The position numbers were made by a program, and so were the translations under genes. The notes below the pieces were generated by a model. That model had not been told where the DNA came from and did no database searches. It saw only the letters and a list, made by a program, of their open reading frames with translations. Source: Flavihumibacter petaseus NBRC 106054 (GTDB taxonomy: Bacteria; Bacteroidota; Bacteroidia; Chitinophagales; Chitinophagaceae). Taken from it: a stretch of DNA of 64,000 nt. Shown here piece by piece: positions 1-64,000 of the stretch. The stretch covers positions 62,001-126,000 of the forward strand of contig NZ_BBWV01000001.1 of the NCBI RefSeq assembly GCF_000974785.1, in the 5' to 3' direction. Every line of letters starts with the position of its first letter. The first letter of the stretch is position 1.

Positions 1-597
1 ATGGAAACTGATGGCCATCTTGCGCTGCAACGATTTTCTGAAACCGAACCAGACTGTTGCGTGCTGGATATTATGTTGCCGGGAACCGATGGATTTGCGA
101 TTGCTGACAGCATCAGGGCAGTCAATAAAACTGTTCCGATCCTGTTCCTGAGTGCACGTACGCAAACCGAAGATGTGGTAAAGGGGTTTGCCGTAGGCGG
201 TCATGATTATATCCGGAAACCTTTCAGCCTCGAAGAACTTATTGTAAGGATACATCATATACTTCGCATTGGCAGTGCTGCTGAAACACCTGTTACAGAC
301 GGTTGGCTTGAAATGGGCCTTTTCCGCTTTCATGATACCCGCCAGGTTTTGCAGTCCGGCAGTGAAGAACGTAAACTCACTTACCGTGAAGCAGCGCTCC
401 TGAAGCTGTTATGTGAACATCGGAACAGGATCATCGACCGGAGGGATATCCTGAATCTGCTCTGGGGAAACGATTCTTTTTTCAACAGCAGAAACCTCGA
501 TGTTTATATCACCCGGCTGCGCAGTTACCTGAGGCCGGATCCCCGGCTGCAGATCACCACGATCAAAGGAATCGGATACCGTTTTACCGTGGGGTAA
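1..597 (+). CDS. OmpR/PhoB-family response regulator (5' partial)
   Basis: This is the C-terminal part of a two-component DNA-binding regulator, a cytoplasmic protein switched by phosphorylation. The frame is open at the left edge, so the true start and roughly the first 25-30 residues, including the acidic pocket, lie outside; the Met at base 1 is internal. The visible receiver has the phospho-acceptor Asp23 (VLDIMLPG), the switch Ser51 (FLSA) and Lys73 (IRKPF). Residues about 100-197 form the winged-helix domain, ending in the family signature IKGIGYRF. No partner kinase lies downstream, so the cognate histidine kinase is probably encoded left of the window. Family assignment is firm; the target genes are unknown. 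Confidence 0.93.
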   Translation: METDGHLALQRFSETEPDCCVLDIMLPGTDGFAIADSIRAVNKTVPILFLSARTQTEDVVKGFAVGGHDYIRKPFSLEELIVRIHHILRIGSAAETPVTDGWLEMGLFRFHDTRQVLQSGSEERKLTYREAALLKLLCEHRNRIIDRRDILNLLWGNDSFFNSRNLDVYITRLRSYLRPDPRLQITTIKGIGYRFTVG

Positions 598-645
598 ACA
601 AAATGGTATCCCTGGTTGTTAGTGCAACCGGAATAATCATTCATT

Positions 646-1689
646 ATGGAATTAGGTATCAGCAGCTTCGGAGAGGTGACTCCCGACCAGAAAAGTGGCG
701 GTGCGGAAAATGCATACCACAGGGTCCAGGAAATAATTGAAGAAATCCGGCTGGCCGATCAGCTTGGGCTTGATGTTTACGCTTTGGGCGAACACCACCG
801 GCCTGATTATGTGATTTCCAGCCCGGAAATGATTCTCTCTGCCGCCGCTGCGGTAACTGATAAAATCAGGCTGAGCAGCTCGGTGACGGTATTGAGTTCG
901 GCAGATCCGGTAAGGATCTTCCAGCAATTCGCCACGCTCGACCTGGTTTCCGGTGGCAGGGCAGAGATCATGGCGGGAAGGGGATCCTTTATTGAATCTT
1001 TCCCGCTTTTCGGATACGATCTGAAAGATTATGATGCGTTGTTCTCTGAAAAGCTGGAACTGCTGCTTGCGATTAACCGCGATACCACCGTCAACTGGCG
1101 TGGACAGTTCCGCTCTCCCATTAAGAATCAGGGTGTATATCCCCGGCCGCTCCAGGAGTCTTTACCGGTCTGGATCGCAGTTGGCGGCACACCTGAGTCA
1201 GCAATCAGGGCCGGGAAACTCAATTTACCAATGACACTTGCCCTGCTGGGGGGCACCCCGGATCGCTTTGTTCCACTGGTAAACCTTTTTCGCAAAAGCC
1301 ACAGCGAAGCCGGTCATGACCCTGCCTCCATCCGCCTGGCCGTGAACTCCCATTTTTATGTAGCTGAAGATTCGCAACAGGCTGCCGATGAGTTTTATCC
1401 CACCTATGCCCGCATGATGAACCGTGTGGGAAAAGAAAGGGGATGGCCGCCGTTGGACAGGGCACAATTTGAGTATCTTCGTCAGCATGGTCCCCTGCTG
1501 GTAGGTAGCCCACAGGAAGTGACCGAAAAAATCCTGTACTTCCATGAATTATTCGGGCAGGACCGATACCTCGCTCAATTCATATCAGGAAAGGATCTGC
1601 CTGTTGAAAAACAATTGAAAGCAGTTGCATTGTTTGGTGAAAAGGTAGCCCCACTGGTTAGAAAGCATGCGAAAGTACCCGGTCTGTAA
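646..1689 (+). CDS. LLM-class flavin-dependent oxidoreductase (luciferase-like)
   Basis: A 347-residue bacterial-luciferase-like protein, expected to fold as a TIM barrel and use reduced flavin to oxidise a small organic substrate in the cytoplasm. The N-terminal strand MELGISSFGE, the conserved GEHH at about residues 47-50, the SSVTVLSS strand and the segment DLVSGGRAEIMAGRGS are typical of the group. A later AVGGTPES motif is also characteristic. It starts 48 bp after the response-regulator stop on the same strand, so it could be co-transcribed with it. The substrate cannot be told from sequence. Confidence 0.88.
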   Translation: MELGISSFGEVTPDQKSGGAENAYHRVQEIIEEIRLADQLGLDVYALGEHHRPDYVISSPEMILSAAAAVTDKIRLSSSVTVLSSADPVRIFQQFATLDLVSGGRAEIMAGRGSFIESFPLFGYDLKDYDALFSEKLELLLAINRDTTVNWRGQFRSPIKNQGVYPRPLQESLPVWIAVGGTPESAIRAGKLNLPMTLALLGGTPDRFVPLVNLFRKSHSEAGHDPASIRLAVNSHFYVAEDSQQAADEFYPTYARMMNRVGKERGWPPLDRAQFEYLRQHGPLLVGSPQEVTEKILYFHELFGQDRYLAQFISGKDLPVEKQLKAVALFGEKVAPLVRKHAKVPGL

Positions 1690-1720
1690 TTTGCATTTCT
1701 CATCTATAAAACCAAGTGAT

Positions 1721-2161
1721 ATGAAGCGATCCGCACTGTTAATGATGTCTTTGCTCCTTTCAGGTTTTTTCCTCTCCGCACAGGTTGTGAATGTTCCGGA
1801 AAAATCTAAAAAGCACTTTTTCGCTAAGTACCCTGGTGCCACCAATGTCGACTGGACCAACAGCGTTGCCTGGTATACTGCCAAATTTACAGACAAGGAC
1901 GGCACCCGTGAAGTGCATTATAAGCTGGATGGCACGTGGGATTATACAGAACTGGATATGCCGAAAGCCTCCTTTCCGGCACCCGTACAAACATCCGTAG
2001 AAAAAAGCCGTTACGCCGGCTGGGAAATGAAATCCACCGCCTATGTCGAAAACAGGAAGGCAGAAAAACTTTACCGGGTGGAATGGAAAAAAGGCATAGA
2101 AAAAAAATATGTTTATTATGACGGAACCGGCCGCGAGATACGCAGCAGCAGTTCTCTCTAG
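1721..2161 (+). CDS. Secreted PepSY-like (DUF2874-type) protein
   Basis: A 146-residue exported protein. I chose ATG 1721 because it places a clean signal peptide (MKRSALLMMSLLLSGFFLSAQ) at the N-terminus; an upstream in-frame start at 1667 lies inside the flavin protein gene. The mature part has the Bacteroidota PepSY-like pattern: a YPGATNVDW motif followed by alternating strands (VAWYTAKFTDKDG, VHYKLDGTWDY), then a second half with VYVEN/YRVEW/KYVYYDGTG-like strands. Such proteins sit in the periplasm or outer membrane, and their biochemical role is not established. It starts 31 bp after the upstream stop. Confidence 0.75.
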   Translation: MKRSALLMMSLLLSGFFLSAQVVNVPEKSKKHFFAKYPGATNVDWTNSVAWYTAKFTDKDGTREVHYKLDGTWDYTELDMPKASFPAPVQTSVEKSRYAGWEMKSTAYVENRKAEKLYRVEWKKGIEKKYVYYDGTGREIRSSSSL

Positions 2162-2181
2162 TTTATTTCCGTAATTGCATC

Positions 2182-3237
2182 ATGATTGACAAGCCGATAA
2201 GGCTTTTTACCATCACGGATGGTATTAGTCCTGCCCTGCATTGCCGCCTGACAAAGATCGGCGCTCCCTGGTATGAATGGGTGGCAAGGCCCGAAGAAGC
2301 AGATTTCCTGGTTTTCCCGGCCAACTATGAAGTGGCACACGAATTAACCGATTATTACCTGGTGTATTTCGGAGGTTCCCCATCTGATCGTGCCGCATGC
2401 CTGGAGGCTGAAGCCGGCCTGGTACAATTATCTGCCGTAACCGGCCGGAAATTACTGGTCTTTTTTCACAGCGATTCGGCAGCGCCTGTCGCCGTACCGA
2501 ATAGTATTATTTTCCGCACCAGTATCGTGGGCAGCAAAAAGAAGCCCAATGAACACGCCATGCCGGGATTTAAGGAAGGGTCAGACTTCAGTGAATTTCC
2601 TTATGAACCGGAATTCCTGCCCTGGCAACCAATTCCCGAGGTCGGATTCCGGGGACAGGCATCACCTTCCTCCCTGGCACCCGGCCTGAAATGGAGGAAT
2701 GGTGTCAACCTGTTGCTGAACAGGCTGGGAATCAACAGTCCGTTTGACATCAGCGATAATTTCGGCTATCTGGCAAGGCGTAATGCACTACTGGCCTTTC
2801 AGCGGCACCCCGGTATCAGGACACATTTTACGTGGTCCGGTCCTGGTGATGCAGATGCTCCGGTATCAAAACAACGATTCCGCGACGAGATCTTCGCTTA
2901 TCCCTATACGCTATGTGCGAGCGGGTTCGGCAACTATTCCTACCGCCAGTTTGAGAGCATGAGTGCCGGTAGAATACCCGTGCTGATTGATACGGATATC
3001 GTTTTGCCACTGGAAAACAAAATTGACTGGAACAGCCTTTGTTGCATTGTACCTGAAAAACAAATCCCCCATATCGGCGACCGCCTGCTGGAATTTCATA
3101 ACGAATGGAAAGGCGAACGGTTTGTTCAGCTGCAACGGATGATCAAAGAAACGTACCGCACCTGCCTGGGGCCGGAGAGCTTCTTCCGCCAGCTCAGCAG
3201 CTACCTTTCGAACGATAAAACTGCAAGAGACTTCTGA
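2182..3237 (+). CDS. Exostosin-like glycosyltransferase (GT47-like)
   Basis: A 351-residue protein with the exostosin-type arrangement: an N-terminal half that reads like a GT-B Rossmann domain (ADFLVFPANYEVA), and a C-terminal half with a Ser/Gly-rich nucleotide-sugar pocket. The segment YTLCASGFGNYSYRQFESMS followed by AGRIPVLIDTD and an IDWNSLCCIVPE strand matches the family pattern of a conserved F/YE..S.G.IPV motif. It probably adds a sugar to a surface glycan. Its 3' end overlaps the convergent SDR gene by 44 bp. Donor and acceptor cannot be inferred. Confidence 0.75.
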   Translation: MIDKPIRLFTITDGISPALHCRLTKIGAPWYEWVARPEEADFLVFPANYEVAHELTDYYLVYFGGSPSDRAACLEAEAGLVQLSAVTGRKLLVFFHSDSAAPVAVPNSIIFRTSIVGSKKKPNEHAMPGFKEGSDFSEFPYEPEFLPWQPIPEVGFRGQASPSSLAPGLKWRNGVNLLLNRLGINSPFDISDNFGYLARRNALLAFQRHPGIRTHFTWSGPGDADAPVSKQRFRDEIFAYPYTLCASGFGNYSYRQFESMSAGRIPVLIDTDIVLPLENKIDWNSLCCIVPEKQIPHIGDRLLEFHNEWKGERFVQLQRMIKETYRTCLGPESFFRQLSSYLSNDKTARDF

Positions 3238-4141
3238 TCCCGTCGTCCAGACCGGTAATAGGTCTTTCCAGGATTGAGCGCATTTTGGAAATGTCCGGCA
3301 GCCGCCGCCGCATATCACCTTCCTTCAGGGCAGGCAGATGAACTATCTGTGAGGATGATCCCGAAAGCGCTTTTACTTTTTCTGCAAGTGCAAGCATGGT
3401 GATCTCGGTATCGCTCCCGATATTGATCGTGTCGTTCAGGCCCTTATTACTATTAAGCATTCTTAGTGTTGCATCAACGTTGTCATCTACATAACAGAAA
3501 GTGCGGGTCTGACTTCCATCTCCGTAAATTGTCAGGTCTTCATTCCGGATTGCTTTCAGCAGAAAGCGGGGCAATACAAAATCATCACTTTGCCCAGGTC
3601 CGTAGGTATTGAAAAAACGCAATATCGTATAAGGCAGCCCATACTCCTGGTGATAGGCCTTGCAGAAAGACTCACCTACATTTTTGACCACAGCATAAGG
3701 CAATCTCGAATTCAGCGGTGTTGTCTCTTCTGATTGCGGAAAATGCACCGGTTCACCATAAACCTCAGACGAAGACGAAAAAAACACCCTCGACACACCA
3801 GTATTCCTGGCACCATCCAGGATATTCCTGATTCCATCTATATCGCGCAGTACCTGAACCGGGTGTTCCAGGGTACGTTTTACACCCACTACGGCTGCAT
3901 AGTGGAACACGTAGTCGAAACGAGATGCCTGAAGGATGGCGCCGATGTCACGCTGATCGTTCACATCTGCTTTGACAAACCGGACACGCTCGCCTGGCGG
4001 TGGAAGATTGGCGGGATCACCGGTTGACAGGTTATCCACGAGCACCAGGTCATAAGCAGGATCATTTGCCAGCCTTGACGACAGGCTACCGGCAATATTT
4101 CCTGCTGCACCCGTGATCAATATTCTCTTTACACCTTTCAT
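3194..4141 (-). CDS. NAD-dependent sugar-nucleotide epimerase/dehydratase (extended SDR)
   Basis: A 315-residue extended short-chain dehydrogenase/reductase acting on a nucleotide-sugar, probably supplying an activated sugar to the adjacent glycosyltransferases. The NAD-binding motif GAAGNIAG is at residues 11-18, the catalytic Ser lies in FSSSSEVYG (about 121-129) and the active-site pair is Tyr149-x3-Lys153. The C-terminal motif RRLPDISKMRSIL resembles UDP-glucuronate decarboxylase and dTDP-glucose dehydratase relatives. The frame is open further upstream to 4270, but ATG 4141 puts the beta-alpha-beta fold at the N-terminus as in the family. It diverges from the next glycosyltransferase gene. 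Exact reaction (4-epimerase, decarboxylase or dehydratase) is undecided. Confidence 0.85.
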   Translation of the reverse strand: MKGVKRILITGAAGNIAGSLSSRLANDPAYDLVLVDNLSTGDPANLPPPGERVRFVKADVNDQRDIGAILQASRFDYVFHYAAVVGVKRTLEHPVQVLRDIDGIRNILDGARNTGVSRVFFSSSSEVYGEPVHFPQSEETTPLNSRLPYAVVKNVGESFCKAYHQEYGLPYTILRFFNTYGPGQSDDFVLPRFLLKAIRNEDLTIYGDGSQTRTFCYVDDNVDATLRMLNSNKGLNDTINIGSDTEITMLALAEKVKALSGSSSQIVHLPALKEGDMRRRLPDISKMRSILERPITGLDDGIRSLLQFYRSKGSC

Positions 4142-4168
4142 GAAAGTAATATACCAAACAAATTCATT

Positions 4169-4176
4169 TATTTTTG
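4169..4176 (+). promoter_or_regulatory. -7 promoter box TATTTTTG
   Basis: Perfect match to the Bacteroidota housekeeping -7 consensus TAnnTTTG, 24 bp before TTG 4201. It overlaps the other possible TTG start (4174-4176), which argues that translation begins downstream. No clear -33 TTTG is visible at the usual distance, so this is a partial promoter call. Confidence 0.5.
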
Positions 4177-4200
4177 ACCGTGGGTATTCAATCAAACGGT

Positions 4201-5394
4201 TTGAAAAAAGTATTATACTTCTTTCCGTTGAATCCTGCCGACAGGAACAGCGGCAGCATCTCAAGGGCACTAAGTTTATTGCAGTATTTCCGCGACCGCG
4301 GTTATCATGTAGATTTTATCAGCAAGGAGCACTGGGGAAATTACACTCCTGAGAGCAAAGCTTCATTTGAAAATGCACGCCTTGCCAACAGTCTTCATGT
4401 GTTTCGCAGGAAACCCGTGAAAACAAATCCACTGACTTATTTCTTCGGGTATAAGATCGGCCATTTGCTCTACGAGCGGCAGCTGAAAACGCCAAAAGGG
4501 TCAATCCCCAACCATACCACCTGGCACCTGCGCCGCCAGTTTGATGCCATGCTGCAGCGCACCCGTTATGACTATGTGATCATCAGTTATGCTTACTGGG
4601 CGCATCTTGTCAAAGACAATCCTTTTCTGGCGGGCGCCACTACCATTATAGACACGCATGACCTGTTATCGGCACAGCATCAGAACGAAGAAGGGTTTGA
4701 CCGCTCCGTGGCGATAGGTGATGAACTTTACCGGCTGTCATTTTTTGACCGGATCTGGACCATCTCCGTAGACGAAACATACCTGTTCAGCCAGTTCTTC
4801 CCAGACCGGGTAGATCTCGTACCGATGATGATCAAAGCCCCCGACATTGAGCTGCCACCAATGCAGCAGCGGCGTTACGACCTACTGTATGTTGCAACCG
4901 ATAACCCCCATAACCTGCGTTCCGCAAGTTGGTTTTTCACGGAGGTTTATCCGAAGCTGGATAAAAATTTACGGATCTGTGCGATTGGAACAATCGTGCC
5001 GCATCTGCCGGAGGATCTGCCTAACCTTGAGAAAATTTCTTTTGCACCGGATCTTCGTGATTATTATTCGCAGGCAAAGATCGCCATTTGCCCCATGCTC
5101 AGTGGTACCGGTGTCAAGATCAAGGTAGTGGAGGCAATGGCTTACCAGCTCCCGGTGGTGTGCAATGAACGGGGAATCGATGGTCTACCTGATAAAACCA
5201 GGAACGGTTGTTCTGTGACCAACGATCCGGTAGCTTTCGCAGATGCTATTGCAACCTTGCTGAATGACAACAACTTTTATCAGCAGCAATCCCGCTGGGC
5301 ATTTGAATGTTTCAAAAATAATTTCGAACGCGCCGCTGTATACCAAAAGCTCGACAATATCCTGGAAAATATCGCTCATGGCAAAAGCTACTAA
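4201..5394 (+). CDS. Glycosyltransferase, GT4-like
   Basis: A GT-B fold glycosyltransferase of about 397 residues. The N-terminus reads KKVLYFFPLNP..NSGSISRALSLL, the usual first beta strand and glycine-rich loop. The C-terminal half has the donor-site segment AICPMLSGTGVKIKVVEAMA with the conserved Glu. There is no suitable ATG; I favour TTG 4201 because TTG 4174 is part of a perfect -7 promoter box, and a GTG at 4180 would be at or before the expected transcription start. The last 17 bp overlap the next glycosyltransferase gene. It likely acts in the same surface-polysaccharide pathway. Confidence 0.82.
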   Translation: MKKVLYFFPLNPADRNSGSISRALSLLQYFRDRGYHVDFISKEHWGNYTPESKASFENARLANSLHVFRRKPVKTNPLTYFFGYKIGHLLYERQLKTPKGSIPNHTTWHLRRQFDAMLQRTRYDYVIISYAYWAHLVKDNPFLAGATTIIDTHDLLSAQHQNEEGFDRSVAIGDELYRLSFFDRIWTISVDETYLFSQFFPDRVDLVPMMIKAPDIELPPMQQRRYDLLYVATDNPHNLRSASWFFTEVYPKLDKNLRICAIGTIVPHLPEDLPNLEKISFAPDLRDYYSQAKIAICPMLSGTGVKIKVVEAMAYQLPVVCNERGIDGLPDKTRNGCSVTNDPVAFADAIATLLNDNNFYQQQSRWAFECFKNNFERAAVYQKLDNILENIAHGKSY

Positions 5395-6475
5395 AGCGTT
5401 ACTCGTTTTCTTTAACGGCAAATCCAATGCTGGAGGTGCAGAACGAATGGTTCAGTATTTTGATGAATACCTGATGAGCCGTGGCGTGACTACCACGATA
5501 TTGGATGAAGCTTTTCTGCTCAACACCTGGGCGGGCAGGCTGTACAAGCATCTTTTCCGTTACAGGCATTTTCTGAAAAGGAAACCAATTTATATGGCCC
5601 GGTTTGCTTCCGCATATTTGTGGACGAGATTCCGGTACAAAACAATCGTTGTTTCCAACGGAGAATCAACACCATTCTTTCCGGCAGATATTGTGATCAG
5701 CCAGGGATGCTACCACGTCATGGAGATGGATTACGGCAGGAAGGAAAAAAAGCTGAGCAGGGTTGCCAGGTTGCAACAGCGCGGATTGCGGATCTGCAAA
5801 CAGATCATTACGGTGACGGAAAAGGTAAAAAATGACCTCATCACCTGGTACGGTATACCATCTGAAAAGATCTCCATTGTAACCAACAGAGTGGATACGA
5901 ATTTCTTTCCTGTTCTTCCCAAACCCAAAAGGCCATGGAAAACGGTACTCTATGCAGGACGGCTGGAGCCTGGCAAGGGTCTTCCCACAGTCGTCAGGCT
6001 GGCAGAGATCATTGACGAATCCGAAGACTGGCGTTTGTTGGTCGCCTGTAATTTTCCCAATAACAGGGAGCAGTTTGAGCATTTCAGGCATACCACCGTC
6101 AAAGTCGGACTTAACCTGGAAAATATCAACGAAGAAGCATATGCACAGGCTGATCTTGTTATATTCCCTTCACTGTCGGAAAGTTTCGGCATGATCACGC
6201 TGGAAGCACTGGCTGCGGGAGTACCCGTGATCGGCACACCGGTAGGCGTTCTTCCCGACCTTCACCGGCAGAAGATGCCCGGTGTCTATATACTGGAACC
6301 TTTCAATGACCGGGCGATCCTCCGCCGGTTTGATGAAATCCTGGAAGATTTCAGTCTTGTTGACCGGAATGCGTTGCATAAATCCATGGACAATCTGTTT
6401 GGAATACCAACCTACCGGCTAAGGCTGGATGAAGTGATCGGACCGCTTATTGAAACAACAACGCCATTACGCTGA
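5378..6475 (+). CDS. Glycosyltransferase family 4 protein
   Basis: A 365-residue retaining GT-B glycosyltransferase. The N-terminal motif FFNGKSNAGGAERM is the classic GT4 acceptor-domain start. The donor domain begins at VLYAGRLEPGKGL (about residues 190-202), and the catalytic E-x7-E signature appears in SLSESFGMITLEALAAG, followed by PVIGTPVG. ATG 5378 fits this fold; the longer frame to 5264 runs back into the previous gene. Overlaps of 17 bp upstream and 1 bp downstream imply translational coupling across three glycosyltransferase-type genes. The sugar transferred is unknown. Confidence 0.9.
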   Translation: MAKATKALLVFFNGKSNAGGAERMVQYFDEYLMSRGVTTTILDEAFLLNTWAGRLYKHLFRYRHFLKRKPIYMARFASAYLWTRFRYKTIVVSNGESTPFFPADIVISQGCYHVMEMDYGRKEKKLSRVARLQQRGLRICKQIITVTEKVKNDLITWYGIPSEKISIVTNRVDTNFFPVLPKPKRPWKTVLYAGRLEPGKGLPTVVRLAEIIDESEDWRLLVACNFPNNREQFEHFRHTTVKVGLNLENINEEAYAQADLVIFPSLSESFGMITLEALAAGVPVIGTPVGVLPDLHRQKMPGVYILEPFNDRAILRRFDEILEDFSLVDRNALHKSMDNLFGIPTYRLRLDEVIGPLIETTTPLR

Positions 6476-7323
6476 TGGAGAAACTATTGCTATTTATCAA
6501 AAGCTACCAGCCTGACTTCCTGAGAGTGGAAAAACTGCTGGCTTCCATCGGGAAATTCAATACCGACAATATCCCCGTACTGCTTTCGGTAAACAATGAT
6601 GATTACCGCTATTTCCGGAAACGGTTGCCGGAAGCTGTCGATATCATCCGTGACAGTGATATTGTGGATTGCAAACTGAAAGACGGCTGGCGTTACCAGC
6701 AGGTCATTAAGGCGCAGGTGAACAGGCTGAACATTTGCAACGCCTACCTCTGTCTCGATTCCGACAGCGAATTTATCCGCCCCTTCAGTTATGCTGATTT
6801 CCTTTATGATGACAAGACGCCTTATACCGTGATGCACGAAAGCAAGGCATTCAAAGACACCATGGAATTATTGGGCATGGATTCTGCGGATCTGTTCCAG
6901 TCGCGTGCATTGAAAGCAACCCGGCAGTATTTCGGCACCCATGGAAAAGCCTGGGATTATGGCCCGTCACCCTATCTCTGGTCTACCAGCGTCTGGCGGC
7001 ATTTCCAGGACCATTTCCTGGGAGAACGCAAACAGAATTTTGAACAGTTTTTCCGGGAAATGGAAGAGAAAGCCGCACTGCCTTCCGAAGCAGTGATCTA
7101 CGGCGAATACCTGTTGAAAACAAGAGTGATCGATATCCTTCCAGTGGAAGGATACTTTAAAGTGTATCATTACCAGGAACAGTATGAGCTGGAAAAAGAT
7201 CATTTTGACCTGGAGCGACTGAGCAAAAATTACCTGGGCATCATCATGCAAAGCAACTGGGACAAAGCAGCAGATGCACCGCCCAAACCATCTTTTTTTG
7301 ATTTCCTTAAAAGAAAATCATGA
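6475..7323 (+). CDS. DUF6492-like glycosyltransferase-type protein
   Basis: A 282-residue cytoplasmic protein resembling the DUF6492 family, which has a GT-A-like nucleotide-diphospho-sugar fold. The start LLLFIKSYQPDFLRVEKLL..SI is the typical first strand, and CLDSDSEFIRPF near residues 97-108 looks like a DxD metal-binding motif. A later FGTHGKAWDYGPSPYLWS segment is distinctive. Its ATG shares one base with the TGA of the preceding gene. The 3' end overlaps the convergent gluQRS by 6 bp. It most likely transfers a sugar in the same glycan pathway. Confidence 0.7.
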   Translation: MEKLLLFIKSYQPDFLRVEKLLASIGKFNTDNIPVLLSVNNDDYRYFRKRLPEAVDIIRDSDIVDCKLKDGWRYQQVIKAQVNRLNICNAYLCLDSDSEFIRPFSYADFLYDDKTPYTVMHESKAFKDTMELLGMDSADLFQSRALKATRQYFGTHGKAWDYGPSPYLWSTSVWRHFQDHFLGERKQNFEQFFREMEEKAALPSEAVIYGEYLLKTRVIDILPVEGYFKVYHYQEQYELEKDHFDLERLSKNYLGIIMQSNWDKAADAPPKPSFFDFLKRKS

Positions 7324-8139
7324 TCCTGTAAAAGGGTGACTTTGCAGAAAAGCCTGCGCAACCGCTTCTTTGCTGTCGATGGCATCGCCCAGCCCGCAAC
7401 TCCTGCCAATAAGGCGGAACAGGTCCCGGCGATCCGGATTTTTCTCACGCAGGTACTGAACAGAAGTTGCTCCGGCAGATTTCGAGAGTTTGCTGCCATT
7501 GGCGCCCAGGATCAGGGGGTGATGAAAAAACAATATCCCGGAAAAGTCATTTGCCGGAAACCGTGATGCCAGGAACAGCTGTGCCCTGGTACTATCCCTG
7601 AGATCTTCCCCCCTGACGACAAGGGTTACGCGAAAATGCAGATCATCAACAACAGAACACAGCTGGTAAGCCGGCATGCCATCTTTTTTACGGACGACAA
7701 AGTTGTTCAGAGAATCGCTCAGGCCGGCACCTGCTGTATTGATGCGCCATTGCACACCGGGTTGCTCAAAGGAAATGCCCTTTGTGAGGCAACTGCATAG
7801 ATCTGCTGTCTTTCTGCTACAGGTACAGGCAAATAAGCACCCCGAATCCCGAAGGTCAGTCAGCGCCTTCTCATATAGCGGCAGACGATGCCGCTGGCTG
7901 TATTGCTGCTCAAAATCTGCAACTGTTATGGGGCCCTCTTCCCAATGAAAACCCAGCCACAGCAGGGAGGAAAAAATGTCTTCCAGGTATTGGGGTCTTA
8001 CCCTGTCGCTGTCCATATCATCAATGCGCAACAACAGCGGGGCATTATAACTGCGTGCGAGGTAGTCCGTCAGGCAGAAAGACAGGATATTGCCAATATG
8101 GAGATAACCACTGGGGGTAGGTGCCAAACGCGACTTCAT
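7318..8139 (-). CDS. gluQRS: Glutamyl-Q tRNA(Asp) synthetase
   Basis: A 273-residue class I synthetase-like enzyme that attaches glutamate to the queuosine base of tRNA-Asp. It is a truncated GluRS paralog with the catalytic core but no anticodon-binding domain. Seen directly: the HIGH-type motif in RLAPTPSGYLHIGN at the N-terminus, a cysteine-rich zinc segment (CLFACTCSRK..CSC, about residues 102-116), ACTCSR typical of the family, and the KMSKS-equivalent KLSKS. ATG 8139 is chosen because APTPSG normally follows within a few residues of the start, although the frame stays open to 8256. Glutamyl-tRNA synthetase itself is ruled out by length. Confidence 0.9.
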   Translation of the reverse strand: MKSRLAPTPSGYLHIGNILSFCLTDYLARSYNAPLLLRIDDMDSDRVRPQYLEDIFSSLLWLGFHWEEGPITVADFEQQYSQRHRLPLYEKALTDLRDSGCLFACTCSRKTADLCSCLTKGISFEQPGVQWRINTAGAGLSDSLNNFVVRKKDGMPAYQLCSVVDDLHFRVTLVVRGEDLRDSTRAQLFLASRFPANDFSGILFFHHPLILGANGSKLSKSAGATSVQYLREKNPDRRDLFRLIGRSCGLGDAIDSKEAVAQAFLQSHPFTGS

Positions 8140-8196
8140 TTGGGCAAGCTCGTGTTTTTTTGTCGCATTTACCCTTGATATTGCCGTTTTCAGACC

Positions 8197-8227
8197 ACCT
8201 GGGCCATTTGACCGCCCAGTAGATTTG
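8197..8227 (+). promoter_or_regulatory. Bacteroidota promoter TTTG-N19-TAGATTTG
   Basis: TTTG at 8197-8200, 19 nt spacer, and TAGATTTG at 8220-8227 match both consensus elements exactly, with the ATG of the VOC gene 18 nt beyond the -7 box. It is the best-formed promoter in the window and explains transcription of the VOC-DoxX pair. Confidence 0.8.
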
Positions 8228-8245
8228 TTGAACAAACAACAGGCC

Positions 8246-8683
8246 ATGATCGCCATACACCCCTATCTGAATTTTGCCGGCAACACTGAAGAAGCATTTC
8301 GTTTTTATCAATCTGTTTTTGGTGGTAAATTCAGTACAGTTTCACGCTTCAGGGATACCGCGGAAGCTTCAAGACTTCCTCATGAAGAACAGGATAAACT
8401 CATGCATATCGCGTTGCCGGTAGGGAGGAATACTGTGCTGATGGCGACGGACGCGCTGGAGTCGATGGGGCATCACCTGAACGCAGGCAACAATTTCTCA
8501 CTGCAGATTGAAGCCGAATCGACCGAAGAAGCTGACGCGCTTTACAGGGCGTTGTGTGAAGGTGGCAAACCCACGTTACCTATGATGACGATGTTCTGGG
8601 GCACTTATTTCGGTATGCTGACAGATAAATTCGGCATACAATGGATGATCAACTATAATTTCAACCAATCAATCAGTATATGA
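8246..8683 (+). CDS. VOC-family (glyoxalase/PhnB-like) protein
   Basis: A 145-residue vicinal-oxygen-chelate fold protein of the PhnB / 3-demethylubiquinone-methyltransferase-like subgroup. The N-terminus IHPYLNFAGNTEEAFRFYQSVFGG, the central KLMHIALPVG strand and the C-terminal FWGTYFGMLTDKFGIQWMINY are family hallmarks. Members often have no proven enzyme activity. ATG 8246 is preferred, since the TTG at 8225 is inside the -7 promoter box. The stop overlaps the ATG of the DoxX gene in an ATGA junction, so the two are coupled. Confidence 0.9.
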   Translation: MIAIHPYLNFAGNTEEAFRFYQSVFGGKFSTVSRFRDTAEASRLPHEEQDKLMHIALPVGRNTVLMATDALESMGHHLNAGNNFSLQIEAESTEEADALYRALCEGGKPTLPMMTMFWGTYFGMLTDKFGIQWMINYNFNQSISI

Positions 8684-9066
8684 AGAAAACAAAAATCATC
8701 TATTGGATCTTTACCGGCCTGCTCGCTGCGCTCATGCTGAGTTCGGGTATCCAGAATTTTATGTACACGCAGCCAACGGAGGAATTGTTTAAACACCTCG
8801 GATATCCGGAATATGTTGCCCGCTTCCTGGGGCTGGCAAAAATCCTGGCGGGAATCGGATTGCTGATACCCGGCTATCCCAGGTTGAAAGAGTGGGTTTA
8901 CGCAGGGATCTTTTATGATCTCCTGGGTGCAGTATATTCAGGCGTTTCCATTGGCGACCCGATCGTTCAATGGTTGCCAATGCTTATATTTTTTGCCATC
9001 CTGTTCCTTTCCTACTACTACCATCACCGGCTGTTGAAGGAAAGGCTGCAGGCTCAGCGTACCTGA
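8680..9066 (+). CDS. DoxX-family membrane protein
   Basis: A 128-residue inner-membrane protein with four predicted helices: IIYWIFTGLLAALMLSSG, FLGLAKILAGIGLLIPG, VYAGIFYDLLGAVYSG and WLPMLIFFAILFLSYYY. The GLAKILAG.GLL and GIFYDLLGA motifs are typical of DoxX proteins, which are often linked to redox metabolism. It is coupled to the VOC gene by a 4-bp overlap and its 3' end overlaps the convergent AraC-type gene by 13 bp. Precise function unknown. Confidence 0.88.
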   Translation: MKKTKIIYWIFTGLLAALMLSSGIQNFMYTQPTEELFKHLGYPEYVARFLGLAKILAGIGLLIPGYPRLKEWVYAGIFYDLLGAVYSGVSIGDPIVQWLPMLIFFAILFLSYYYHHRLLKERLQAQRT

Positions 9067-10022
9067 AATTTAAGCCGGTACTCAGATGGTGTCATGCCCA
9101 CCGCTTTCCGGAAAACTTTCCGGAAAGCCTTTGCATCATTGTACCCGGCATTGAAAACGACTTCGCTCATCTGCTGGGAAGTCTGTTCCAGCAAACGCTT
9201 GGCAGCCTCCACACGGATATTCTGCAGGTATTCGATAGGCGTTACGCCGGTGACCTGCTTGAAGCGGCGCACAATATTCCTCCTGCTTGAAGGAATGTCC
9301 CTGATCAGCTCTTCTATGGTGCCGGCTTCCTGATAGTTTGTTTCAATCTTTTGCTGTGCGGTAGCGACAAGTTCATCGGTGTGATTGTGCACCGGCTCAA
9401 AGCTCCCGAAATAAGACTGATGGTGACGATCCATATCAATGGCAAAGATCTTTGCGATTTTTACAGCAACCTCCCGCCCGCAATGCCGGTTGATCAGGTG
9501 CAGCAACAGATGGAAGGTTGAAGTTGCCCCGCCGCTGGTATACAAACGGTGATCAGCAGTGACGGTTTTATCAAGGCGTAATTTTACCTGGGGGAAATGC
9601 TGTGAAAAAGACGCCCCGGCATCCACATGGGTGGTCGCCAGTCTGCCATCGAGCAATCCGGTAGCAGCCATCAGGAAGGCGCCCGTACAGAAGCACGCCA
9701 GTTCTGCGCCATCTTTGTACTGCTCCCTGAGCCAGGGCAACAGCTGACTGTTCAGGGCGAGCGACTGGCGTATGTCATGCGAGTTAAAGGAAGGCACCAT
9801 TACCAGGTCAGATTTACCGGATTCACTGATCGGGTCCACCTTATAGCCATGGAATTCTGCAGTCGTTGGGTTGCAGGCTATCTGCCCTACCAGCCGCAAC
9901 AGGAATGGCGGTTCCTCCCCCCTCTCCTGGTAAAGCCGGTTAACAGCTTCAAAAACCTCCATGATTGCTGCAATACTCAACAGCTTATAATGCTGCGTAA
10001 CCACTATGGCAACCTGTTTCAT
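9054..10022 (-). CDS. GlxA-family AraC-type transcriptional regulator
   Basis: A 322-residue regulator with an N-terminal DJ-1/PfpI-like (class I amidotransferase-like) domain and a C-terminal AraC double helix-turn-helix. The PfpI nucleophile-elbow segment reads ELACFCTGAFLMAATGLLDG, and the linker contains FSQHFPQVKL. The AraC domain (about residues 222-320) has SSRRNIVRRFKQVTGVTPIEYLQ and GYNDAKAFRKVFRKAVGMTPSEYR. ATG 10022 is chosen over TTG 10040. The sensing domain probably binds a small ligand and is unlikely to be catalytic. It resembles the neighbouring regulator at 10109-11086; both may derive from one duplication. Confidence 0.92.
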   Translation of the reverse strand: MKQVAIVVTQHYKLLSIAAIMEVFEAVNRLYQERGEEPPFLLRLVGQIACNPTTAEFHGYKVDPISESGKSDLVMVPSFNSHDIRQSLALNSQLLPWLREQYKDGAELACFCTGAFLMAATGLLDGRLATTHVDAGASFSQHFPQVKLRLDKTVTADHRLYTSGGATSTFHLLLHLINRHCGREVAVKIAKIFAIDMDRHHQSYFGSFEPVHNHTDELVATAQQKIETNYQEAGTIEELIRDIPSSRRNIVRRFKQVTGVTPIEYLQNIRVEAAKRLLEQTSQQMSEVVFNAGYNDAKAFRKVFRKAVGMTPSEYRLKFQVR

Positions 10023-10108
10023 ATCGATAGGTTTGATCAATAAACTTAGTGCATTTGAGTTACCCGCAAATTCCTGTCCATTCCTACCAATGAACGGTTA
10101 AAATCTGT

Positions 10109-11086
10109 CTACAGAATTGCTTCTTTGTTGTATTTGTTACGGTAATCTGCCGGCGAGAGTCCGGTTATTTTTTTAAAGATGGAGCGGAAAGATTTGGTAT
10201 CGGCATACCCCACTTCATACATCACTTCGCTCACATTTTTTCTTCCGTTCTCCAGGCCTTTTTTTGCCGCTTCAATTTTTACCCGCTGGATATATTCAAT
10301 GGGTGTATTGTTTGTCGCTTTCTTAAACCTCCTTTCAAAATTCCGCCGGCCTATCGCAAACCTTGTGGCCAGTTCTTCCACCGAAATTTTATCGCCCACA
10401 TTTTTTTCAATGAATTCCTGCGCAAGTCTCACGGGTTCGTCAGAATGACCTTTCTGACCATTGAACATGATGAAGGGCGACTGACTTTTTCTTTCTATTT
10501 CGATAGCGTAAACTTTGGCAGCGGTAATTGCCATCGGGCGGCCAGCCATTTTTTCTACGAGGTAGACCAGCAGGTTCCAATAGGAATTTGCACCGCCACT
10601 GGTATAGAGACCCTGCTCTTCGGTGATAATCGTATCGTCAACAAGATCGATCTCCGGGAACATGATCCTGAAATCATTGGCCGAACGCCAGTGGGTTGAA
10701 CATTTCTTTCCATTGAGAAGACCGGTTGAAGCGAGCAGGAAAGCGCCGATGCAGAGGCTTACCAGCTCAGCGCCTTTGGCATATTGCTCCCGCAACCAGG
10801 GCAGCATCTGGGCATTTTTCTGCAAAGCCTCCTGCATGTCGCCGATGAGCGCAGGAATGAAAATCAGATCCGTCCGCTCAACTTCATGAAGCAGCCGGTC
10901 TGTATGCACGGTGAATCTTCCGCCATGCAGGGCAACTGATGACGTCATGCCGACCAGTTCGATCTGGAACATGGGTTCTCTTCCGGATGCAAGCAGAAAT
11001 TCATTGACACCGGCAAACATCATGCGGGGATCATCAATGCTGGCCAGCACCGCATCCTCCGGAACGAGTATCGATATCTTTTTCAT
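10109..11086 (-). CDS. GlxA-family AraC-type transcriptional regulator (second copy)
   Basis: A 325-residue paralog of the gene downstream of it. The PfpI-like domain shows ELVSLCIGAFLLASTGLLNGKKCSTHW, followed by the AraC domain with GRRNFERRFKKATNNTPIEYIQ and GYADTKSFRSIFKKITGLSPADYR. ATG 11086 gives the usual KKISILVPEDAVLASIDDP start; the open frame to 11359 upstream has no family similarity. It diverges from a RibD-C/DHFR-like gene across 112 bp, which may be its target. Confidence 0.92.
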   Translation of the reverse strand: MKKISILVPEDAVLASIDDPRMMFAGVNEFLLASGREPMFQIELVGMTSSVALHGGRFTVHTDRLLHEVERTDLIFIPALIGDMQEALQKNAQMLPWLREQYAKGAELVSLCIGAFLLASTGLLNGKKCSTHWRSANDFRIMFPEIDLVDDTIITEEQGLYTSGGANSYWNLLVYLVEKMAGRPMAITAAKVYAIEIERKSQSPFIMFNGQKGHSDEPVRLAQEFIEKNVGDKISVEELATRFAIGRRNFERRFKKATNNTPIEYIQRVKIEAAKKGLENGRKNVSEVMYEVGYADTKSFRSIFKKITGLSPADYRNKYNKEAIL

Positions 11087-11198
11087 TGGATAAATATAAA
11101 GAATACTCAAGTTGCCAAAAACAGTACTGTCGCAACAAGCCCCCACAATTGCCGTATACACACCCTGTTCGCTCCTGCCACAGCCAATAATTTTGGTT

Positions 11199-11798
11199 AT
11201 GCGTAAGATCATTGCATCCATGAATATTACCCTGGACGGTTTTGCCGCGGGCAACAACGGAGAAATGGATTGGCATTTCAGTTGCTGGAATGAAGAAATG
11301 GAAAGGAATTTGTATGGATTTCTGCATTCCATTAATACTGGCCTGATCGGAAGAGTCACTTACGAGGCAATGTCGCATTACTGGCCGGCTGCTGAGCTGG
11401 ATCCTACGGCAACCAACAGCGAGATCGGTCTTGCGAAGCACATGAATTCTATGGAAAAAATTGTGTTCAGCGCAACGTTACGGAATCCGAAATGGTCAAA
11501 CACGCGATTGCTCAGATCAATTGAACACGAGGCGATCGATGCGCTTAAAGCTGAAAACGGCACCGATATGGTACTCATGGGAACGACACTGATTCAAAGC
11601 TTTATGCAGCTCGGACTGGTGGATGAATACCGGTTGATGATGCACCCCGTGATCCTGGGCAGTGGAATACCGCTTTTCAGCCATCACAATGGATGGCTAA
11701 ACCTTGACCTGCTTGAATCGAAAACCTTCAGCAATGGCGTACTGGCCCTGCGATTTTCGAACAAGCGGAAATATTGCCACCATGGTAGAAGTATTTAA
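11199..11798 (+). CDS. Dihydrofolate reductase-family (RibD C-terminal-like) protein
   Basis: A 199-residue protein of the RibD_C/YyaP group. The N-terminus RKIIASMNITLDGFAAG is diagnostic, followed by MDWHFS, GRVTYEAMSHYWP (NADPH-pocket region) and a C-terminal DMVLMGTTLIQSFMQLGLVDEYRLMMHPVILG segment, shown here in part. It is presumed to be an NADPH-dependent reductase; the substrate is unknown in this subfamily. ATG 11199 is chosen by the conserved start. Its last 17 bp overlap the small gene that follows. Confidence 0.9.
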   Translation: MRKIIASMNITLDGFAAGNNGEMDWHFSCWNEEMERNLYGFLHSINTGLIGRVTYEAMSHYWPAAELDPTATNSEIGLAKHMNSMEKIVFSATLRNPKWSNTRLLRSIEHEAIDALKAENGTDMVLMGTTLIQSFMQLGLVDEYRLMMHPVILGSGIPLFSHHNGWLNLDLLESKTFSNGVLALRFSNKRKYCHHGRSI

Positions 11799-11991
11799 AA
11801 CAAATGTTCAGGAAAACTTCAACGCAGAATACCTGCTGCACCACCTGAGACAAAAATTTCCTGAATGCCGGATCAATTTCGACCTCGATGATTGTGACCG
11901 TATACTGCGCCTCGAGGGTCCGTCCGTATGCTCCGTCACTGTAGCGGAACTATTGGGGATTCACGGATTTACCTGCGCAATACTCGACTAG
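11782..11991 (+). CDS. Small conserved protein, 69 residues
   Basis: ATG 11782 follows a plausible context inside the end of the DHFR-like gene. The protein (MVEVFKTNVQ..AEYLLHHL, then INFDLDDCDRILRLEG) has the beta-alpha-beta-beta-alpha rhythm of the ferredoxin-like HMA fold, but lacks the metal-binding CxxC. Its start and the INFDLDDCDRILR segment look like a recurring Bacteroidota small-protein pattern. No function is known to me. The 17-bp overlap suggests coupled translation. Confidence 0.65.
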   Translation: MVEVFKTNVQENFNAEYLLHHLRQKFPECRINFDLDDCDRILRLEGPSVCSVTVAELLGIHGFTCAILD

Positions 11992-12027
11992 GCATATGAA
12001 TTGTATTGAAGAAGGAAAGCTTCCATT

Positions 12028-12747
12028 ATGAAAAAGCTCCCTTACCTTCTGGCTGCTCTAATTATATGTGCAACAGCCTATGCCCAGGACAGCTCCTGGT
12101 CCAAAAAACATGATTGGCGCGACATGCCAATGCCCACGATCGGTTTTGGCATAAGTTTCCAGAAATTCAAAAACCTTGACAACAGGGTAGCAGGATTACC
12201 GCAATACGAAGGATTACCCGAAAGCAGTGGTACACTGCAACTCGGCTGGCTGAAACAAAAACGCAGCCTGGTTTCAGTGTTTAACATCATGGGAGGAACC
12301 AGCTTCAGCGGTGATCACCATAAAAAAAGCAGCGTGCTGCGTTACCTGGGAATTGCCGGCGATATTGGTTATGATGTGGCGAAGCAGGAAAGGATCATGT
12401 TATACCCATTTGTAGGGCTGGCGTATCAGTGGTACCAGGCTAAGTTCTATACCGATAACTCTGGTGTCGAATTTGACGATGCACTGGAGTCTCCGGCTGT
12501 ACAAAATGAGATCCGGCCTGTGAGCTTCCGCAACAGCTTCTTCAATTACCGCGCAGGCATCGGCGCCCAGTTCATTTCCCAGAAAGGCGGCACCATCGGC
12601 CTGCAGGCAACCTATACAGGGAGCTTCCAGGAAAGAGCATGGAAAGGCAATGATAACCAGACACTTGGCAATTCCCCGGAAGACCGGCTCAGTCAGTTCA
12701 GCATAGCCTTGATCCTGGGGTTCAAGCCAATGATGATGTACCATTAA
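12028..12747 (+). CDS. Putative outer-membrane beta-barrel protein
   Basis: A 239-residue exported protein with a clear signal peptide (KKLPYLLAALIICATAYAQ). The mature part has alternating hydrophobic residues and aromatic strand ends (GTLQLGWLKQKRSLVSVFNI, MLYPFVGLAYQWYQAKFYT, FNYRAGIGAQFI, TIGLQATYTGSF, FSIALILGFKP), the pattern of an 8-strand-type barrel. I recognise no specific family. It lies 36 bp downstream of the 69-residue gene and may be co-transcribed. Confidence 0.65.
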   Translation: MKKLPYLLAALIICATAYAQDSSWSKKHDWRDMPMPTIGFGISFQKFKNLDNRVAGLPQYEGLPESSGTLQLGWLKQKRSLVSVFNIMGGTSFSGDHHKKSSVLRYLGIAGDIGYDVAKQERIMLYPFVGLAYQWYQAKFYTDNSGVEFDDALESPAVQNEIRPVSFRNSFFNYRAGIGAQFISQKGGTIGLQATYTGSFQERAWKGNDNQTLGNSPEDRLSQFSIALILGFKPMMMYH

Positions 12748-12811
12748 CATTCCTTTACGTTTCGGAATTGCTAAAACCCGCTACAGGAGCAGATTCTGGC
12801 ATCATTCTCAC

Positions 12812-12819
12812 TACTTTCG
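12812..12819 (+). promoter_or_regulatory. -7-like box TACTTTCG
   Basis: One mismatch to TAnnTTTG, 16 nt before ATG 12836. If used, transcription starts near 12826, which leaves the alternative TTG 12827 without a leader and supports ATG 12836 as the start of the PAP2 gene. Confidence 0.4.
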
Positions 12820-12835
12820 CAGTGAATTGCCGCAC

Positions 12836-13636
12836 ATGAAGAGAACCCTGATTACCCTTGCCTGTTGCTGGGCTGGCATAACCTGTTGCAAAGCACAACA
12901 GGGCCCTGCCAGAAAGTATATGGGCGACACCACCCTGCCACAACATCCACCGATCAACTGGAATGCTGCGGAATTGCGTCCACGCATTCCTGCCTCGGCC
13001 TTTATTGCGCCGGGTATTTTGATTGCTTATGGGGTAACATCAACAAAAAGTGATGGCCTGCATCAGGTCAATGAAAAAATAAAAGAGGAAGTGTGGACAG
13101 AAAATCCCCACAGCAAAACCAGTATAGACAATTACCTCGTATTTGCACCCGCTGTCGCCGTATATGTTTTGAATGCCGCGGGCGTGAAAGGCAAACACAA
13201 TTTTAAAGATCGCACGATCATATACGGAATGGCCAATCTTATTTCCGCCGGCGTTTTCTGTGGTGTTAAGAGTTTCTCCAACGAGATGCGTCCTGATGGT
13301 TCAAATAATTTTTCTTTTCCTTCCGGACATACCGCAACGGCATTCGTTTCTGCTGAATTCCTTCGCCAGGAATATAAGGATGTTTCTCCCTGGTATGGTG
13401 TTGCGGGTTATGCTGCAGCAACAGCCACCGGTTACCTGCGTATGTATAACAATAAACACTGGCTGGGTGATGTTGCTGCCGGTGCCGGCGTAGGCATCCT
13501 GTCTACCCGCCTGGCTTATTGGCTATACCCTACCATCAAACGCACTTTCTACAAAAAGTCTGATGAAGTAAAAACCATCATTATGCCTACTTACCAGTCC
13601 GGCGCTGTAGGCCTCGGCCTTGTGCACCATTTCTGA
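12836..13636 (+). CDS. PAP2-family phosphatase
   Basis: A 266-residue membrane-associated phosphatase, probably acting on lipid phosphates such as undecaprenyl pyrophosphate or phosphatidate at the periplasmic face. A signal peptide-like N-terminus (KRTLITLACCWAGITCCKAQ) is followed by all three catalytic motifs: K145-x6-RP (KSFSNEMRP), Ser163-Gly-His165 (FPSGH) and the R..H208-x3-D212 motif (RMYNNKHWLGD). Substrate cannot be determined, but cell-envelope lipid recycling is a fair guess. ATG 12836 is favoured by the upstream -7-like box. Confidence 0.9.
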   Translation: MKRTLITLACCWAGITCCKAQQGPARKYMGDTTLPQHPPINWNAAELRPRIPASAFIAPGILIAYGVTSTKSDGLHQVNEKIKEEVWTENPHSKTSIDNYLVFAPAVAVYVLNAAGVKGKHNFKDRTIIYGMANLISAGVFCGVKSFSNEMRPDGSNNFSFPSGHTATAFVSAEFLRQEYKDVSPWYGVAGYAAATATGYLRMYNNKHWLGDVAAGAGVGILSTRLAYWLYPTIKRTFYKKSDEVKTIIMPTYQSGAVGLGLVHHF

Positions 13637-13642
13637 CCTTCA

Positions 13643-16063
13643 TTATTCGGTTCTAATGCTTTTTACGGGGTTCTGAGTAGCAGCCTTCCAGGTGTTGAAA
13701 GCTATCGTAACCAGCGCCACAACAAATGCAGTCAGTGCCACCAGGCCGAACAGCCACCATTCCAGCCGGATATGATAGGGAAAGGATTGCAACCATTGAT
13801 GCATCAGTATCCAGGCGACAGGAATTGCGATCAGTACCGAAAGCCCCACCAGTTTCAGAAAAGATCTTGAAACCAGCCACGAGATCTGCTCCGTACTGGC
13901 ACCCAGCACTTTTCTGATCCCGATCTCCTTCACCCGCTGCCTTGTTACCTGCATCACCATTGCCAGCAGTCCCGTACAACTCAGGATGACGGATATGATC
14001 GCTGCAAGACTAAACATCTGCGACATTGTCTTTTCCTGCTTGTACCAGTTCTCAATATTCTCCGCTACGAATGATCCCCTGAAATCTGCATCGGGTTCAA
14101 GCGCTTTCATAACCACCTGCAGCTGGTCCATAGTTGCTTTTGCCCTTTGTGCCGTAGTTTTCACAAAGCAATAATTGATATCGCTGTTTGGCTCCATAAC
14201 CAATGTAAGTGGTTGAGCTTCCTCGCGCATGGAATACAGGTGAAAGTCTTTGAAGATCCCGACAATATTCCAACGCGGCGCTGCACTATCTACCAGTATC
14301 GATGCACCGACCACGGCATCTTTACCAAACTGCTTCGCCACAGATTCCGCAATCAGCACGCTGTGATTCGTATCACTGGCATAGGACTGATCGAAATCCC
14401 GGCCGTTGATCAGGGTGATCCCTACTGTTTTGGAATAGTCGTAATCTGTCTGGGCTATATTGGTAAAAATCTGTTTGCCTTTGTAGGAGAATCCAATGGA
14501 ACTCTTCATGCTCACACCATCGCGACCGCGACCAAGGTTGATGGATGAGCCGCTGATGCTTGTTATACCCGGAAAATTCGCCAGCCGCGAACGAAGCTTA
14601 CTGATCGTCTCCCGGCCTTTTTTCCCATTCTGCAATGGCAAACTGATCAGGTATTCCTTGTTGATACCGAGGTCTGCGGCCTGAAGATGTTGAAACTGCC
14701 GGTAGATCACCAGCGTACAGCTGATCATGAGGCAGGCGATCACAAACTGAAAAACAATCAACCCATTGCGAAGCCGGTGTTTTCCATTCATTGCCAGTTT
14801 TCCCTTCAGCGTTTCCACCAGCGGAAACCGCGACATCAGCCAGCTGGGATATCCTCCCGCCAGCAAGGAAACCAGCACCAACAATCCCAGAGCACTCCCT
14901 AAAAAAAGCGGATGCATCGACATTCCCTTCATAGCAATATTGAAATTGCCCCGTGCGGCAAAATAATCCAACAGGTACTGCAGCGCGGCGAAGGAAACGA
15001 CAAAGGCAACACAACAGACCAGAAAACTTTCCGTCCAGAGCTGCCGTACCAGTTGCGATTTTCCTGCACCCAAACATTTCCGCACTCCGATCTCCTTTGC
15101 CCGTATAAAAGCCTGCGCCAGGTTGATGTTGATATAGTTAAAACACGCTATCAGGATGATCATCAATCCCACACCCAGCACTACTGCCAGTTCGGTATAG
15201 GCTACCCCATGGTCGTCTATCTGTTTGGAAAAATGCAGCTCTTCCAGGCACCGCAATTTCGTCGCATAGGTATCTCCCTGCTCGTTGGTCAGGTAGCCTT
15301 CCTGCTTCATGGACGCGTAACTTTCAGCATGTATCCGGTGATTCAGTTCACTGAGTTGCTTTTCTGCCGTACCCCGGCTGGCACCTGGTTTCAGCATCAC
15401 AAAAACCGACTGGTTCTGGTAATCCCATTTGTTTTTCTGCTGTGCATAATCCGACCTGTTCTCCACCCTTGCAAGGGCATCGAACCTTAGCGAAGACTGC
15501 ATCGGCGGATCCTTCAGTACTGCAGTCACTGTATGTTCGAGAAACACTTCCCCGTTCGACAACTGTACTTTTTTACCCAATGGATCTTCCTGTCCGAAAA
15601 CCTTTTTTGCTGCCGACTCCGTAATCGCGAGTCCGTTCAATTGCTGAAGCGAAGCTGCCAGGCTTCCCTTCACTGCCGGGAAACTGAACATAGCTGCGAA
15701 CCCGGTATCCACCAGGATCACGCCCAGGTTCGACTCATGTTCGTTGAACCGGAGATTAGAGCCACCGGGTACCCACCGGCTCATTTTTTCTACCGCATTA
15801 ATATCAGACAGGTAAACTGGTCCGGCAGGATAGCCGAACTGAACCCCGTACTCTGTTCCCGAGGGCTTGTAATATTCATTGTAAACCTGGTAGATCCTGC
15901 CTCCCTTTGCATGGAATTTGTCGAACTGTAACTGATAGATCACCGCCAGCAATACACCAAGTCCGATGGTAAATCCAAGGATAAGACCGCCTGAGTTGAT
16001 GAAAGTGTTCCATTTATTGCGAACCAGGCTTCGCCAGGCATATTTCAGGTTCCGAACCGGCAT
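13643..16063 (-). CDS. ABC transporter permease, MacB/FtsX type (orphan)
   Basis: An 806-residue inner-membrane protein with two MacB-like periplasmic domains and FtsX-type helices. The N-terminus NLKYAWRSLVRNKWNTFINSGG and two coupling-loop motifs, KEIGVRKCLGAGKSQLVRQL near the middle and KEIGIRKVLGASTEQI near the C-terminus, are characteristic. Helices include LIILIACFNYININLAQAF and LFGLVALTAFVVALVTIAF. I chose ATG 16063, where similarity to the family starts; ATG 16114 would add 17 unrelated residues. No ATPase gene is adjacent, as is common for this group in Bacteroidota. The substrate is unknown; efflux or lipoprotein handling are possibilities. Confidence 0.87.
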   Translation of the reverse strand: MPVRNLKYAWRSLVRNKWNTFINSGGLILGFTIGLGVLLAVIYQLQFDKFHAKGGRIYQVYNEYYKPSGTEYGVQFGYPAGPVYLSDINAVEKMSRWVPGGSNLRFNEHESNLGVILVDTGFAAMFSFPAVKGSLAASLQQLNGLAITESAAKKVFGQEDPLGKKVQLSNGEVFLEHTVTAVLKDPPMQSSLRFDALARVENRSDYAQQKNKWDYQNQSVFVMLKPGASRGTAEKQLSELNHRIHAESYASMKQEGYLTNEQGDTYATKLRCLEELHFSKQIDDHGVAYTELAVVLGVGLMIILIACFNYININLAQAFIRAKEIGVRKCLGAGKSQLVRQLWTESFLVCCVAFVVSFAALQYLLDYFAARGNFNIAMKGMSMHPLFLGSALGLLVLVSLLAGGYPSWLMSRFPLVETLKGKLAMNGKHRLRNGLIVFQFVIACLMISCTLVIYRQFQHLQAADLGINKEYLISLPLQNGKKGRETISKLRSRLANFPGITSISGSSINLGRGRDGVSMKSSIGFSYKGKQIFTNIAQTDYDYSKTVGITLINGRDFDQSYASDTNHSVLIAESVAKQFGKDAVVGASILVDSAAPRWNIVGIFKDFHLYSMREEAQPLTLVMEPNSDINYCFVKTTAQRAKATMDQLQVVMKALEPDADFRGSFVAENIENWYKQEKTMSQMFSLAAIISVILSCTGLLAMVMQVTRQRVKEIGIRKVLGASTEQISWLVSRSFLKLVGLSVLIAIPVAWILMHQWLQSFPYHIRLEWWLFGLVALTAFVVALVTIAFNTWKAATQNPVKSIRTE

Positions 16064-16212
16064 GGGGGATTTTTTTAAACTGTCCGCCAAGTTTGGGCCA
16101 CAATACCAACTCATTGAAAATTAATTGCTTACTTGTCACACAAACAGGATGATTGTCCGGTATTGATACGGTTACTGTCCGGTGGCGCACTGCCTTCGGC
16201 TGTTCGCAGCCG

Positions 16213-16241
16213 TAAGTTTGGCTGGCTTAGTTGTAGATTTG
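16213..16241 (+). promoter_or_regulatory. Tandem -7 boxes TAAGTTTG and TAGATTTG
   Basis: Two perfect TAnnTTTG matches, at 16213-16220 and 16234-16241, precede ATG 16264. The second is 22 nt upstream. No TTTG at 19-20 nt spacing is obvious for either, so which one is used is open. Confidence 0.45.
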
Positions 16242-16263
16242 GCCTGGCGTAGAAACTGACGAT

Positions 16264-16992
16264 ATGAAAACTTATGTGATAGGGGATATCCATGGCGCTT
16301 TGAAAGCACTGGAAGAATTGATTGACAGGATCAGTCCGGCCGCAGAAGACAGGCTCATATTTTTGGGTGACCTGGTGGATGGCTGGCCGGATTCCGCGGA
16401 AGTTGTGGCTTACTGTATTGCCCTCCAGGCCAGGCAGCCCTGTATATTTATCAAGGGAAATCACGATTCCTGGTGTGAAGGATGGCTCCAGGGTGCACAT
16501 ACCGGAGACGATTGGTTGTCACACGGTGGTGATGCCAGCATTCGCAGCTATGCCAAAGTGCGCGAAAAAGACCGCAAGAACCACCTGTATTTCCTCAACC
16601 ATATGATGCCTTATTTTGTGGACGAAGAAAACCGGTTATATATCCATGCAGGATACACCAGTCGCAATGGCCCGTCAAAAGAGACCTATGTCAGCAATTT
16701 TTATTGGGACCGCTCCCTATGGGAAATGGCGGCTTGCCTGGACAAAAACATTCCCGTTGACTCCCCATACTACCCGAAACGCCTGACCCATTTCAGGGAG
16801 ATCTTCGTCGGACACACCCCCACGCTGAACTACGGTATTACCGTTCCCATGAATGGTGGCAATGTGTGGAATGTGGATACCGGTGGTGCGTTCCAGGGCA
16901 GATTATCTGCATTGGAAGCCACCACCAAGGAGGTCATTCAGAGCAGCCCTGTGCAATCTTTGTATCCTGGTATTCAGGGACGGCTTAAATAG
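16264..16992 (+). CDS. Metallophosphoesterase (Ser/Thr phosphatase-like)
   Basis: A 242-residue calcineurin-type phosphoesterase with a two-metal active site. The motifs GDIHG (residues 7-11), GDLVDGW (about 36-42) and KGNHDSW (about 64-70), then a C-terminal HAGY and VGHTPT, are all present. This is the diadenosine-tetraphosphatase / PrpA-like subgroup of cytoplasmic phosphatases. It sits beside the Ser/Thr-kinase operon on the opposite strand, so an involvement in phosphoprotein control is possible but not shown. Confidence 0.88.
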   Translation: MKTYVIGDIHGALKALEELIDRISPAAEDRLIFLGDLVDGWPDSAEVVAYCIALQARQPCIFIKGNHDSWCEGWLQGAHTGDDWLSHGGDASIRSYAKVREKDRKNHLYFLNHMMPYFVDEENRLYIHAGYTSRNGPSKETYVSNFYWDRSLWEMAACLDKNIPVDSPYYPKRLTHFREIFVGHTPTLNYGITVPMNGGNVWNVDTGGAFQGRLSALEATTKEVIQSSPVQSLYPGIQGRLK

Positions 16993-17001
16993 CGTTGCTG
17001 A

Positions 17002-17787
17002 TCAGGGTTCGAGAAACACAAGGATGGCTTCACCTCCCAAAGCAATCTGATCGCCATCGCGCAATTCATGCGGTACGCCGGCGATATTCAGCTGTCGCAC
17101 TTTGTCGTCCTGCGTATAAACCTTCAGCTTATTGCCGCTTTCCGGTAACCCTCCCTTGTCGGGATACAAAAGGAATTTCTTGAACCGCGGGTCAAAACAG
17201 ATCATGGCATGATTGCGGCTTACCTGCAGATTCCCCCTGGCTTTTTCACTGTCGAAACCCGGTTCATCTGCAGCAACGAAAACAATATCGTTTGGATGTA
17301 CTTTACCCGACGAAAGCCGCGGTTCGCGACTCCTGCCGATATAGTATTTCAATTGCCTTGAGGGATCAAGCGGATATTCCGTCTGCTCGGTTTGTCCCAC
17401 CAATGTTCTGATTACAGCTTTGCCACCCGGCTGTCCCCAGGCCTGATTCGGCCGCACAATATCAAGCCCGAACTGGCCGTCTGATATAATATTTTCCGGA
17501 AAGGCCTCTTCAGTCACCTGCACTTCAAAAAACCATCCGGCAGACAGGTGGATATAATGATTGTGCAGATGCCGCTGCAGAATATCCTGCTGAAAATGCC
17601 CGGGCCGGTCGAGGTACAACGCTACCTGCACCAGCGACGCTGCCTGCATATCTTCGCAGCGGATATAAAGACGCAGACCATCCACTACAGCAGATTTCTC
17701 ATCTACATAAGGCTGCAGTGATTTCAGGATAAATCGCAGCACAGCATCGCGGTAGCCGGCGGCGGCGGGGATGACAGTTGATCTCAT
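17002..17787 (-). CDS. FHA-domain protein, last gene of the kinase/cell-wall operon
   Basis: A 261-residue cytoplasmic protein with a C-terminal forkhead-associated domain (about residues 147-258) that binds phosphothreonine. The domain keeps GRS (151-153), SRNHA (190-194) and DGDQIALGG (244-252), the canonical contact motifs. The N-terminal ~110 residues are a separate mixed alpha/beta domain, starting with a helix (YRDAVLRFILKSLQPYVDE), of no family I recognise. The stretch between the two core motifs carries an unusually long loop (residues 157-187). It lies 9 bp downstream of the SEDS-PBP gene and likely docks a phosphorylated member of the same operon. Confidence 0.85.
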   Translation of the reverse strand: MRSTVIPAAAGYRDAVLRFILKSLQPYVDEKSAVVDGLRLYIRCEDMQAASLVQVALYLDRPGHFQQDILQRHLHNHYIHLSAGWFFEVQVTEEAFPENIISDGQFGLDIVRPNQAWGQPGGKAVIRTLVGQTEQTEYPLDPSRQLKYYIGRSREPRLSSGKVHPNDIVFVAADEPGFDSEKARGNLQVSRNHAMICFDPRFKKFLLYPDKGGLPESGNKLKVYTQDDKVRQLNIAGVPHELRDGDQIALGGEAILVFLEP

Positions 17788-17796
17788 GACAAATGA

Positions 17797-20700
17797 TTAA
17801 TAGGATTCCACATAATTTCTTTTCAGTAATATCTGTGCAACAGTATTGCCCAGCACCACAGCATTGGCGGAACTCAGCCCTTCTTCTATTCGGATGCAGG
17901 TTACTGTTGCGGATGGCTTGCCCGGAACAGGTGCGAAAAACACATACCAGCCGTCAGCAGTCTTTTCACTTTTGACAATACGTTCCGGCGTGCCGGTTTT
18001 ACCTGCCACTCGAACGCTTTTGATCTTCGGCCTGCCGGGAGGATTGGATTGTTCAATCATGAAATTCCTGATCAGCCTCGCATAACTGCTATCCCTGGCA
18101 AGCGGTGCGGCAGGAACTTTGTCGGGTTGACGGCCACTGATTTCCGACAGGTACCGGGATGTCTGCATGCTTCCGTCAAGTGCAATGGCGCCGGCCATCC
18201 TCGCCATGGAAACCGGCGTGGCGGTCAAAGTTCCCTGCCCCCATGCGATACCGGAGAAATCACTCAGGTAGCGTTTTTTGCGCCCGATATTAGCCGGATT
18301 GTTGAATAGCTTCCGGTCATGGTTAAGCGCAGTCCGGTGCCAGTTGTCGAGTGTTTCGTGTTTCCTTTCCGGATCGAGTGCAGAGGTATAGTCAAATCCG
18401 CCGGTCTGGTTGATGCGCATACCGGTAGAAAGATAGAGGCTGGCCATTTCATCTTCAAGGTCGTGTTCATTGGCCATGCGGATAAAAAAGATGTTACTCG
18501 AATGAATGATAGCTTCCCGCATATCTACAAAGGGTACCTGGGGAACAAAAGGCTCCTGTTCTTTTGCATTGTCCCGGAAGATTTCCGAACGGGAGATATC
18601 CCTGTATTTTTCGGCAGCAGCGGCAGTTCCCATTTTATTCAGAGCGGCCATTGCAGTCAGTATTTTCACAGTAGATCCCGGTGCCGTCGCATAAGTCATG
18701 CCGAGATCCCTTTCCGTTACGGGAAAATCAAGCTGCCTTCTTTCCCTATCCGGCAGTCCAAGCAGTTCCGGGTGTTTCAGATCCGGCAGGGGATGCACCG
18801 CACTGGCGAGAAGTTCTCCTGATGCAGCATCAAGCACCACCACAGCTATTCGCTTGCCGGTAAAGGCAGAGCGTTGCAGGGAATCTTCGATTTCCTTCTG
18901 CAGTGCTGCATCCACAGTTAACCTTACATCACGGGGAGATTGAAGGATCTCCCGGATGGCATTATTGGAAGAATCTAATCCGTTCCGGAGAGATGGGATC
19001 AGGGCGGAATAATCATAACGGACCAGCTCAACCGATTTTTCCACGGGGCGGGTGAACCGGTCAGGCCGGTACGCCATGGCCAGTTGTTCCTGTTTTACCG
19101 GGTGTGTTTCAAACCCGCGCAATGCGCTGAGATGCCGGGCTTCGGCAAAATAGCCGTTCTGCTGGGCCCAGAAAAGGCGGGTGTTATAATCTCCTGTCCA
19201 GAAAAATAGATTTTCACCGAAAGGATACAAACGTCTTAGCCGGCGATGTTGAAGCGCCTGCAGCTGCAGTCCATCAACACCCGCGGCTACAAGGCTGTCA
19301 CGTTGTTGCCTGATCGCTGATTTCTGGCTGGTGGCCAGCAGCAGTCCATTCCTGTCCGTGATGTTGCCGGCTGCCAGAAACGCGGCAAGTTTGTCAATCC
19401 TGGGATTATAACTATAAATCGGTACCCCGTTCCTGTTTACGACGCGACTTTGCTGAACAAGGTACTGGTCTCTGTCTGAGATCTGAACCATAAATAATTT
19501 CCCGAGGATCACAACAATCCCCGTCATGATCCCTACAACAGCAGCTACGATCACGGTGTCATATCTCGCACTGATATGCTCCTGTTGTTTGCTGGTACCT
19601 GATCTTGCTGAAATGCCCGCGATCACGCCGAGTGCGCAACAATTCACAATCAGTGAGATCTTTCCATAACTGAGAAATGGTACCGCGAGACCGGTAAGGG
19701 GCAACAGTCCTGTTGAACCGCAACCCATCAGCAATACCTGGATGCCTGTCGCAATAGCAATCCCTGATCCAAGGTAGAAACTGAAGGGCTGTCCCGAACG
19801 CCGCGACAACAGCAGTATCCTGTACAACAATATCCCGAGCAGCAGGAATACCAGCAGCAGTCCTGCCCATCCCATTTCTTCACCGATACCAGGCAGGATC
19901 ATATCCGTGTGTGCAGCGGGCAGTGTATTCGGAAATCCTTTACCCAGCCCCTGGCCCTTCCATCCGCCGGAACTTAATGTCCAGTAGGCATGGGCCAGGT
20001 GGTCTCCACCGTAAACATCATTGTTCCAGGGATTCAGCCACATTGATTTTCTTTCTGCGAGCCTGGATCCGATGCCAGGCAACTGGTCCCCGAATACAAA
20101 TGCCGCCATCACTACCAAAATCAGCACCGGCGCCTCTGCCAGTACGGCGAAGGAACCATACCATTGCGAAGATTTTGCTGATCCGTTGAATGTCAGCAGC
20201 AGCAGGCTGAACACAAAAGCTATCGCGGTACCCATCCATGCCGGCAGGAAATACAGTAATCCGCCATACACGACTGCAGCCAGCAAAGTATAGGGAAGGT
20301 TCCCCCTCGCGATGCTGAGAAATACCAGGAAACTGAAACAGACAACAAGCGCCGGGCCCATGTCACCCATCAGCAGGTAAAGCGCCAGCAACATGGCTAT
20401 GCCGGCCATCATGAAAAACCCCAGGATAAGTCGATTACGGCTATCCGAAATATGCCTGAGGTGATCTTCATTAGCGGCAAAAAACCCCGCCATAAACAGG
20501 ATCAGTAAATATTTGGTGATTTCACTGGGCTGGAACAAAATTCCTGCCAGCCGCAGGTTAACTTTTACACCGCTGCCTTCAGGCCCGGTTCCGAATAGCA
20601 GGGTAATAACGGCCAGCAGCAACGCAGCAACGAGCCATGTATATCCTTTCAGTCCGAAGATCTCCCGCCGTTTGTAATTAAACAAACCATCATACCACCA

Positions 20701-21789
20701 TCGCGTATACAATTTTCCCGGATTGCTGCCGGCCAGCAGGGCAAATCCCAGCAGCCCCGCCAGCAATCCCTGCAGGCTTTGCATGGCCAATAGTGAATCT
20801 GTCAATGGCTGCTGGATACAAAGCAACATCAGTATGGCCAGCCCGGTAAGTAACATCAGCACCGGCAGGATCAGGGGATCTGTTTCAATACGCCGGATGG
20901 AGAGATATGCCTGTACCACCAGGAAACCGGCGATCAGTAACCCGGCGATGAGCCAGAATTGCCGGCGGAAACTATCCGGCGAACGCACCAGCAGCACATT
21001 GTCTTCTTTTAGTTGCCCGTAGGCCAAAGCGCCGATCAGCCGCAACCGGTGCGGTTGCCCGGTGAAGGTGAAGGAACGGTCTCCCCCGAGGGAAGCCGTC
21101 CCCTGCCTTCCGCCAAATGCAAAACCGGGTTTTAAAGGAAGCACGCTGTACCCGCTATCGGGGTACAGGCCGGCAAAACTGAATTTGCCATCTGTATCCG
21201 TCCGTACATAAAATTTATTTTCTTCCTCCTCCTGCTCGCCTGCGCGATGTTCCTGTAATGATACGAGTACACCTGCTGAAGCCAGACCATTGATCAGCAC
21301 GGTGCCGGAGATTTTACCGTTTCCCTTCCCTGCAGTAATGACTGATGCCAATGATCTCCCTCCCTTTCGCTCCTGCACATAAAGTGCAGAATCAAATCCT
21401 TGTGTCTGCCTGGCTGCGGCTAGCCTGTCGTTCCAGTCTGTACCGCCATAACTACTCTTCCACGCCAGTGGTGCGGCAATGAACCACGACTGCTTATTCA
21501 ATTCACCCAGGTTCGCCGGTACACCATTCACAACCAGCTTTGCACTCAGGGAATCCGCGATCAGCTTTACATCGGCAGCATCTGTGCAATAACTGCCATT
21601 GTCCAGTATACGTTGCAACTGTGTTTTGCTGACACCGGGCTGAAGCACCAGCGCATTGTTACTTTGCAGATCAAGTGCTGCCTTATCCAAACGTGGCGAT
21701 AATACTGTATACAGGCGCAGGAACAGGCCCAATACAACCATTGCGGTTATGCCCAGCAGCAACCAGGATTTCTTGTTTTTATCGGACAC
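17797..21789 (-). CDS. SEDS (RodA/FtsW) glycosyltransferase fused to class B penicillin-binding protein
   Basis: A continuous 1330-residue protein combining the two enzymes that polymerise and cross-link peptidoglycan. Order: one N-terminal helix (about 9-29); an outer segment with a carboxypeptidase-regulatory-like domain (about 158-245, GKISGTVLINGLASAGVLVSL); a multi-helix SEDS core (about 278-728) with the catalytic loop LPAAHTDM and putative catalytic Asp629; a helix at about 745-763; then a transpeptidase with Ser1039-x2-Lys1042 (GSTVK), Ser1097-Ser-Asn1099 and Lys1264-Thr-Gly. All key residues are present, so both activities are plausible. The start is GTG 21789, overlapping the kinase gene by 11 bp. 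SEDS and PBP are normally separate partner proteins. Confidence 0.93.
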   Translation of the reverse strand: MSDKNKKSWLLLGITAMVVLGLFLRLYTVLSPRLDKAALDLQSNNALVLQPGVSKTQLQRILDNGSYCTDAADVKLIADSLSAKLVVNGVPANLGELNKQSWFIAAPLAWKSSYGGTDWNDRLAAARQTQGFDSALYVQERKGGRSLASVITAGKGNGKISGTVLINGLASAGVLVSLQEHRAGEQEEEENKFYVRTDTDGKFSFAGLYPDSGYSVLPLKPGFAFGGRQGTASLGGDRSFTFTGQPHRLRLIGALAYGQLKEDNVLLVRSPDSFRRQFWLIAGLLIAGFLVVQAYLSIRRIETDPLILPVLMLLTGLAILMLLCIQQPLTDSLLAMQSLQGLLAGLLGFALLAGSNPGKLYTRWWYDGLFNYKRREIFGLKGYTWLVAALLLAVITLLFGTGPEGSGVKVNLRLAGILFQPSEITKYLLILFMAGFFAANEDHLRHISDSRNRLILGFFMMAGIAMLLALYLLMGDMGPALVVCFSFLVFLSIARGNLPYTLLAAVVYGGLLYFLPAWMGTAIAFVFSLLLLTFNGSAKSSQWYGSFAVLAEAPVLILVVMAAFVFGDQLPGIGSRLAERKSMWLNPWNNDVYGGDHLAHAYWTLSSGGWKGQGLGKGFPNTLPAAHTDMILPGIGEEMGWAGLLLVFLLLGILLYRILLLSRRSGQPFSFYLGSGIAIATGIQVLLMGCGSTGLLPLTGLAVPFLSYGKISLIVNCCALGVIAGISARSGTSKQQEHISARYDTVIVAAVVGIMTGIVVILGKLFMVQISDRDQYLVQQSRVVNRNGVPIYSYNPRIDKLAAFLAAGNITDRNGLLLATSQKSAIRQQRDSLVAAGVDGLQLQALQHRRLRRLYPFGENLFFWTGDYNTRLFWAQQNGYFAEARHLSALRGFETHPVKQEQLAMAYRPDRFTRPVEKSVELVRYDYSALIPSLRNGLDSSNNAIREILQSPRDVRLTVDAALQKEIEDSLQRSAFTGKRIAVVVLDAASGELLASAVHPLPDLKHPELLGLPDRERRQLDFPVTERDLGMTYATAPGSTVKILTAMAALNKMGTAAAAEKYRDISRSEIFRDNAKEQEPFVPQVPFVDMREAIIHSSNIFFIRMANEHDLEDEMASLYLSTGMRINQTGGFDYTSALDPERKHETLDNWHRTALNHDRKLFNNPANIGRKKRYLSDFSGIAWGQGTLTATPVSMARMAGAIALDGSMQTSRYLSEISGRQPDKVPAAPLARDSSYARLIRNFMIEQSNPPGRPKIKSVRVAGKTGTPERIVKSEKTADGWYVFFAPVPGKPSATVTCIRIEEGLSSANAVVLGNTVAQILLKRNYVESY

Positions 21790-23524
21790 CTCTCAGAATA
21801 AATTGGTCAAATGCCACTTGCTGATTGCCGTCAACCCGCAGACCGAATCCATTTCCGAACGCCCCCTCAAAAGGAAGCGTAATCTCCTTCACATCATTGA
21901 TGAAGAAGGAAAGAAAGGAACCCTGTTTGGAAACTGACAGCATATTCATGGCATTCTCCGGATGAATATTGTAGGTTCTTGTCCAATCTACCAGCGCCCT
22001 GATATCATCTTTCTGATGCGCTTCGATTTTGTAATAACCATCGGCCGAAATGTAGAAAACATAATATGCTTCCTTTTCCGGATCCGACAGGTAGTTCAAC
22101 CCGAATCCATCAGGCTCATTGCCTGACCGCCGGTTCATGTTTACGGCTACACTCCAGTTTTTGTTAAGATCGATGTCGAAATAGCGGGTAGATTGATAAG
22201 TATAGTTGCTGTCATATCCCTTGATTACGTATTTGCCATTTTCGTATGCGAATTCTTTCTGATCGTCCTTTTCCCGGATCCATCCATTGCCGGGAGAACT
22301 GAAATCGTCAATAAAAAACTGGTCTTTTACAGGATGGATGGGATATCGGACCTGACGGGCATTATGGTTTACAGGAACGATGGATTTTGTATCATTATTT
22401 TGTGCAGAATCCCTGTCGCGGGTACTATTAACAAATCTTTCAGTAACTGGAAATTTCTTCAGAAAACTTCCCCATACAAAATAGGCTCCCAGCGCGAGCG
22501 ACATCACCAGCAACAACACGAAAAATGGAAAGAAAGCAGACCGGTGCCGGGAAGGCATCAACAACTGCACCGTTCCTTTTACCGCAGAAAATGTTGGCAG
22601 GATGGTTTCGTAACCATAACGGTTGATGCGCTGCGGTGCCGCCATGGTCTGCCTGGTTACTGCTGGAGCCGGTGCCTGAGGCGCATCGGCCATTTCCTGC
22701 CGCGCTGCCTGGATCATCAGTTTCAGCTGACCGGAATCAGTGAGCCTTTCTGTTGCACGCTTGGCCAATAAACCCTGAATTATTTTTTTCAGCGTCGGCG
22801 GAAACCCGGGAGGCAACTGAAACATATCCACGGGATGACTGATTACCTGGTTGATATGCAATAACAGGTTGCCTTCCTCATATTCAAACGGCACACTGCC
22901 AGTTGCACATTCATATAATACAACCCCCATTGAATAAAAATCGGTTGCGGCATGCACTGCCCTGGAATCTGTGAACTGTTCCGGTGATGCATATTCGTAA
23001 GTAAGCATCGATGATCCGGTAACGGTATTGGATTGCTCCCGTAATTTTGCGATACCGAAATCCGTCAGCAGGTATTGCAATTCGCCTGACGGCAGCCGGC
23101 GATACATGATATTTTCCGGTTTGATATCGCGGTGCACCACATCACGCTGATGAATAGCATCCAGCGCAAGCGACAACTGCTCTGCCAGCCGGAGTATCTC
23201 AGCAACAGGCAATACGCCTGCCGCGCGGAGATGCTTACGCAGGTCTCCCCCTTCGATCAGTTCCATCACCACATATGGCAGGTCGGCGTCAAGGTGAACA
23301 TCGATAATCTTGACGATGTGCGGATGCTGGATGGCAATCATGATCTCAGATTCCTGCTGGAATCTCCGCAGGGTATCCGGGTCAGTATTAAAAGCAAAAT
23401 GTTTGATCGCCCGCAGCTGACCACTATCCCGGTGCCGCACCTTCAGTACCCGCGCGTTTCCCCTTCCGAGCTCGCCGATGATCTCGTACTGGGGAAAATA
23501 CTGGGTAAAAGAAGTGGTTTGCAT
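21779..23524 (-). CDS. Membrane Ser/Thr protein kinase with extracytoplasmic jelly-roll-like domain
   Basis: A 581-residue PknB-like kinase. The catalytic domain spans about 13-275: glycine loop GELGRGNARV (17-26), Lys41, HRDIKPEN with Asp133, DFG Asp155, and an activation segment ending YASPEQ (about 178-183) with Thr167/Thr169/Ser171-172 available for phosphorylation. A proline/alanine linker leads to one transmembrane helix (about 330-350). The outer part (about 403-580) is a beta-rich ConA/LamG-like domain with FFIDDFSSPGNGW and GFGLRVDG, not PASTA repeats. One base separates it from the phosphatase gene and it overlaps the SEDS-PBP gene by 11 bp. Confidence 0.93.
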   Translation of the reverse strand: MQTTSFTQYFPQYEIIGELGRGNARVLKVRHRDSGQLRAIKHFAFNTDPDTLRRFQQESEIMIAIQHPHIVKIIDVHLDADLPYVVMELIEGGDLRKHLRAAGVLPVAEILRLAEQLSLALDAIHQRDVVHRDIKPENIMYRRLPSGELQYLLTDFGIAKLREQSNTVTGSSMLTYEYASPEQFTDSRAVHAATDFYSMGVVLYECATGSVPFEYEEGNLLLHINQVISHPVDMFQLPPGFPPTLKKIIQGLLAKRATERLTDSGQLKLMIQAARQEMADAPQAPAPAVTRQTMAAPQRINRYGYETILPTFSAVKGTVQLLMPSRHRSAFFPFFVLLLVMSLALGAYFVWGSFLKKFPVTERFVNSTRDRDSAQNNDTKSIVPVNHNARQVRYPIHPVKDQFFIDDFSSPGNGWIREKDDQKEFAYENGKYVIKGYDSNYTYQSTRYFDIDLNKNWSVAVNMNRRSGNEPDGFGLNYLSDPEKEAYYVFYISADGYYKIEAHQKDDIRALVDWTRTYNIHPENAMNMLSVSKQGSFLSFFINDVKEITLPFEGAFGNGFGLRVDGNQQVAFDQFILRGVR

Positions 23525-23525
23525 G

Positions 23526-24851
23526 TCAGCGCTTATGGGAAATGATTACCGGGTTTTTGACTGAATCAAATGCCGTATTGTTTAATCGCAGGTAAATATT
23601 CATCCTGCTGATGATTCCCGTATCGAATCCCCGCAGGGTCACGCGGTCAAACGTGAGTGTATCCGGTGCACTGTTGGCATCGCGGTTCAGATCAATAGCG
23701 GCGTGGCGGTTTTTACCCGGAGCCGGTATCAGCACCAGTTGCCCTGATGAAGCATCCCGCCGTTGTTGCCATTCTGCCCTGCTCAGCGCGTGTTCAATAA
23801 CCAGCGTATCGGTTGCAGGAACCGTTGCGGATACAGGCTGCCGTATACTGTCTTTCGGGATCGTAGTAATGGAATCTTTGCGTGGGGGTTGCGCTTGTTC
23901 ATGTCCGTTATGGAAATAAATCCACCCCGACGCCAGCAATAATACTGCCAATAAAGCAATCATAAACCAGACCTGCCGCGACGGGCGTTCTTTCGGACCG
24001 GTAGTTTCTACCGGCGCTGCCACCGAAGGGTTATTGGACGATGGGTGGTTACCAGCGCGGGACTGGGTCATTTTGTTTCCCGCAGGTCTTTTCGGCTTGC
24101 CGGCCGGATACCGCGCCATCACCACGGTAATATTATCATGCCCCCCTGCTTCATTGGCCTTACGGATCAGCTTCTCAACTTTTTTATCCAGGGCAATGGG
24201 TTGTTGCAGAATGGCTCTCAGTTCAAATGCTGACAACATATCGGAAAGTCCGTCGCTGCACAAAAGAATTTCATCGCCCGGTTGGAGCGTGATGGACCCG
24301 AAGTCAAGAAACCCGGGATCATCTACCCGGTGAACACTGGAACCGACTTCCCGGAGGATCATATGCCGGTGCGGATGTGACATCGCCTCCTGTTCCGTGA
24401 TTTCACCTGCATCCTCCTGCATCCCGACAAGGGAATGATCATGGGTGATCTTGTGCAGTTTGCTCCTGTTATTGTGATACAGCCTGGAATCACCTACATG
24501 CACATAATGGAGTTGACCTGACTGCAGGTCAAAAGCTGCCACGGTCAGCACACAACACATATCAGCATAGGCGGGTGTGGATTCACGGGCAGCGGTGATC
24601 TGATTATTGGCAAACACCACAGCCTCCCTGAGCATGGTCAGGACATCTCCTTTCGGCTCCTGCATGTATTGTTCAATGCTTTCCCGGGCGAGCAACGCAG
24701 CAACGGCGCCGCCGGCATATCCGCCTACACCGTCGATAGCGGCCAGCAACAAAGTTTCCGGTCCCCAGAGCGTCCGGCAGATAAAGGCGTCTTCATTCTC
24801 TTTACGGCGCATCCCGGTATGGGTGCTGCCGCTGAACAGCAGGTTAGGCAT
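23526..24851 (-). CDS. PP2C-family Ser/Thr phosphatase with membrane anchor
   Basis: A 441-residue Stp1/PstP-like phosphatase that should reverse the kinase's phosphorylation. The catalytic domain (about 1-250) shows the metal ligands Asp21 (RRKENED), Asp40-Gly (DGVGG), Asp200 (CSDGLSD) and Asp239 (GGHDNITVV), with VGDSRLY in between. A low-complexity linker is followed by a single transmembrane helix (about 294-313) and about 125 outer residues of unknown fold. The gene is 13 bp downstream of the FHA-like gene and 1 bp upstream of the kinase gene. Confidence 0.93.
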   Translation of the reverse strand: MPNLLFSGSTHTGMRRKENEDAFICRTLWGPETLLLAAIDGVGGYAGGAVAALLARESIEQYMQEPKGDVLTMLREAVVFANNQITAARESTPAYADMCCVLTVAAFDLQSGQLHYVHVGDSRLYHNNRSKLHKITHDHSLVGMQEDAGEITEQEAMSHPHRHMILREVGSSVHRVDDPGFLDFGSITLQPGDEILLCSDGLSDMLSAFELRAILQQPIALDKKVEKLIRKANEAGGHDNITVVMARYPAGKPKRPAGNKMTQSRAGNHPSSNNPSVAAPVETTGPKERPSRQVWFMIALLAVLLLASGWIYFHNGHEQAQPPRKDSITTIPKDSIRQPVSATVPATDTLVIEHALSRAEWQQRRDASSGQLVLIPAPGKNRHAAIDLNRDANSAPDTLTFDRVTLRGFDTGIISRMNIYLRLNNTAFDSVKNPVIISHKR

Positions 24852-24864
24852 AGTATGGCTGGCG

Positions 24865-25827
24865 TCAGGTGATCGCCGAAAAATGTAAGGTTACACTGGC
24901 ATTTAGCAACAATTGACTTTCATTGGCAAGTTCCACCCATTGTGGCTGCCCGGGATCACTGCGGGGCACGACCACTTCGTTCACCCTGGTCTCGAAGCGG
25001 CTGAAAGACGCGATCTGAAAACTACCGGTACTTTCGTTCAGTCGGATCCGTGCATGCGGGTCAGAAACAAAACCGGAGTCGATCAGCAGGTAATTGCTGT
25101 AAGCCTGGTTGCCAGGATCCTTACGGGCAATGACCATTTCCTTATCCTTCATGAGATAGATCCCATCTTCGTTTCTGTCGGCGAGGTAATAACTGATGCG
25201 TGCAATCCCCTGGTCCAGGTTTCTGTTATTTCGTGCAGCCGGCCCCGATGCCAGTTTGAGATCGGCACTATAACGCACACTGAAACTTCCGGTATCCACA
25301 AAATTCACCTGCTGTAAAAGGTCAAGGTTGATATCCATTTTTTCGTATACGTTAGTCCGCTTGCTTTTCATCGTGACCTTGGTCGTATTGCCGGCTGCAG
25401 GTGTGCTGGCCTCCCGGCCGCCTGTCAGCATCCCGATCACCTGGATATCATCCGGATGCATTTTCTCGCCGTTAAAAAACTCCCCTTCCCCAAAACGGAA
25501 ATGCCATTGCACGGAAACCGGACTGATCTCTTCGTATTGAGGCTTATACAGATTAAGTTTTTTGTAGAATCCTTTCACCGCTTCTTTTACAATTACAGGG
25601 AAGGAAGCAAGCCGCTCTGCATAACGGTCAGGATGAAGAATTATCACAAAATGCATATTGAACAGCAGGCTGCTGCCAACAGATTCCTTTTTACAACTCT
25701 TGTCAAAGCAGGCCAGCAACTCACCGAGAATGGCATTGTTATCCAGTTCCCTGGTAACGGTCGCCGGTGTTGCCGGCAGGATAAGCGTTTTCAATGCGCC
25801 AAAAAAATCCAGTGATTTTTTCTTCAT
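24865..25827 (-). CDS. FHA-like protein, first gene of the kinase/cell-wall operon
   Basis: A 320-residue cytoplasmic protein. The C-terminal ~115 residues read as a divergent FHA domain: VIARKDPGN in place of the GR loop, SDPHARIRL (255-263) in place of SxxH, and FSRFETRVNE for the T-N loop. The usual GRxxxC motif is missing, so phosphothreonine binding is uncertain. The N-terminal part (about 30-135: MHFVIILHPDRYAERL, VQWHFRFGEGEFF) has a helix-then-sheet layout reminiscent of the N-terminal domain of actinobacterial FhaA (DUF3662), an inference from layout only. It leads the operon; a weak -7-like TATTTTTA lies at 25848-25855. Confidence 0.7.
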   Translation of the reverse strand: MKKKSLDFFGALKTLILPATPATVTRELDNNAILGELLACFDKSCKKESVGSSLLFNMHFVIILHPDRYAERLASFPVIVKEAVKGFYKKLNLYKPQYEEISPVSVQWHFRFGEGEFFNGEKMHPDDIQVIGMLTGGREASTPAAGNTTKVTMKSKRTNVYEKMDINLDLLQQVNFVDTGSFSVRYSADLKLASGPAARNNRNLDQGIARISYYLADRNEDGIYLMKDKEMVIARKDPGNQAYSNYLLIDSGFVSDPHARIRLNESTGSFQIASFSRFETRVNEVVVPRSDPGQPQWVELANESQLLLNASVTLHFSAIT

Positions 25828-25950
25828 GTTGTTGCCAACTTATGAATTAAAAATACTGGATTTGAAACCTCCCGCTCAGTAATGATATGTTAATGTGCTG
25901 CTTACATGCCTGTTAAAGTTTAGCAAACATCTGTGGGTATATCGTTGAAA

Positions 25951-26718
25951 TTATTGATAATCGTATTTGATCGTAGCATCACCGTCACTCGATGTCAGCA
26001 CATAACCATTGGCGTCATAAGTGTAAGTGTTGGTGATTTCATAGTCCATTTCGGTTCCGTCAAAATCCCACGAAGCGGTTTTGATCTCATTCTTTGAAAC
26101 GAACTGGAGTGAAAAACCTGCATGGTCCAGAACGAACGTAGAAACGGGCGGCATAACCGGTTTGTTAGTACCGTAAGTGAACAGGGCTTCATAATGATAA
26201 ATGCCATCCACTGCCACTTTTGCCAGGTTGCCATTCTGGTAACTGAGCACAAAATCCGCAGAGGCGCCTTCATTCAGACCGAAAATGGTTTTGATCTTCG
26301 TCACCTGGTTGCCGGTCAGGGTATATTCCAACTGGTCGTCTTCGATCAGTTCGTCTGGCTCTCCCGCTGTCTTCTGCCAGCTTTTGAAAGTTCCCGTGGA
26401 TGGCAACCCGCCCTGGTACGTATAGGTATAAATATTTTTGAAGTCGCTGTCAGATTCTTCCACCTTGATCAGCTTACCTTCGTTATCATAGGTAAACACG
26501 GTGGATTCATTGTTATCGGTGCTGATTACGGACTGAAGCTTGTTGCCGGCAGTATAGGAAAGGTTATAGATTGTTTCCTGACCATTTTCAGTTTTCGTCA
26601 TTTTCACCAGTTTGCGTTCCCCGCCATTACCCGGATCAGGCTTGTCATTCTTGTCTTTGCTGCAGGATCCGAGAGAAAGCAGCGCGACACCAGCTGCGAG
26701 ATAGATGATTTTTTTCAT
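25951..26718 (-). CDS. Lipoprotein with YD-like beta repeats
   Basis: A 255-residue predicted lipoprotein. ATG 26718 gives a signal peptide with lipobox LSLGSC (Cys about 19) followed by a linker rich in K, D, P and G. The body contains repeated strand pairs such as STVFTYDNEGKLIKV, NIYTYTYQGGLP and NTYTYDANGYVLTS, similar to DUF4595/RHS-type single repeats common in Bacteroidota. It is likely anchored at the outer membrane. No function is known. Confidence 0.72.
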   Translation of the reverse strand: MKKIIYLAAGVALLSLGSCSKDKNDKPDPGNGGERKLVKMTKTENGQETIYNLSYTAGNKLQSVISTDNNESTVFTYDNEGKLIKVEESDSDFKNIYTYTYQGGLPSTGTFKSWQKTAGEPDELIEDDQLEYTLTGNQVTKIKTIFGLNEGASADFVLSYQNGNLAKVAVDGIYHYEALFTYGTNKPVMPPVSTFVLDHAGFSLQFVSKNEIKTASWDFDGTEMDYEITNTYTYDANGYVLTSSDGDATIKYDYQ

Positions 26719-26742
26719 GTTAAAGGTTTGATGATTGAGTAG

Positions 26743-26750
26743 CAAACATA
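26743..26750 (-). promoter_or_regulatory. -7 promoter box TATGTTTG (minus strand)
   Basis: Perfect TAnnTTTG on the minus strand, 24 nt upstream of ATG 26718 of the lipoprotein gene. No TTTG was found at the expected -33 position. Confidence 0.5.
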
Positions 26751-26842
26751 ATTACGCATAGCCGCGGTCGTGATGAAGAACCGGCGTATTGCAGAAAGCA
26801 GCGGATGAATTGCGTAAAATCATGACCTTAACATTTCCGGAT

Positions 26843-28162
26843 ATGTCATTTAGCCACAGAAAATGGGTGCTGGTGACTTACCTGATGATCACCGCATCAG
26901 CTTCAATCGCCCAGGAGTTCCGCCGAAAGGAAGAAAAATGGAGCTTTCATTTCCAACTGACCGGCATCATGCAGGCGCACCCCTCCTTTGACGCAGCCTA
27001 TTCAGGAGACAACAGCCTCCACGACTCAGCTGAACATGAATTGTCGCTCACCACCACGATCTATCTTGGCCGGCGTTTATGGAAAGGCGCCGCGATATAT
27101 TACAATCCGGAGGTCGCCGGGGGCAGCGGCATCAGTGGCGCCAAAGGTATTGCCGGCTTTACCAATGGAGAAACTTTTCGCATCGGCGATCCTGCTCCTG
27201 CATTTTACACAGCCAGGCTTTTCCTGGAACAGGAATTCTCCCTGGGGAATCAGCAGGACACGCTTTATGTTGATGCTGATGCCAACCAGCTGTCGGGATA
27301 CACTACCCGCAGTAAACTGGTTATCCGGGGCGGAAAATTTGCCTTGTCCGACTATTTTGATGACAATAGCCTCTGTCACAATCCGCGCACCTCCTTTTTC
27401 AACTGGTCACTCATGAGCAATGGTGCGTGGGACTATCCCGCCAACACCCGGGGATATACCTGGTCACTGATGGCCGAACTTATCCTTCCCCGCTGGTCAT
27501 TACGTGCCGCCACCGCCCTGGTTCCGGTTTATGCCAACGGACCCGACCTCGACTGGCACTATACAAAGGCCCATTCGGAAACTATCGAAGGGGAATACCA
27601 TTATACGATCGGGAGGCGGCAGGGAACGCTCCGGGCCCTGGCTTACCGGAACGTTTCCAAAGCACCGGACTACGATGTGGCGGCTGCAACAGACAAGGAC
27701 GTGATCTACGGCAAAGATTATGGCGGCGTGAAATATGGCTTCGGGCTGAATGCCGAACAGGAAATTTCCGATAACCTGGGGATTTTTGTGCGCAGCAGCT
27801 GGAATGACGGCCAAACGGCCACCTGGGCTTTTACGGAGATAGATCGCAGCCTCAGCGCAGGGATCCTTGCAACGGGCGCTTCGTGGAAGCGGCCTGGTGA
27901 CCGCCTGGGAATCGCTTTCGTAACCAACGGCATCTCCACACCGCACGCCCGCTTTCTGAACAGTGGCGGCTATGGCTTTATCATTGGTGACGGAAAACTT
28001 CCCGATCAGCGCGGAGAATCTATTGCGGAGTGCTTTTATAATGCTGCCGTTTTCGAACATTGCTGGCTGACTGCCGACTATCAGTTAGTGCAGCATCCTG
28101 CCTATAACCCTGACAGAGGACCGGTTCATGTGTTCGCCGCCCGGGTTCATATTGAATTCTGA
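26843..28162 (+). CDS. Carbohydrate-selective porin-like (OprB-type) outer-membrane protein
   Basis: A 439-residue exported barrel protein. ATG 26843 puts a typical signal peptide (SFSHRKWVLVTYLMITASASIAQ, shown in part) at the N-terminus; ATG 26822 in frame is possible and adds 7 residues. The mature sequence shows the OprB-like features EKWSFHFQLTGI, LTTTIYLGRRLWKGAAIYYNPE, a DYFDDN..CHNPRTSFFNWSL segment, and the C-terminal aromatic ending VHIEF. It may pass sugars across the outer membrane. It converges with the hybrid kinase gene with no spacer. Confidence 0.82.
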   Translation: MSFSHRKWVLVTYLMITASASIAQEFRRKEEKWSFHFQLTGIMQAHPSFDAAYSGDNSLHDSAEHELSLTTTIYLGRRLWKGAAIYYNPEVAGGSGISGAKGIAGFTNGETFRIGDPAPAFYTARLFLEQEFSLGNQQDTLYVDADANQLSGYTTRSKLVIRGGKFALSDYFDDNSLCHNPRTSFFNWSLMSNGAWDYPANTRGYTWSLMAELILPRWSLRAATALVPVYANGPDLDWHYTKAHSETIEGEYHYTIGRRQGTLRALAYRNVSKAPDYDVAAATDKDVIYGKDYGGVKYGFGLNAEQEISDNLGIFVRSSWNDGQTATWAFTEIDRSLSAGILATGASWKRPGDRLGIAFVTNGISTPHARFLNSGGYGFIIGDGKLPDQRGESIAECFYNAAVFEHCWLTADYQLVQHPAYNPDRGPVHVFAARVHIEF

Positions 28163-30325
28163 TCATGTTTCGAGTACCGACAAATAACTGGAAGCCTCCT
28201 GCAGGGCCTGATGAATTTTGCCGGACAACTGTGAAAAGACTGCCGCAAACTCCCGGTCATTCAGTTGCTGGTACTCAATGGCATCCAGGAAAGGATTCAA
28301 TTGCAGATTCAGCCCCATCACAGAAATACTGGTCTTCAACTGGTGAGCAACCTGTCTTGCTCTTTTCACATCTCCCGTTTTCCAGGAAGCCTCCAGCTCG
28401 GTCAGTTCCTGCGGAACCAGTTCAAGGAACTGCCGGCTGACTTCCGCTTCATATTCCCTGTCGCCGGCACTTACGGAATGCATGTACCGGAGATCAATAA
28501 CCGAAAAATGATTGATGCCGCCGAACTCGCGGATCGTTTCCAGTAATTCTTCTTCGAGGATCGGCTTCGACAGGTAACCGTTCATCCCTGCCGCCAGGCA
28601 TTTTTCTTTTTCGCCGGCGAACACATGCGCCGTCATGGCAATCACCGGCAATTCCCTACCCCATAGCTTGCGTATGGCAGCAACGGTATCATAGCCGTCC
28701 ATACCGGGCAACTGGATATCCAGTAATACGAGATCACAAGACCTTTCCCCCAGCACCCTGATGGCAGATTCACCATCGGCAACACACTCCACCCGGATCT
28801 GCCATTGCTCCAGCATCCGGGTCAGCAATGTCCTGTTCAGCTGATTGTCTTCAACCACCAGTACACGAAGATGGCTGAGATCAGGCAGGGGCTGATCGCC
28901 GGAAGGCAATGGTTGAAAAGCGTTGGATGCTATTGACGCCGGTGCGGGAACGACCAGATACGGCAACACCACACTGAAGCAGCTTCCCGCCCCCCATTCA
29001 CTTTCCACGGATACCCTTCCTTTTTGTAACCGCACCAGTTCCTGGACGATTGACAGTCCAAGGCCGGTTCCTCCCCTTGCTCCCACCGACGCCCCTACCT
29101 GGCCGAAACGTTCGAAAATATCGTCAATATCTTCCCGGCGTATCCCGATTCCGGAATCCTTCACATCAAACCGGAGGCAAAATCCTTCGGGGGCCGACCA
29201 GTCAGGCGTAACGGTTAGACTGATGGTGCCCCTGTCGGTAAATTTGAATGCGTTTCCCAGAAGATTGATCAGCACCTGGCTGAGCCTGGCAGGATCACCC
29301 AATAGTTTTTCAGGTACTGCCGGGGTGACGTCGACGAGAAAATCGATGGATTTTTCATGCGCTTTCTCCCTGAATATGGATTCCAGGTCAGCCAGGAGCT
29401 CCCGCGGTTTGAACACTATTTTTTCTATCCGCATCATGCCTGCTTCGATCTTGGAGAGGTCGAGCACGTCGTTGATAATGGTCAGCAGGTTAGCCGCAGC
29501 CTTGTCAATGGCCTGAACATATTCACGGCTGACGGCATCAGCGGGCTGCTTTTGCAAAAGTTGTGAGAAGCCCAGGATCGCATTCAGCGGCGTCCTGATC
29601 TCATGACTCATATTGGCCAGGAATTTTTCCTTTACGGCCACAGCCTGCTTTAATTCTTCCTGCGATGTATTCAGCTGGTTCAACAAATCCTGCTGCCGCC
29701 GGAGCCGGCTCAGTATGAACCAGAACAGGCCGATGGAACTGGCAATGATGAGGGCAAACAGCGCGACGCCCCAGCGTAATGCGCGACGCCCGCTTCTGTC
29801 GGCTGAAGCAATGATCTGGATGACCAGCTGTTGCCGGCTCGTTTCAATTTTGTGGCGGATATTATGGATACTGTCCATCAGTTGCCGCCGCTGTCCCGAA
29901 TCTGCCAGCCGGGCAGCGGCTTGCGGACCTTTATGATAGAAACTGTCGAGTATCCGGTTGTTGAGAAAGATGGCCTGTTCGATCATGGACTGCAATTCGT
30001 CAACATAAATCTCTGTGTGCGGATCGTCGCGGATCAGCTGAAGAGTCTCCATTCCCGAACGCACGGCAGAAAGGTCGACCGCCACAGCATCCATGGATGG
30101 CACCTGCCTGGCGGCAAGCGCAGTATCGATCTTCCGTTCCAGCAGATTCAGGTGATGTTCCACACGCTTCAATTCGTTGGCGACATTGAATTCGGCTACC
30201 ATCTTCTCGTTACCGCGAACAAGGTCAAATATGTTGGATGAAGAATTGTATTGAATGAAAACCAGGGCAAGAATTCCCGCGACAAAAGCAGCCAGAACGG
30301 CATATACAAAACGCTTTCCGATCAT
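28163..30325 (-). CDS. Hybrid sensor histidine kinase with receiver and Hpt domains
   Basis: A 720-residue membrane phosphorelay kinase. Helix 1 (about 6-24) and helix 2 (about 185-205) enclose a helical periplasmic sensor of about 160 residues. Then come HisKA with His241 (NMSHEIRTPLNAI), the ATPase domain with the N box (LLGNAFKF, about 355-362) and G boxes (DSGIGI, GGTGLGLS), a receiver with Asp536 (LLDIQLPGMDG) and Lys587, and a C-terminal Hpt domain with His661 (HQLKTS). ATG 30325 is preferred to TTG 30346. With a complete internal relay it needs an external final receiver; the LytTR regulator 0.4 kb away is one candidate but lacks proof. Confidence 0.93.
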   Translation of the reverse strand: MIGKRFVYAVLAAFVAGILALVFIQYNSSSNIFDLVRGNEKMVAEFNVANELKRVEHHLNLLERKIDTALAARQVPSMDAVAVDLSAVRSGMETLQLIRDDPHTEIYVDELQSMIEQAIFLNNRILDSFYHKGPQAAARLADSGQRRQLMDSIHNIRHKIETSRQQLVIQIIASADRSGRRALRWGVALFALIIASSIGLFWFILSRLRRQQDLLNQLNTSQEELKQAVAVKEKFLANMSHEIRTPLNAILGFSQLLQKQPADAVSREYVQAIDKAAANLLTIINDVLDLSKIEAGMMRIEKIVFKPRELLADLESIFREKAHEKSIDFLVDVTPAVPEKLLGDPARLSQVLINLLGNAFKFTDRGTISLTVTPDWSAPEGFCLRFDVKDSGIGIRREDIDDIFERFGQVGASVGARGGTGLGLSIVQELVRLQKGRVSVESEWGAGSCFSVVLPYLVVPAPASIASNAFQPLPSGDQPLPDLSHLRVLVVEDNQLNRTLLTRMLEQWQIRVECVADGESAIRVLGERSCDLVLLDIQLPGMDGYDTVAAIRKLWGRELPVIAMTAHVFAGEKEKCLAAGMNGYLSKPILEEELLETIREFGGINHFSVIDLRYMHSVSAGDREYEAEVSRQFLELVPQELTELEASWKTGDVKRARQVAHQLKTSISVMGLNLQLNPFLDAIEYQQLNDREFAAVFSQLSGKIHQALQEASSYLSVLET

Positions 30326-30347
30326 GCGGTGATGTTCAGGCTTCAAT

Positions 30348-30527
30348 TTACTTTAAATAACGGATCAGGAGAAAAGCCATCAGCACAATGCAGCCGATCA
30401 GGCAACTGCACCCGGCGATCAGCTGGTGAAGATCCTGCCCCGTATAAAACAGCCGCAACAACCAGGTAAATACCAGGGCCAGGACGATAGTATCCAGCAG
30501 AAATAATATGAGATATAGCTGTTTCAT
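30348..30527 (-). CDS. Small two-helix membrane protein
   Basis: A 59-residue protein starting at ATG 30527 with two hydrophobic helices (QLYLILFLLDTIVLALVFTWLL and GCSCLIGCIVLMAFLLIRYL, shown approximately). A GTG at 30635 would extend it to 95 residues, but the added part has no obvious signal. It ends 22 bp before the ATG of the hybrid kinase gene, in the same direction, so it may be co-transcribed with it. I recognise no family. Confidence 0.4.
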   Translation of the reverse strand: MKQLYLILFLLDTIVLALVFTWLLRLFYTGQDLHQLIAGCSCLIGCIVLMAFLLIRYLK

Positions 30528-30722
30528 GAAAAAAAGGAGGGCCACATAGACATGCAGCCCGAACCAAACCTTACTGCTGAGAAAATCCTCAAAACCTAAA
30601 TTGTCGTAAACCTGAACCAAATCTACTGCGGACACGCGCAGGGGAAAAGCGGCAATAGTCCGGGAGGGAAAAACAGTCGGTCAGGAAGGAATTTGGCTCG
30701 GTGGCGATCGCCGGCGGAAGCG

Positions 30723-31418
30723 CTAGAGGATCCTTAACCGGCGGTTCAACTGGGCCCGGTAAGCATCTGCAACAGGAACAGACGTCTGGTTGATCACCAG
30801 CGCGCCATCGCGGATGGCATCGATCTTGCCCACCTGTACAACATACGATCGGTGCACCCTCAGGAACAGGCTGGCAGGCAACCGCTCTTCTACCGCTTTC
30901 AGTGTATTATGAATGATGTGGTATTTCTGCGCGGTATGAAGCTTAACAAAATCGCCCATAGCTTCCGCGTATAAAATTTCGGCAACTTCCAGCCGCTTTA
31001 CGGTATTTGCTTCCCTGATGAACAGAAAGCCCTCCGGTGCAGTACTGCTCTCGAGCTGACTGGCCTGCTGCCATTCACGGGCTTTTTCTATTGCCTGGCG
31101 GAAACGCAGCGGCGTAACCGGCTTCACCAGGTAATCCACTACATTAAGGTCAAAGGCCTCCGCGGCATATTCCTTTTTTGAGGTGGTAAAGATGATCAAC
31201 GGGCGTTTCTCACCCAGGTTGCGGACCAGATCGATCCCACTGAGCCCCGGCATCTCAATGTCCAGTAACAAAAGATCAATTCCACCTTTTAACAGCAATG
31301 AAGCAGCTTCCGTGGCATCACTGGCTTCACCGGCGTAAGCCAGGTCGGGAACCTGGCTTACCAATTGCCGCATCGTGGTGCGGGCAATTTTGTTATCATC
31401 TATGACCAGACAATTCAC
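30723..31418 (-). CDS. LytTR-family response regulator
   Basis: A 231-residue AlgR/AgrA-like regulator. The receiver has the acidic pair in VIDDNK, phospho-acceptor Asp53 (LLLDIEMPG) and Lys in YLVKPVTP. The LytTR DNA-binding domain (about residues 130-228) contains EILYAEAMGDFVKLHT, HNTLKAVEERLP and FLRVHRSYVV. The start is GTG 31418, which overlaps the upstream TGA in a GTGA junction, so its translation is probably tied to that of the secreted protein gene. No LytS-type kinase is adjacent. Confidence 0.92.
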   Translation of the reverse strand: MNCLVIDDNKIARTTMRQLVSQVPDLAYAGEASDATEAASLLLKGGIDLLLLDIEMPGLSGIDLVRNLGEKRPLIIFTTSKKEYAAEAFDLNVVDYLVKPVTPLRFRQAIEKAREWQQASQLESSTAPEGFLFIREANTVKRLEVAEILYAEAMGDFVKLHTAQKYHIIHNTLKAVEERLPASLFLRVHRSYVVQVGKIDAIRDGALVINQTSVPVADAYRAQLNRRLRIL

Positions 31419-31987
31419 TCGGTCAATTTAGCATAATATTCTACATTTCCTTCAGGATCCACTTTTACCACCAGGTCTTTTCCGGGTGATTTCAATTGCA
31501 CAAAATAGTTATCACGTCCTTCAAAAAAGTTCCCATAAATTTCCAGGCCTTCGTCATTGGCCTCATTGTCATCGTACCAGATCACCGCAACTGGCATCAT
31601 ACCGGGGTAATATTTCTCAATTGATTTCTTACCGGGCTCTGGAATGTCCGACCATGTTTTACTTTCACTGGTTCCCAGTAGCGTGCTTTCAACACCGTAA
31701 TAAGCAGTAAGCTCATGGCCGTTCTGTTCAAAACTGGCTTCATCAAGGCCTTTTCTGCGTTGCCAGCTCACCTGGGCCACATCTCCAAAGTCCTGGTAAA
31801 ATGCCGTTTTCGAAAGATCACTGACACCACTGCCGGCTTTTTCCATCTTTCGCTCCTGCCTGGACGCTTTCCTGTTTTCACGGGCGGCTTTTTTTGCTGC
31901 ATCTGTTACGCCTGCCTGAACAACACCTGTTGTCACTAACCCTGCGATCAGCATCAGGATCACTGCGGGCCTTCTTTTCTGTTTCAT
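31415..31987 (-). CDS. Secreted PepSY-like hypothetical protein
   Basis: A 190-residue exported protein with a signal peptide (KQKRRPAVILMLIAGLVTTGVVQA) followed by a highly charged Lys/Arg/Glu stretch (residues about 31-50) and a domain with strands DVAQVSWQRRKGLDEASFEQ, HELTAYYGVES, MMPVAVIWYDDN and VKVDPEGNVEYYAKL. The layout resembles the PepSY-like proteins seen elsewhere in this window. It is coupled by a 4-bp overlap to the LytTR regulator. Role unknown; a signal input for the regulator is speculative. Confidence 0.65.
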   Translation of the reverse strand: MKQKRRPAVILMLIAGLVTTGVVQAGVTDAAKKAARENRKASRQERKMEKAGSGVSDLSKTAFYQDFGDVAQVSWQRRKGLDEASFEQNGHELTAYYGVESTLLGTSESKTWSDIPEPGKKSIEKYYPGMMPVAVIWYDDNEANDEGLEIYGNFFEGRDNYFVQLKSPGKDLVVKVDPEGNVEYYAKLTE

Positions 31988-32022
31988 AACATTTGATTTT
32001 ACATGAATAAAATTCCATGAAT

Positions 32023-32030
32023 CAAACTTA
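32023..32030 (-). promoter_or_regulatory. -7 promoter box TAAGTTTG (minus strand)
   Basis: Perfect TAnnTTTG on the minus strand, about 35 nt before ATG 31987, well placed to drive the secreted-protein/LytTR pair. The -33 element is not obvious. Confidence 0.5.
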
Positions 32031-32092
32031 CGTCACAGGCTGCCGGCGTTGCAGGCAGGATCGGTCAACAGGCTTTACCTGTCGGCGGTTAC

Positions 32093-34819
32093 CTATGCCT
32101 TCTGCAGAAACTCCCGCAGCACATATTGCAATATCCCCCCATGATGATAGTAGGCGATCTCAATCGCAGAATCGAGCCTCGACCGCACTTTAAAGCTGAT
32201 CGGATCACCGGCTGCAGGTACTGCTACCACATCCAGCAATTTATTGGGTACCGGCGCGTCCGCGATTCCCCTGATCTCATATCGCTCTAATCCTGTCAGC
32301 CCCAGCGATTCCGCATTTTCGCCCGCAAGGTATTCAAGCGGGATAACGCCCATACCCACCAGGTTACTGCGGTGGATGCGCTCATAACTTTCCGCGATCA
32401 CTGCCTTAACGCCAAGCAGGTTCGTACCCTTAGCTGCCCAATCACGCGATGATCCGCTGCCATATTCTTTGCCAGCCAGTACGATCAGCGGTGTTTGCTG
32501 CTGCGCATACAACACTGCCGCATCGAACACCGGAAGCACCGTACCGGTGGGAATATGCGTGGTATAACCTCCTTCCTTAGCCGAAATCTGATTTTTGATG
32601 CGCACATTGGCAAAGGTTCCGCGAACCATTACTTCTTCATTACCCCGTCTTGAGCCATACGAGTTAAAAAGACGTGGTTCGATGCCGCGGTCCATCAGGT
32701 ACTTGCCGGCAGCCGAATCTGCCTTGAAGGATCCAGCGGGTGAAATATGATCGGTGGTGACGGAGTCGCCCAGTTTCAGCAACACCCGGGCATCGTAAAT
32801 ATCCTGCATGGGCAAAGGCTCGTCAGATATATTCTTGAAGAAAGATGCTTCCCGGATATACGTGGAATCATTGCTCCAGTGATAGTCTTTTCCAGACGGC
32901 GCATGTAACCCTTTCCACTGGTCATCGCCATCAAATATTACACTGTAGGTCTCCTCGTAATCCTTTTGGCTCACCGCCGCCTGCATGGCTTCACTGATCT
33001 CCTGCTGGGATGGCCAGATATCCCGGAGAAATACAGCTTCGCCATTGGGGTCATATCCCAGTGGGTCAGTCACCAGGTTGATATCGATCCTGCCAACAAT
33101 GGCATAAGCCACCACCAGCATCGGGGACGCAAGGAAATTCATCTTGACCTGCGGATGCACCCTCGCTTCAAAATTCCTGTTGCCGGACAATACTGATGCC
33201 ACAATCAGGTTACCGCGATCCACCGCTTCGGCAATATGCAGTGGCAACGGGCCACTGTTACCAATACAGCTCGTACAACCATATCCTACAGTATGGAATC
33301 GTAATGCCGAAAGGTCTGTCATCAATCCGGCACGCTCCAGGTATTGTGTCACTACCTTTGAACCAGGGGCAAGGCTGGTCTTTACCCAGGGCTTGGTTGT
33401 TAACCCGCGGCTGATTGCTTTACGGGCCACCAGCCCGGCGCCCAACATCACACTGGGATTGGAAGTGTTGGTACAACTGGTGATGGCAGCGATCACAATC
33501 GAGCCATCGCTGAGTACATACTCCTGGTTCCGCAATTTGATCCGTACCGATTGAAGGCTGTCCACTTCAACGGCAACATCATCCAGGGGCTTCTGTACTT
33601 CATAGGTAAATGTCGTTCCGGATCCGCCCTCTTCCAGCCACGCACTGTCGCGCCGTTTGCCTTCAGGGGTGTAGATTCTCTTATATTCCTTGTTAAGCAA
33701 TTCACCGAACTGCTCATGCAGCTCCTTTACCAGCACTTTGTCCTGCGGCCGTTTTGGTCCTGCAACCGTTGGCTGGATCTGAGAAAGGTCGAGGCTCACC
33801 GTATCAGAGTAACGGATTTTTTCAGTTCCCGTACGCCATAGCAGATTCTCGCGGCAATACGTTTCCACCAGTTTGATCTGCTCCTCAGAACGGTTGGTGC
33901 GCCGCATATAATCAAGGGTCTGGCTATCGATCGGAAAATAGGTTACCGTACAGCCGAATTCGGGGGACATATTGGAGATGGTGGCACGGTCCGGCACAGA
34001 CAAATGATCCAGCCCGTCGCCAAATACCTCCACAAATTTTCCGACCACACCATATTTCCTTAACAATTCGGTAATCGTCAGCACCATGTCTGTGGCCGTA
34101 ATTCCTTCCGCCAGTTTCCCGGTAAGCTCAAGCCCAATCACCTGGGGACAGGTAAAATAAACCGGCTGCCCCAGCAAAGCCGCTTCGGCTTCAATACCGC
34201 CCACCCCCCAGGCCATTACACCGATACCGTTCACCATCGGCGTATGCGAATCTGTACCTACCAGGGAGTCCGGAAAAATCCAGCCATCGCGACGGATTAC
34301 TGCCTGCGCCAGGTATTCCAGGTTTACCTGGTGGCAGATCCCCATGCCGGGCGGCACCACAGTAAAATTGTCAAATGCCTGTTGCCCCCATTTCAGCAGC
34401 TGATACCTTTCTTTATTTCTTTCATACTCGTATACAACGTTTTTATTATAAGCATAGTCAGTACCAAAAAAATCCACTTGTACAGAGTGATCTACCACCA
34501 GGTCGACAGGAATAGCCGGATTGATGCGGCTCCCATCCTTCCCCCTGCGGATCACTTCCGCCCGGATGCTGGCAAGATCCACTACTGCCGGTACCCCCGT
34601 AAAATCCTGCATCAGTACTCTGGCCGGCTTAAAGGGGATTTCCCTGTCCGTTCCCTCCGGCAACCAGTTCACAAGCGTATCAAGGTGTTCATCCGTGATA
34701 CCAAAACCGTCGTGATTGCGCAATACATTCTCCAGGAGAATGCGGATGGAAAACGGAAGCGAACTGATGTCTTTTCCTTCAGATTGAAGTTGTTTGAGGG
34801 AGGCGATCCTGTCATTCAT
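32093..34819 (-). CDS. acnA: Aconitate hydratase, AcnA type
   Basis: A 908-residue monomeric aconitase of the AcnA/IRP1 type, which interconverts citrate and isocitrate through a 4Fe-4S cluster in the TCA cycle. The three cluster ligands are visible: Cys449 (AITSCTN) and Cys515/Cys518 (GYGCTSCIGN), with the same 66 and 3 residue spacings as in E. coli AcnA. Other family signatures include VVDHSVQVD, GTDSHTPMVNGIGVM and the C-terminal YGSGSSRDWAAKG. ATG 34819 is used because the ORF extension begins at TTG 34825. It stands alone, with a perfect 14-bp palindrome 27 bp upstream of the ATG. Confidence 0.97.
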   Translation of the reverse strand: MNDRIASLKQLQSEGKDISSLPFSIRILLENVLRNHDGFGITDEHLDTLVNWLPEGTDREIPFKPARVLMQDFTGVPAVVDLASIRAEVIRRGKDGSRINPAIPVDLVVDHSVQVDFFGTDYAYNKNVVYEYERNKERYQLLKWGQQAFDNFTVVPPGMGICHQVNLEYLAQAVIRRDGWIFPDSLVGTDSHTPMVNGIGVMAWGVGGIEAEAALLGQPVYFTCPQVIGLELTGKLAEGITATDMVLTITELLRKYGVVGKFVEVFGDGLDHLSVPDRATISNMSPEFGCTVTYFPIDSQTLDYMRRTNRSEEQIKLVETYCRENLLWRTGTEKIRYSDTVSLDLSQIQPTVAGPKRPQDKVLVKELHEQFGELLNKEYKRIYTPEGKRRDSAWLEEGGSGTTFTYEVQKPLDDVAVEVDSLQSVRIKLRNQEYVLSDGSIVIAAITSCTNTSNPSVMLGAGLVARKAISRGLTTKPWVKTSLAPGSKVVTQYLERAGLMTDLSALRFHTVGYGCTSCIGNSGPLPLHIAEAVDRGNLIVASVLSGNRNFEARVHPQVKMNFLASPMLVVAYAIVGRIDINLVTDPLGYDPNGEAVFLRDIWPSQQEISEAMQAAVSQKDYEETYSVIFDGDDQWKGLHAPSGKDYHWSNDSTYIREASFFKNISDEPLPMQDIYDARVLLKLGDSVTTDHISPAGSFKADSAAGKYLMDRGIEPRLFNSYGSRRGNEEVMVRGTFANVRIKNQISAKEGGYTTHIPTGTVLPVFDAAVLYAQQQTPLIVLAGKEYGSGSSRDWAAKGTNLLGVKAVIAESYERIHRSNLVGMGVIPLEYLAGENAESLGLTGLERYEIRGIADAPVPNKLLDVVAVPAAGDPISFKVRSRLDSAIEIAYYHHGGILQYVLREFLQKA

Positions 34820-34845
34820 AATCAAATCGTTTATAAGGACTATTA

Positions 34846-34859
34846 AATTACCGGTAATT
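34846..34859. promoter_or_regulatory. Palindrome AATTACCGGTAATT
   Basis: A perfect 14-bp inverted repeat between the divergent acnA and LVIVD genes. It could be an operator. It shares the core TTACC/GGTAA with the palindrome at 40681-40695. Confidence 0.35.
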
Positions 34860-34915
34860 ACGCATACATCAGGCCAACCTTATTCAAAATAAACACTAAC
34901 ACCAAACCTTTCCAA

Positions 34916-35506
34916 ATGCAAACCCTTCCCAGAACGAGCACCCTCCTGCTACTGGCTGGACTCGTAGTCACGCTGGTTTCCTGTTTTGACTTTTCCCGGC
35001 GGCCCGTTCCGCCGCCGCCGGAACAGATCTTCGAAGAAGCCTACGTGCCGGTATACGGTACTGATCCCGCCAAAAGAACCATTTCTGCAACCACGGCTCA
35101 ACCTACCGAAGCTGCCGGAAAGATCTATGTTGCCGGCAAACGCCTTTACCAGGTCGAAAAGTACAAGGGCATTCATGTGATCGATTACACCGACAGGGAA
35201 CATCCGCAAAAAATGGCATTTATCAATATTCCGGGATGCACTGAAGTGGCGGTGAAGTCCAATGTACTGTTTACGAACAATATGATGGACCTGGTGACGG
35301 TTGATATCAGCGATCTCTCTGTGGTGAAAGAACTTTCCCGCACACCGACCGCCTTTGAGGTAGAATATTATTTCAATGGACTGGCAATGGACGCAAAGCC
35401 TGAACAACGCAATGTTCATTATGTATGCCCCAATCCCTACAGTGGAGATGTGATCGAATGGAAACTCGAAAAAAAGGTTGCCGGAGCCTATTGCATCACC
35501 CAATAA
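34916..35506 (+). CDS. LVIVD-repeat lipoprotein
   Basis: A 196-residue predicted lipoprotein with lipobox LVSC (Cys about 23) after MQTLPRTSTLLLLAGLVVT. A Pro-rich linker (RRPVPPPPEQ) precedes beta-propeller-type LVIVD strands: KIYVAGKRLYQVEKYKGIHV, INIPGCTEVAVKSNVLFTNN and LVTVDISDLSVVKEL. Such proteins are thought to lie at the outer membrane of Bacteroidota; no biochemical role is established. Ten bases separate it from a second LVIVD lipoprotein, so they are probably one operon. Confidence 0.78.
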   Translation: MQTLPRTSTLLLLAGLVVTLVSCFDFSRRPVPPPPEQIFEEAYVPVYGTDPAKRTISATTAQPTEAAGKIYVAGKRLYQVEKYKGIHVIDYTDREHPQKMAFINIPGCTEVAVKSNVLFTNNMMDLVTVDISDLSVVKELSRTPTAFEVEYYFNGLAMDAKPEQRNVHYVCPNPYSGDVIEWKLEKKVAGAYCITQ

Positions 35507-35516
35507 ACCTGAACAA

Positions 35517-36284
35517 ATGAAAAAAATACTATCCAGCCTGGTGGTGATACTCATCTTAACTACCATGATTGCTTCCTGCTCAAAAGATGGTGCGGGTAAT
35601 TATGCCGCTGCACCAGACAACAACAGCGGAAATGGAAAAAGCGGATCCATGGCGCGTTTTACGATGGTAGGCAATTATCTCTACATCGTCGACTTATCCA
35701 GCCTGAAAGCTTACGACTGCAGTGATCCGGAAAATCCGAAATTGTCTGGCTCCACCTACCTCAGCTGGAATATAGAGACCATCTATCCTTACCAGGACAA
35801 GCTGTTTATCGGGTCTTCCAATGGCATGTATGTTTTCTCCCTGGAAGATCCTGCCAACCCGAAAATGGAAGGGTCCGTCAGCCATGTACGCGCCTGCGAC
35901 CCGGTAATCGGTAACGATACCGTGGCTTATGTAACCCTGCGGAGTTTTGGCAACAATTGTGGCAGCACTACCAATGTGCTCAACGTTTACAACATAAAGA
36001 ACAGTGCACAACCTGTTCTGGTGAATACCATCGAAATGGCATCTCCATACGGGTTGGGAATGAGCGATACTGCCCTCTATGTTTGCGATGGCACCAGTGG
36101 CCTTAAAGTATATAATATCGCCAATGCCTGGCAGCCGGAGCTGGTGAAAACAATTTCCGGCTTTGACTTCCAGGATGTCATCCCCTATGGCGATATCCTG
36201 ATTTCCCATATCGCTGACGGATTTCATTTTTTTGATATTTCTGATCCGCTGGAACCGGTTGAGACCGGTGTGGTGAATGATTAA
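35517..36284 (+). CDS. LVIVD-repeat lipoprotein (larger)
   Basis: A 255-residue predicted lipoprotein. ATG 35517 gives a signal peptide with lipobox IASC (Cys about 22), followed by an Asn/Gly/Ser linker. The body has four or more propeller blades with the LVIVD pattern, for example NYLYIVDLSSLKAYDCSDPENP, KLFIGSSNGMYVFSLEDPANP, ALYVCDGTSGLKVYNIANA and DILISHIADGFHFFDISDP. The upstream in-frame start 35478 lies inside the previous gene. The 3' end is 55 bp before the MBL hydrolase. Confidence 0.8.
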   Translation: MKKILSSLVVILILTTMIASCSKDGAGNYAAAPDNNSGNGKSGSMARFTMVGNYLYIVDLSSLKAYDCSDPENPKLSGSTYLSWNIETIYPYQDKLFIGSSNGMYVFSLEDPANPKMEGSVSHVRACDPVIGNDTVAYVTLRSFGNNCGSTTNVLNVYNIKNSAQPVLVNTIEMASPYGLGMSDTALYVCDGTSGLKVYNIANAWQPELVKTISGFDFQDVIPYGDILISHIADGFHFFDISDPLEPVETGVVND

Positions 36285-36306
36285 GGAATAATGATCGTGG
36301 TGGATG

Positions 36307-36336
36307 TTTAGGTGATGTTTCAGGGGCGTACTTTTG
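36307..36336 (+). promoter_or_regulatory. Promoter TTTA-N18-TACTTTTG abutting the MBL gene start
   Basis: A perfect -7 box TACTTTTG (36329-36336) ends only 3 nt before ATG 36340, with TTTA at 36307-36310. If this promoter is active, transcription would begin at or next to the ATG, implying a leaderless mRNA. Confidence 0.4.
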
Positions 36337-36339
36337 CGT

Positions 36340-37128
36340 ATGCCCCTTTTCATTACTTCACTGAATTCCGGCAGCAACGGGAATTGCTACTATATTGGTA
36401 ACCAACACGAGGCCATCCTGGTGGACGCCGGCATTTCCTGCAGGGAGATTGAGAAAAGGATGTCAAGGCTTGGCCTGTCGATCACGTCCGTCCGCGCGGT
36501 TTTCGTATCGCATGAACATGGTGATCACATTACGGGTATCCCGCAATTATCAAAAAAACACCGGGTTCCGGTATATATCACAAAGGACACACACCGTGAG
36601 GCAGCGATACCGATTGAAGAAGAACTCATACGCACCTTCCAGGATAATGTTCCTGTCAGTATCGGCGATCTGACCATACTGCCCTTCCTGAAAAATCATG
36701 ATGCCTGTGATCCGCATAGTTTCGTGGTGACAGGAAATGGTGTGACTGTTGGCATATTCACCGACATTGGGGTGAGTTGCAGTGCCCTGAAAAAACATTT
36801 TGGTTCCTGCCACGCTGCTTTCCTGGAATCCAATTATTGTGAGCAGATGCTGGAAAAAGGAAACTACCCCTTCCACCTGAAAAGAAGGATAAGCGGTGGA
36901 AAGGGCCACCTGTCCAACCGCCAGGCATTTGACCTGTTTGTAAAACACCGGAGCGATGCCTTACGGCACCTGGTACTTTCTCATCTGTCCAAAAACAACA
37001 ATCATCCCGATATCGTCGAAGCGCTGTTCCGCGAATCCGCCGGCACCACACGCATCACTGTCGCCAGCCGGTATCATGAGATGCCGGTACTAACCGTGAC
37101 GGCATCGCTCCAGCTATCGATCTTTTAG
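36340..37128 (+). CDS. MBL-fold metallo-hydrolase, WalJ/YycJ-like
   Basis: A 262-residue cytoplasmic metallo-beta-lactamase-fold protein. The start PLFITSLNSGSNGNCYYIG is typical of the YycJ/WalJ group, and the metal site HEHGDH is at about residues 56-61 (SHEHGDHITG). Later ligands are in AFLESNYCEQML and VLSHLSKNNNHPD. Relatives are linked to DNA double-strand-break or cell-wall-stress control. ATG 36340 is chosen over TTG 36334, which is inside the -7 box. It converges with the propeller lipoprotein gene with a 1-bp gap. Confidence 0.88.
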   Translation: MPLFITSLNSGSNGNCYYIGNQHEAILVDAGISCREIEKRMSRLGLSITSVRAVFVSHEHGDHITGIPQLSKKHRVPVYITKDTHREAAIPIEEELIRTFQDNVPVSIGDLTILPFLKNHDACDPHSFVVTGNGVTVGIFTDIGVSCSALKKHFGSCHAAFLESNYCEQMLEKGNYPFHLKRRISGGKGHLSNRQAFDLFVKHRSDALRHLVLSHLSKNNNHPDIVEALFRESAGTTRITVASRYHEMPVLTVTASLQLSIF

Positions 37129-37129
37129 T

Positions 37130-38149
37130 TTAGAAGTCAGCAATGGTGCTTCCATCATAGCGACGCACTCCGTCAAGAGCGCCAAACCAAATACTCCCGT
37201 CAGCAGCTGCTAAAATCCCAAAAAACATCGGCCTGGTTGTCAATTCGGTTACCGTTGGATTTGCACTGGATAATGATTTTCCGTCATACCGGGCAAGCGC
37301 CCAGTCTTTGCCATTGTCCCTTTCTGAACTGGTCCAGATATTGCCTTTTTTATCTTCAATTATATAGCCAACAAACTTCTGCCTGAAACTGGTAAACGTA
37401 CTGCCGCTATAGCGCCAAAGCCCATTCGCGCCACCAAGCCAGATATTGCCTGTTTTATCTTCAATTACTGAACGAACATTTTTAAAAGGGGTACCCTCAT
37501 GAGCGAAAACTGTAAATGTTTTTCCATCATAAACGAAGGTATTGCCTCTTGTTGCAAACCATAATCTGCCTTTTTTGTCTTCAATAATAGCATTGACTTC
37601 ATAGGGAGGTCTTTCCTGAAAAGTTATTCCGGTCAGATCCTGATTCATCGCATCTCCATTAATGACAAAATTCTGAAAGGATTTCCCATCGTAGCGGCTT
37701 GCTCCCCCAAAAACACCGAACCAGATGTTGCCACTTTTATCTTCATATATACAACCAACATCATTATTAAGAAGCCCATTCCGGGTAGTGAAATTCTGAA
37801 AGGATTTTCCATCGTAATAATAAACTCCTGAGCCGATAGAGCCGAACCAAAAATTGCCCTTTCTGTCTTCCAGGACAGAAAAAAAGCGGGCCTTACTTAC
37901 ACCATTTGTGATGTTGGTAAACGACTTGCCGTCATACCGGAAGATCCCGTCAAATGCAGCAATCCAGATATTGCCTTTTTTATCCTGTATGATATTCCGG
38001 GTTATTTGTTTTGGTCCGGAAGAAGTAACCAGGTTTTCTGTTCCGGACTTGAGATTTTCTTTGGAAAGATCAGCTTTGTTCTGCCCTTTGCAGGAAGCAT
38101 AAACAACAAACACCAGGAATAAGGCACATATATGTGCGTATTGCTTCAT
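37130..38149 (-). CDS. Two-component-regulator-propeller lipoprotein without a kinase
   Basis: A 339-residue predicted lipoprotein (lipobox VVYASC, Cys about 20). About seven repeats of the pattern IxEDKKGNIWFGx(n)RYDGKSFxNF run from residue ~50 to the end, e.g. IIQDKKGNIWIAAFDGIFRYDG and VIEDKTGNIWLGGANGLWRYSG. These are the sensor blades found outside the cell in hybrid two-component systems, but here no transmembrane helix, kinase or receiver follows. It may act as a stand-alone glycan- or peptide-binding surface protein. The DNA looks AT-richer than its neighbours. Confidence 0.85.
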   Translation of the reverse strand: MKQYAHICALFLVFVVYASCKGQNKADLSKENLKSGTENLVTSSGPKQITRNIIQDKKGNIWIAAFDGIFRYDGKSFTNITNGVSKARFFSVLEDRKGNFWFGSIGSGVYYYDGKSFQNFTTRNGLLNNDVGCIYEDKSGNIWFGVFGGASRYDGKSFQNFVINGDAMNQDLTGITFQERPPYEVNAIIEDKKGRLWFATRGNTFVYDGKTFTVFAHEGTPFKNVRSVIEDKTGNIWLGGANGLWRYSGSTFTSFRQKFVGYIIEDKKGNIWTSSERDNGKDWALARYDGKSLSSANPTVTELTTRPMFFGILAAADGSIWFGALDGVRRYDGSTIADF

Positions 38150-38203
38150 TTACTATTATATTTTCTTTCAATTGCTTTCTTTCGTTACCAAACCCGCGGA
38201 CCC

Positions 38204-38223
38204 CAACTTCCAAACTATTAAAC
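38204..38223 (-). repeat. 20-bp intergenic repeat, copy 1
   Basis: On the minus strand this reads GTTTAATAGTTTGGAAGTTG, identical to 59002-59021. It sits between the propeller lipoprotein gene and an FtsX permease gene. Confidence 0.6.
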
Positions 38224-38240
38224 AAATAAACTTATAAACT

Positions 38241-40613
38241 TTATTCTGTCCTCAAACTCTTCACAGGATTCGCCAGCGCTGCCCTCACTGAATGGAAACT
38301 TACTGTCACCAGGCTGATCAGCACAGCACCCAATGCGGCCAGGAAGAACACCCACATGGAAATGGTAGTGCGGTATTGATACTGTTGCAGCCAGCCAGAG
38401 AGGAAATACCAGGCAATCGGGATGGCAATCAGGCAGGAAATGATCACCAGCTTCAAAAAGCCGGTTGACATCGCCTGCCATAAATTAAATACAGACGCAC
38501 CCAGCACTTTGCGCACACCGATCTCTTTGGTCTTCTGCTCCGCTACGAAGGAAGCGAGTCCGAACAATCCAAGGCATGAAATGAATACCGCAAGGATGGC
38601 AAAGAAAGTCGCCAGGTTACCGATCCTTTCTTCATCGCTGAACTTGTTGGCATATTCTTCGTCGGTAAATTCATATTTGAAGGGACTTCCCGGATCAGCT
38701 TTCCTGAATACCGGCTCAATGGCTGCCAGTGCTTTCCGCATCGGTACTTCCGGTTTTACCCTTATCGTGATCACACTCGTCCAGTTATAGTCGAGGAAAA
38801 AGATGGTCGGCTTAACCGGTTCGTAAGGCGATTCCATCACCATGTCTTTCACTACGCCGATCACTTTTCTTTCCTTGTCATTCCACTTGATGGTTTCTCC
38901 CACCACCTGCTTCAGGCCGGTGAGTTTGACAGCAGCCTCATTGAGGATCAGTCCGCCGGAATCTGTAACAAATTCTCTTGAGAAATCACGGCCTTCTTTA
39001 ATCTTCCAACGGTGGGTATTGCCGTAGTCGTGTGTGCAGGCCACGATACCAAACAGCGGCACCGAGTTGGGATCCTTGCCTTTCCATTCAAAGCCGATCT
39101 GGTTAGACCAGATGCCGGTAGAGGGACTACTGGATTCTGCCATATCTGCCACCACGCCGGTTTTCAGCAGGTCATCCCGCAGGCTGTTGTAATGCCCCCA
39201 TAACTCGGGCGTTGATATCATTACGGTAAACAGTCCGTCGCGGGAATAACCGACAGGGCGATCCTTGGCAAACTGGATCTGCCGGAAAACAATTATCGTT
39301 CCGATAATGAGGGTAATGGAGACCGTGAACTGCAGCACTACCAGTACCTGGCGGGGAATGGCTGCCAGCCTTCCTGCTTTGAATGTTCCCTTAAGTACTT
39401 TAACCGGCTGAAAACCGGACAGGTAAAAAGCGGGATAACTACCGGCAACTATTCCGGTAATCAGCGTTACTGCCAGTGCTGACAGCCAGAAATAAGGTTG
39501 CCCCCAGGGAATCGTGATTTCCTTTTTCGCGATACCGTTAAAGAACGGCAGTGCTGCCAGCACCAGGAGCACCGAAAGGAAAAGGGCGAACCAGGCAACC
39601 AGTATTGACTCTGTCAGGAACTGATAAATGAGTTGCGTCCGCATCGACCCGATAGCTTTCCTTACCCCAACTTCACGTGCACGCTTTTCTGAACGGGCGG
39701 TGCTCAGGTTCATAAAATTAATACAGGCCAGCAACAGTACGAATACACCAATGGTACCGAACAACCACACGAACTGAATCCTTCCGCCAGCTACTTTTCC
39801 GTTTTTAAATTCACTGTGCAGGTGCCATTTATCCATCGGATGCAACAGGATCTCTTCCTCTCCCTCTTTCACATGCTTTCTGGGAAGAAAGCGGATCTTA
39901 TTGGTAACGGTTGCCATACTCACGCCCGGTTGCATTTCAGCAAACAACTGCCAGGAATGATTGCCCCACTGGTCTGCAGATTCTTTCACCCAGTTCTCTG
40001 ATTTCAGGTAAGCTTCCCACGACAGGAATATTTTCGAATCGAAAAAAGTACTGTTGTTCGGCAGGTCTTTAAAAACCCCGCTCACCTTATAATCGGTACG
40101 ATTATCGATTTTGACTGTCTGGCCCAGGGCTTCCCCTTCGCCAAACAATGCTTTAGCCAGTGACTGCGTAATCAGTATCGAACTGGGATTGTTCAGTGAA
40201 CCTGCATTTCCCTTAATCATATGCAGGGAGATCATCTCGGGAAACGGCTGTTGCACCCACATGCCATGTGTATTCAGTTTCTTGTCACCAACAGCGATAA
40301 TATGACCAAAATTCCAGGAAGTCTGTGCAAGGTGCTTAAAGTCGCCCGGGTATGCGGTGCGTAGTGCGGGGGCGATCGGCAGCGACACAGCAGGGCCGGT
40401 TCCCTTTTCACCGTTAAAGGTTTGCGTCGTCATCATCTGTGCCAGTCTTTCATGCTTCTCATGCACCTGGTTGAAACTGATCTCATCATAGATCCATAAG
40501 CCAATGAGAATCGTTACTGCCAGGCCCACTGACAGCCCCAGGATATTGATGGTGCTGTAGGCGGGATTCTTTCTGAGGTTCCGCAGACCGATTAACAGAT
40601 AATTTTTGATCAT
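38241..40613 (-). CDS. ABC transporter permease, MacB/FtsX type (orphan, second)
   Basis: A 790-residue permease resembling the one at 13643-16063. The N-terminus KNYLLIGLRNLRKNPAYSTIN and the coupling motifs REVGVRKAIGSMRTQLIYQF (middle) and KEIGVRKVLGASVFNLWQAM (C-terminus) are characteristic. Helices include TINILGLSVGLAVTILIGLW, FVLLLACINFMNLS and VFFLAALGAVLISLVTVSF, each in partial form. Again no ATPase gene is adjacent; ATP may come from a shared MacB-like subunit elsewhere. Substrate unknown. A 203-bp region with a palindrome separates it from a divergent outer-membrane protein gene. Confidence 0.88.
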   Translation of the reverse strand: MIKNYLLIGLRNLRKNPAYSTINILGLSVGLAVTILIGLWIYDEISFNQVHEKHERLAQMMTTQTFNGEKGTGPAVSLPIAPALRTAYPGDFKHLAQTSWNFGHIIAVGDKKLNTHGMWVQQPFPEMISLHMIKGNAGSLNNPSSILITQSLAKALFGEGEALGQTVKIDNRTDYKVSGVFKDLPNNSTFFDSKIFLSWEAYLKSENWVKESADQWGNHSWQLFAEMQPGVSMATVTNKIRFLPRKHVKEGEEEILLHPMDKWHLHSEFKNGKVAGGRIQFVWLFGTIGVFVLLLACINFMNLSTARSEKRAREVGVRKAIGSMRTQLIYQFLTESILVAWFALFLSVLLVLAALPFFNGIAKKEITIPWGQPYFWLSALAVTLITGIVAGSYPAFYLSGFQPVKVLKGTFKAGRLAAIPRQVLVVLQFTVSITLIIGTIIVFRQIQFAKDRPVGYSRDGLFTVMISTPELWGHYNSLRDDLLKTGVVADMAESSSPSTGIWSNQIGFEWKGKDPNSVPLFGIVACTHDYGNTHRWKIKEGRDFSREFVTDSGGLILNEAAVKLTGLKQVVGETIKWNDKERKVIGVVKDMVMESPYEPVKPTIFFLDYNWTSVITIRVKPEVPMRKALAAIEPVFRKADPGSPFKYEFTDEEYANKFSDEERIGNLATFFAILAVFISCLGLFGLASFVAEQKTKEIGVRKVLGASVFNLWQAMSTGFLKLVIISCLIAIPIAWYFLSGWLQQYQYRTTISMWVFFLAALGAVLISLVTVSFHSVRAALANPVKSLRTE

Positions 40614-40680
40614 AGTACTGGTTTGTCCTAAAATTTAATCATAATTCCAGCCCCATTTTTTCCAATATGACTTGCTTAAG

Positions 40681-40695
40681 ATTTACCGGGTAAAT
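40681..40695. promoter_or_regulatory. Inverted repeat ATTTACC-G-GGTAAAT
   Basis: A perfect 7-bp inverted repeat with a single central base, in the divergent region between the FtsX permease and the outer-membrane protein genes. Its half-site TTACC matches that of the acnA upstream palindrome, so the same regulator might bind both. Confidence 0.35.
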
Positions 40696-40760
40696 GGTCA
40701 ATGCCGGGGAGGAACGGCAATAAGTGTTTGCACTTAGCAATAAAATATATTGACCGGCGA

Positions 40761-40791
40761 TTTGCTTTTTATAATGCCGCGCTCTATTTTG
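40761..40791 (+). promoter_or_regulatory. Promoter-like TTTG-N20-TATTTTG
   Basis: TTTG at 40761-40764 and TATTTTG at 40785-40791, 20 nt apart, 25 nt before ATG 40817. The -7 box is one base short of the TAnnTTTG spacing, so the match is near but not perfect. Confidence 0.4.
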
Positions 40792-40816
40792 CCGCCTGAT
40801 TAATAAACCTTAACCA

Positions 40817-41416
40817 ATGAAAAAAGTCCTCCTGCTTACGCTCGGTGTAACCGCTTTTGTATTCTCCCAGGCCCAGTCTTTCCTGCACGGTGTTGGTACC
40901 GGCGCAATCGTCACTTCTTCAAAAAACGTTGAAAACAGTGTGATGTTTACACTGATGTACAGCCCACGCTACACGATCACGGAATCTGATGCATCCTCCA
41001 TTTCTGTTGGCATTCCACTGGCAATTGGCTTTGGAGGCTCGGCCGAATACAACTCCCAATCCGGTACTACATCCAGCCTGACCTATGCAGTCAATGCACC
41101 GTTAATGATCAACTATAACGTAGGTGCCGGTTCTTCCAAAGAATCAGCAGACCGCTTTGGGTTCTTCCTGGGAGCAGGATTTGGCGCACACCTGGGAAGC
41201 TCGTACGTGCTCAAATCAGTTGACGGTGGTGATGACTACTATTATGATGAGTACGTAAAGGAAAATCAAACCACCTTTGGCCCTGCCGCCAATGCCGGAG
41301 TACGTTTCGCCGTAGGTGCCGGAACCCACAACATCGAGATCATGGGATCCTTTATGAAAGGCATCAACGAAGGCAAAGCGAATATCTTTGGCATTCACGG
41401 TGTGTTCAATTTCTAG
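40817..41416 (+). CDS. Outer-membrane beta-barrel-type protein
   Basis: A 199-residue exported protein with a signal peptide (KKVLLLTLGVTAFVFSQAQ). The rest has amphipathic strands with glycine-rich turns: VMFTLMYSPRYTI, SISVGIPLAIGFGG, LTYAVNAPLMINYNVGAG, FGFFLGAGFGAHLG, NAGVRFAVGAGTHNIEIMGSF, ending GIHGVFNF with a terminal Phe. This suits a small barrel protein. It is monocistronic: a promoter-like sequence precedes it and a hairpin terminator follows. Confidence 0.7.
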   Translation: MKKVLLLTLGVTAFVFSQAQSFLHGVGTGAIVTSSKNVENSVMFTLMYSPRYTITESDASSISVGIPLAIGFGGSAEYNSQSGTTSSLTYAVNAPLMINYNVGAGSSKESADRFGFFLGAGFGAHLGSSYVLKSVDGGDDYYYDEYVKENQTTFGPAANAGVRFAVGAGTHNIEIMGSFMKGINEGKANIFGIHGVFNF

Positions 41417-41454
41417 ACAATTAGATATTATTGCTAACACACATACATGAGCGA

Positions 41455-41482
41455 AAAGCCTGTTCCTGACCGGACAGGCTTT
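41455..41482 (+). terminator. Rho-independent-type terminator
   Basis: A 9-bp perfect stem (AAAGCCTGT / ACAGGCTTT) with a 10-nt loop, followed by ATTTTA, lies 38 bp after the outer-membrane protein gene. The tail is T-rich but short. Confidence 0.65.
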
Positions 41483-41681
41483 ATTTTATGCCCGAATCGG
41501 CTAAAAACGGGTATTCCCAGGTTTTTGGCAAGGTTTTCGTTCAATAGCGCGCATATCCGGGAATTTTCTGAAAAACCATTTTTTTTTGATCCGTACACTA
41601 TAAAAACTATCCCGCAACCAACCATCTGCCTTCGTTATCCGTCTGAAACTAACAGCAAGTTGTTTAACCAGTAGATAGCCC

Positions 41682-42419
41682 ATGCAGAAAAAATTTAACC
41701 CCGTAACCCTCATCGCCGTACTGGCATTTATCGGATTTACCTTTGTTACGGTAAACTGGCCGACCAATGCCGCAAGCCGTGATTTCAGCGCGAAAAATAC
41801 GGCCGTTACAGACAACCTTACAGAAGACGCGGCTTTCCGCCTGTATGACCTGTTGAGCCTGGATTCCCTGGGTTTACAGAAACAGGCATTTGAACTTGCA
41901 GTCCGTGGCTGGGAGAAACTGAAACAGCAGGGTCAGATCTCCAGGGATGCCATCATGACTATTGCCGACTTCAGCCAGCCAAGTGCCCGTAAAAGATTAT
42001 ACGTACTTGACCTGGAATCCGGCAAACTGCTCTACAATACCTATGTTGCGCATGGCCGCAATTCCGGCCGCGAAATGGCAAGCTCCTACAGCAATCGCCC
42101 CTCTTCTTATAAAAGCAGTCCGGGTTTCTACCGCACCGAAGAAACCTACTACGGCAGCAATGGTTATTCTCTCCGCCTCGAAGGCCTTGAAAAAGGTATC
42201 AACGATAATGCCGACAGGAGAGCCATTGTAATGCATGGTGCCCCGTATGTGAACGAAAAATTCATCAGCCAGCAGGGGTTTATCGGCAGAAGCCAGGGGT
42301 GCCCGGCCATACCCCAGAACATGGCAAGACCAATTATCAATGCCATCAAAGGCGGTTCCTGCCTCTTTATTTATTCACCTGCACCTGTTTACGCCCAACA
42401 GTCACAATTGGTTCGTTAA
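41682..42419 (+). CDS. Murein L,D-transpeptidase-like (YkuD-type) protein
   Basis: A 245-residue protein with an N-terminal signal or anchor helix (FNPVTLIAVLAFIGFTFVTV). The L,D-transpeptidase core (about residues 85-230) has the catalytic pair His185 (VMHGAPYV) and Cys207 (GRSQGCPAIP), and the segments LYVLDLESGKLLYNTYVAHG and GREMASSYSNRPSSYKSSPG typical of the Bacteroidota branch. It would form or exchange cross-links in peptidoglycan, or act as a carboxypeptidase. It stands 47 bp before the Gfo/Idh gene, which has its own -7 box. Confidence 0.87.
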   Translation: MQKKFNPVTLIAVLAFIGFTFVTVNWPTNAASRDFSAKNTAVTDNLTEDAAFRLYDLLSLDSLGLQKQAFELAVRGWEKLKQQGQISRDAIMTIADFSQPSARKRLYVLDLESGKLLYNTYVAHGRNSGREMASSYSNRPSSYKSSPGFYRTEETYYGSNGYSLRLEGLEKGINDNADRRAIVMHGAPYVNEKFISQQGFIGRSQGCPAIPQNMARPIINAIKGGSCLFIYSPAPVYAQQSQLVR

Positions 42420-42440
42420 GTGCATTTAAGGTCACTTGAT

Positions 42441-42448
42441 TATCTTTG
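42441..42448 (+). promoter_or_regulatory. -7 promoter box TATCTTTG
   Basis: Perfect TAnnTTTG, 18 nt before ATG 42467, the same distance as the well-formed promoter at 8197-8227. A -33 TTTG is not seen at the usual place. Confidence 0.55.
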
Positions 42449-42466
42449 AAAGATTAATCAGGGACT

Positions 42467-43441
42467 ATGCTCAAAATAGGGGTTTTCGGTGTCGGACATC
42501 TGGGGAAATTCCATCTCAACAATTGGAAAGAAATTCAGGGGGTTGAACTCGTGGGATTTTATGATCCTCATGACGCCAACGCAGTGGAAGTGGAAGCCCG
42601 TTATGGTCTCCAACGCTTTCACGATCCTGAAGAACTGTTACGCCGCATCGACGCAGCCGATATCGTCGCTCCCACCAATTTCCATTTTGAACTGTGCCAG
42701 CTTGCCATCCGCAACGGCAAACATGTATTCGTGGAAAAGCCGCTGGCCAATACTATGGATGAAGCCAGGGAACTCGTTAAACTGGTAAAGGAATCCAATG
42801 TAAAAATGCAGGTGGGCCATGTGGAAAGATTTAATCCGGCTTTTCTGGCTACGCGCGGGCTCGACCTCAACCCCATGTTCATAGAAGTACACCGCCTCGC
42901 ACAGTTCAACCCGAGAGGAACCGAAGTCAGTGTGATCCTCGACCTCATGATCCATGATATTGACATTATCCTCAGCATGGTGAAAAGCGAGGTGAAACAT
43001 ATTTCCTCTTCCGGCGTGGCTGTCATGACCGACACACCGGATATCGCGAACGTCAGGATCGAATTCAACAACGGATGTGTCGCCAACCTCACTTCTTCAA
43101 GGATCTCGATGAAAAAGATGCGGAAGATGCGCCTCTTTCAGAAAGATGCCTATGTTGGCATTGACTTCCTCAACAAGAAGACGGAAGTGATCCGGCTCAA
43201 GGGAGAATCTGATGCCAATGTTTTTGAATTTGACATTGACACGCCAAAGGGCAAAAAAACAGTCGCCGTAGCGAATCCGGTAATTCCCGAAGTAAACGCC
43301 ATCAAACTGGAACTGGAGGCTTTCCGCGATGCCATCCTGCAGAATACCCGTACCATAGTGTCGGAAGTAGATGGATTCGGCGCTATGGAAGTGGCCCACC
43401 AGATCCTCCATAAAATACGCCACAACACGATCAATTCCTGA
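42467..43441 (+). CDS. Gfo/Idh/MocA-family oxidoreductase
   Basis: A 324-residue NAD(P)-dependent sugar oxidoreductase. The Rossmann motif GVFGVGHLGKFHL starts at residue 5, the catalytic-site motif E90-K91-P92 is in FVEKPLANT, and DLMIHDIDIIL carries the conserved His-Asp of the substrate domain. It likely oxidises or epimerises a nucleotide sugar. Its TGA overlaps the next ATG by one base, tying it to the sugar transferase of the same operon. Confidence 0.88.
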   Translation: MLKIGVFGVGHLGKFHLNNWKEIQGVELVGFYDPHDANAVEVEARYGLQRFHDPEELLRRIDAADIVAPTNFHFELCQLAIRNGKHVFVEKPLANTMDEARELVKLVKESNVKMQVGHVERFNPAFLATRGLDLNPMFIEVHRLAQFNPRGTEVSVILDLMIHDIDIILSMVKSEVKHISSSGVAVMTDTPDIANVRIEFNNGCVANLTSSRISMKKMRKMRLFQKDAYVGIDFLNKKTEVIRLKGESDANVFEFDIDTPKGKKTVAVANPVIPEVNAIKLELEAFRDAILQNTRTIVSEVDGFGAMEVAHQILHKIRHNTINS

Positions 43442-44856
43442 TGCCGCAAACGAGGAGTTCAACCATAAGTCCATTCTGGTACGCCCTGAGCGATTATCTG
43501 GCTGCCGGCCTCGTGTGGTTTCTCTTCTTCATTTATCGCAATCATCTGCTGGGTGAACCAGTGATCGTGGATGGCCGCATATTGCTGAACAGCGGTATTA
43601 TCGCGGGGCTGATCCTTCTCCCTTTTGCCTGGGTTGCATTTTATGGCATCCTGGGAAGCTATCATAGTTTATACCGTAAATCCAGGCTGGCAGAAGGCAC
43701 CATTACCATCATTGCCAGCCTGATCGGATGTACTGTTATCTTTTTCGTCATTCTGCTGAATGATATCGACCGGAGCCTGCGGTATTACTATTCGATTTTC
43801 GCGTGCTTCGTGCTGTTGCAAACAGGCTTTACACTTGCCGGAAGGTTGTTCCTCCTGGCCCGCGCAAGGGCGCAGCTGCGTAGAGGCGCCGTGTTCTTCA
43901 AAAGCCTGCTGGTAGGCGACAACCAACCCGCCCATGAACTCTTCCTTGCCACCCGCGACCAGTTGCGTACTGCCGGGTATCACTATAACGGGTATCTCGC
44001 GCCCGTTGCAAACGGCCTGAGCAACGCCCTGCCTTATCTCGGCAAACCGGATGCCCTGGAAACCACGATCGATGAACAGGGCATAGAATTGGTAGTGCTT
44101 GCCCTGCAAACCGACCAGCAGCAGGAAGTTGAACAATATATCCACCGCCTCGGCAGAAAAGATGTGGAGATCAAACTGGCGCCTTCGGTACTGAATATCC
44201 TGTCGGGATCTATGCGTACTGCCAACGTTTATACGCCGCTGCTAACCGATATCCCTTCTGGACTGATGCCGTTATGGCAGCAACACATCAAAAGACTGAT
44301 CGACGTACTGCTGGCCGCAGTGGCCCTTGTTTTGCTGTCTCCCCTGCTGTTGTATGTGGCCATCAGGGTCAGGCTGTCGTCACCCGGACCAATCCTCTTC
44401 CGCCAGGAAAGGATCGGCTACAAGGGGAAACCATTCACCATCCTGAAATTCCGGAGTATGGTCAGAGACGCGGAGCGCTCGGGGCCGGCACTGTCTTCTG
44501 AAACCGATCCCAGGGTCACTTCCTGGGGAAGAGTGATGCGGAAATGGCGGCTTGATGAACTGCCCCAGCTGGTGAATATCCTCCGGAACGAAATGAGCCT
44601 CGTCGGCCCCCGTCCGGAACGCAAATTTTATATTGATCAGCTGACTGCTATCGATCCCTATTACAACTACCTGCTGAAAGTGAAGCCCGGATTAAGTTCC
44701 TGGGGAATGGTGCAGTTCGGCTATGCAGAGAATCTGAAAGAAATGCTGGAGCGCATGAAATACGACCTGCTGTATATGGAAAATATCTCACTGGCCCTCG
44801 ATATCAAGATCATGTTCTATACGATCCGTATCATTGTATCCGGTAAAGGAAAATAA
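43441..44856 (+). CDS. Polyprenyl-phosphate sugar-1-phosphate transferase (exopolysaccharide initiation)
   Basis: A 471-residue inner-membrane enzyme that transfers a sugar phosphate onto undecaprenyl phosphate, the first step of surface-polysaccharide assembly. The N-terminal region has helices such as YLAAGLVWFLFFIY, GLILLPFAWVAFYGIL and YSIFACFVLLQTGF, then a CoA-binding-like cytoplasmic domain (about 140-270). The C-terminal catalytic domain (about 280-471) shows RLIDVLLAAVALVLLSPLL, RQERIGYKGKPF, FKFRSM-like LKFRSMVRDAE, WRLDELPQLVNI and VGPRPERKF, all standard. The next gene begins immediately after the TAA. Confidence 0.93.
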   Translation: MPQTRSSTISPFWYALSDYLAAGLVWFLFFIYRNHLLGEPVIVDGRILLNSGIIAGLILLPFAWVAFYGILGSYHSLYRKSRLAEGTITIIASLIGCTVIFFVILLNDIDRSLRYYYSIFACFVLLQTGFTLAGRLFLLARARAQLRRGAVFFKSLLVGDNQPAHELFLATRDQLRTAGYHYNGYLAPVANGLSNALPYLGKPDALETTIDEQGIELVVLALQTDQQQEVEQYIHRLGRKDVEIKLAPSVLNILSGSMRTANVYTPLLTDIPSGLMPLWQQHIKRLIDVLLAAVALVLLSPLLLYVAIRVRLSSPGPILFRQERIGYKGKPFTILKFRSMVRDAERSGPALSSETDPRVTSWGRVMRKWRLDELPQLVNILRNEMSLVGPRPERKFYIDQLTAIDPYYNYLLKVKPGLSSWGMVQFGYAENLKEMLERMKYDLLYMENISLALDIKIMFYTIRIIVSGKGK

Positions 44857-47553
44857 ATGAGATCAACCTTACTGCAATGCCTGTTATTCCTGTTACTGGT
44901 AACGGTGAAGGAGAGCCGAAGCCAGGAACATACTCCCGTTGCCCGCTGGCAACAGACGGCAGACTTTACCATTACGGCACAACTGGACGATAAAGAACAC
45001 GGCATACTCGGAAAGGAAACGATCCGCTACAGCAACAATAGTCCGGATACCCTTTATTACATCTGGTTTCACGTATGGCCCAATGCCTATAAGAACGACC
45101 ATACGGCCTTCAGTGAACAACTGCTGCTGCTCAATCGCCAGGATTTCTACTTCAGTAACGAAAACCAGCGCGGGTATATCAACCGGCTGAACTTCCGCAT
45201 CAATGGCTCGCCGGCGGAAACAGAAGACCATCCGATCCACCAGGATATTGTCCGCCTGCAACTGCAGGAACCACTTTACCCGAAACAATCCATTTCCATT
45301 GATGTATCCTTCCATGTAAAGCTCCCGTATATTTTCAGCAGGAGCGGCTACCGGCAGGGCTTCTATGCCGTCACCCAATGGTTTCCGAAACCGGCTGTTT
45401 ATGATACCGCAGGATGGCATCCCATGCCCTACCTCGACCAGGGTGAATTTTACCAGGAGTTCGGAAACTTTGATGTGACGATTGAATGCCCGGCCGGTTT
45501 TACCCTCGCAGCAACCGGCCACCTGGTGGATAGCAGTTCATCGGCACCCCGCCGTTTTCACTACCAGCTGGAACAGGCAACTGACTTCGCCTGGTTCGCC
45601 TCGAAAAAATTTGTAGTGACCACCGACAGCGTGCAGCTGCCTTCCGGAAAAAAGGTCAATATCCGGCAATATGTTTTCCGGAACAATGCCGCAAAATGGA
45701 ATGGCAGCATCGAAGCCATCAAGACATCGCTGCTGCAGCGCAGCAAGTGGGTCGGTGACTACCCCTACAGCGATGCCGTTATCGTTGAGGGTTACCAGGG
45801 ACCAGGTATCGGCGGAATGGAATATCCTGGTCTTGCAGTGATCCGGGAGGGCCTGAACGCCGGTGAACGTGACATCACCATCGATCATGAACTGGGACAC
45901 AGCTGGTGGTATGGTGCCGTCAGCAATAACGAACGCGATCACCCCTGGATGGATGAAGGCATCAATACCTTCTATGACCACCGGTATCAGTTGCGTGACG
46001 AACCGGGTATTACCCGTCAGTTCGTAAGTGCGCTGGAAACAATGCACCTCGATCAGCCTGTTACGACGCCTTCAGATAATTTCAATAAAGCCAACTACGC
46101 GCTCATGGCTTATGAAAAAGCAGGCTGGTTCTTTGAGAACCTTGAGCATCAACTGGGCACACCGCTTTTCGACAGCTGCATGCGCACCTACTATCAGAAT
46201 TTTCGCTTTGTCCATCCTGCACCGGCAGACCTGCGCCAAACTTTTGAAACCATATCGGGCAGGCCGCTGCCTCAATTCGAAAGACTTAACCAGCAAGGGT
46301 CGCTGGACAGCAATCACCGGCCGGTTCGCCTCGCCTTTCTTTACGGCAGAAAAACCCCTGAGCGATACCGCTACATCGACATCGGACCGGCGCCTGGTTA
46401 CAACCATTACGACGGGTTCATGATCGGTGCCTTCCTGCACAATTATCAGCCCCCTTTATCACGTTTCCGTTTCTTTGTTGCGCCGATGTATGGCACCCGG
46501 AGCAAAACCTTTACGGGCATCGGTGATATTTCCTACACGGGTTTTCTTCCGGGATACTGGCATCAGTGGAAGGTTGGGGTAACCGCCGCCAGGTTCAGCA
46601 TGCAGGAAACAGAGAACGAAGGCGTACGGCAATCCTACGCCTATGAAAAGGTCGCACCTTACCTGGTATACCAGCTGAAAGAACAGCCACTTTCCAAACG
46701 GGAACGCACCATCCAGTTCAAATCGTTTTTCTTCCGCGAATACAGTCCCGAATACAATACCATCATTGATGGAAACGATACGAGCATTGCCGTCACCAGC
46801 CAGAGCAGCACCCGCAACCTGCAGCAACTGCAATTGCGCTGGGCCGACCACCGCCTGCTCTACCCGTACGATTTTCAGTTCCAGGCAGAATATCAGCCCG
46901 AGTTCACCAGGCTCGCACTCACCGGAAATTATTTTTTTAACTACCATAAGAAAGACCAGGGCTTCCGGCTCCGGTTTTTCGCAGGCAAATTCTTTTATAA
47001 CCGCGGCAAGACAACTTTCAGCGAACTCGAACTTGACCGCTACCTGCTGAATACTACCGGCGCAAATGGTGCAGAGGATTATACTTATTCCGGCTATTTT
47101 ATCGGGAGAAATGAATACGAGGGATGGCAGAGTCAGCAGATCATGATGCGTGATGGCGGCTTTAAAGTGCGCACCGATCTGCTGAGTGACAAGGTCGGCA
47201 AATCAGACAACTGGCTGTTCGCCATCAACATGACCACCGACATCCCCGACAAGATCAACCCGCTGACCCTGTTGCCATTCAAAATGCCGCTGCGGCTGTT
47301 TGCTGATATCGGTACTTTCGGGGAGGCCTGGGAATCCACCTATTCAGAACAGAAAGTACTCTTCGATGCCGGCATCCAGGTATCGCTGCTGCGCGACCTT
47401 GTAACGGTGTACTTTCCCATTGTCGTGGCCCAACCATTCCGCGATTACAATAAATCCGTTTTGGGAGACAACAGCTTTTGGAGGACGGTTTCCTTCAGCA
47501 TCAGCATCGGCCAGTTCCGCATGCGGCCACTGCTGGCACAAACCGGATTATGA
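44857..47553 (+). CDS. M1-family metallopeptidase
   Basis: An 898-residue gluzincin peptidase, probably exported: the start has a hydrophobic segment (LLQCLLFLLLVTVKESRSQ) that reads as a signal peptide. The zinc site is complete, with HELGH at residues 344-348 and the third ligand Glu367 (18 residues between, HExxH-x18-E), and GGMEYPG replaces the usual exopeptidase GAMEN. Residues beyond about 500 form a beta-rich tail of Bacteroidota type. It starts directly after the sugar-transferase stop and overlaps the next gene by 4 bp. Whether it is an aminopeptidase or acts on envelope peptides is unclear. Confidence 0.92.
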   Translation: MRSTLLQCLLFLLLVTVKESRSQEHTPVARWQQTADFTITAQLDDKEHGILGKETIRYSNNSPDTLYYIWFHVWPNAYKNDHTAFSEQLLLLNRQDFYFSNENQRGYINRLNFRINGSPAETEDHPIHQDIVRLQLQEPLYPKQSISIDVSFHVKLPYIFSRSGYRQGFYAVTQWFPKPAVYDTAGWHPMPYLDQGEFYQEFGNFDVTIECPAGFTLAATGHLVDSSSSAPRRFHYQLEQATDFAWFASKKFVVTTDSVQLPSGKKVNIRQYVFRNNAAKWNGSIEAIKTSLLQRSKWVGDYPYSDAVIVEGYQGPGIGGMEYPGLAVIREGLNAGERDITIDHELGHSWWYGAVSNNERDHPWMDEGINTFYDHRYQLRDEPGITRQFVSALETMHLDQPVTTPSDNFNKANYALMAYEKAGWFFENLEHQLGTPLFDSCMRTYYQNFRFVHPAPADLRQTFETISGRPLPQFERLNQQGSLDSNHRPVRLAFLYGRKTPERYRYIDIGPAPGYNHYDGFMIGAFLHNYQPPLSRFRFFVAPMYGTRSKTFTGIGDISYTGFLPGYWHQWKVGVTAARFSMQETENEGVRQSYAYEKVAPYLVYQLKEQPLSKRERTIQFKSFFFREYSPEYNTIIDGNDTSIAVTSQSSTRNLQQLQLRWADHRLLYPYDFQFQAEYQPEFTRLALTGNYFFNYHKKDQGFRLRFFAGKFFYNRGKTTFSELELDRYLLNTTGANGAEDYTYSGYFIGRNEYEGWQSQQIMMRDGGFKVRTDLLSDKVGKSDNWLFAINMTTDIPDKINPLTLLPFKMPLRLFADIGTFGEAWESTYSEQKVLFDAGIQVSLLRDLVTVYFPIVVAQPFRDYNKSVLGDNSFWRTVSFSISIGQFRMRPLLAQTGL

Positions 47554-48470
47554 TGATTACCGGAAACATACAGTACCTGCACCGCGCAGCCATTGATACG
47601 GCACGCTGGGACGCCGCCATAACAGCTGCAGGCAATGGTACCCTGTATGCTGAATCCGCATGGCTCGACAATTTCTGTCCGCATTGGGATGCCCTTGTTG
47701 AAGGCGATTACGAACAGGTAATGCCACTGCCCTGGCGCAAAAAAGCAGGCATTCAATACTTGGGATATACCCCGTTTATCTATGCCGGCGGCGTATTTGG
47801 CAACGACCTGAATGCAGACCGGCTCAAAGCATTCCTCGATGCCGTTCCGCCTAAATTCCGCTACTGGGATTTCCCCCTGAATAACGGTAACAACTATACG
47901 CTCCCGGAATATCCCATGCTCCTTCGACGCAATTTCATTTTACCACTCTCCCCTTCCTACACTGACATTGAAAAAAACTACCGGAAACAAATCCACCGCA
48001 ATATTCATAAGGCGAAAGGCCTCAGGTTTGTTGTGGACACCGCAGTTGAGGTGGAAGAAGTGATCCGGCTCGCCTCGTTGCGGCACTTCAATGATTACTT
48101 CAGCGTAAAGGATTATAACAGCTTTCTGAAGATCTATGGCGTAAGACAGGGGGAAGGAAGGGCAAAAATTTATGGCATCCGGACAAACCAGGGAAACCTG
48201 ATGGCATCAGCAGTATTCTTCTTTGCTGCAGGTCGTGCCTATTACCTGCTGGTGGGCAATCATCCGGATGGTAAAACTGCCGGCGCATCGCATTTCCTTA
48301 TCGACGCCTTTATCCGGGATCACTGCGCGCAACCACTCGTGCTGGATTTCGAAGGATCAGACATCGATGGACTCGCCTTTTTCTACAGCAGCTTCGGCGC
48401 ATTTGCGGAATACTATCCTACCATCCGGCTGAACCGGTTACCGGCATGGCTGCGATGGCTGAAACCCTAA
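47550..48470 (+). CDS. FemAB/GNAT-fold acyltransferase-like protein
   Basis: A 306-residue protein with the double-GNAT layout of FemAB-type enzymes. The N-terminal half has TARWDAAITAAGNGTLYAESAWLD, then GYTPFIYAGGVF; the second half has YRKQIHRNIHKAKGLRFV, MASAVFFFAAGRAYYLLVGN and GKTAGASHFLIDAFI, then LDFEGSD.GLAFFYSSFGA. Relatives add amino acids to peptidoglycan stems or acylate small molecules. The ATG shares an ATGA overlap with the M1 peptidase gene. The 3' end overlaps ispD by 4 bp. The specific substrate is not inferable. Confidence 0.78.
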   Translation: MMITGNIQYLHRAAIDTARWDAAITAAGNGTLYAESAWLDNFCPHWDALVEGDYEQVMPLPWRKKAGIQYLGYTPFIYAGGVFGNDLNADRLKAFLDAVPPKFRYWDFPLNNGNNYTLPEYPMLLRRNFILPLSPSYTDIEKNYRKQIHRNIHKAKGLRFVVDTAVEVEEVIRLASLRHFNDYFSVKDYNSFLKIYGVRQGEGRAKIYGIRTNQGNLMASAVFFFAAGRAYYLLVGNHPDGKTAGASHFLIDAFIRDHCAQPLVLDFEGSDIDGLAFFYSSFGAFAEYYPTIRLNRLPAWLRWLKP

Positions 48471-49147
48471 AGTCCCATCTCGCGTTCTTCCAATACCTTC
48501 TCTGCAATCAGCAGGTCAAGCGGCCGGGTGATCTTGATATTGCTGCTTTCCCCTTCAATGAGGTGGATCTTAACGCCCAGCCGCTCCACTACGCTGGCTT
48601 CATCAGTAAACGACTCGTGAAAATCCTGTTCAAAAGCCGACTTGATCAGTTCAGAGAAAAATGCCTGCGGCGTCTGGATGATCTTCACTTTATTCCTGTC
48701 GATCTGTTCACTTCCGTTGATGGTGTCGATGCGGATGGTATCGACCGCTGCGATAGCGGGAATGGCATTTCCTTTGTCCACTGCCGCTGCATAACAACGG
48801 CGCACGAGGTCGGGAGTCAGCAGGCAGCGGACGCCATCATGCACGAATACGATGGAATGTTTGTGAATATGCTGCAGGCCATTGCGAACGGAATGAAACC
48901 GCGTTTCACCGCCAACGGTCATCCATATGCGGTCAGGATCATAGGTAGAACGGAGTATCCGTTTGCCCGTTTCCAGGTGTTGTTCCGGCAATACCAGGAT
49001 GATCTGCAGATCGGAAAAAGCATCCAGGAAAGCATTGAGGGTATACCACAGCACCGGGCGCTCCCTTATCTCCAGGAACTGCTTCGGCACCGGTGTGCCC
49101 ATTCTCAGGCCGGATCCACCGGCAACCACCACCGCATATTTTTCCAT
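48467..49147 (-). CDS. ispD: 2-C-methyl-D-erythritol 4-phosphate cytidylyltransferase
   Basis: A 226-residue enzyme of the non-mevalonate isoprenoid pathway, coupling MEP with CTP to make CDP-ME. The nucleotide-binding loop reads VVAGGSGLRMG..VPKQF, and FTDEASVVERLG and GESSNIKITRPLDL are the usual C-terminal signatures; the HDxxRP motif appears as HDGVRCL. ATG 49147 is used because the longer frame begins with TTG 49156. Only 11 bp separate it from the divergent DUF4230 start, and its 3' end overlaps the FemAB-like gene by 4 bp. Confidence 0.95.
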   Translation of the reverse strand: MEKYAVVVAGGSGLRMGTPVPKQFLEIRERPVLWYTLNAFLDAFSDLQIILVLPEQHLETGKRILRSTYDPDRIWMTVGGETRFHSVRNGLQHIHKHSIVFVHDGVRCLLTPDLVRRCYAAAVDKGNAIPAIAAVDTIRIDTINGSEQIDRNKVKIIQTPQAFFSELIKSAFEQDFHESFTDEASVVERLGVKIHLIEGESSNIKITRPLDLLIAEKVLEEREMGL

Positions 49148-49148
49148 A

Positions 49149-49158
49149 ATTTGCAAAT
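49149..49158. promoter_or_regulatory. Palindrome ATTTGCAAAT between divergent starts
   Basis: A perfect 10-bp palindrome fills almost the whole 11-bp gap between the start codons of ispD and the first DUF4230 gene. It may be a shared site; at this size it could also be chance. Confidence 0.3.
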
Positions 49159-49734
49159 ATGCTATATTTTAAGCACTATGCAGGAGCACTGCTGTTGCTG
49201 GTGATGGTCACCGGGCTGATTTCCTGCAGGCAGGAGGAACCGCCGCTGCAAAAAGTGCTTGAGGTACGGAACCTGTCTGATCTCGCTACCACCGAATACC
49301 ATATTACCAAAATCGTGAAAGCCAGTGACGACAAGACCTGGTACAAACTGGGCGACAGAAAAATCCTGATGTCGGTGGAAGCCGTGTTGAAAGCTGGCAT
49401 TGATCTGTCAAAGCTGCAACCTGAGGACGTGATCATCGATGGAAAAAACATTACGCTGAACCTCCCCGCGCCCAAACTGATTTCCCTCAACCTACCCCCT
49501 TCCGGCATAAAAGTGGAATACCAGGAAATCGGTGCACTGCGTGATCCCTTCGACAACGCCGCCCGCGACGCGCTCCTGGCACAGGCCGAAAAACAAATCC
49601 GGAGAGATATTGCCGCAACGGGCATTTTCACCGAAACGGAGAACAATACCCGAACCCTGATCACCGGCTTTCTGCAACACGCCGGCTACAACAACATTAC
49701 CATTCGTTTTTCACCACAAACACCGCTGCCATGA
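49159..49734 (+). CDS. DUF4230 lipoprotein-like protein
   Basis: A 191-residue protein with a lipobox-like signal (LLLLVMVTGLISC, Cys about 23). The body has the DUF4230 pattern: LEVRNLSDLATTEYHITKIV, GDRKILMSVEAVLKAGIDLSKL, ITLNLPAPKLISLNLP, then a long C-terminal helix (RDALLAQAEKQIRRDIAATG). The family is widespread but its function is unknown; membrane-attached binding proteins are one idea. It overlaps the next gene in an ATGA junction. Confidence 0.85.
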   Translation: MLYFKHYAGALLLLVMVTGLISCRQEEPPLQKVLEVRNLSDLATTEYHITKIVKASDDKTWYKLGDRKILMSVEAVLKAGIDLSKLQPEDVIIDGKNITLNLPAPKLISLNLPPSGIKVEYQEIGALRDPFDNAARDALLAQAEKQIRRDIAATGIFTETENNTRTLITGFLQHAGYNNITIRFSPQTPLP

Positions 49735-50363
49735 TCAGGCCCGTCATCAAAACAGCCGGTGTACTACTCGCCATAGCGCTGATCTACTGGCTGTGCTCCC
49801 GGGCAGGCTGGCTGCCATCTCCTTCCCGCTGGTTTTCTGCTGCGCCGGTAACGATTGATGAAAGTCCCATACTCGTCAGGGAAATCCGCAAAATCAGCCA
49901 GCTCGTTACGCTCAATGCCCAGGATGAAGTGGTCGTCAGTGCTGTTAAGCCTTCCCCGCCGGGCAGCGCAAGACAGATTGTTACCGTATTCACACCGGGT
50001 GCACCTCCTTCAATGGATCACCTGGTCATCATCGTAAAAGGTCAGGTGCTTTTGGGAACCGAGCTGAAAGGCCTCACCGTTGACCAGTTGTTTATTAAAG
50101 GCGATTCGATTTCCCTTCGGCTTCCCGTCGCAGGGATACTCGACATTCAGACAAATCCTTCCGACACCGAAACTTTCATAGAAGAAGGTAGCTGGAGCCC
50201 GGCAGAAGTAACTGCCCTGAAAGAAAAAGCCAGGGCTTTACTGGCAGAACGGGTCAAAGCAAAGGGCCTTCCCGAACGCGCCAATGCCCAGGCACTTAAA
50301 GTGATGGAAACTTTCCTGAAAACAATGGGCTATAAAAAAGTGACCGTTCTTTCGGGTAATTGA
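49731..50363 (+). CDS. DUF4230 membrane-anchored protein
   Basis: A 210-residue tandem relative of the preceding gene, with an N-terminal helix (VIKTAGVLLAIALIYWLCS) instead of a lipobox. The core strand pattern recurs: ILVREIRKISQLVTLNAQDEVV, VIIVKGQVLLGTELKGLTVDQL, ISLRLPVAGILDIQTNP and a C-terminal helix ending in MGYKKVTVLSGN. The pair is likely translated together and ends with a strong hairpin terminator at 50407-50430. Confidence 0.85.
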   Translation: MIRPVIKTAGVLLAIALIYWLCSRAGWLPSPSRWFSAAPVTIDESPILVREIRKISQLVTLNAQDEVVVSAVKPSPPGSARQIVTVFTPGAPPSMDHLVIIVKGQVLLGTELKGLTVDQLFIKGDSISLRLPVAGILDIQTNPSDTETFIEEGSWSPAEVTALKEKARALLAERVKAKGLPERANAQALKVMETFLKTMGYKKVTVLSGN

Positions 50364-50406
50364 TCCGACACACATAACGTGAAAAAACGTCGTCTTTAGA
50401 TAAAAA

Positions 50407-50430
50407 AAAGGGTCATTTTCATGACCCTTT
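50407..50430 (+). terminator. Terminator hairpin after the DUF4230 pair
   Basis: A perfect 10-bp stem (AAAGGGTCAT / ATGACCCTTT) with a TTTC loop, 44 bp after the second DUF4230 stop. The A-run before and T-run after the stem would work in either direction. Confidence 0.75.
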
Positions 50431-50529
50431 ACAATCTTAAACTTAGTTACGTTGCATAGTTGCAAGAGGCTTGACTAAGCATCATACAATAAAATTACTG
50501 CATTTGATCAATAGTACAAAAGCTGATTG

Positions 50530-51237
50530 ATGAAGTTTGAGAAAGTGAGGCTGTACCTCTCCTTACAATGTATTGACAGATACCTGATCGCAACTGGAAA
50601 TCAAAAAACGAGAGCCGTCAGATTATACAAAGCAAATTTGAAAATTGCTCAATCATTTCATCCAATTTTAGGCATATTGGAAGTGGCGTTAAGAAATCGT
50701 CTGAATATGGTTCTTTCTGCACATTTCTGTGACCCCGATTGGATAATAAATCAAAAGAATGGATTTATGATCGCTCCATCTCTCACTCACATTGACAGAA
50801 AGACTGGAAAACTGGTCACAAATGCATTCCTGAAAACATCCGTCGAAAAATCAGAAAAAAAATTCAGGCGTTTAAATGTACCTATTACAAGCGGCAAAAT
50901 TCTTGCGGACCAATCATTGGGATTTTGGTCCGGCTTATTCGAAGTGCATCATTACAAACTACTCCTGGGTAGACCTATTCAAGTGTTCAATAACCTTCCT
51001 ACCGGACACGGCAGAAGTAATGTTTGCGTCAAGCTCAATATTGTAAGGCAATTCAGAAATCGGATAAACCACAATGAACCCATATGCTTCAACGGATATA
51101 CTATTGATTTCACCTATGTTGAAAGTTTCTATAAAGCTATAGTAGACATCTTTACATGGATAGACCCTGATTTAGTCCATTGGATAAAAGACATTGACAA
51201 TACAGAAACTAAAATTGCCAGGGCAAAAGCCATTTAG
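50530..51237 (+). CDS. Abi-family (HEPN-like) abortive-infection protein
   Basis: A 235-residue, almost wholly helical protein of the Abi type. The start RLYLSLQCIDRYLIATGNQK and the EVALRNRLN helix (about 51-59) are typical, and the C-terminal RNRINH motif (Arg176-x4-His181) is the HEPN ribonuclease signature. Relatives in lactococcal AbiD/AbiF systems block phage growth by halting the host. The DNA is clearly AT-richer than the flanks, a sign of recent transfer. ATG 50530 is preferred to TTG 50527. No antitoxin or partner is adjacent. Confidence 0.75.
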   Translation: MKFEKVRLYLSLQCIDRYLIATGNQKTRAVRLYKANLKIAQSFHPILGILEVALRNRLNMVLSAHFCDPDWIINQKNGFMIAPSLTHIDRKTGKLVTNAFLKTSVEKSEKKFRRLNVPITSGKILADQSLGFWSGLFEVHHYKLLLGRPIQVFNNLPTGHGRSNVCVKLNIVRQFRNRINHNEPICFNGYTIDFTYVESFYKAIVDIFTWIDPDLVHWIKDIDNTETKIARAKAI

Positions 51238-51249
51238 AAATTTAGGGTA

Positions 51250-52242
51250 TTAACCCGCCAGCAACGCTTTGCACTCCGACAACAGGCGGTTTTTGTCGAT
51301 CGCTGCCGTACCCACTTCCTCACATACCAGTCCGCCGGCAATATTCGCAATCTCTGCAAACAGCGAGATATTACCTGTAGTGGCATACACAAGCGATGCC
51401 ACGGCAATCACGGTATCGCCTGCTCCGGATACATCGGCGATACTCCGGAGATGCGAAGGAATGATCCTGCTCTGGCTATCGGCCGCATAGAATACGCCCT
51501 TCTCGGAAAGCGTGATAAAAGAGATGCTGTGCTGCATTTTTTCCTGCAGTTTCTGGTGCACGTCCACGAGGCTGTCCGGATCAACATTCTCAAGGTTGAT
51601 GTCCAGGCCTTCCCGCACTTCCTTGAGGTTGGGTTTGAAGATATCAACCCCTTTATACGTAAAGAAATTCTTCTTTTTGGGATCGACGGTCGTGATCACT
51701 TTCTTCTCCCGGCAAAGGGCGATCACGCGTTTGATCAGGGGAGAACACAAAACACCTTTGTCATAGTCCTCGAAGATCAGCACAGCAGGTTTTTCCCTTT
51801 CGATATAATCCTGCACGCGTTCGAACAGTGCGTCCTCCATGGCGTTACTCAGGTCAAGAATGGTTTCACTGTCGAGCCGCAGCATCTGCTGGTTACGGCT
51901 GATGATCCGGATCTTGTTCGTTGTTTTGCGTTCCTTGCTGAAGAGTGTGTAGGTAGTATCGATGCCGCTGTCGGTCAGCAACTGATCCAGCAGGCGGCCG
52001 TCGCCGTCCTCCCCGAGTACAGTAAAAATGGTCACCTGAGCCCCCATCGCCACGAGGTTGAGTGCTACGTTACCGGCACCACCAATACGAAGTTCACTGC
52101 GATCAAGGGCTACTACGGGAACCGGCGCTTCCGGGCTGATCCGCTCCACCTGGCCCCACCAGTACGTGTCAAGCATTACGTCTCCGATAACAGCAACCTT
52201 TACATTTTTAAAGGCTTCAAACAATTGATCATAGTCCATCAT
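51250..52242 (-). CDS. rfaE1: D-glycero-beta-D-manno-heptose-7-phosphate kinase (ribokinase family)
   Basis: A 330-residue PfkB-type kinase that phosphorylates heptose-7-phosphate at C1 in ADP-heptose synthesis for lipopolysaccharide. It keeps VAVIGDVMLDTYWWGQVERISPEAP near the start (in part), RIGGAGNVALNLVAMGA, DYDKGVL and the catalytic VSGAGDT with Asp276. The AGGAG-like sequence upstream of the two adjacent ATGs (52242, 52239) is 3 or 6 nt away, favouring the second by 3 bases. It lacks the RfaE2 cytidylyltransferase half of fused HldE proteins. The APC permease gene lies 9 bp away. Confidence 0.92.
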   Translation of the reverse strand: MMDYDQLFEAFKNVKVAVIGDVMLDTYWWGQVERISPEAPVPVVALDRSELRIGGAGNVALNLVAMGAQVTIFTVLGEDGDGRLLDQLLTDSGIDTTYTLFSKERKTTNKIRIISRNQQMLRLDSETILDLSNAMEDALFERVQDYIEREKPAVLIFEDYDKGVLCSPLIKRVIALCREKKVITTVDPKKKNFFTYKGVDIFKPNLKEVREGLDINLENVDPDSLVDVHQKLQEKMQHSISFITLSEKGVFYAADSQSRIIPSHLRSIADVSGAGDTVIAVASLVYATTGNISLFAEIANIAGGLVCEEVGTAAIDKNRLLSECKALLAG

Positions 52243-52251
52243 AGTCTCCTG

Positions 52252-53700
52252 TTAATTGTCTTTTTTGCCCGCAACAGCCAGATAGTACACCGGAACACCC
52301 AGCAATACGATCAGGATGCCGAACGAAGCAAAAGTTGGTTTGTAAATTAAGAGCGCTACACACATGGCGGTTGCCAGCAAAATGTAAATAGCCGGCAACA
52401 CCGGATAACCAAAAGCCTTATAAGGACGAGCCACATCAGGTCTTAACCTGCGCAGCCTGAAAATGCCGATAATCGTAAGGATATAAAAGACGAGAGCAAC
52501 CACCACCACATAATCCAGCAGGTCGCCGTATTTGCCGCTGAGGCACAGAATACAGGCCCAGATACATTGAACCCACAGGCCCTTGGCTGGCACCCCGTTC
52601 TCATTGAGGTTGGCCACCTGTTTGAAAAAGAGACCGTCTTTTGCCATGGTATAATACACCCTGGCGCCGGAGAGGATCAGGCCGTTGTTACAACCAAAAG
52701 TGGACACCATGATCATGATCGCAATCACCTTGGTGCCCACACTTCCGAAGATCTCCGTTGAAGCCGCTACAGCCACCCGGTCATTTTCCGCGAAAGCAAT
52801 TTCATTCAATGGCAATACTGCCGTATACATGATATTGGCACAAACATAAATCACCGTAACGATCAGGGTGCCGAAGAACAGACTGAGGCCAATATTTTTT
52901 TCGGGGCTTTTGATCTCCCCTGCTATAAAGGTTACGTTGTTCCAGGCGTCACTGCTGAATACCGAGCCCACCATCGCCGCAGCAACCGCGCCGATGATCG
53001 GTCCCCAGCCTTCATAAGGTGTTTTCTGAATTGTTTCGCCGATAAATACATCTTCGGAGCCACCGGCTGTTCTGGCCAGTTTTCCGAAATCCCAGCCGTG
53101 CAGCCAGTTCGCATCCCACACACCGGCCTTTGCACCCAGCAGGAAACCAAATATGATGAGCCCGAACAGGGCCAGTAGTTTGGCCAGTGTGAAGGTGGTC
53201 TGGATAAGTTTGCCCTCCTTCACCCCACGGGTATTGATATAGGTAAGCAGGATCACCAGGATGATTGCAACAATCTGTGCAGCAGAAATTTTGAAATAAA
53301 CGAGATCGATCAGGATATGGTGCTCGCTGAGCGCCGGAAACAGGTAGGCTGCAAACTTGGAGAAGGCCACCCCTACAGCAGCAATTGTGCCGGTCTGGAT
53401 CACGGCGAAGAAACTCCAGCCATAAAGAAACCCGACAAGCGGGTTGAAGGCTTCCTTCAGGTAAACGTACTGACCGCCGGCCTTCGGGAACATCGCACTG
53501 AGTTCTCCATAACTGAGGGCAGCCGTTAGGGTCATAAAACCGGTCAGCAACCAGACAAAGATCAACCAGCCGGCACTGCCGACATTGCGGGTGATATCTG
53601 CGCTGACAATAAAAATTCCGGAACCGATCATTGAGCCTGCCACCAGCATGGTAGCATCCAGCAGTCCGAGCGTTGGTTTGAAGTGTGTGTTCGAAGACAT
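52252..53700 (-). CDS. APC-family amino-acid permease
   Basis: A 482-residue inner-membrane transporter with about 12 helices. The first helix has the unwound GSGIF motif (LVAGSMIGSGIFIVSADI), and later segments include YVYLKEAFNPLVGFLYGWSFF, LLALFGLIIFGFLLGA, VSTFGCNNGLILSGARVYYTMA and IVVALVFYILTIIGIFRL, in part. It likely imports an amino acid by proton or sodium symport or exchange. It is 9 bp upstream of the heptose-kinase gene and may be in the same transcript. The substrate is not inferable. Confidence 0.92.
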   Translation of the reverse strand: MSSNTHFKPTLGLLDATMLVAGSMIGSGIFIVSADITRNVGSAGWLIFVWLLTGFMTLTAALSYGELSAMFPKAGGQYVYLKEAFNPLVGFLYGWSFFAVIQTGTIAAVGVAFSKFAAYLFPALSEHHILIDLVYFKISAAQIVAIILVILLTYINTRGVKEGKLIQTTFTLAKLLALFGLIIFGFLLGAKAGVWDANWLHGWDFGKLARTAGGSEDVFIGETIQKTPYEGWGPIIGAVAAAMVGSVFSSDAWNNVTFIAGEIKSPEKNIGLSLFFGTLIVTVIYVCANIMYTAVLPLNEIAFAENDRVAVAASTEIFGSVGTKVIAIMIMVSTFGCNNGLILSGARVYYTMAKDGLFFKQVANLNENGVPAKGLWVQCIWACILCLSGKYGDLLDYVVVVALVFYILTIIGIFRLRRLRPDVARPYKAFGYPVLPAIYILLATAMCVALLIYKPTFASFGILIVLLGVPVYYLAVAGKKDN

Positions 53701-53763
53701 CTAAGCAGTAGTATAAAGCGGGAAGTTAGCCGATTAGCCGGAAAATTGCAAACTTCCGGTAAC

Positions 53764-54357
53764 TCACTTCTGCTTGTATTCCTTGTTCAGTCCGTCGATC
53801 AGCTGGTTGGTGATATTATAGGCCGTGTCTTTGTAAAACATCAGCTCAGGCTCATAGGAAATGATAAAGGAGTAGGTATTGTCTTTGTTGAATTCCTTGA
53901 GGTAAGCCTCGATCTTGGTCTTGATCTTCTTCTTGTAATCGAGTTTCTTGTTTTCCAGGTCCTGCTCCAGTTTCATGCGGTGCTGCTGGTAGTTCTGCTG
54001 CATCTGCGCATACTCGCGCTGAACCGCGTCGGCTTCGGACTGGCTCATGGTCGCGCCCTTCTTCTGCCATTCACCGATCTTGGCCTGGTAATTCCTTTCC
54101 ATGGCGCTCAGGTCCTTGTTCATGCTTTCCTCATTCTTTTTCAACTCCGACAGGGCATCCTTGAAGTATTCATATTTGTTCTGAAGCGAGTCAATATCAA
54201 AGTAGGCGATCTTGAAATGTTCAGGCGTGGCAGTTTTTTCAGCAGCCGTTGTTGTTACCGGCGCGCTGACTTTTTTTCCCGCACTGAGCTGGTTGACCAG
54301 GAGATATCCACTGATGCCTGTTGCGATGATACTGAGCACTAAGGAAAGTTGCTTCAT
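53764..54357 (-). CDS. OmpH/Skp-like periplasmic chaperone
   Basis: A 197-residue protein with an N-terminal hydrophobic segment (LVLSIIATGISGYLLV) and a long coiled-coil core. FKIAYFDIDSLQNKYEYFKDALSEL begins the fold; residues about 60-140 (NEESMNKDLSAMERNYQ, EADAVQREYAQMQQNYQQHR) are heptad-rich, and the end FIISYEPELMFYKDTAYNITNQLIDGLN resembles the Skp C-terminus. Skp binds unfolded outer-membrane proteins in the periplasm. It is the gene downstream of rpoC, separated by the rpoC terminator. Confidence 0.85.
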   Translation of the reverse strand: MKQLSLVLSIIATGISGYLLVNQLSAGKKVSAPVTTTAAEKTATPEHFKIAYFDIDSLQNKYEYFKDALSELKKNEESMNKDLSAMERNYQAKIGEWQKKGATMSQSEADAVQREYAQMQQNYQQHRMKLEQDLENKKLDYKKKIKTKIEAYLKEFNKDNTYSFIISYEPELMFYKDTAYNITNQLIDGLNKEYKQK

Positions 54358-54464
54358 GAAAAGTGTTTTGTTAGGAGCAAATTAAGGGGTTTCGGGAAAT
54401 TGAAACACGGTCGGCGGGGAATTTTAACGTTGTGTGCGACCTGTTTGGGTAAAAATCTAAAAAT

Positions 54465-54493
54465 GGAGGCCGCCCCGGGATGAGGCGGCCTCC
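54465..54493 (-). terminator. rpoC terminator hairpin
   Basis: A 10-bp perfect GC-rich stem (GGAGGCCGCC / GGCGGCCTCC) with a 9-nt loop. On the minus strand it is followed by ATTTTTAGATTTTT, the expected T-rich tail, 21 bp after the rpoC stop. Confidence 0.85.
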
Positions 54494-54514
54494 TTATTGG
54501 TATGTTTTCTATAC

Positions 54515-57500
54515 TTATTCTTCGTCGTCGAAGTTCATGGCTTCGCGGGTGGTCTGGAGCAATTCATATTCCTCCTTGCTGCCCACGATCATGTTTTCGA
54601 AATCACGGAGACCTGTACCGGCCGGGATCTGGTGACCAGTGATCACGTTTTCTTTCAGGCCCATCATGTCGTCGGTCTTACCGTTGATCGCTGCGGTACT
54701 GAGTACTTTCGTTGTTTCCTGGAAGGAAGCAGCGGAGATCCAGCTCTGTACACCCAGTGATGCCTTGGTGATACCCAGCAGCAACGGATGTGACGTTGCA
54801 GGTTCAGCATCGCGGAATTCCACCAGCTTCTTGTCGGAACGACGCAGGATAGAATTCTCTTCACGCAGGTCACGCAGGCTCACGATCTGACCGGCACGCA
54901 TCCTGGTGCTTTCACCCGGATCAGAAACGACTTTCTTGTCGAAGATCCAGTCGTTCTCGTCGATGAAGTCAAATTTATCAACCGTATCATCTTCCAGGAA
55001 TTTGGTATCACCCGGATCAACAATTGATACTTTTTTCATCATCTGGCGTACGATCACCTCGATGTGCTTATCGTTGATACGCACACCCTGGAGACGGTAT
55101 ACTTCCTGGATTTCGTTTACCACATACTCCTGAACAGCGAACGGTCCTTTGATGCTGAGGATATCGCTTGGTGCGATCTGTCCGTCAGACAATGCCGTAC
55201 CGGCTTTCACGAAGTCACCATCCTGTGCAAGGATCTGGCGCGTCAGCGGTACCAGGTATTTCTTGGTCACACCGTCACGGGCTTCCACGATGATTTCGCG
55301 GTTACCACGCTTGATGGATCCGAAGGCAACCACACCGTCGATCTCAGATACGATGGCTGGGTTACCGGGGTTACGTGCTTCAAAGAGTTCCGTTACCCTG
55401 GGCAGACCACCGGTGATATCGCGGAGTTTACCCAGCACACGCGGAATCTTCACGAGTACCTGGCCGGCTTTCACCTCATCACCTTCTTCCATGATGATGT
55501 GTGAACCAACGGGAAGGTTATAAGATTTGATCTCCTTGCCTTCAACGAGCAGGGACGGGATCTTGGTTTTATCTTTTGTTTCGATTACCACTTTTTCGCG
55601 GTGACCGGTTTGTTCGTCAGCTTCTTCCCGGAAAGTAATGCCTTCCAGAACGTTTTCGAATTTAACAGCACCCGCGATCTCAGCGATCACTACGTTGTTG
55701 TAGGGATCCCATGTGCAGATCACATCTCCTTTCACTACTTTCTGGCCGTCTTTTACCACCAGGGTAGAACCGTAAGGAATGTTCACCACGTTCAGGAGAC
55801 GGTCGTTCTTCACGTCCATGTTCCTGATCTCACCGGTACGTCCGATTACCACCTGAACTTTTTCGCCTTCTGCATTTTCAGTAGTTACTGTACGCAGACC
55901 GTCGAACTGGATAGTACCGTCGAATTTCGCCAGCAGGCTTGATTCAACAGAAGCGGATCCCGCAACACCACCCACGTGGAAGGTACGCAGGGTAAGCTGT
56001 GTACCCGGTTCACCGATGGACTGTGCAGCGATGATACCAACAGCATCACCATTCTGTGCAGTATAACCGGTAGCGAGGTTCTTACCGTAACATTTCACAC
56101 ACACACCACGCTTGCTTTCGCAGGTCAGTACAGAACGGATTTCAACCGTTTCGATACCGGAATCTTCGATGCGCTGTGCAGAATCAGATGTGATCTCTTC
56201 ACCGGCAGCAACAATGAGTTCTTCGGTGATCGGATCAAATACATCATGCAGGGAGTTCCGGCCTTCGATCCGGTCCTTCAGCGGTTCGATAACATCTTCG
56301 TTGTCTTTCAGGGCAGTGGTCGCAATACCGCGCAGGGTACCGCAATCTTCTTCACCGATCACCACATCCTGGGATACGTCCACGAGACGACGGGTCAGGT
56401 AACCGGCATCCGCTGTTTTAAGGGCGGTATCGGCAAGACCCTTACGGGCACCGTGCGTGGAGATGAAGTAATCCAATACGTTCAGACCGCCCTTGAAGTT
56501 GGAAAGGATCGGGTTCTCGATGATCTCGGAACCGGTAGATCCGCTCTTCCGGGGCTTGGCCATCAGACCCCTGATACCGGCCAGCTGCTTAACCTGCTGC
56601 TTGGAACCCCGGGCACCGGAGTCAAGCATCATGTACACAGAGTTGAAGCCTTGTTTGTCGTTCTGCATTTCGCGGATAAGGGTCTCCGTAATGCGGGTAT
56701 CGACGCGGCTCCAGATATCCACGATCTGGTTATATCGTTCGTTGTTGGTGATAAGACCCATGTTATAGTTGTCCCACACCTCATCTACTTCTACTTTAGC
56801 CTGATCCAGCAGCGCACCTTTCACCTCGGGGATGATCAGATCCTGCGGGTTGAACGACAGACCACCACGGAAGGCCATACGGAATCCGAGTTGTTTGATA
56901 TCGTCCAGGAACTTGGCAGTTTTCGGCACGTTGGTGATCTTGATGATGTCACCGATGATCTCACGAAGGCTCTTCTTGGTCAGCAGCGCATTCACAAAAC
57001 CAACCTCAACCGGAACGTGCTGGTTGAAGAGGATGCGGCCTACTGTTGTTTCGATGAGCTTCTTCTCGAGGCTGCCGGTTGCGGCATTCCGCACATTCGC
57101 ACGCACTTTGATCGGCGCATGCAGGTCAATACGGTCTTCGTTGTAGGCAATCAGTACTTCCTCGGGAGAATAGAAGGTCATGCCTTCGCCACGCACTTTT
57201 TCAGTATCGGTTGTTTTCTTGCCCTTGGTGATATAATACAGACCCAACACCATGTCCTGTGAAGGCAGGGTGATCGGCGTTCCGTTTTGCGGGTTAAGGA
57301 TGTTGTGGCTGGACAACATCAGGAGCTGTGCTTCCAGCACCGCAGCGTTGCTCAGGGGTACGTGCACGGCCATCTGGTCACCGTCAAAGTCGGCGTTGAA
57401 GGCTGTGGTGACGAGCGGGTGCAGCTGGATGGCTTTACCTTCGATCAGTTTGGGCTGGAAGGCCTGGATTGACAGGCGGTGCAGCGTCGGGGCACGGTTG

Positions 57501-58810
57501 AGAAGAACCGGGTGTCCTTTCAGGATGTTCTCCAGGATATCCCAGATCACGGGTTCTTTCTTATCAACCAGTTTCCGCGCACTCTTCACGGTCTTCACAA
57601 TACCCCTTTCGATCAGCTTGCGGATGATGAATGGTTTGAAAAGCTCGGCAGCCATATCTTTCGGAAGACCGCACTCGTGCATTTTCAGTTCAGGACCAAC
57701 CACGATTACAGAACGGCCGGAATAATCCACCCGCTTACCGAGGAGGTTCTGACGGAAACGGCCCTGCTTGCCTTTCAGTACATCAGAAAGTGATTTCAGC
57801 GCACGTCCGCCTTCTGCTTTCACCGCATTGGATTTACGGCTGTTGTCGAAGAGCGAATCAATGGCTTCCTGCAGCATCCTTTTTTCGTTACGCAGGATCA
57901 CTTCCGGCGCCTTGATCTCGAGCAGACGCTTGAGACGGTTGTTCCGGATGATCACCCGGCGATAAAGGTCGTTCAGGTCAGATGACGCGAAACGGCCTCC
58001 ATCCAGTGGAACGAGGGGACGCAGTTCAGGCGGAATGACAGGAATGTATTGCATAACCATCCACTCGGGACGGTTGGTGATGCGGCTGTTGGCATCACGG
58101 AAAGCTTCCACCACACTGAGACGCTTCAACGCATCAGCTTTACGCTGCTGGCTGGTTTCAGTGGCTGCGGCATTCCGGAGGTCATAACTCAGCTGATCAA
58201 GGTCAATCCTTTCCAGCAGGTCATGAACGGCTTCAGCACCCATTTTCGCCATGAACTTATTCGGATCTTCATCAGGAAGATACTGGTTGTCCTTCGGCAG
58301 GGTGTCAAGTATATCGAGATATTCTTCTTCTGTGAGGAGGTCGCCCACATTCTGTCCCTTATCGGTACGGATGCCGGGCTGGATCACCACAAATCTTTCG
58401 TAATAAATAATGCTTTCGAGTTTCTTGGAACTCATACCCAGCAGGTAGCCGATCTTGTTCGGAAGGCTCTTGAAGTACCAGATATGCACTACCGGTACCA
58501 CCAGCTTGATATGGCCCATCCTTTCCCGGCGAACTTTCTTCTCCGTCACTTCCACACCGCAACGGTCGCAGACAATGCCCTTGTAACGGATCCGCTTGTA
58601 CTTGCCACAGGCGCACTCGTAATCCTTTACCGGTCCGAAGATCCTTTCACAGAAAAGACCGTCGCGCTCGGGCTTGTAAGTACGGTAATTGATGGTTTCA
58701 GGCTTCAGAACTTCACCGTAACTCTTTTCCAGGATAGAATCAGGTGATGCCAGTCCAATCGTGATCTTGGAGAAATTGAACTTTGGACGATTTTCTTTTT
58801 TGATAGCCAT
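54515..58810 (-). CDS. rpoC: RNA polymerase beta' subunit
   Basis: The 1431-residue catalytic beta' subunit of RNA polymerase. The N-terminal zinc site ([20 protein letters not shown], about residues 68-87) precedes the active-site loop NADFDGD (about residue 471), which binds the catalytic magnesium. A second zinc segment, [11 protein letters not shown], is near residue 900, followed by [20 protein letters not shown], the trigger-loop/bridge region. The sequence is complete with no frameshift. Unusually, rpoB is not upstream; the gene is preceded by 623 bp of non-coding sequence with its own -7 box and ended by its own terminator. Confidence 0.99.
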
Positions 58811-58971
58811 AGATATACTACAGATTGTGTTTTTATGGACCTACGAAGATGGTTGGTTAGGGTGAACACGCCAATTCCTGCTCGTTTCCGCCCTTAATGC
58901 GTTTAACGAAACAGGTTGATTGTCAATACTTTATATGGAACACACCTAGCTTTCCCAACTTAAATAGTGGG

Positions 58972-58979
58972 CAAAGATA
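58972..58979 (-). promoter_or_regulatory. rpoC -7 promoter box TATCTTTG
   Basis: Perfect TAnnTTTG on the minus strand, about 160 nt upstream of the rpoC ATG, leaving a leader of about 150 nt. The expected -33 TTTG is not clear. This long leader is unusual beside the 12-25 nt leaders inferred elsewhere in the window. Confidence 0.55.
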
Positions 58980-59001
58980 AGGAAAGTTTGGAAGTTTGAA
59001 G

Positions 59002-59021
59002 GTTTAATAGTTTGGAAGTTG
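59002..59021 (+). repeat. 20-bp intergenic repeat, copy 2
   Basis: GTTTAATAGTTTGGAAGTTG, identical to the minus-strand copy at 38204-38223. It lies just upstream of the rpoC -7 box, next to further degenerate TTTGGAAGTTTG units. Confidence 0.6.
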
Positions 59022-59433
59022 ATCTCCGCCCGGCCAGGCGATCAGCCGGGAAGCAACAAATAAAAAATCAAGGACAGGGTTACCTGGATGGTGTGTCAGG
59101 AATTAAGGGTTGACGCCTAAAGTTCTTTCTTTTCCGCCCCGTGGTCAGGGCAAAAATGAGCCCATTTTTGTTCCCGGTGCGCCCATTATATGGCCTTTTG
59201 AGCACATTATGCCGATCGGCCGTGGACCTGTTGCCGAAGTGTGGTGAACTGTAACAGGCTGGTGTTTCGGGTTGCCGCGGTTAGGGTTACCGCGTTGATA
59301 ACCAATTGAAAAAAGTAAGTATACCGACCTTCCTGCGCCCCGCGCGAAGGCAGCATACCTTGAAAAAATCCAGCCCGGAAAACCCACGGATAGTCTTCGG
59401 ACGGTTTCTGAATGGCCTCAACAAGCGTGTCTG

Positions 59434-59847
59434 CTACTTCTCCACTTTCTGCACCAGGTAGTAGCCAAGGGCGAAAGCCAGGATCAGGGCGGCGATGCCC
59501 AGCTCACTTTGAAGGCTGTCATGTTCCTGCGTGTCCGCGGCCAGGAATTTCCGGGAGACAGCGATCATACAAACGATGAGGATCACCTTGATCTTAACTT
59601 CATGGCCCTTGCTGAAAACCCTGATGGTAGCCAATATTTCCAGCGACAGCAGGATGTTGAAGAAGAGCACCACGCCACTATGCATCGAACCGGGTTTGAA
59701 TACCAGTCCATCTGTCGATATCCTGATCACCAGGTTGGAGATCATTTCCCTTAACAGTTCATAGGTCTGCAGGGTAATCATCAGCAGGGCCACCCCCATC
59801 AATACATAGGTGATCCATCTTTCAAATTTGTCGACAAAATTGTCCAT
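59434..59847 (-). CDS. PsiE-like membrane protein
   Basis: A 137-residue inner-membrane protein with four helices: WITYVLMGVALLMITLQTYEL, VVLFFNILLSLEILATIRVF, KVILIVCMIAVSRKFLA and IAALILAFALGYYLVQ. The layout and the FNILLSLEILATIRVFSKGHEVKI-type core (in part) match the phosphate-starvation-inducible PsiE family; function is not established. It lies 42 bp downstream of the LuxR-type regulator gene. Confidence 0.75.
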   Translation of the reverse strand: MDNFVDKFERWITYVLMGVALLMITLQTYELLREMISNLVIRISTDGLVFKPGSMHSGVVLFFNILLSLEILATIRVFSKGHEVKIKVILIVCMIAVSRKFLAADTQEHDSLQSELGIAALILAFALGYYLVQKVEK

Positions 59848-59889
59848 AACAGTTTGGGGATTGGGTTTGGTTATATTGCGTTGAAGGCG

Positions 59890-60522
59890 TTATTCTATAT
59901 GAAATGTTTTCATTAATTGCGATAAACCCACGCCATTGTGCACCTTCAGTTTTTCAAACACTCTCCGCTTATAGGTATTCGCTGTTGAGTACTGAATTTT
60001 CAAAAGGTTACAGATTTCAGGCAGGCTATGTCCTTTCTGGATCAATAAAGCGATCTCCAGTTCCTTCGCTGACAATTTGCCCAATGGACTAACCTCCGGC
60101 TGTTCATCTCCGTTTTCCTGCAGCAAAGCCTGCAACTGCCCGCTGATGTAATAACCACCTTCGAGAACAGTCCTGATGGCTTCCAGGATTTCTGCATTCG
60201 CTGCTGTTTTGCGCAAATATCCCCGCGCTCCCATCTGGAGACATTTCTTGCCGTAAATATCTTCATTATAGGTGGAAAAGATAAGAATACCGGTTTCCGG
60301 TGCCACATGCCGCAACCACTCCATCAGGTTGGTGAAATCTGATCCCGGGATGTTAATGTCCAGCACCAGCAACCGGAAGCTGCGTGACCTGATCTTTTCT
60401 GTGATCTCGTTTTCGTCTGATGCTTCCTCCACCTGCGCCTGGTCAATGTGCTGTTTGATCAGCGCCTTAACGCCTGATCTTACGATGCTGTGGTCATCTG
60501 CTATCAGGATACTTGTGGCCAT
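59890..60522 (-). CDS. NarL/LuxR-family response regulator
   Basis: A 210-residue regulator. The receiver has the acidic pair in IADDHSIVRSG, phospho-acceptor Asp55 (LVLDINIPG) and Lys in GYLRKTAANAE; the LuxR helix-turn-helix (about residues 150-205) reads LSAKELEIALLIQKGHSLPEI, NLLKIQYSTANTYKRRVFEKL. ATG 60522 lies inside the end of the upstream kinase gene, a 19-bp overlap, so kinase and regulator form one coupled pair. The extended frame to 60564 adds unrelated residues. Confidence 0.92.
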   Translation of the reverse strand: MATSILIADDHSIVRSGVKALIKQHIDQAQVEEASDENEITEKIRSRSFRLLVLDINIPGSDFTNLMEWLRHVAPETGILIFSTYNEDIYGKKCLQMGARGYLRKTAANAEILEAIRTVLEGGYYISGQLQALLQENGDEQPEVSPLGKLSAKELEIALLIQKGHSLPEICNLLKIQYSTANTYKRRVFEKLKVHNGVGLSQLMKTFHIE

Positions 60523-63500
60523 AACTGCTGTTTTATCTCCGCGGTTGCTTGCGGCACCGGGCAATGTTTCAACCCCCGGAGCACGACTTTTGTTCCGCCC
60601 TGGATATTGTTTTCTATATCAAGCTCAATTTTCATCAGCTTGCAGAAATCTGTTACAAACCTGTAACCGAATCCCAACGCATCCGATTCCTTTCCGTAGC
60701 TGAACAAATTTTCGTCCCGGGCATGTTTCAGAATTTTTTCCCGCACGGCTGGTTTCATCCCCGTACCGTCGTCCGATATGGCAATGGATACCAGGCCGTC
60801 CGACGCCTCTGTCCTGATCATAACCAGGCCACCGCGCGTATGCTTGTTGGCGTTGTCAATGATATTGCGCAGTATGATCTTCAGCAACTGGTAGTTGGTA
60901 TCCACCCAGGTACCGGGCGGAACATTTGTGCTGATGACATTGCCTCTTGACTTCTGCAGTTCCCTGAAAAAATCCTGCAACTCTTCCAGCAAGGTGCTGA
61001 GGTGTACCGGCGCAGGGTCGATTTGCCCGTGCAGGTTGATGTTTTTGATCCACACGTGGAAGTCATTCACAAACTGGTGAATATTCCGCGTGGTCTTCCT
61101 GATTTCCCTGCCGAGGTCGGCAGCCTCCGCGTTGCTGTTGTAACTGCCTGCCGGCTCCTGAAGCCGGTCAATGGCATCTGCCAGGAAGCGCAGGGGCGAC
61201 TGCAGGTCATGGGTCACGATCATCGCCAGGTATTCCTTGAATTGAATCAGTTTATGAAGCTCGTCCTGTGACGCTTCCAGTTCCGACACCACCAGTTCCA
61301 GGTTACCGATCAACGCCTGCTGTTCCCTGGTTTTCTCCAGCACTTCTTTTTCAAGACGTTGCTGCCTCATCAGCAGCAGCCGGATCCGGAGCCGGTAAAG
61401 TCCATATGCCAGCAGGGCCGCAAGCAATAGCAGCATCAGCCGGAAAACTACCGTTTCAGTAAACATTGGTTCGACCGTAAAATCAAACCTGCGCAGTATC
61501 TCGCCGTCTTTTCCAAAGCCGGATGGTTTTCGGAGCCAGATGGTATGTTCTCCTTTTTTCAGGTTATTCAGTTCAATGACCTGGTCGCTCTTGAGTACAT
61601 GCCATGGGTTATCTTCTTTGTCGATCCGGTAAATGATCTGCTGGTTGCGGGTATTGCCGAAATAGGGACTGGAAAAATAAAACTGCAGCCGTTCTTTTCC
61701 ACAGGGCACGGTCAACGGGAAAACAGTGGACAGTTCCGTGGTATCAGCCATCACTTTATCCAGGAAGAAAGCAGCATCCGGAAAAACCGGCCTTATGCTG
61801 TCGGCAAAAAACTGAACGAGCCCGTTCATGGTGGGCAGGGAAAATTTGCCATTTCCCAGTACAATGCCGGCAGGTATACCGCCGCCGTTAAATTCACTGG
61901 TGGACATTCCTGCCGTATGATCAAAATAATAATAGTAAGGCGTTTTTTTCGGATCGGACAGGTAGCGGTAGAGATCGGCTGTTGCCACCACAAACAGTCC
62001 GTGATTGGTAGTCAGCCAGAACCTGCCGGAATGGTCAGGCAGGAAAGTATGCACAAAATTGAGATACTGGTCCTGGTCAACCGGAAAACTGGTCAGCCTG
62101 TTATCATACCACGCATAAAATCCATTTCCATAAGTAGCGATCCACAGGGTTCCCTTTTCATCCAGGTAGAGATTACGGATCGCCTTATTATTGAGTTCAG
62201 GCACCCAGTGAGCAGTATACTTGTTGAAGTCGACTTTAGCGATGCCCATACTGCCCGCGATCCAGAAAACATTTGGCCCGGCTTCCACGAAAGCCGCAAC
62301 GGGAAAATCTGCCGGAAGTCCCGCCGGCCTGGTTTGCCATAGAACGCTATCCTTCACCAGCCGTCCCATAAAATAGCCGATGGCAGATAACCAGATGCTG
62401 CCGTCCCGACACTCCCGGAAACAACTGATGCCATTCCGCGGAAAGTAGATTTCCTGCACCAGTTGAAGGCTGCTGTCAAATTCAAGGATCCCTCCCTTCA
62501 GGTAATCCCTCCTGTTCAGGTAATAGGTACCCCGGCTGGTTTTCAGCATACTGAAAAGGCTGCAATCCATTCCCAGCGGCACAAATCGTTCCGGAGTCAG
62601 CAATCCCCTGGGTGTAAAGACACCATCGCTTCCCAGGGGAACGGTAGCATAAAAAACATTCGCGTCCCGGTCACTGTTCCGGACGGTTGAAAATTCCTGC
62701 CGCCGCAGCACATAAATTCCATCCGTGAGGGTACCGGCAATATAGATATTTTGTTCAGGCAGTTCCAGCAGGCCGATAATATTGGGAATTTCGCCGGCAG
62801 GCAAAATAGCCCTGAGCGCAGCAGCCGAATAATCAGGCCGGAATTGCATCTGGAAGATGCTGTCGCCATATCGCAGCAATACTTTGTTGCCGCATGGCAA
62901 CAGCGAAAGAGAACCCGGTGAAATGGCTGTACTGCTTTTTTCGCGATGACCGCTGAACGCCAGCCTGACTACCTGGAAACGCTGCAGGCCGGTATCCGCA
63001 ACAATCACCTGGCTCTTGTGATTCAGAAAAATATAATGGCCTCCCGCTATCGTGAAACTGTTCAGGTAAGACCGGCTGCTGTTCATGATATTGGGTAAAG
63101 CCCACTCCTGTAACTGGCCATCGCCAAATTTTTTGCGGCAACGGCTGAACACGGCGTTTGCCAGATCCGGTGTAACGCTGGTATTTTCAATCCCCTTCCT
63201 GAGTATTGATTTGTCTGCGGGCTGAAGAAAATGGTTGGCGGTTACCCTGAAATAACGTCCCGCTTCCGCCTGAACAAAAATATCACCGGCCGCGGTAGTG
63301 TCAACAGTTACAAGCCTCGTTACTGGCGATCCTGATTCCGTTTTGTCGATATACCTGAAATGTGTTCCGTCAAAACGAACCAGCCCCGATTCCGTGGCCA
63401 GCCATAAATACCCGTTGCTGTCATAAAGCATCCCCTTGATGGAATTGGGCAAACCATTCTCACTGTTGAAATGCTGCACATGAAAACCTGAAAACTGTGC

Positions 63501-63572
63501 ATGGGCGTCTTCGAAGCACAACATCCCCGTTATTAACAGGGCAAAACAAAGGTGTTTCCATTGGCGCCGCAT
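60504..63572 (-). CDS. Propeller-sensor histidine kinase
   Basis: A 1022-residue membrane sensor kinase. A signal peptide (about 1-25) precedes two-component propeller blades (e.g. LYDSNGYLWLATESGLVRFDG at ~49-69 and LYLDEKGTLWIATYGNGFYAW at ~468-487), then a Y_Y_Y-type segment (about 625-700), one helix (about 709-727), a coiled coil, a HisKA-like region with His788 (VTHDLQSPL) and an ATPase domain with the N box NIIDNANKH and GTGM. There is no receiver, so it needs the LuxR-type regulator that overlaps it. It should sense an extracellular sugar or other polymer fragment. Confidence 0.92.
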   Translation of the reverse strand: MRRQWKHLCFALLITGMLCFEDAHAQFSGFHVQHFNSENGLPNSIKGMLYDSNGYLWLATESGLVRFDGTHFRYIDKTESGSPVTRLVTVDTTAAGDIFVQAEAGRYFRVTANHFLQPADKSILRKGIENTSVTPDLANAVFSRCRKKFGDGQLQEWALPNIMNSSRSYLNSFTIAGGHYIFLNHKSQVIVADTGLQRFQVVRLAFSGHREKSSTAISPGSLSLLPCGNKVLLRYGDSIFQMQFRPDYSAAALRAILPAGEIPNIIGLLELPEQNIYIAGTLTDGIYVLRRQEFSTVRNSDRDANVFYATVPLGSDGVFTPRGLLTPERFVPLGMDCSLFSMLKTSRGTYYLNRRDYLKGGILEFDSSLQLVQEIYFPRNGISCFRECRDGSIWLSAIGYFMGRLVKDSVLWQTRPAGLPADFPVAAFVEAGPNVFWIAGSMGIAKVDFNKYTAHWVPELNNKAIRNLYLDEKGTLWIATYGNGFYAWYDNRLTSFPVDQDQYLNFVHTFLPDHSGRFWLTTNHGLFVVATADLYRYLSDPKKTPYYYYFDHTAGMSTSEFNGGGIPAGIVLGNGKFSLPTMNGLVQFFADSIRPVFPDAAFFLDKVMADTTELSTVFPLTVPCGKERLQFYFSSPYFGNTRNQQIIYRIDKEDNPWHVLKSDQVIELNNLKKGEHTIWLRKPSGFGKDGEILRRFDFTVEPMFTETVVFRLMLLLLAALLAYGLYRLRIRLLLMRQQRLEKEVLEKTREQQALIGNLELVVSELEASQDELHKLIQFKEYLAMIVTHDLQSPLRFLADAIDRLQEPAGSYNSNAEAADLGREIRKTTRNIHQFVNDFHVWIKNINLHGQIDPAPVHLSTLLEELQDFFRELQKSRGNVISTNVPPGTWVDTNYQLLKIILRNIIDNANKHTRGGLVMIRTEASDGLVSIAISDDGTGMKPAVREKILKHARDENLFSYGKESDALGFGYRFVTDFCKLMKIELDIENNIQGGTKVVLRGLKHCPVPQATAEIKQQLWPQVS

Positions 63573-63602
63573 GCTTAAAAATACGTTGCGATACCTTACC
63601 TG

Positions 63603-63625
63603 TTTGTAGTCAAAACTGCTACAAA
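63603..63625. promoter_or_regulatory. Inverted repeat TTTGTAG-N9-CTACAAA
   Basis: A perfect 7-bp inverted repeat with a 9-nt spacer, 31 bp upstream of the kinase ATG. It could be an autoregulatory site for the LuxR-type regulator, or a chance repeat. Confidence 0.35.
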
Positions 63626-63798
63626 ATGGTCCCTTGAGGTCTGTTACCTTAGGCGTACCGGATGATCTCCGGTTTGAGATGCAGTAACGTACTACTCAAT
63701 TTCCCCGATTGATTTGTTCCTGCATCTGCCGGTTCATGTTCTGTTTAGCGCCCGTTCACCCGCCGTTGTGTTCAACCGTTAACCAATAAATCAAATTT

Positions 63799-64000
63799 AT
63801 GATCCTCAAAAGGTTGCTGGCGTTTGGCCTTCTGTGCCTGTTCGCTGTTTCTTGCGCTACCGCCCAGCAAAAAAAACCGCACCCCAAAAAACCCAATATC
63901 ATCATGCTTATCTCAGATGACACCGGGTGGGGCGACCTGGGTGTTTATGGCGGCGGTGCCGGCCGGGGTATGCCCACGCCCAATCTCGACCGCCTTGCCA
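63799..64000 (+). CDS. Sulfatase (3' cut by window end)
   Basis: The first 67 codons of an exported sulfatase of the arylsulfatase family. The N-terminus is a signal peptide ([22 protein letters not shown]) that could be cleaved before or after Ala/Gln or act as a lipoprotein signal at SC. The start of the catalytic fold follows: [20 protein letters not shown], which holds the metal-binding Asp pair, and TPNLDRLA. The CxPSR active-site motif would lie beyond 64000. It is likely controlled by, or works with, the adjacent propeller kinase pair. Confidence 0.9.

Follow-up and report, generated by a model that had tools for sequence, protein, structure and literature searches.

Our analysis covered a 64,000-nucleotide stretch of the Flavihumibacter petaseus NBRC 106054 genome (the window), in which an ORF check confirmed five minus-strand reading frames at positions 17002–25827. 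Along the operon they encode an FHA-like protein, a PP2C phosphatase, a Ser/Thr kinase, a fusion of a SEDS protein with a class B PBP, and an FHA protein, with the kinase gene placed between those of the phosphatase and the fusion. The tight packing on one strand that the sequence-only reading had described is borne out, with all frames recovered in place and intergenic gaps, counted from the FHA-like gene, of 13, 1, -11 and 9 bp. This neighbourhood of FHA, PP2C, SEDS, class B PBP and Ser/Thr kinase genes on a single strand is also one of the features that mark the actinobacterial PknB/PstP wall cluster.

A promoter scan returned 10 predictions versus 9.6 in shuffled sequences, and a terminator scan 14 versus 9.4 (sd 3.6). 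The convergent phosphoesterase gene at 16264–16992, which among 92 scanned loci turned up only in a same-genus genome (L018, L033), was not taken as a part of the operon.

Domains and conserved residues of the five proteins

The fusion gene (17797–21789, minus strand) starts with GTG and encodes 1330 aa that carry Pfam matches to FTSW_RODA_SPOVE (1.5e-44) and Transpeptidase (2.1e-26) in a single frame. A transmembrane (TM) segment is followed by an ectodomain with a CarboxypepD_reg-like beta sandwich (about 155–247), the SEDS part (about 300–733), and the PBP TM segment with the transpeptidase (about 982–1299). The structure predicted for residues 1–800 reached a pTM of 0.82, and in this model the SEDS part matched FtsW/RodA structure entries with Z of 25.4–28.1 (best 8bh1, Z 28.1), while fold searches with the beta sandwich gave Z up to 9.5. 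Asp629 of the SEDS part, which we take to be its catalytic Asp, aligns with the FtsW Asp and is kept in 91/91 homologues. In the transpeptidase, Ser1039 and Lys1042 of the SxxK motif and Asn1099 are likewise kept in 91/91, Lys1264 of KTG in 90/91 (one gap), and Ser1097 of SxN is invariant in 12 aligned rows, where the numbers run one lower. In 91 of 92 loci the fusion is encoded by a frame longer than 1000 aa (94 fusion frames); in this count L102 is cut by its contig and L045 and L071 are each split into two frames. Fold and catalytic residues are common to the fusion and the RodA-PBP2 and FtsW-FtsI pairs, from which it differs in being one chain, in its link to a kinase and in its extra ectodomain. 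Judged by its domains and residues, the fusion is predicted both to polymerise and to cross-link the cell wall.

The Hanks-type kinase (21779–23524, minus strand; 581 aa) has one TM segment (332–350), a Pfam Pkinase match (7.5e-47), and HRD, DFG and the catalytic Lys all in place. A Pfam search of its ectodomain matched neither PASTA nor any other family, and the NCBIfam PASTA-kinase model covers the kinase domain only (195.7 bits versus a cut-off of 450). The PP2C phosphatase (23526–24851, minus strand; 441 aa) matches Pfam PP2C_2 (1.6e-11) and, with 3.1e-57 yet under that model's cut-off, NCBIfam Stp1_PP2C_phos. Its metal-site residues Asp40 and Asp121 are kept in 87/88 (one gap) and 88/88 homologues, respectively, and by eye its C-terminus holds a hydrophobic stretch resembling a TM segment, with a short tail after it. 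In the genome, it is the sole PF13672 match.

In PADLOC, 36 kinase models recognise the kinase, with mad6 scoring best (9.3e-61), and the PP2C query also retrieved PP2C genes of type VI secretion loci, as might be expected if the five genes were a signalling module for defence or type VI secretion. We consider this highly improbable: the domains of the fusion are those of a wall enzyme, no Tss gene is among the annotated neighbours of a Spirosoma plasmid copy, and the kinase alone of the five proteins matches, the other four giving no PADLOC match and a full PADLOC defence gene set not being found among them.

The 261-aa FHA protein (17002–17787, minus strand) is the sole PF00498 FHA match in the genome. 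Its FHA domain (9.5e-5) is preceded by an N-terminal domain, and the phospho-threonine residues Gly151, Arg152, Ser190, Arg191 and His193 are invariant in 90/90 homologues. For the 320-aa FHA-like protein (24865–25827, minus strand), the Pfam FHA match is below cut-off (E 0.021). Its AlphaFold model (mean pLDDT 85.4) combines an N-terminal alpha/beta domain and a middle beta region with a clear FHA fold at the C-terminus (residues 206–319; Z 15.2 against 3umz, rmsd 1.9 over 102 residues). This adaptor may not be a standard phospho-threonine reader: of 84 homologues, 62 carry Gly in place of the pocket Arg, which the window copy retains. The proposal that both FHA proteins serve as readers is weakened for this protein.

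FhaA_N (PF12401) was not detected in either FHA protein. None of 45 FHA-protein homologues had it among the Pfam matches listed, with the FhaA of L124 matching as a control (7.4e-38), and when four actinobacterial FhaA were compared by hhalign against 600 control fragments, the best ranks of 12/604 (320-aa family) and 4/604 (261-aa family) were not significant. A Rhodococcus FHA protein did not match the FHA families significantly either, its hhalign result being equalled by 258/600 controls. In a whole-length hhalign comparison, the first half of the 320-aa family aligned with the FhaA N-terminal domain (P 0.008, probability 4.9%), which we regard as a lead only. The same holds for the order of helices and strands in the 320-aa model, which by eye is similar to that domain.

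Conservation, distribution and gene order

All five gene types lie on the strand of the fusion in 72 of 80 named loci, which were fetched by the fusion alone as the best 80 of 532 matches; this sample spans at least 16 genera, is uninformative on carriers outside Bacteroidota and is partly non-independent (judged by their equal lengths, the contigs of L018 and L033 are one and the same, as are those of L020 and L038; L072 and L080 also share a contig). Because the fusion was the sole bait, the five-gene set is a conserved module, beyond chance. Eleven other genomes of the family contain the operon's first gene, and all 11 have the remaining genes as well. The sequence-only reading had named missing conservation in relatives as evidence against it, and in both samples the neighbourhood proved to be conserved. 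Of eight incomplete loci, six (L053, L062, L090, L096, L102, L107) are truncated because their contig ends within the set or close to it. Spirosoma endophyticum (L039) is a real exception, as no member of the set other than fusion and FHA lies within about 10 kb. No kinase was found in the sequenced stretches of L039 and L050; the latter starts inside the first gene, so that a kinase placed ahead of it would be missed.

Flank clustering over the 92 loci yielded no conserved sixth gene, with no family in more than 22/92 and the 22/92 family scattered in position. A small same-strand membrane-protein family was seen in 11/92 loci.

The kinase, phosphatase and FHA proteins might also act on other targets in the cell, with the fusion simply co-transcribed. 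As the sole PF00069 match in the genome, the kinase possibly has many targets, and the finding of no kinase in the L039 and L050 stretches would also be in line with this idea. However, the set stays together in most of the best 80 of 532 loci, a frequency that no flanking family approaches, and we regard an action purely on other targets as rather unlikely.

The module is accessory. It was found in 12/117 family genomes, the fusion frame in 3/13 genus genomes, and a phylum scan counted 10 carriers in 395 after 4 of 14 matches, in which the alignment was confined to the FHA end of the model, had been dropped as non-system. One copy, in Spirosoma, is plasmid-borne. Absence from most relatives suggests that the operon may be dispensable. 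A kinase scored above cut-off in 3/15 genus genomes, the same three that hold the fusion frame among 13. Family genomes with a kinase numbered 39, of which 27 yielded no match to the operon's first gene; such kinases hence exist also without the operon. Kinases of the Bacteroidota subgroups are unlike each other (HRD type, HGD type and others), which points to exchange or strong divergence of the kinase.

In 44 of the 72 complete loci the kinase comes last, as in annotated actinobacterial clusters, and these loci match the order FHA-PP2C-SEDS-PBP-kinase except that an FHA gene is inserted ahead of the kinase. The kinase is not last in 28/72, standing solely in front in 11/72 and in the window-type position in 17/72, the subgroup of the window. 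The gene order in the window looks derived. Described beforehand as rearranged and fused, the set is indeed fused in one frame, and the rearranged order belongs to the subgroup of the window.

Descent of the fusion and comparison with known clusters

In the SEDS tree, which is unrooted, has long branches and draws on a sample from which lineages such as cyanobacteria and Deinococcus are absent, the fusions, actinobacterial RodA (those of PknB clusters included) and the FHA-linked SEDS of Monoglobus fall on one side of a branch with a support of 100/99 (100/98 with core columns, 100/97 with extra outgroups). The fusion SEDS is set apart from FtsW and RodA of the same genome. Six actinobacterial RodA were included, and those of Embleya and Streptomyces lie outside a full kinase cluster; a short frame, Act_Arthro, was removed ahead of the SEDS trees. 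AU tests rejected a placement of the fusion SEDS with Bacteroidota FtsW (p-AU 0.0109) and with Bacteroidota RodA (2.1e-13). On these trees, the SEDS half looks related to RodA of the actinobacterial cluster by common descent, beyond analogy. The PBP half did not group with actinobacterial PbpA, although such a grouping was not rejected either (p-AU 0.469), and branching of the PP2C and kinase trees left the origin of either protein unsettled.

Alternatively, the likeness could be functional only, if a copy of Bacteroidota FtsW or RodA first became fused with a PBP and later acquired kinase, phosphatase and FHA genes of unrelated origin as neighbours. Such a convergent assembly would agree with PBP, PP2C and kinase trees that show no common descent, with PASTA and FhaA_N not being found, and with a Rhodococcus plasmid that also has a SEDS-PBP fusion by PP2C and FHA, as fusion may recur. 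Yet the SEDS trees and AU tests oppose an origin from Bacteroidota FtsW or RodA, and the prevalent kinase-last order is actinobacterial-like. We hence judge convergence unlikely. The operon had been called an equivalent of the actinobacterial kinase-division cluster; the likeness to the annotated clusters of L124 and L183 is real and, in the SEDS half, looks like shared ancestry; neither PASTA nor FhaA_N was detected. The division part of the name has to be given up. Elsewhere the genome has two separate SEDS genes, both with a gene for a transpeptidase no more than about 5 kb away, and the operon comes in addition to this separate FtsW and RodA rather than being the division cluster of the cell.

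Phospho-control of wall synthesis is known from bacteria related to the agent of tuberculosis. The actinobacterial cluster fhaA-fhaB-pstP-rodA-pbpA-pknA-pknB (L124 Tsukamurella, L183 Actinomyces oris, also L123 and L173) unites the same five gene types in one operon, its order equals that of the kinase-last Bacteroidota relatives but for the one inserted FHA, and its RodA shares the lineage of the fusion's SEDS half. In contrast, rodA and pbpA are separate in the actinobacterial cluster, whereas the window operon joins the SEDS and PBP parts in one frame with an extra periplasmic domain, has its kinase between PP2C and fusion, gave no PASTA or FhaA_N match and is accessory. In mycobacteria, pstP shares a transcript with rodA and pbpA, and PbpA is a substrate of the purified PstP phosphatase (PMC6554272).

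As in the window, a fused SEDS-PBP adjoins PP2C and FHA in a plasmid operon of Rhodococcus fascians (L201; PP2C-FHA-SEDS-PBP fusion), and its SEDS joins actinobacterial RodA (98/92) on a long branch. This fusion comprises 914 aa with a SEDS match already from residue 127, which leaves no large N-terminal periplasmic domain, and unlike in the window operon, no kinase is annotated within the 7.7 kb fetched. An AU test did not separate one fusion event from two (p-AU 0.227). Natural SEDS-PBP fusions are also mentioned in PMC10449877. Clostridial Monoglobus (L172) has an operon of FHA, SEDS and PBP, with the strain's FtsW and RodA genes separate on other records; here SEDS and PBP are unfused, and the gene table, which is incomplete, annotates no kinase or PP2C in 21 kb.

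A putative phospho-regulated wall synthase

We favour, as somewhat probable, a reading in which the operon is a phospho-regulated auxiliary wall synthase, namely a variant of the actinobacterial scheme that was moved between distant bacteria and fused. It would be such a variant because its SEDS half and the RodA encoded in the actinobacterial PknB cluster appear to share one lineage. What we infer here is enzyme activity, the targets of phosphorylation, sensing, gating and the direction of transfer. The SEDS half would polymerise lipid II and the PBP half cross-link the product, in addition to what the FtsW/FtsI and RodA/PBP2 pairs regularly do for the cell. Envelope sensing could fall to the membrane-bound kinase and to the periplasmic domain of the fusion, and the kinase would phosphorylate itself and its partners, possibly including the fusion. 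The 261-aa FHA protein would read phospho-threonine, perhaps on the fusion, and gate or place the synthase, with PP2C resetting the switch and the 320-aa protein acting mainly as a scaffold.

To our knowledge, kinase control of wall synthesis has been studied chiefly in actinobacteria and other Gram-positive bacteria. If our reading is true, Gram-negative bacteria may also use an actinobacterial-type control scheme, as an addition they can do without, and it would account for a third SEDS enzyme in a cell that already has FtsW and RodA. This compact Gram-negative version would offer a few-part system for the action of kinase, FHA and phosphatase on a RodA-PbpA-type synthase. Among the matches listed in a search of open-access full texts, with preprints and most subscription papers outside its scope, no title or abstract describes the operon.

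In a wider reading, to which we give slightly less than even credence, the actinobacterial cluster RodA, the clostridial FHA-SEDS-PBP operon, the Rhodococcus plasmid fusion and the Bacteroidota operon would represent a third SEDS lineage beyond FtsW/SpoVE and RodA proper, tied to phospho-signalling across phyla. In Bacteroidota it would be passed on as a self-contained cassette, chromosomal or plasmid-borne, that supplies a wall synthase in one chain at once with its kinase, phosphatase and reader and gives a Gram-negative cell an extra, phospho-switched wall machine.

Gene order and conservation of the operon

In the window, five minus-strand open reading frames follow one another with gaps of 13, 1, -11 and 9 bases. 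They encode a 320-aa FHA-like protein (25827-24865; under the Pfam FHA cut-off, but FHA fold in the model), a PP2C phosphatase (24851-23526; Pfam PP2C), a Ser/Thr kinase (23524-21779; Pfam Pkinase), a SEDS-PBP fusion (21789-17797; Pfam FTSW_RODA_SPOVE and Transpeptidase in a single frame) and a 261-aa FHA protein (17787-17002; Pfam FHA). Our re-check of the frames reproduced exactly the genes, strand and spacing described in the sequence-only reading. A calcineurin-like phosphoesterase gene (Pfam; 16264-16992, plus strand) is convergent with the operon, with 9 bases between both stops, and also lies beside it in the same-genus locus L018. By eye, a 727-aa frame (28163-30346, minus strand) resembles a hybrid histidine kinase bearing a receiver domain, and two genes away lies an apparent LytTR-type response regulator (30723-31418).

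The operon is real, and its neighbourhood is conserved in relatives. With the 320-aa protein as query, 12 of 117 Chitinophagaceae genomes were found to contain it, and in all 11 besides the window the PP2C, fusion, second FHA and kinase genes adjoin the first gene (in L020 the second FHA gene is cut by the end of the stretch). A profile of this protein matched 14 of 395 Bacteroidota genomes, 10 of them at full length. When named genomes were queried with the fusion only, at least 592 stretches fitted the patterns and at least 532 encoded a relative. Judged by title, the best 80 of these 532 are all from Bacteroidota, with 16 genera named, including Niastella, Spirosoma, Larkinella, Pedobacter, Mucilaginibacter and Segetibacter. 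In 72 of the 80, genes of all five types lie on the same strand as the fusion. Signalling genes and fusion thus show a lasting linkage. Six of the eight incomplete loci are cut off by the end of their contig, close to or within the gene set; the others are L050, an ambiguous case, and L039. The latter, from Spirosoma endophyticum, is a true exception in which a span of about 10 kb holds just the fusion and the second FHA gene, and its signalling genes may be lost or located elsewhere.

Pedobacter panaciterrae has two operon copies on a single contig, separated by about 124 kb (L072 and L080), with first genes of 317 and 180 aa and otherwise equal gene lengths, reflecting either a recent duplication or an assembly artefact. 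Furthermore, a family of small same-strand proteins (151-179 aa, N-terminal hydrophobic stretch) occurs near the operon in 11 of 92 loci, directly before it in six and after it in five (L065:6924-7418, L066:6955-7422, L079:18748-19263 and 8 other loci), possibly as an optional extra operon part.

An accessory set apart from the housekeeping synthases

The operon is accessory and separate from the housekeeping FtsW/RodA synthase pairs. Outside it, the F. petaseus genome holds two more SEDS genes (413 and 458 aa), both of which have a transpeptidase gene no more than about 5 kb away; from their place in the SEDS tree, these are the regular FtsW and RodA systems. The long fusion frame occurs in 3 of 13 Flavihumibacter genomes, and a kinase exceeds the cut-off in the same three out of 15 genomes; two of these 15 lie outside the fusion count. 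Operon kinase, phosphatase and 261-aa FHA protein are the sole genomic matches to PF00069, PF13672 and PF00498, respectively, the 320-aa protein being too weak for the last search. Across the family, a kinase was found at 1e-15 in 39 of 117 genomes, including all 12 with the operon. Kinases hence also occur apart from it, in the 27 genomes where the first-protein query found no operon. The entire operon, including two kinases, is also present on a 137-kb Spirosoma oryzicola plasmid (L125:6423-16979), the only one of 72,556 plasmid records with a site covering 80% of the fusion. Three records of the plasmid collection that hold wall genes, NZ_LN868939.1, NZ_LT559118.1 and NZ_CP108785.1, measure 2.7, 11.9 and 5.7 million bases, and at least some look like chromosomes despite their label.

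Relation to the actinobacterial kinase-wall cluster

We regard the operon as a new form of the kinase-wall cluster scheme known from actinobacteria. In an unrooted, long-branched tree of 37 SEDS sequences, 11 fusions, six actinobacterial RodA (four from full kinase clusters) and an FHA-linked SEDS of the clostridial Monoglobus formed one side of a branch with support 100/99. This branch received 100/98 on 332 core columns and persisted at 100/97 with six added sequences, including an FtsW from actinobacteria, a fusion from a Rhodococcus plasmid, and the FtsW and RodA of Monoglobus itself. Placing the fusions with Bacteroidota FtsW was rejected (p-AU 0.0169 in the first and 0.0109 in the extended set), as was placing them with Bacteroidota RodA (2.3e-5 and 2.1e-13). 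Without Monoglobus, fusions and actinobacterial RodA pair without support (p-AU 0.134 for keeping them together). The SEDS half thus likely shares descent with the RodA lineage of the actinobacterial cluster.

Monoglobus encodes its kinase-lineage SEDS in an FHA-SEDS-PBP operon (L172:9473-12458). The strain has FtsW and RodA as separate genes on further records (L197, L198), and these fall outside this lineage. On a Rhodococcus fascians plasmid, PP2C, FHA and a 914-aa SEDS-PBP fusion are consecutive (L201:1010-5705), with no annotated kinase within the part examined. This fusion joins actinobacterial RodA (98/92) on a long branch; the Bacteroidota and Rhodococcus fusions may stem from one event or from two (p-AU 0.227). 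According to excerpts of PMC10449877, which cites the Rhodococcus RHA1 genome, SEDS-PBP fusions occur in nature.

The sequence-only reading had likened the operon, as rearranged and fused, to the actinobacterial cluster; for the SEDS half, SEDS trees and AU tests make common descent likely, whereas trees do not settle the origin of PBP, PP2C and kinase. The fusion's PBP half stands alone on a long branch, its grouping with PbpA being neither supported nor rejected (p-AU 0.469), and neither PP2C nor kinase trees inform on origin. Operon kinases form several groups: an HRD type (window, Niastella, Spirosoma), an HGD type distinct from the window's kinase (Pedobacter, Mucilaginibacter, Segetibacter, e.g. 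L047:14784-16331), in which HGD replaces HRD and Asp, Lys, Asn and DFG are retained, and those of L027 and Niabella.

Among actinobacteria, the annotated Tsukamurella cluster (L124) comprises DUF3662-FHA, FHA, SEDS, PBP and two kinases, with PstP located by sequence; all seven genes are annotated in Actinomyces oris (L183), and the same seven were found by sequence in Nocardia (L123) and Nonomuraea (L173). In L124 and L183 there is a 4-base overlap between rodA and pbpA, so little would be needed for fusion. The kinase lies behind the second FHA gene (FHA-PP2C-[SEDS-PBP]-FHA-kinase) in 44 of the 72 complete Bacteroidota loci, 19 of which have a second kinase in front; it lies between PP2C and fusion, as in the window, in 17 and solely in front in 11. 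The fusion tree has kinase-last loci on either side, with L027 and Niabella on one and Pedobacter and Segetibacter on the other, so this order is probably the older one.

Active sites and a putative phospho-switch

Judged by their residues, synthase, kinase, phosphatase and FHA sites are intact. SEDS Asp629 and transpeptidase Ser1039 and Lys1042 are invariant in 91 long fusion frames, the PP2C metal-site Asp is present, and the window kinase has HRD and DFG motifs. Gly151, Arg152, Ser190, Arg191 and His193 of the 261-aa FHA protein are conserved in all 90 homologues, which makes it a likely phospho-Thr reader. Homologues of the 320-aa protein show Arg to Gly in 62 of 84 and Ser to Asn in 53 of 84 (the window retains both Arg and Ser), so that this protein may mainly be a scaffold; in its predicted model (mean pLDDT 85.4), residues 206-319 adopt an FHA fold (Z 15.2 to 3umz).

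The predicted model of fusion residues 1-800 (pTM 0.82) shows a SEDS fold, with Z 28.1 to FtsW of 8bh1 over 335 residues (rmsd 2.9). Unlike FtsW and RodA, the fusion has an N-terminal segment flanked by two TM helices, bearing a predicted beta sandwich (about 155-247) that resembles carboxypeptidase regulatory and pilin domains (Z up to 9.5) and that, from topology, would be periplasmic. A Pfam search of the kinase ectodomain gave no match and no PASTA domain.

Excerpts of PMC6554272 report for mycobacteria that pstP shares a transcript with rodA and pbpA and that purified PstP acts on PbpA, and excerpts of PMC11898655 place FhaA in wall synthesis. From this actinobacterial precedent we infer that kinase, FHA protein and PP2C could control the fusion. 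The kinase might sense the envelope and phosphorylate, besides itself, either the synthase or an adaptor; the FHA protein would read the mark, and PP2C would reset the switch. The window kinase loop contains a T-V-T stretch that, at a guess, could be a docking site.
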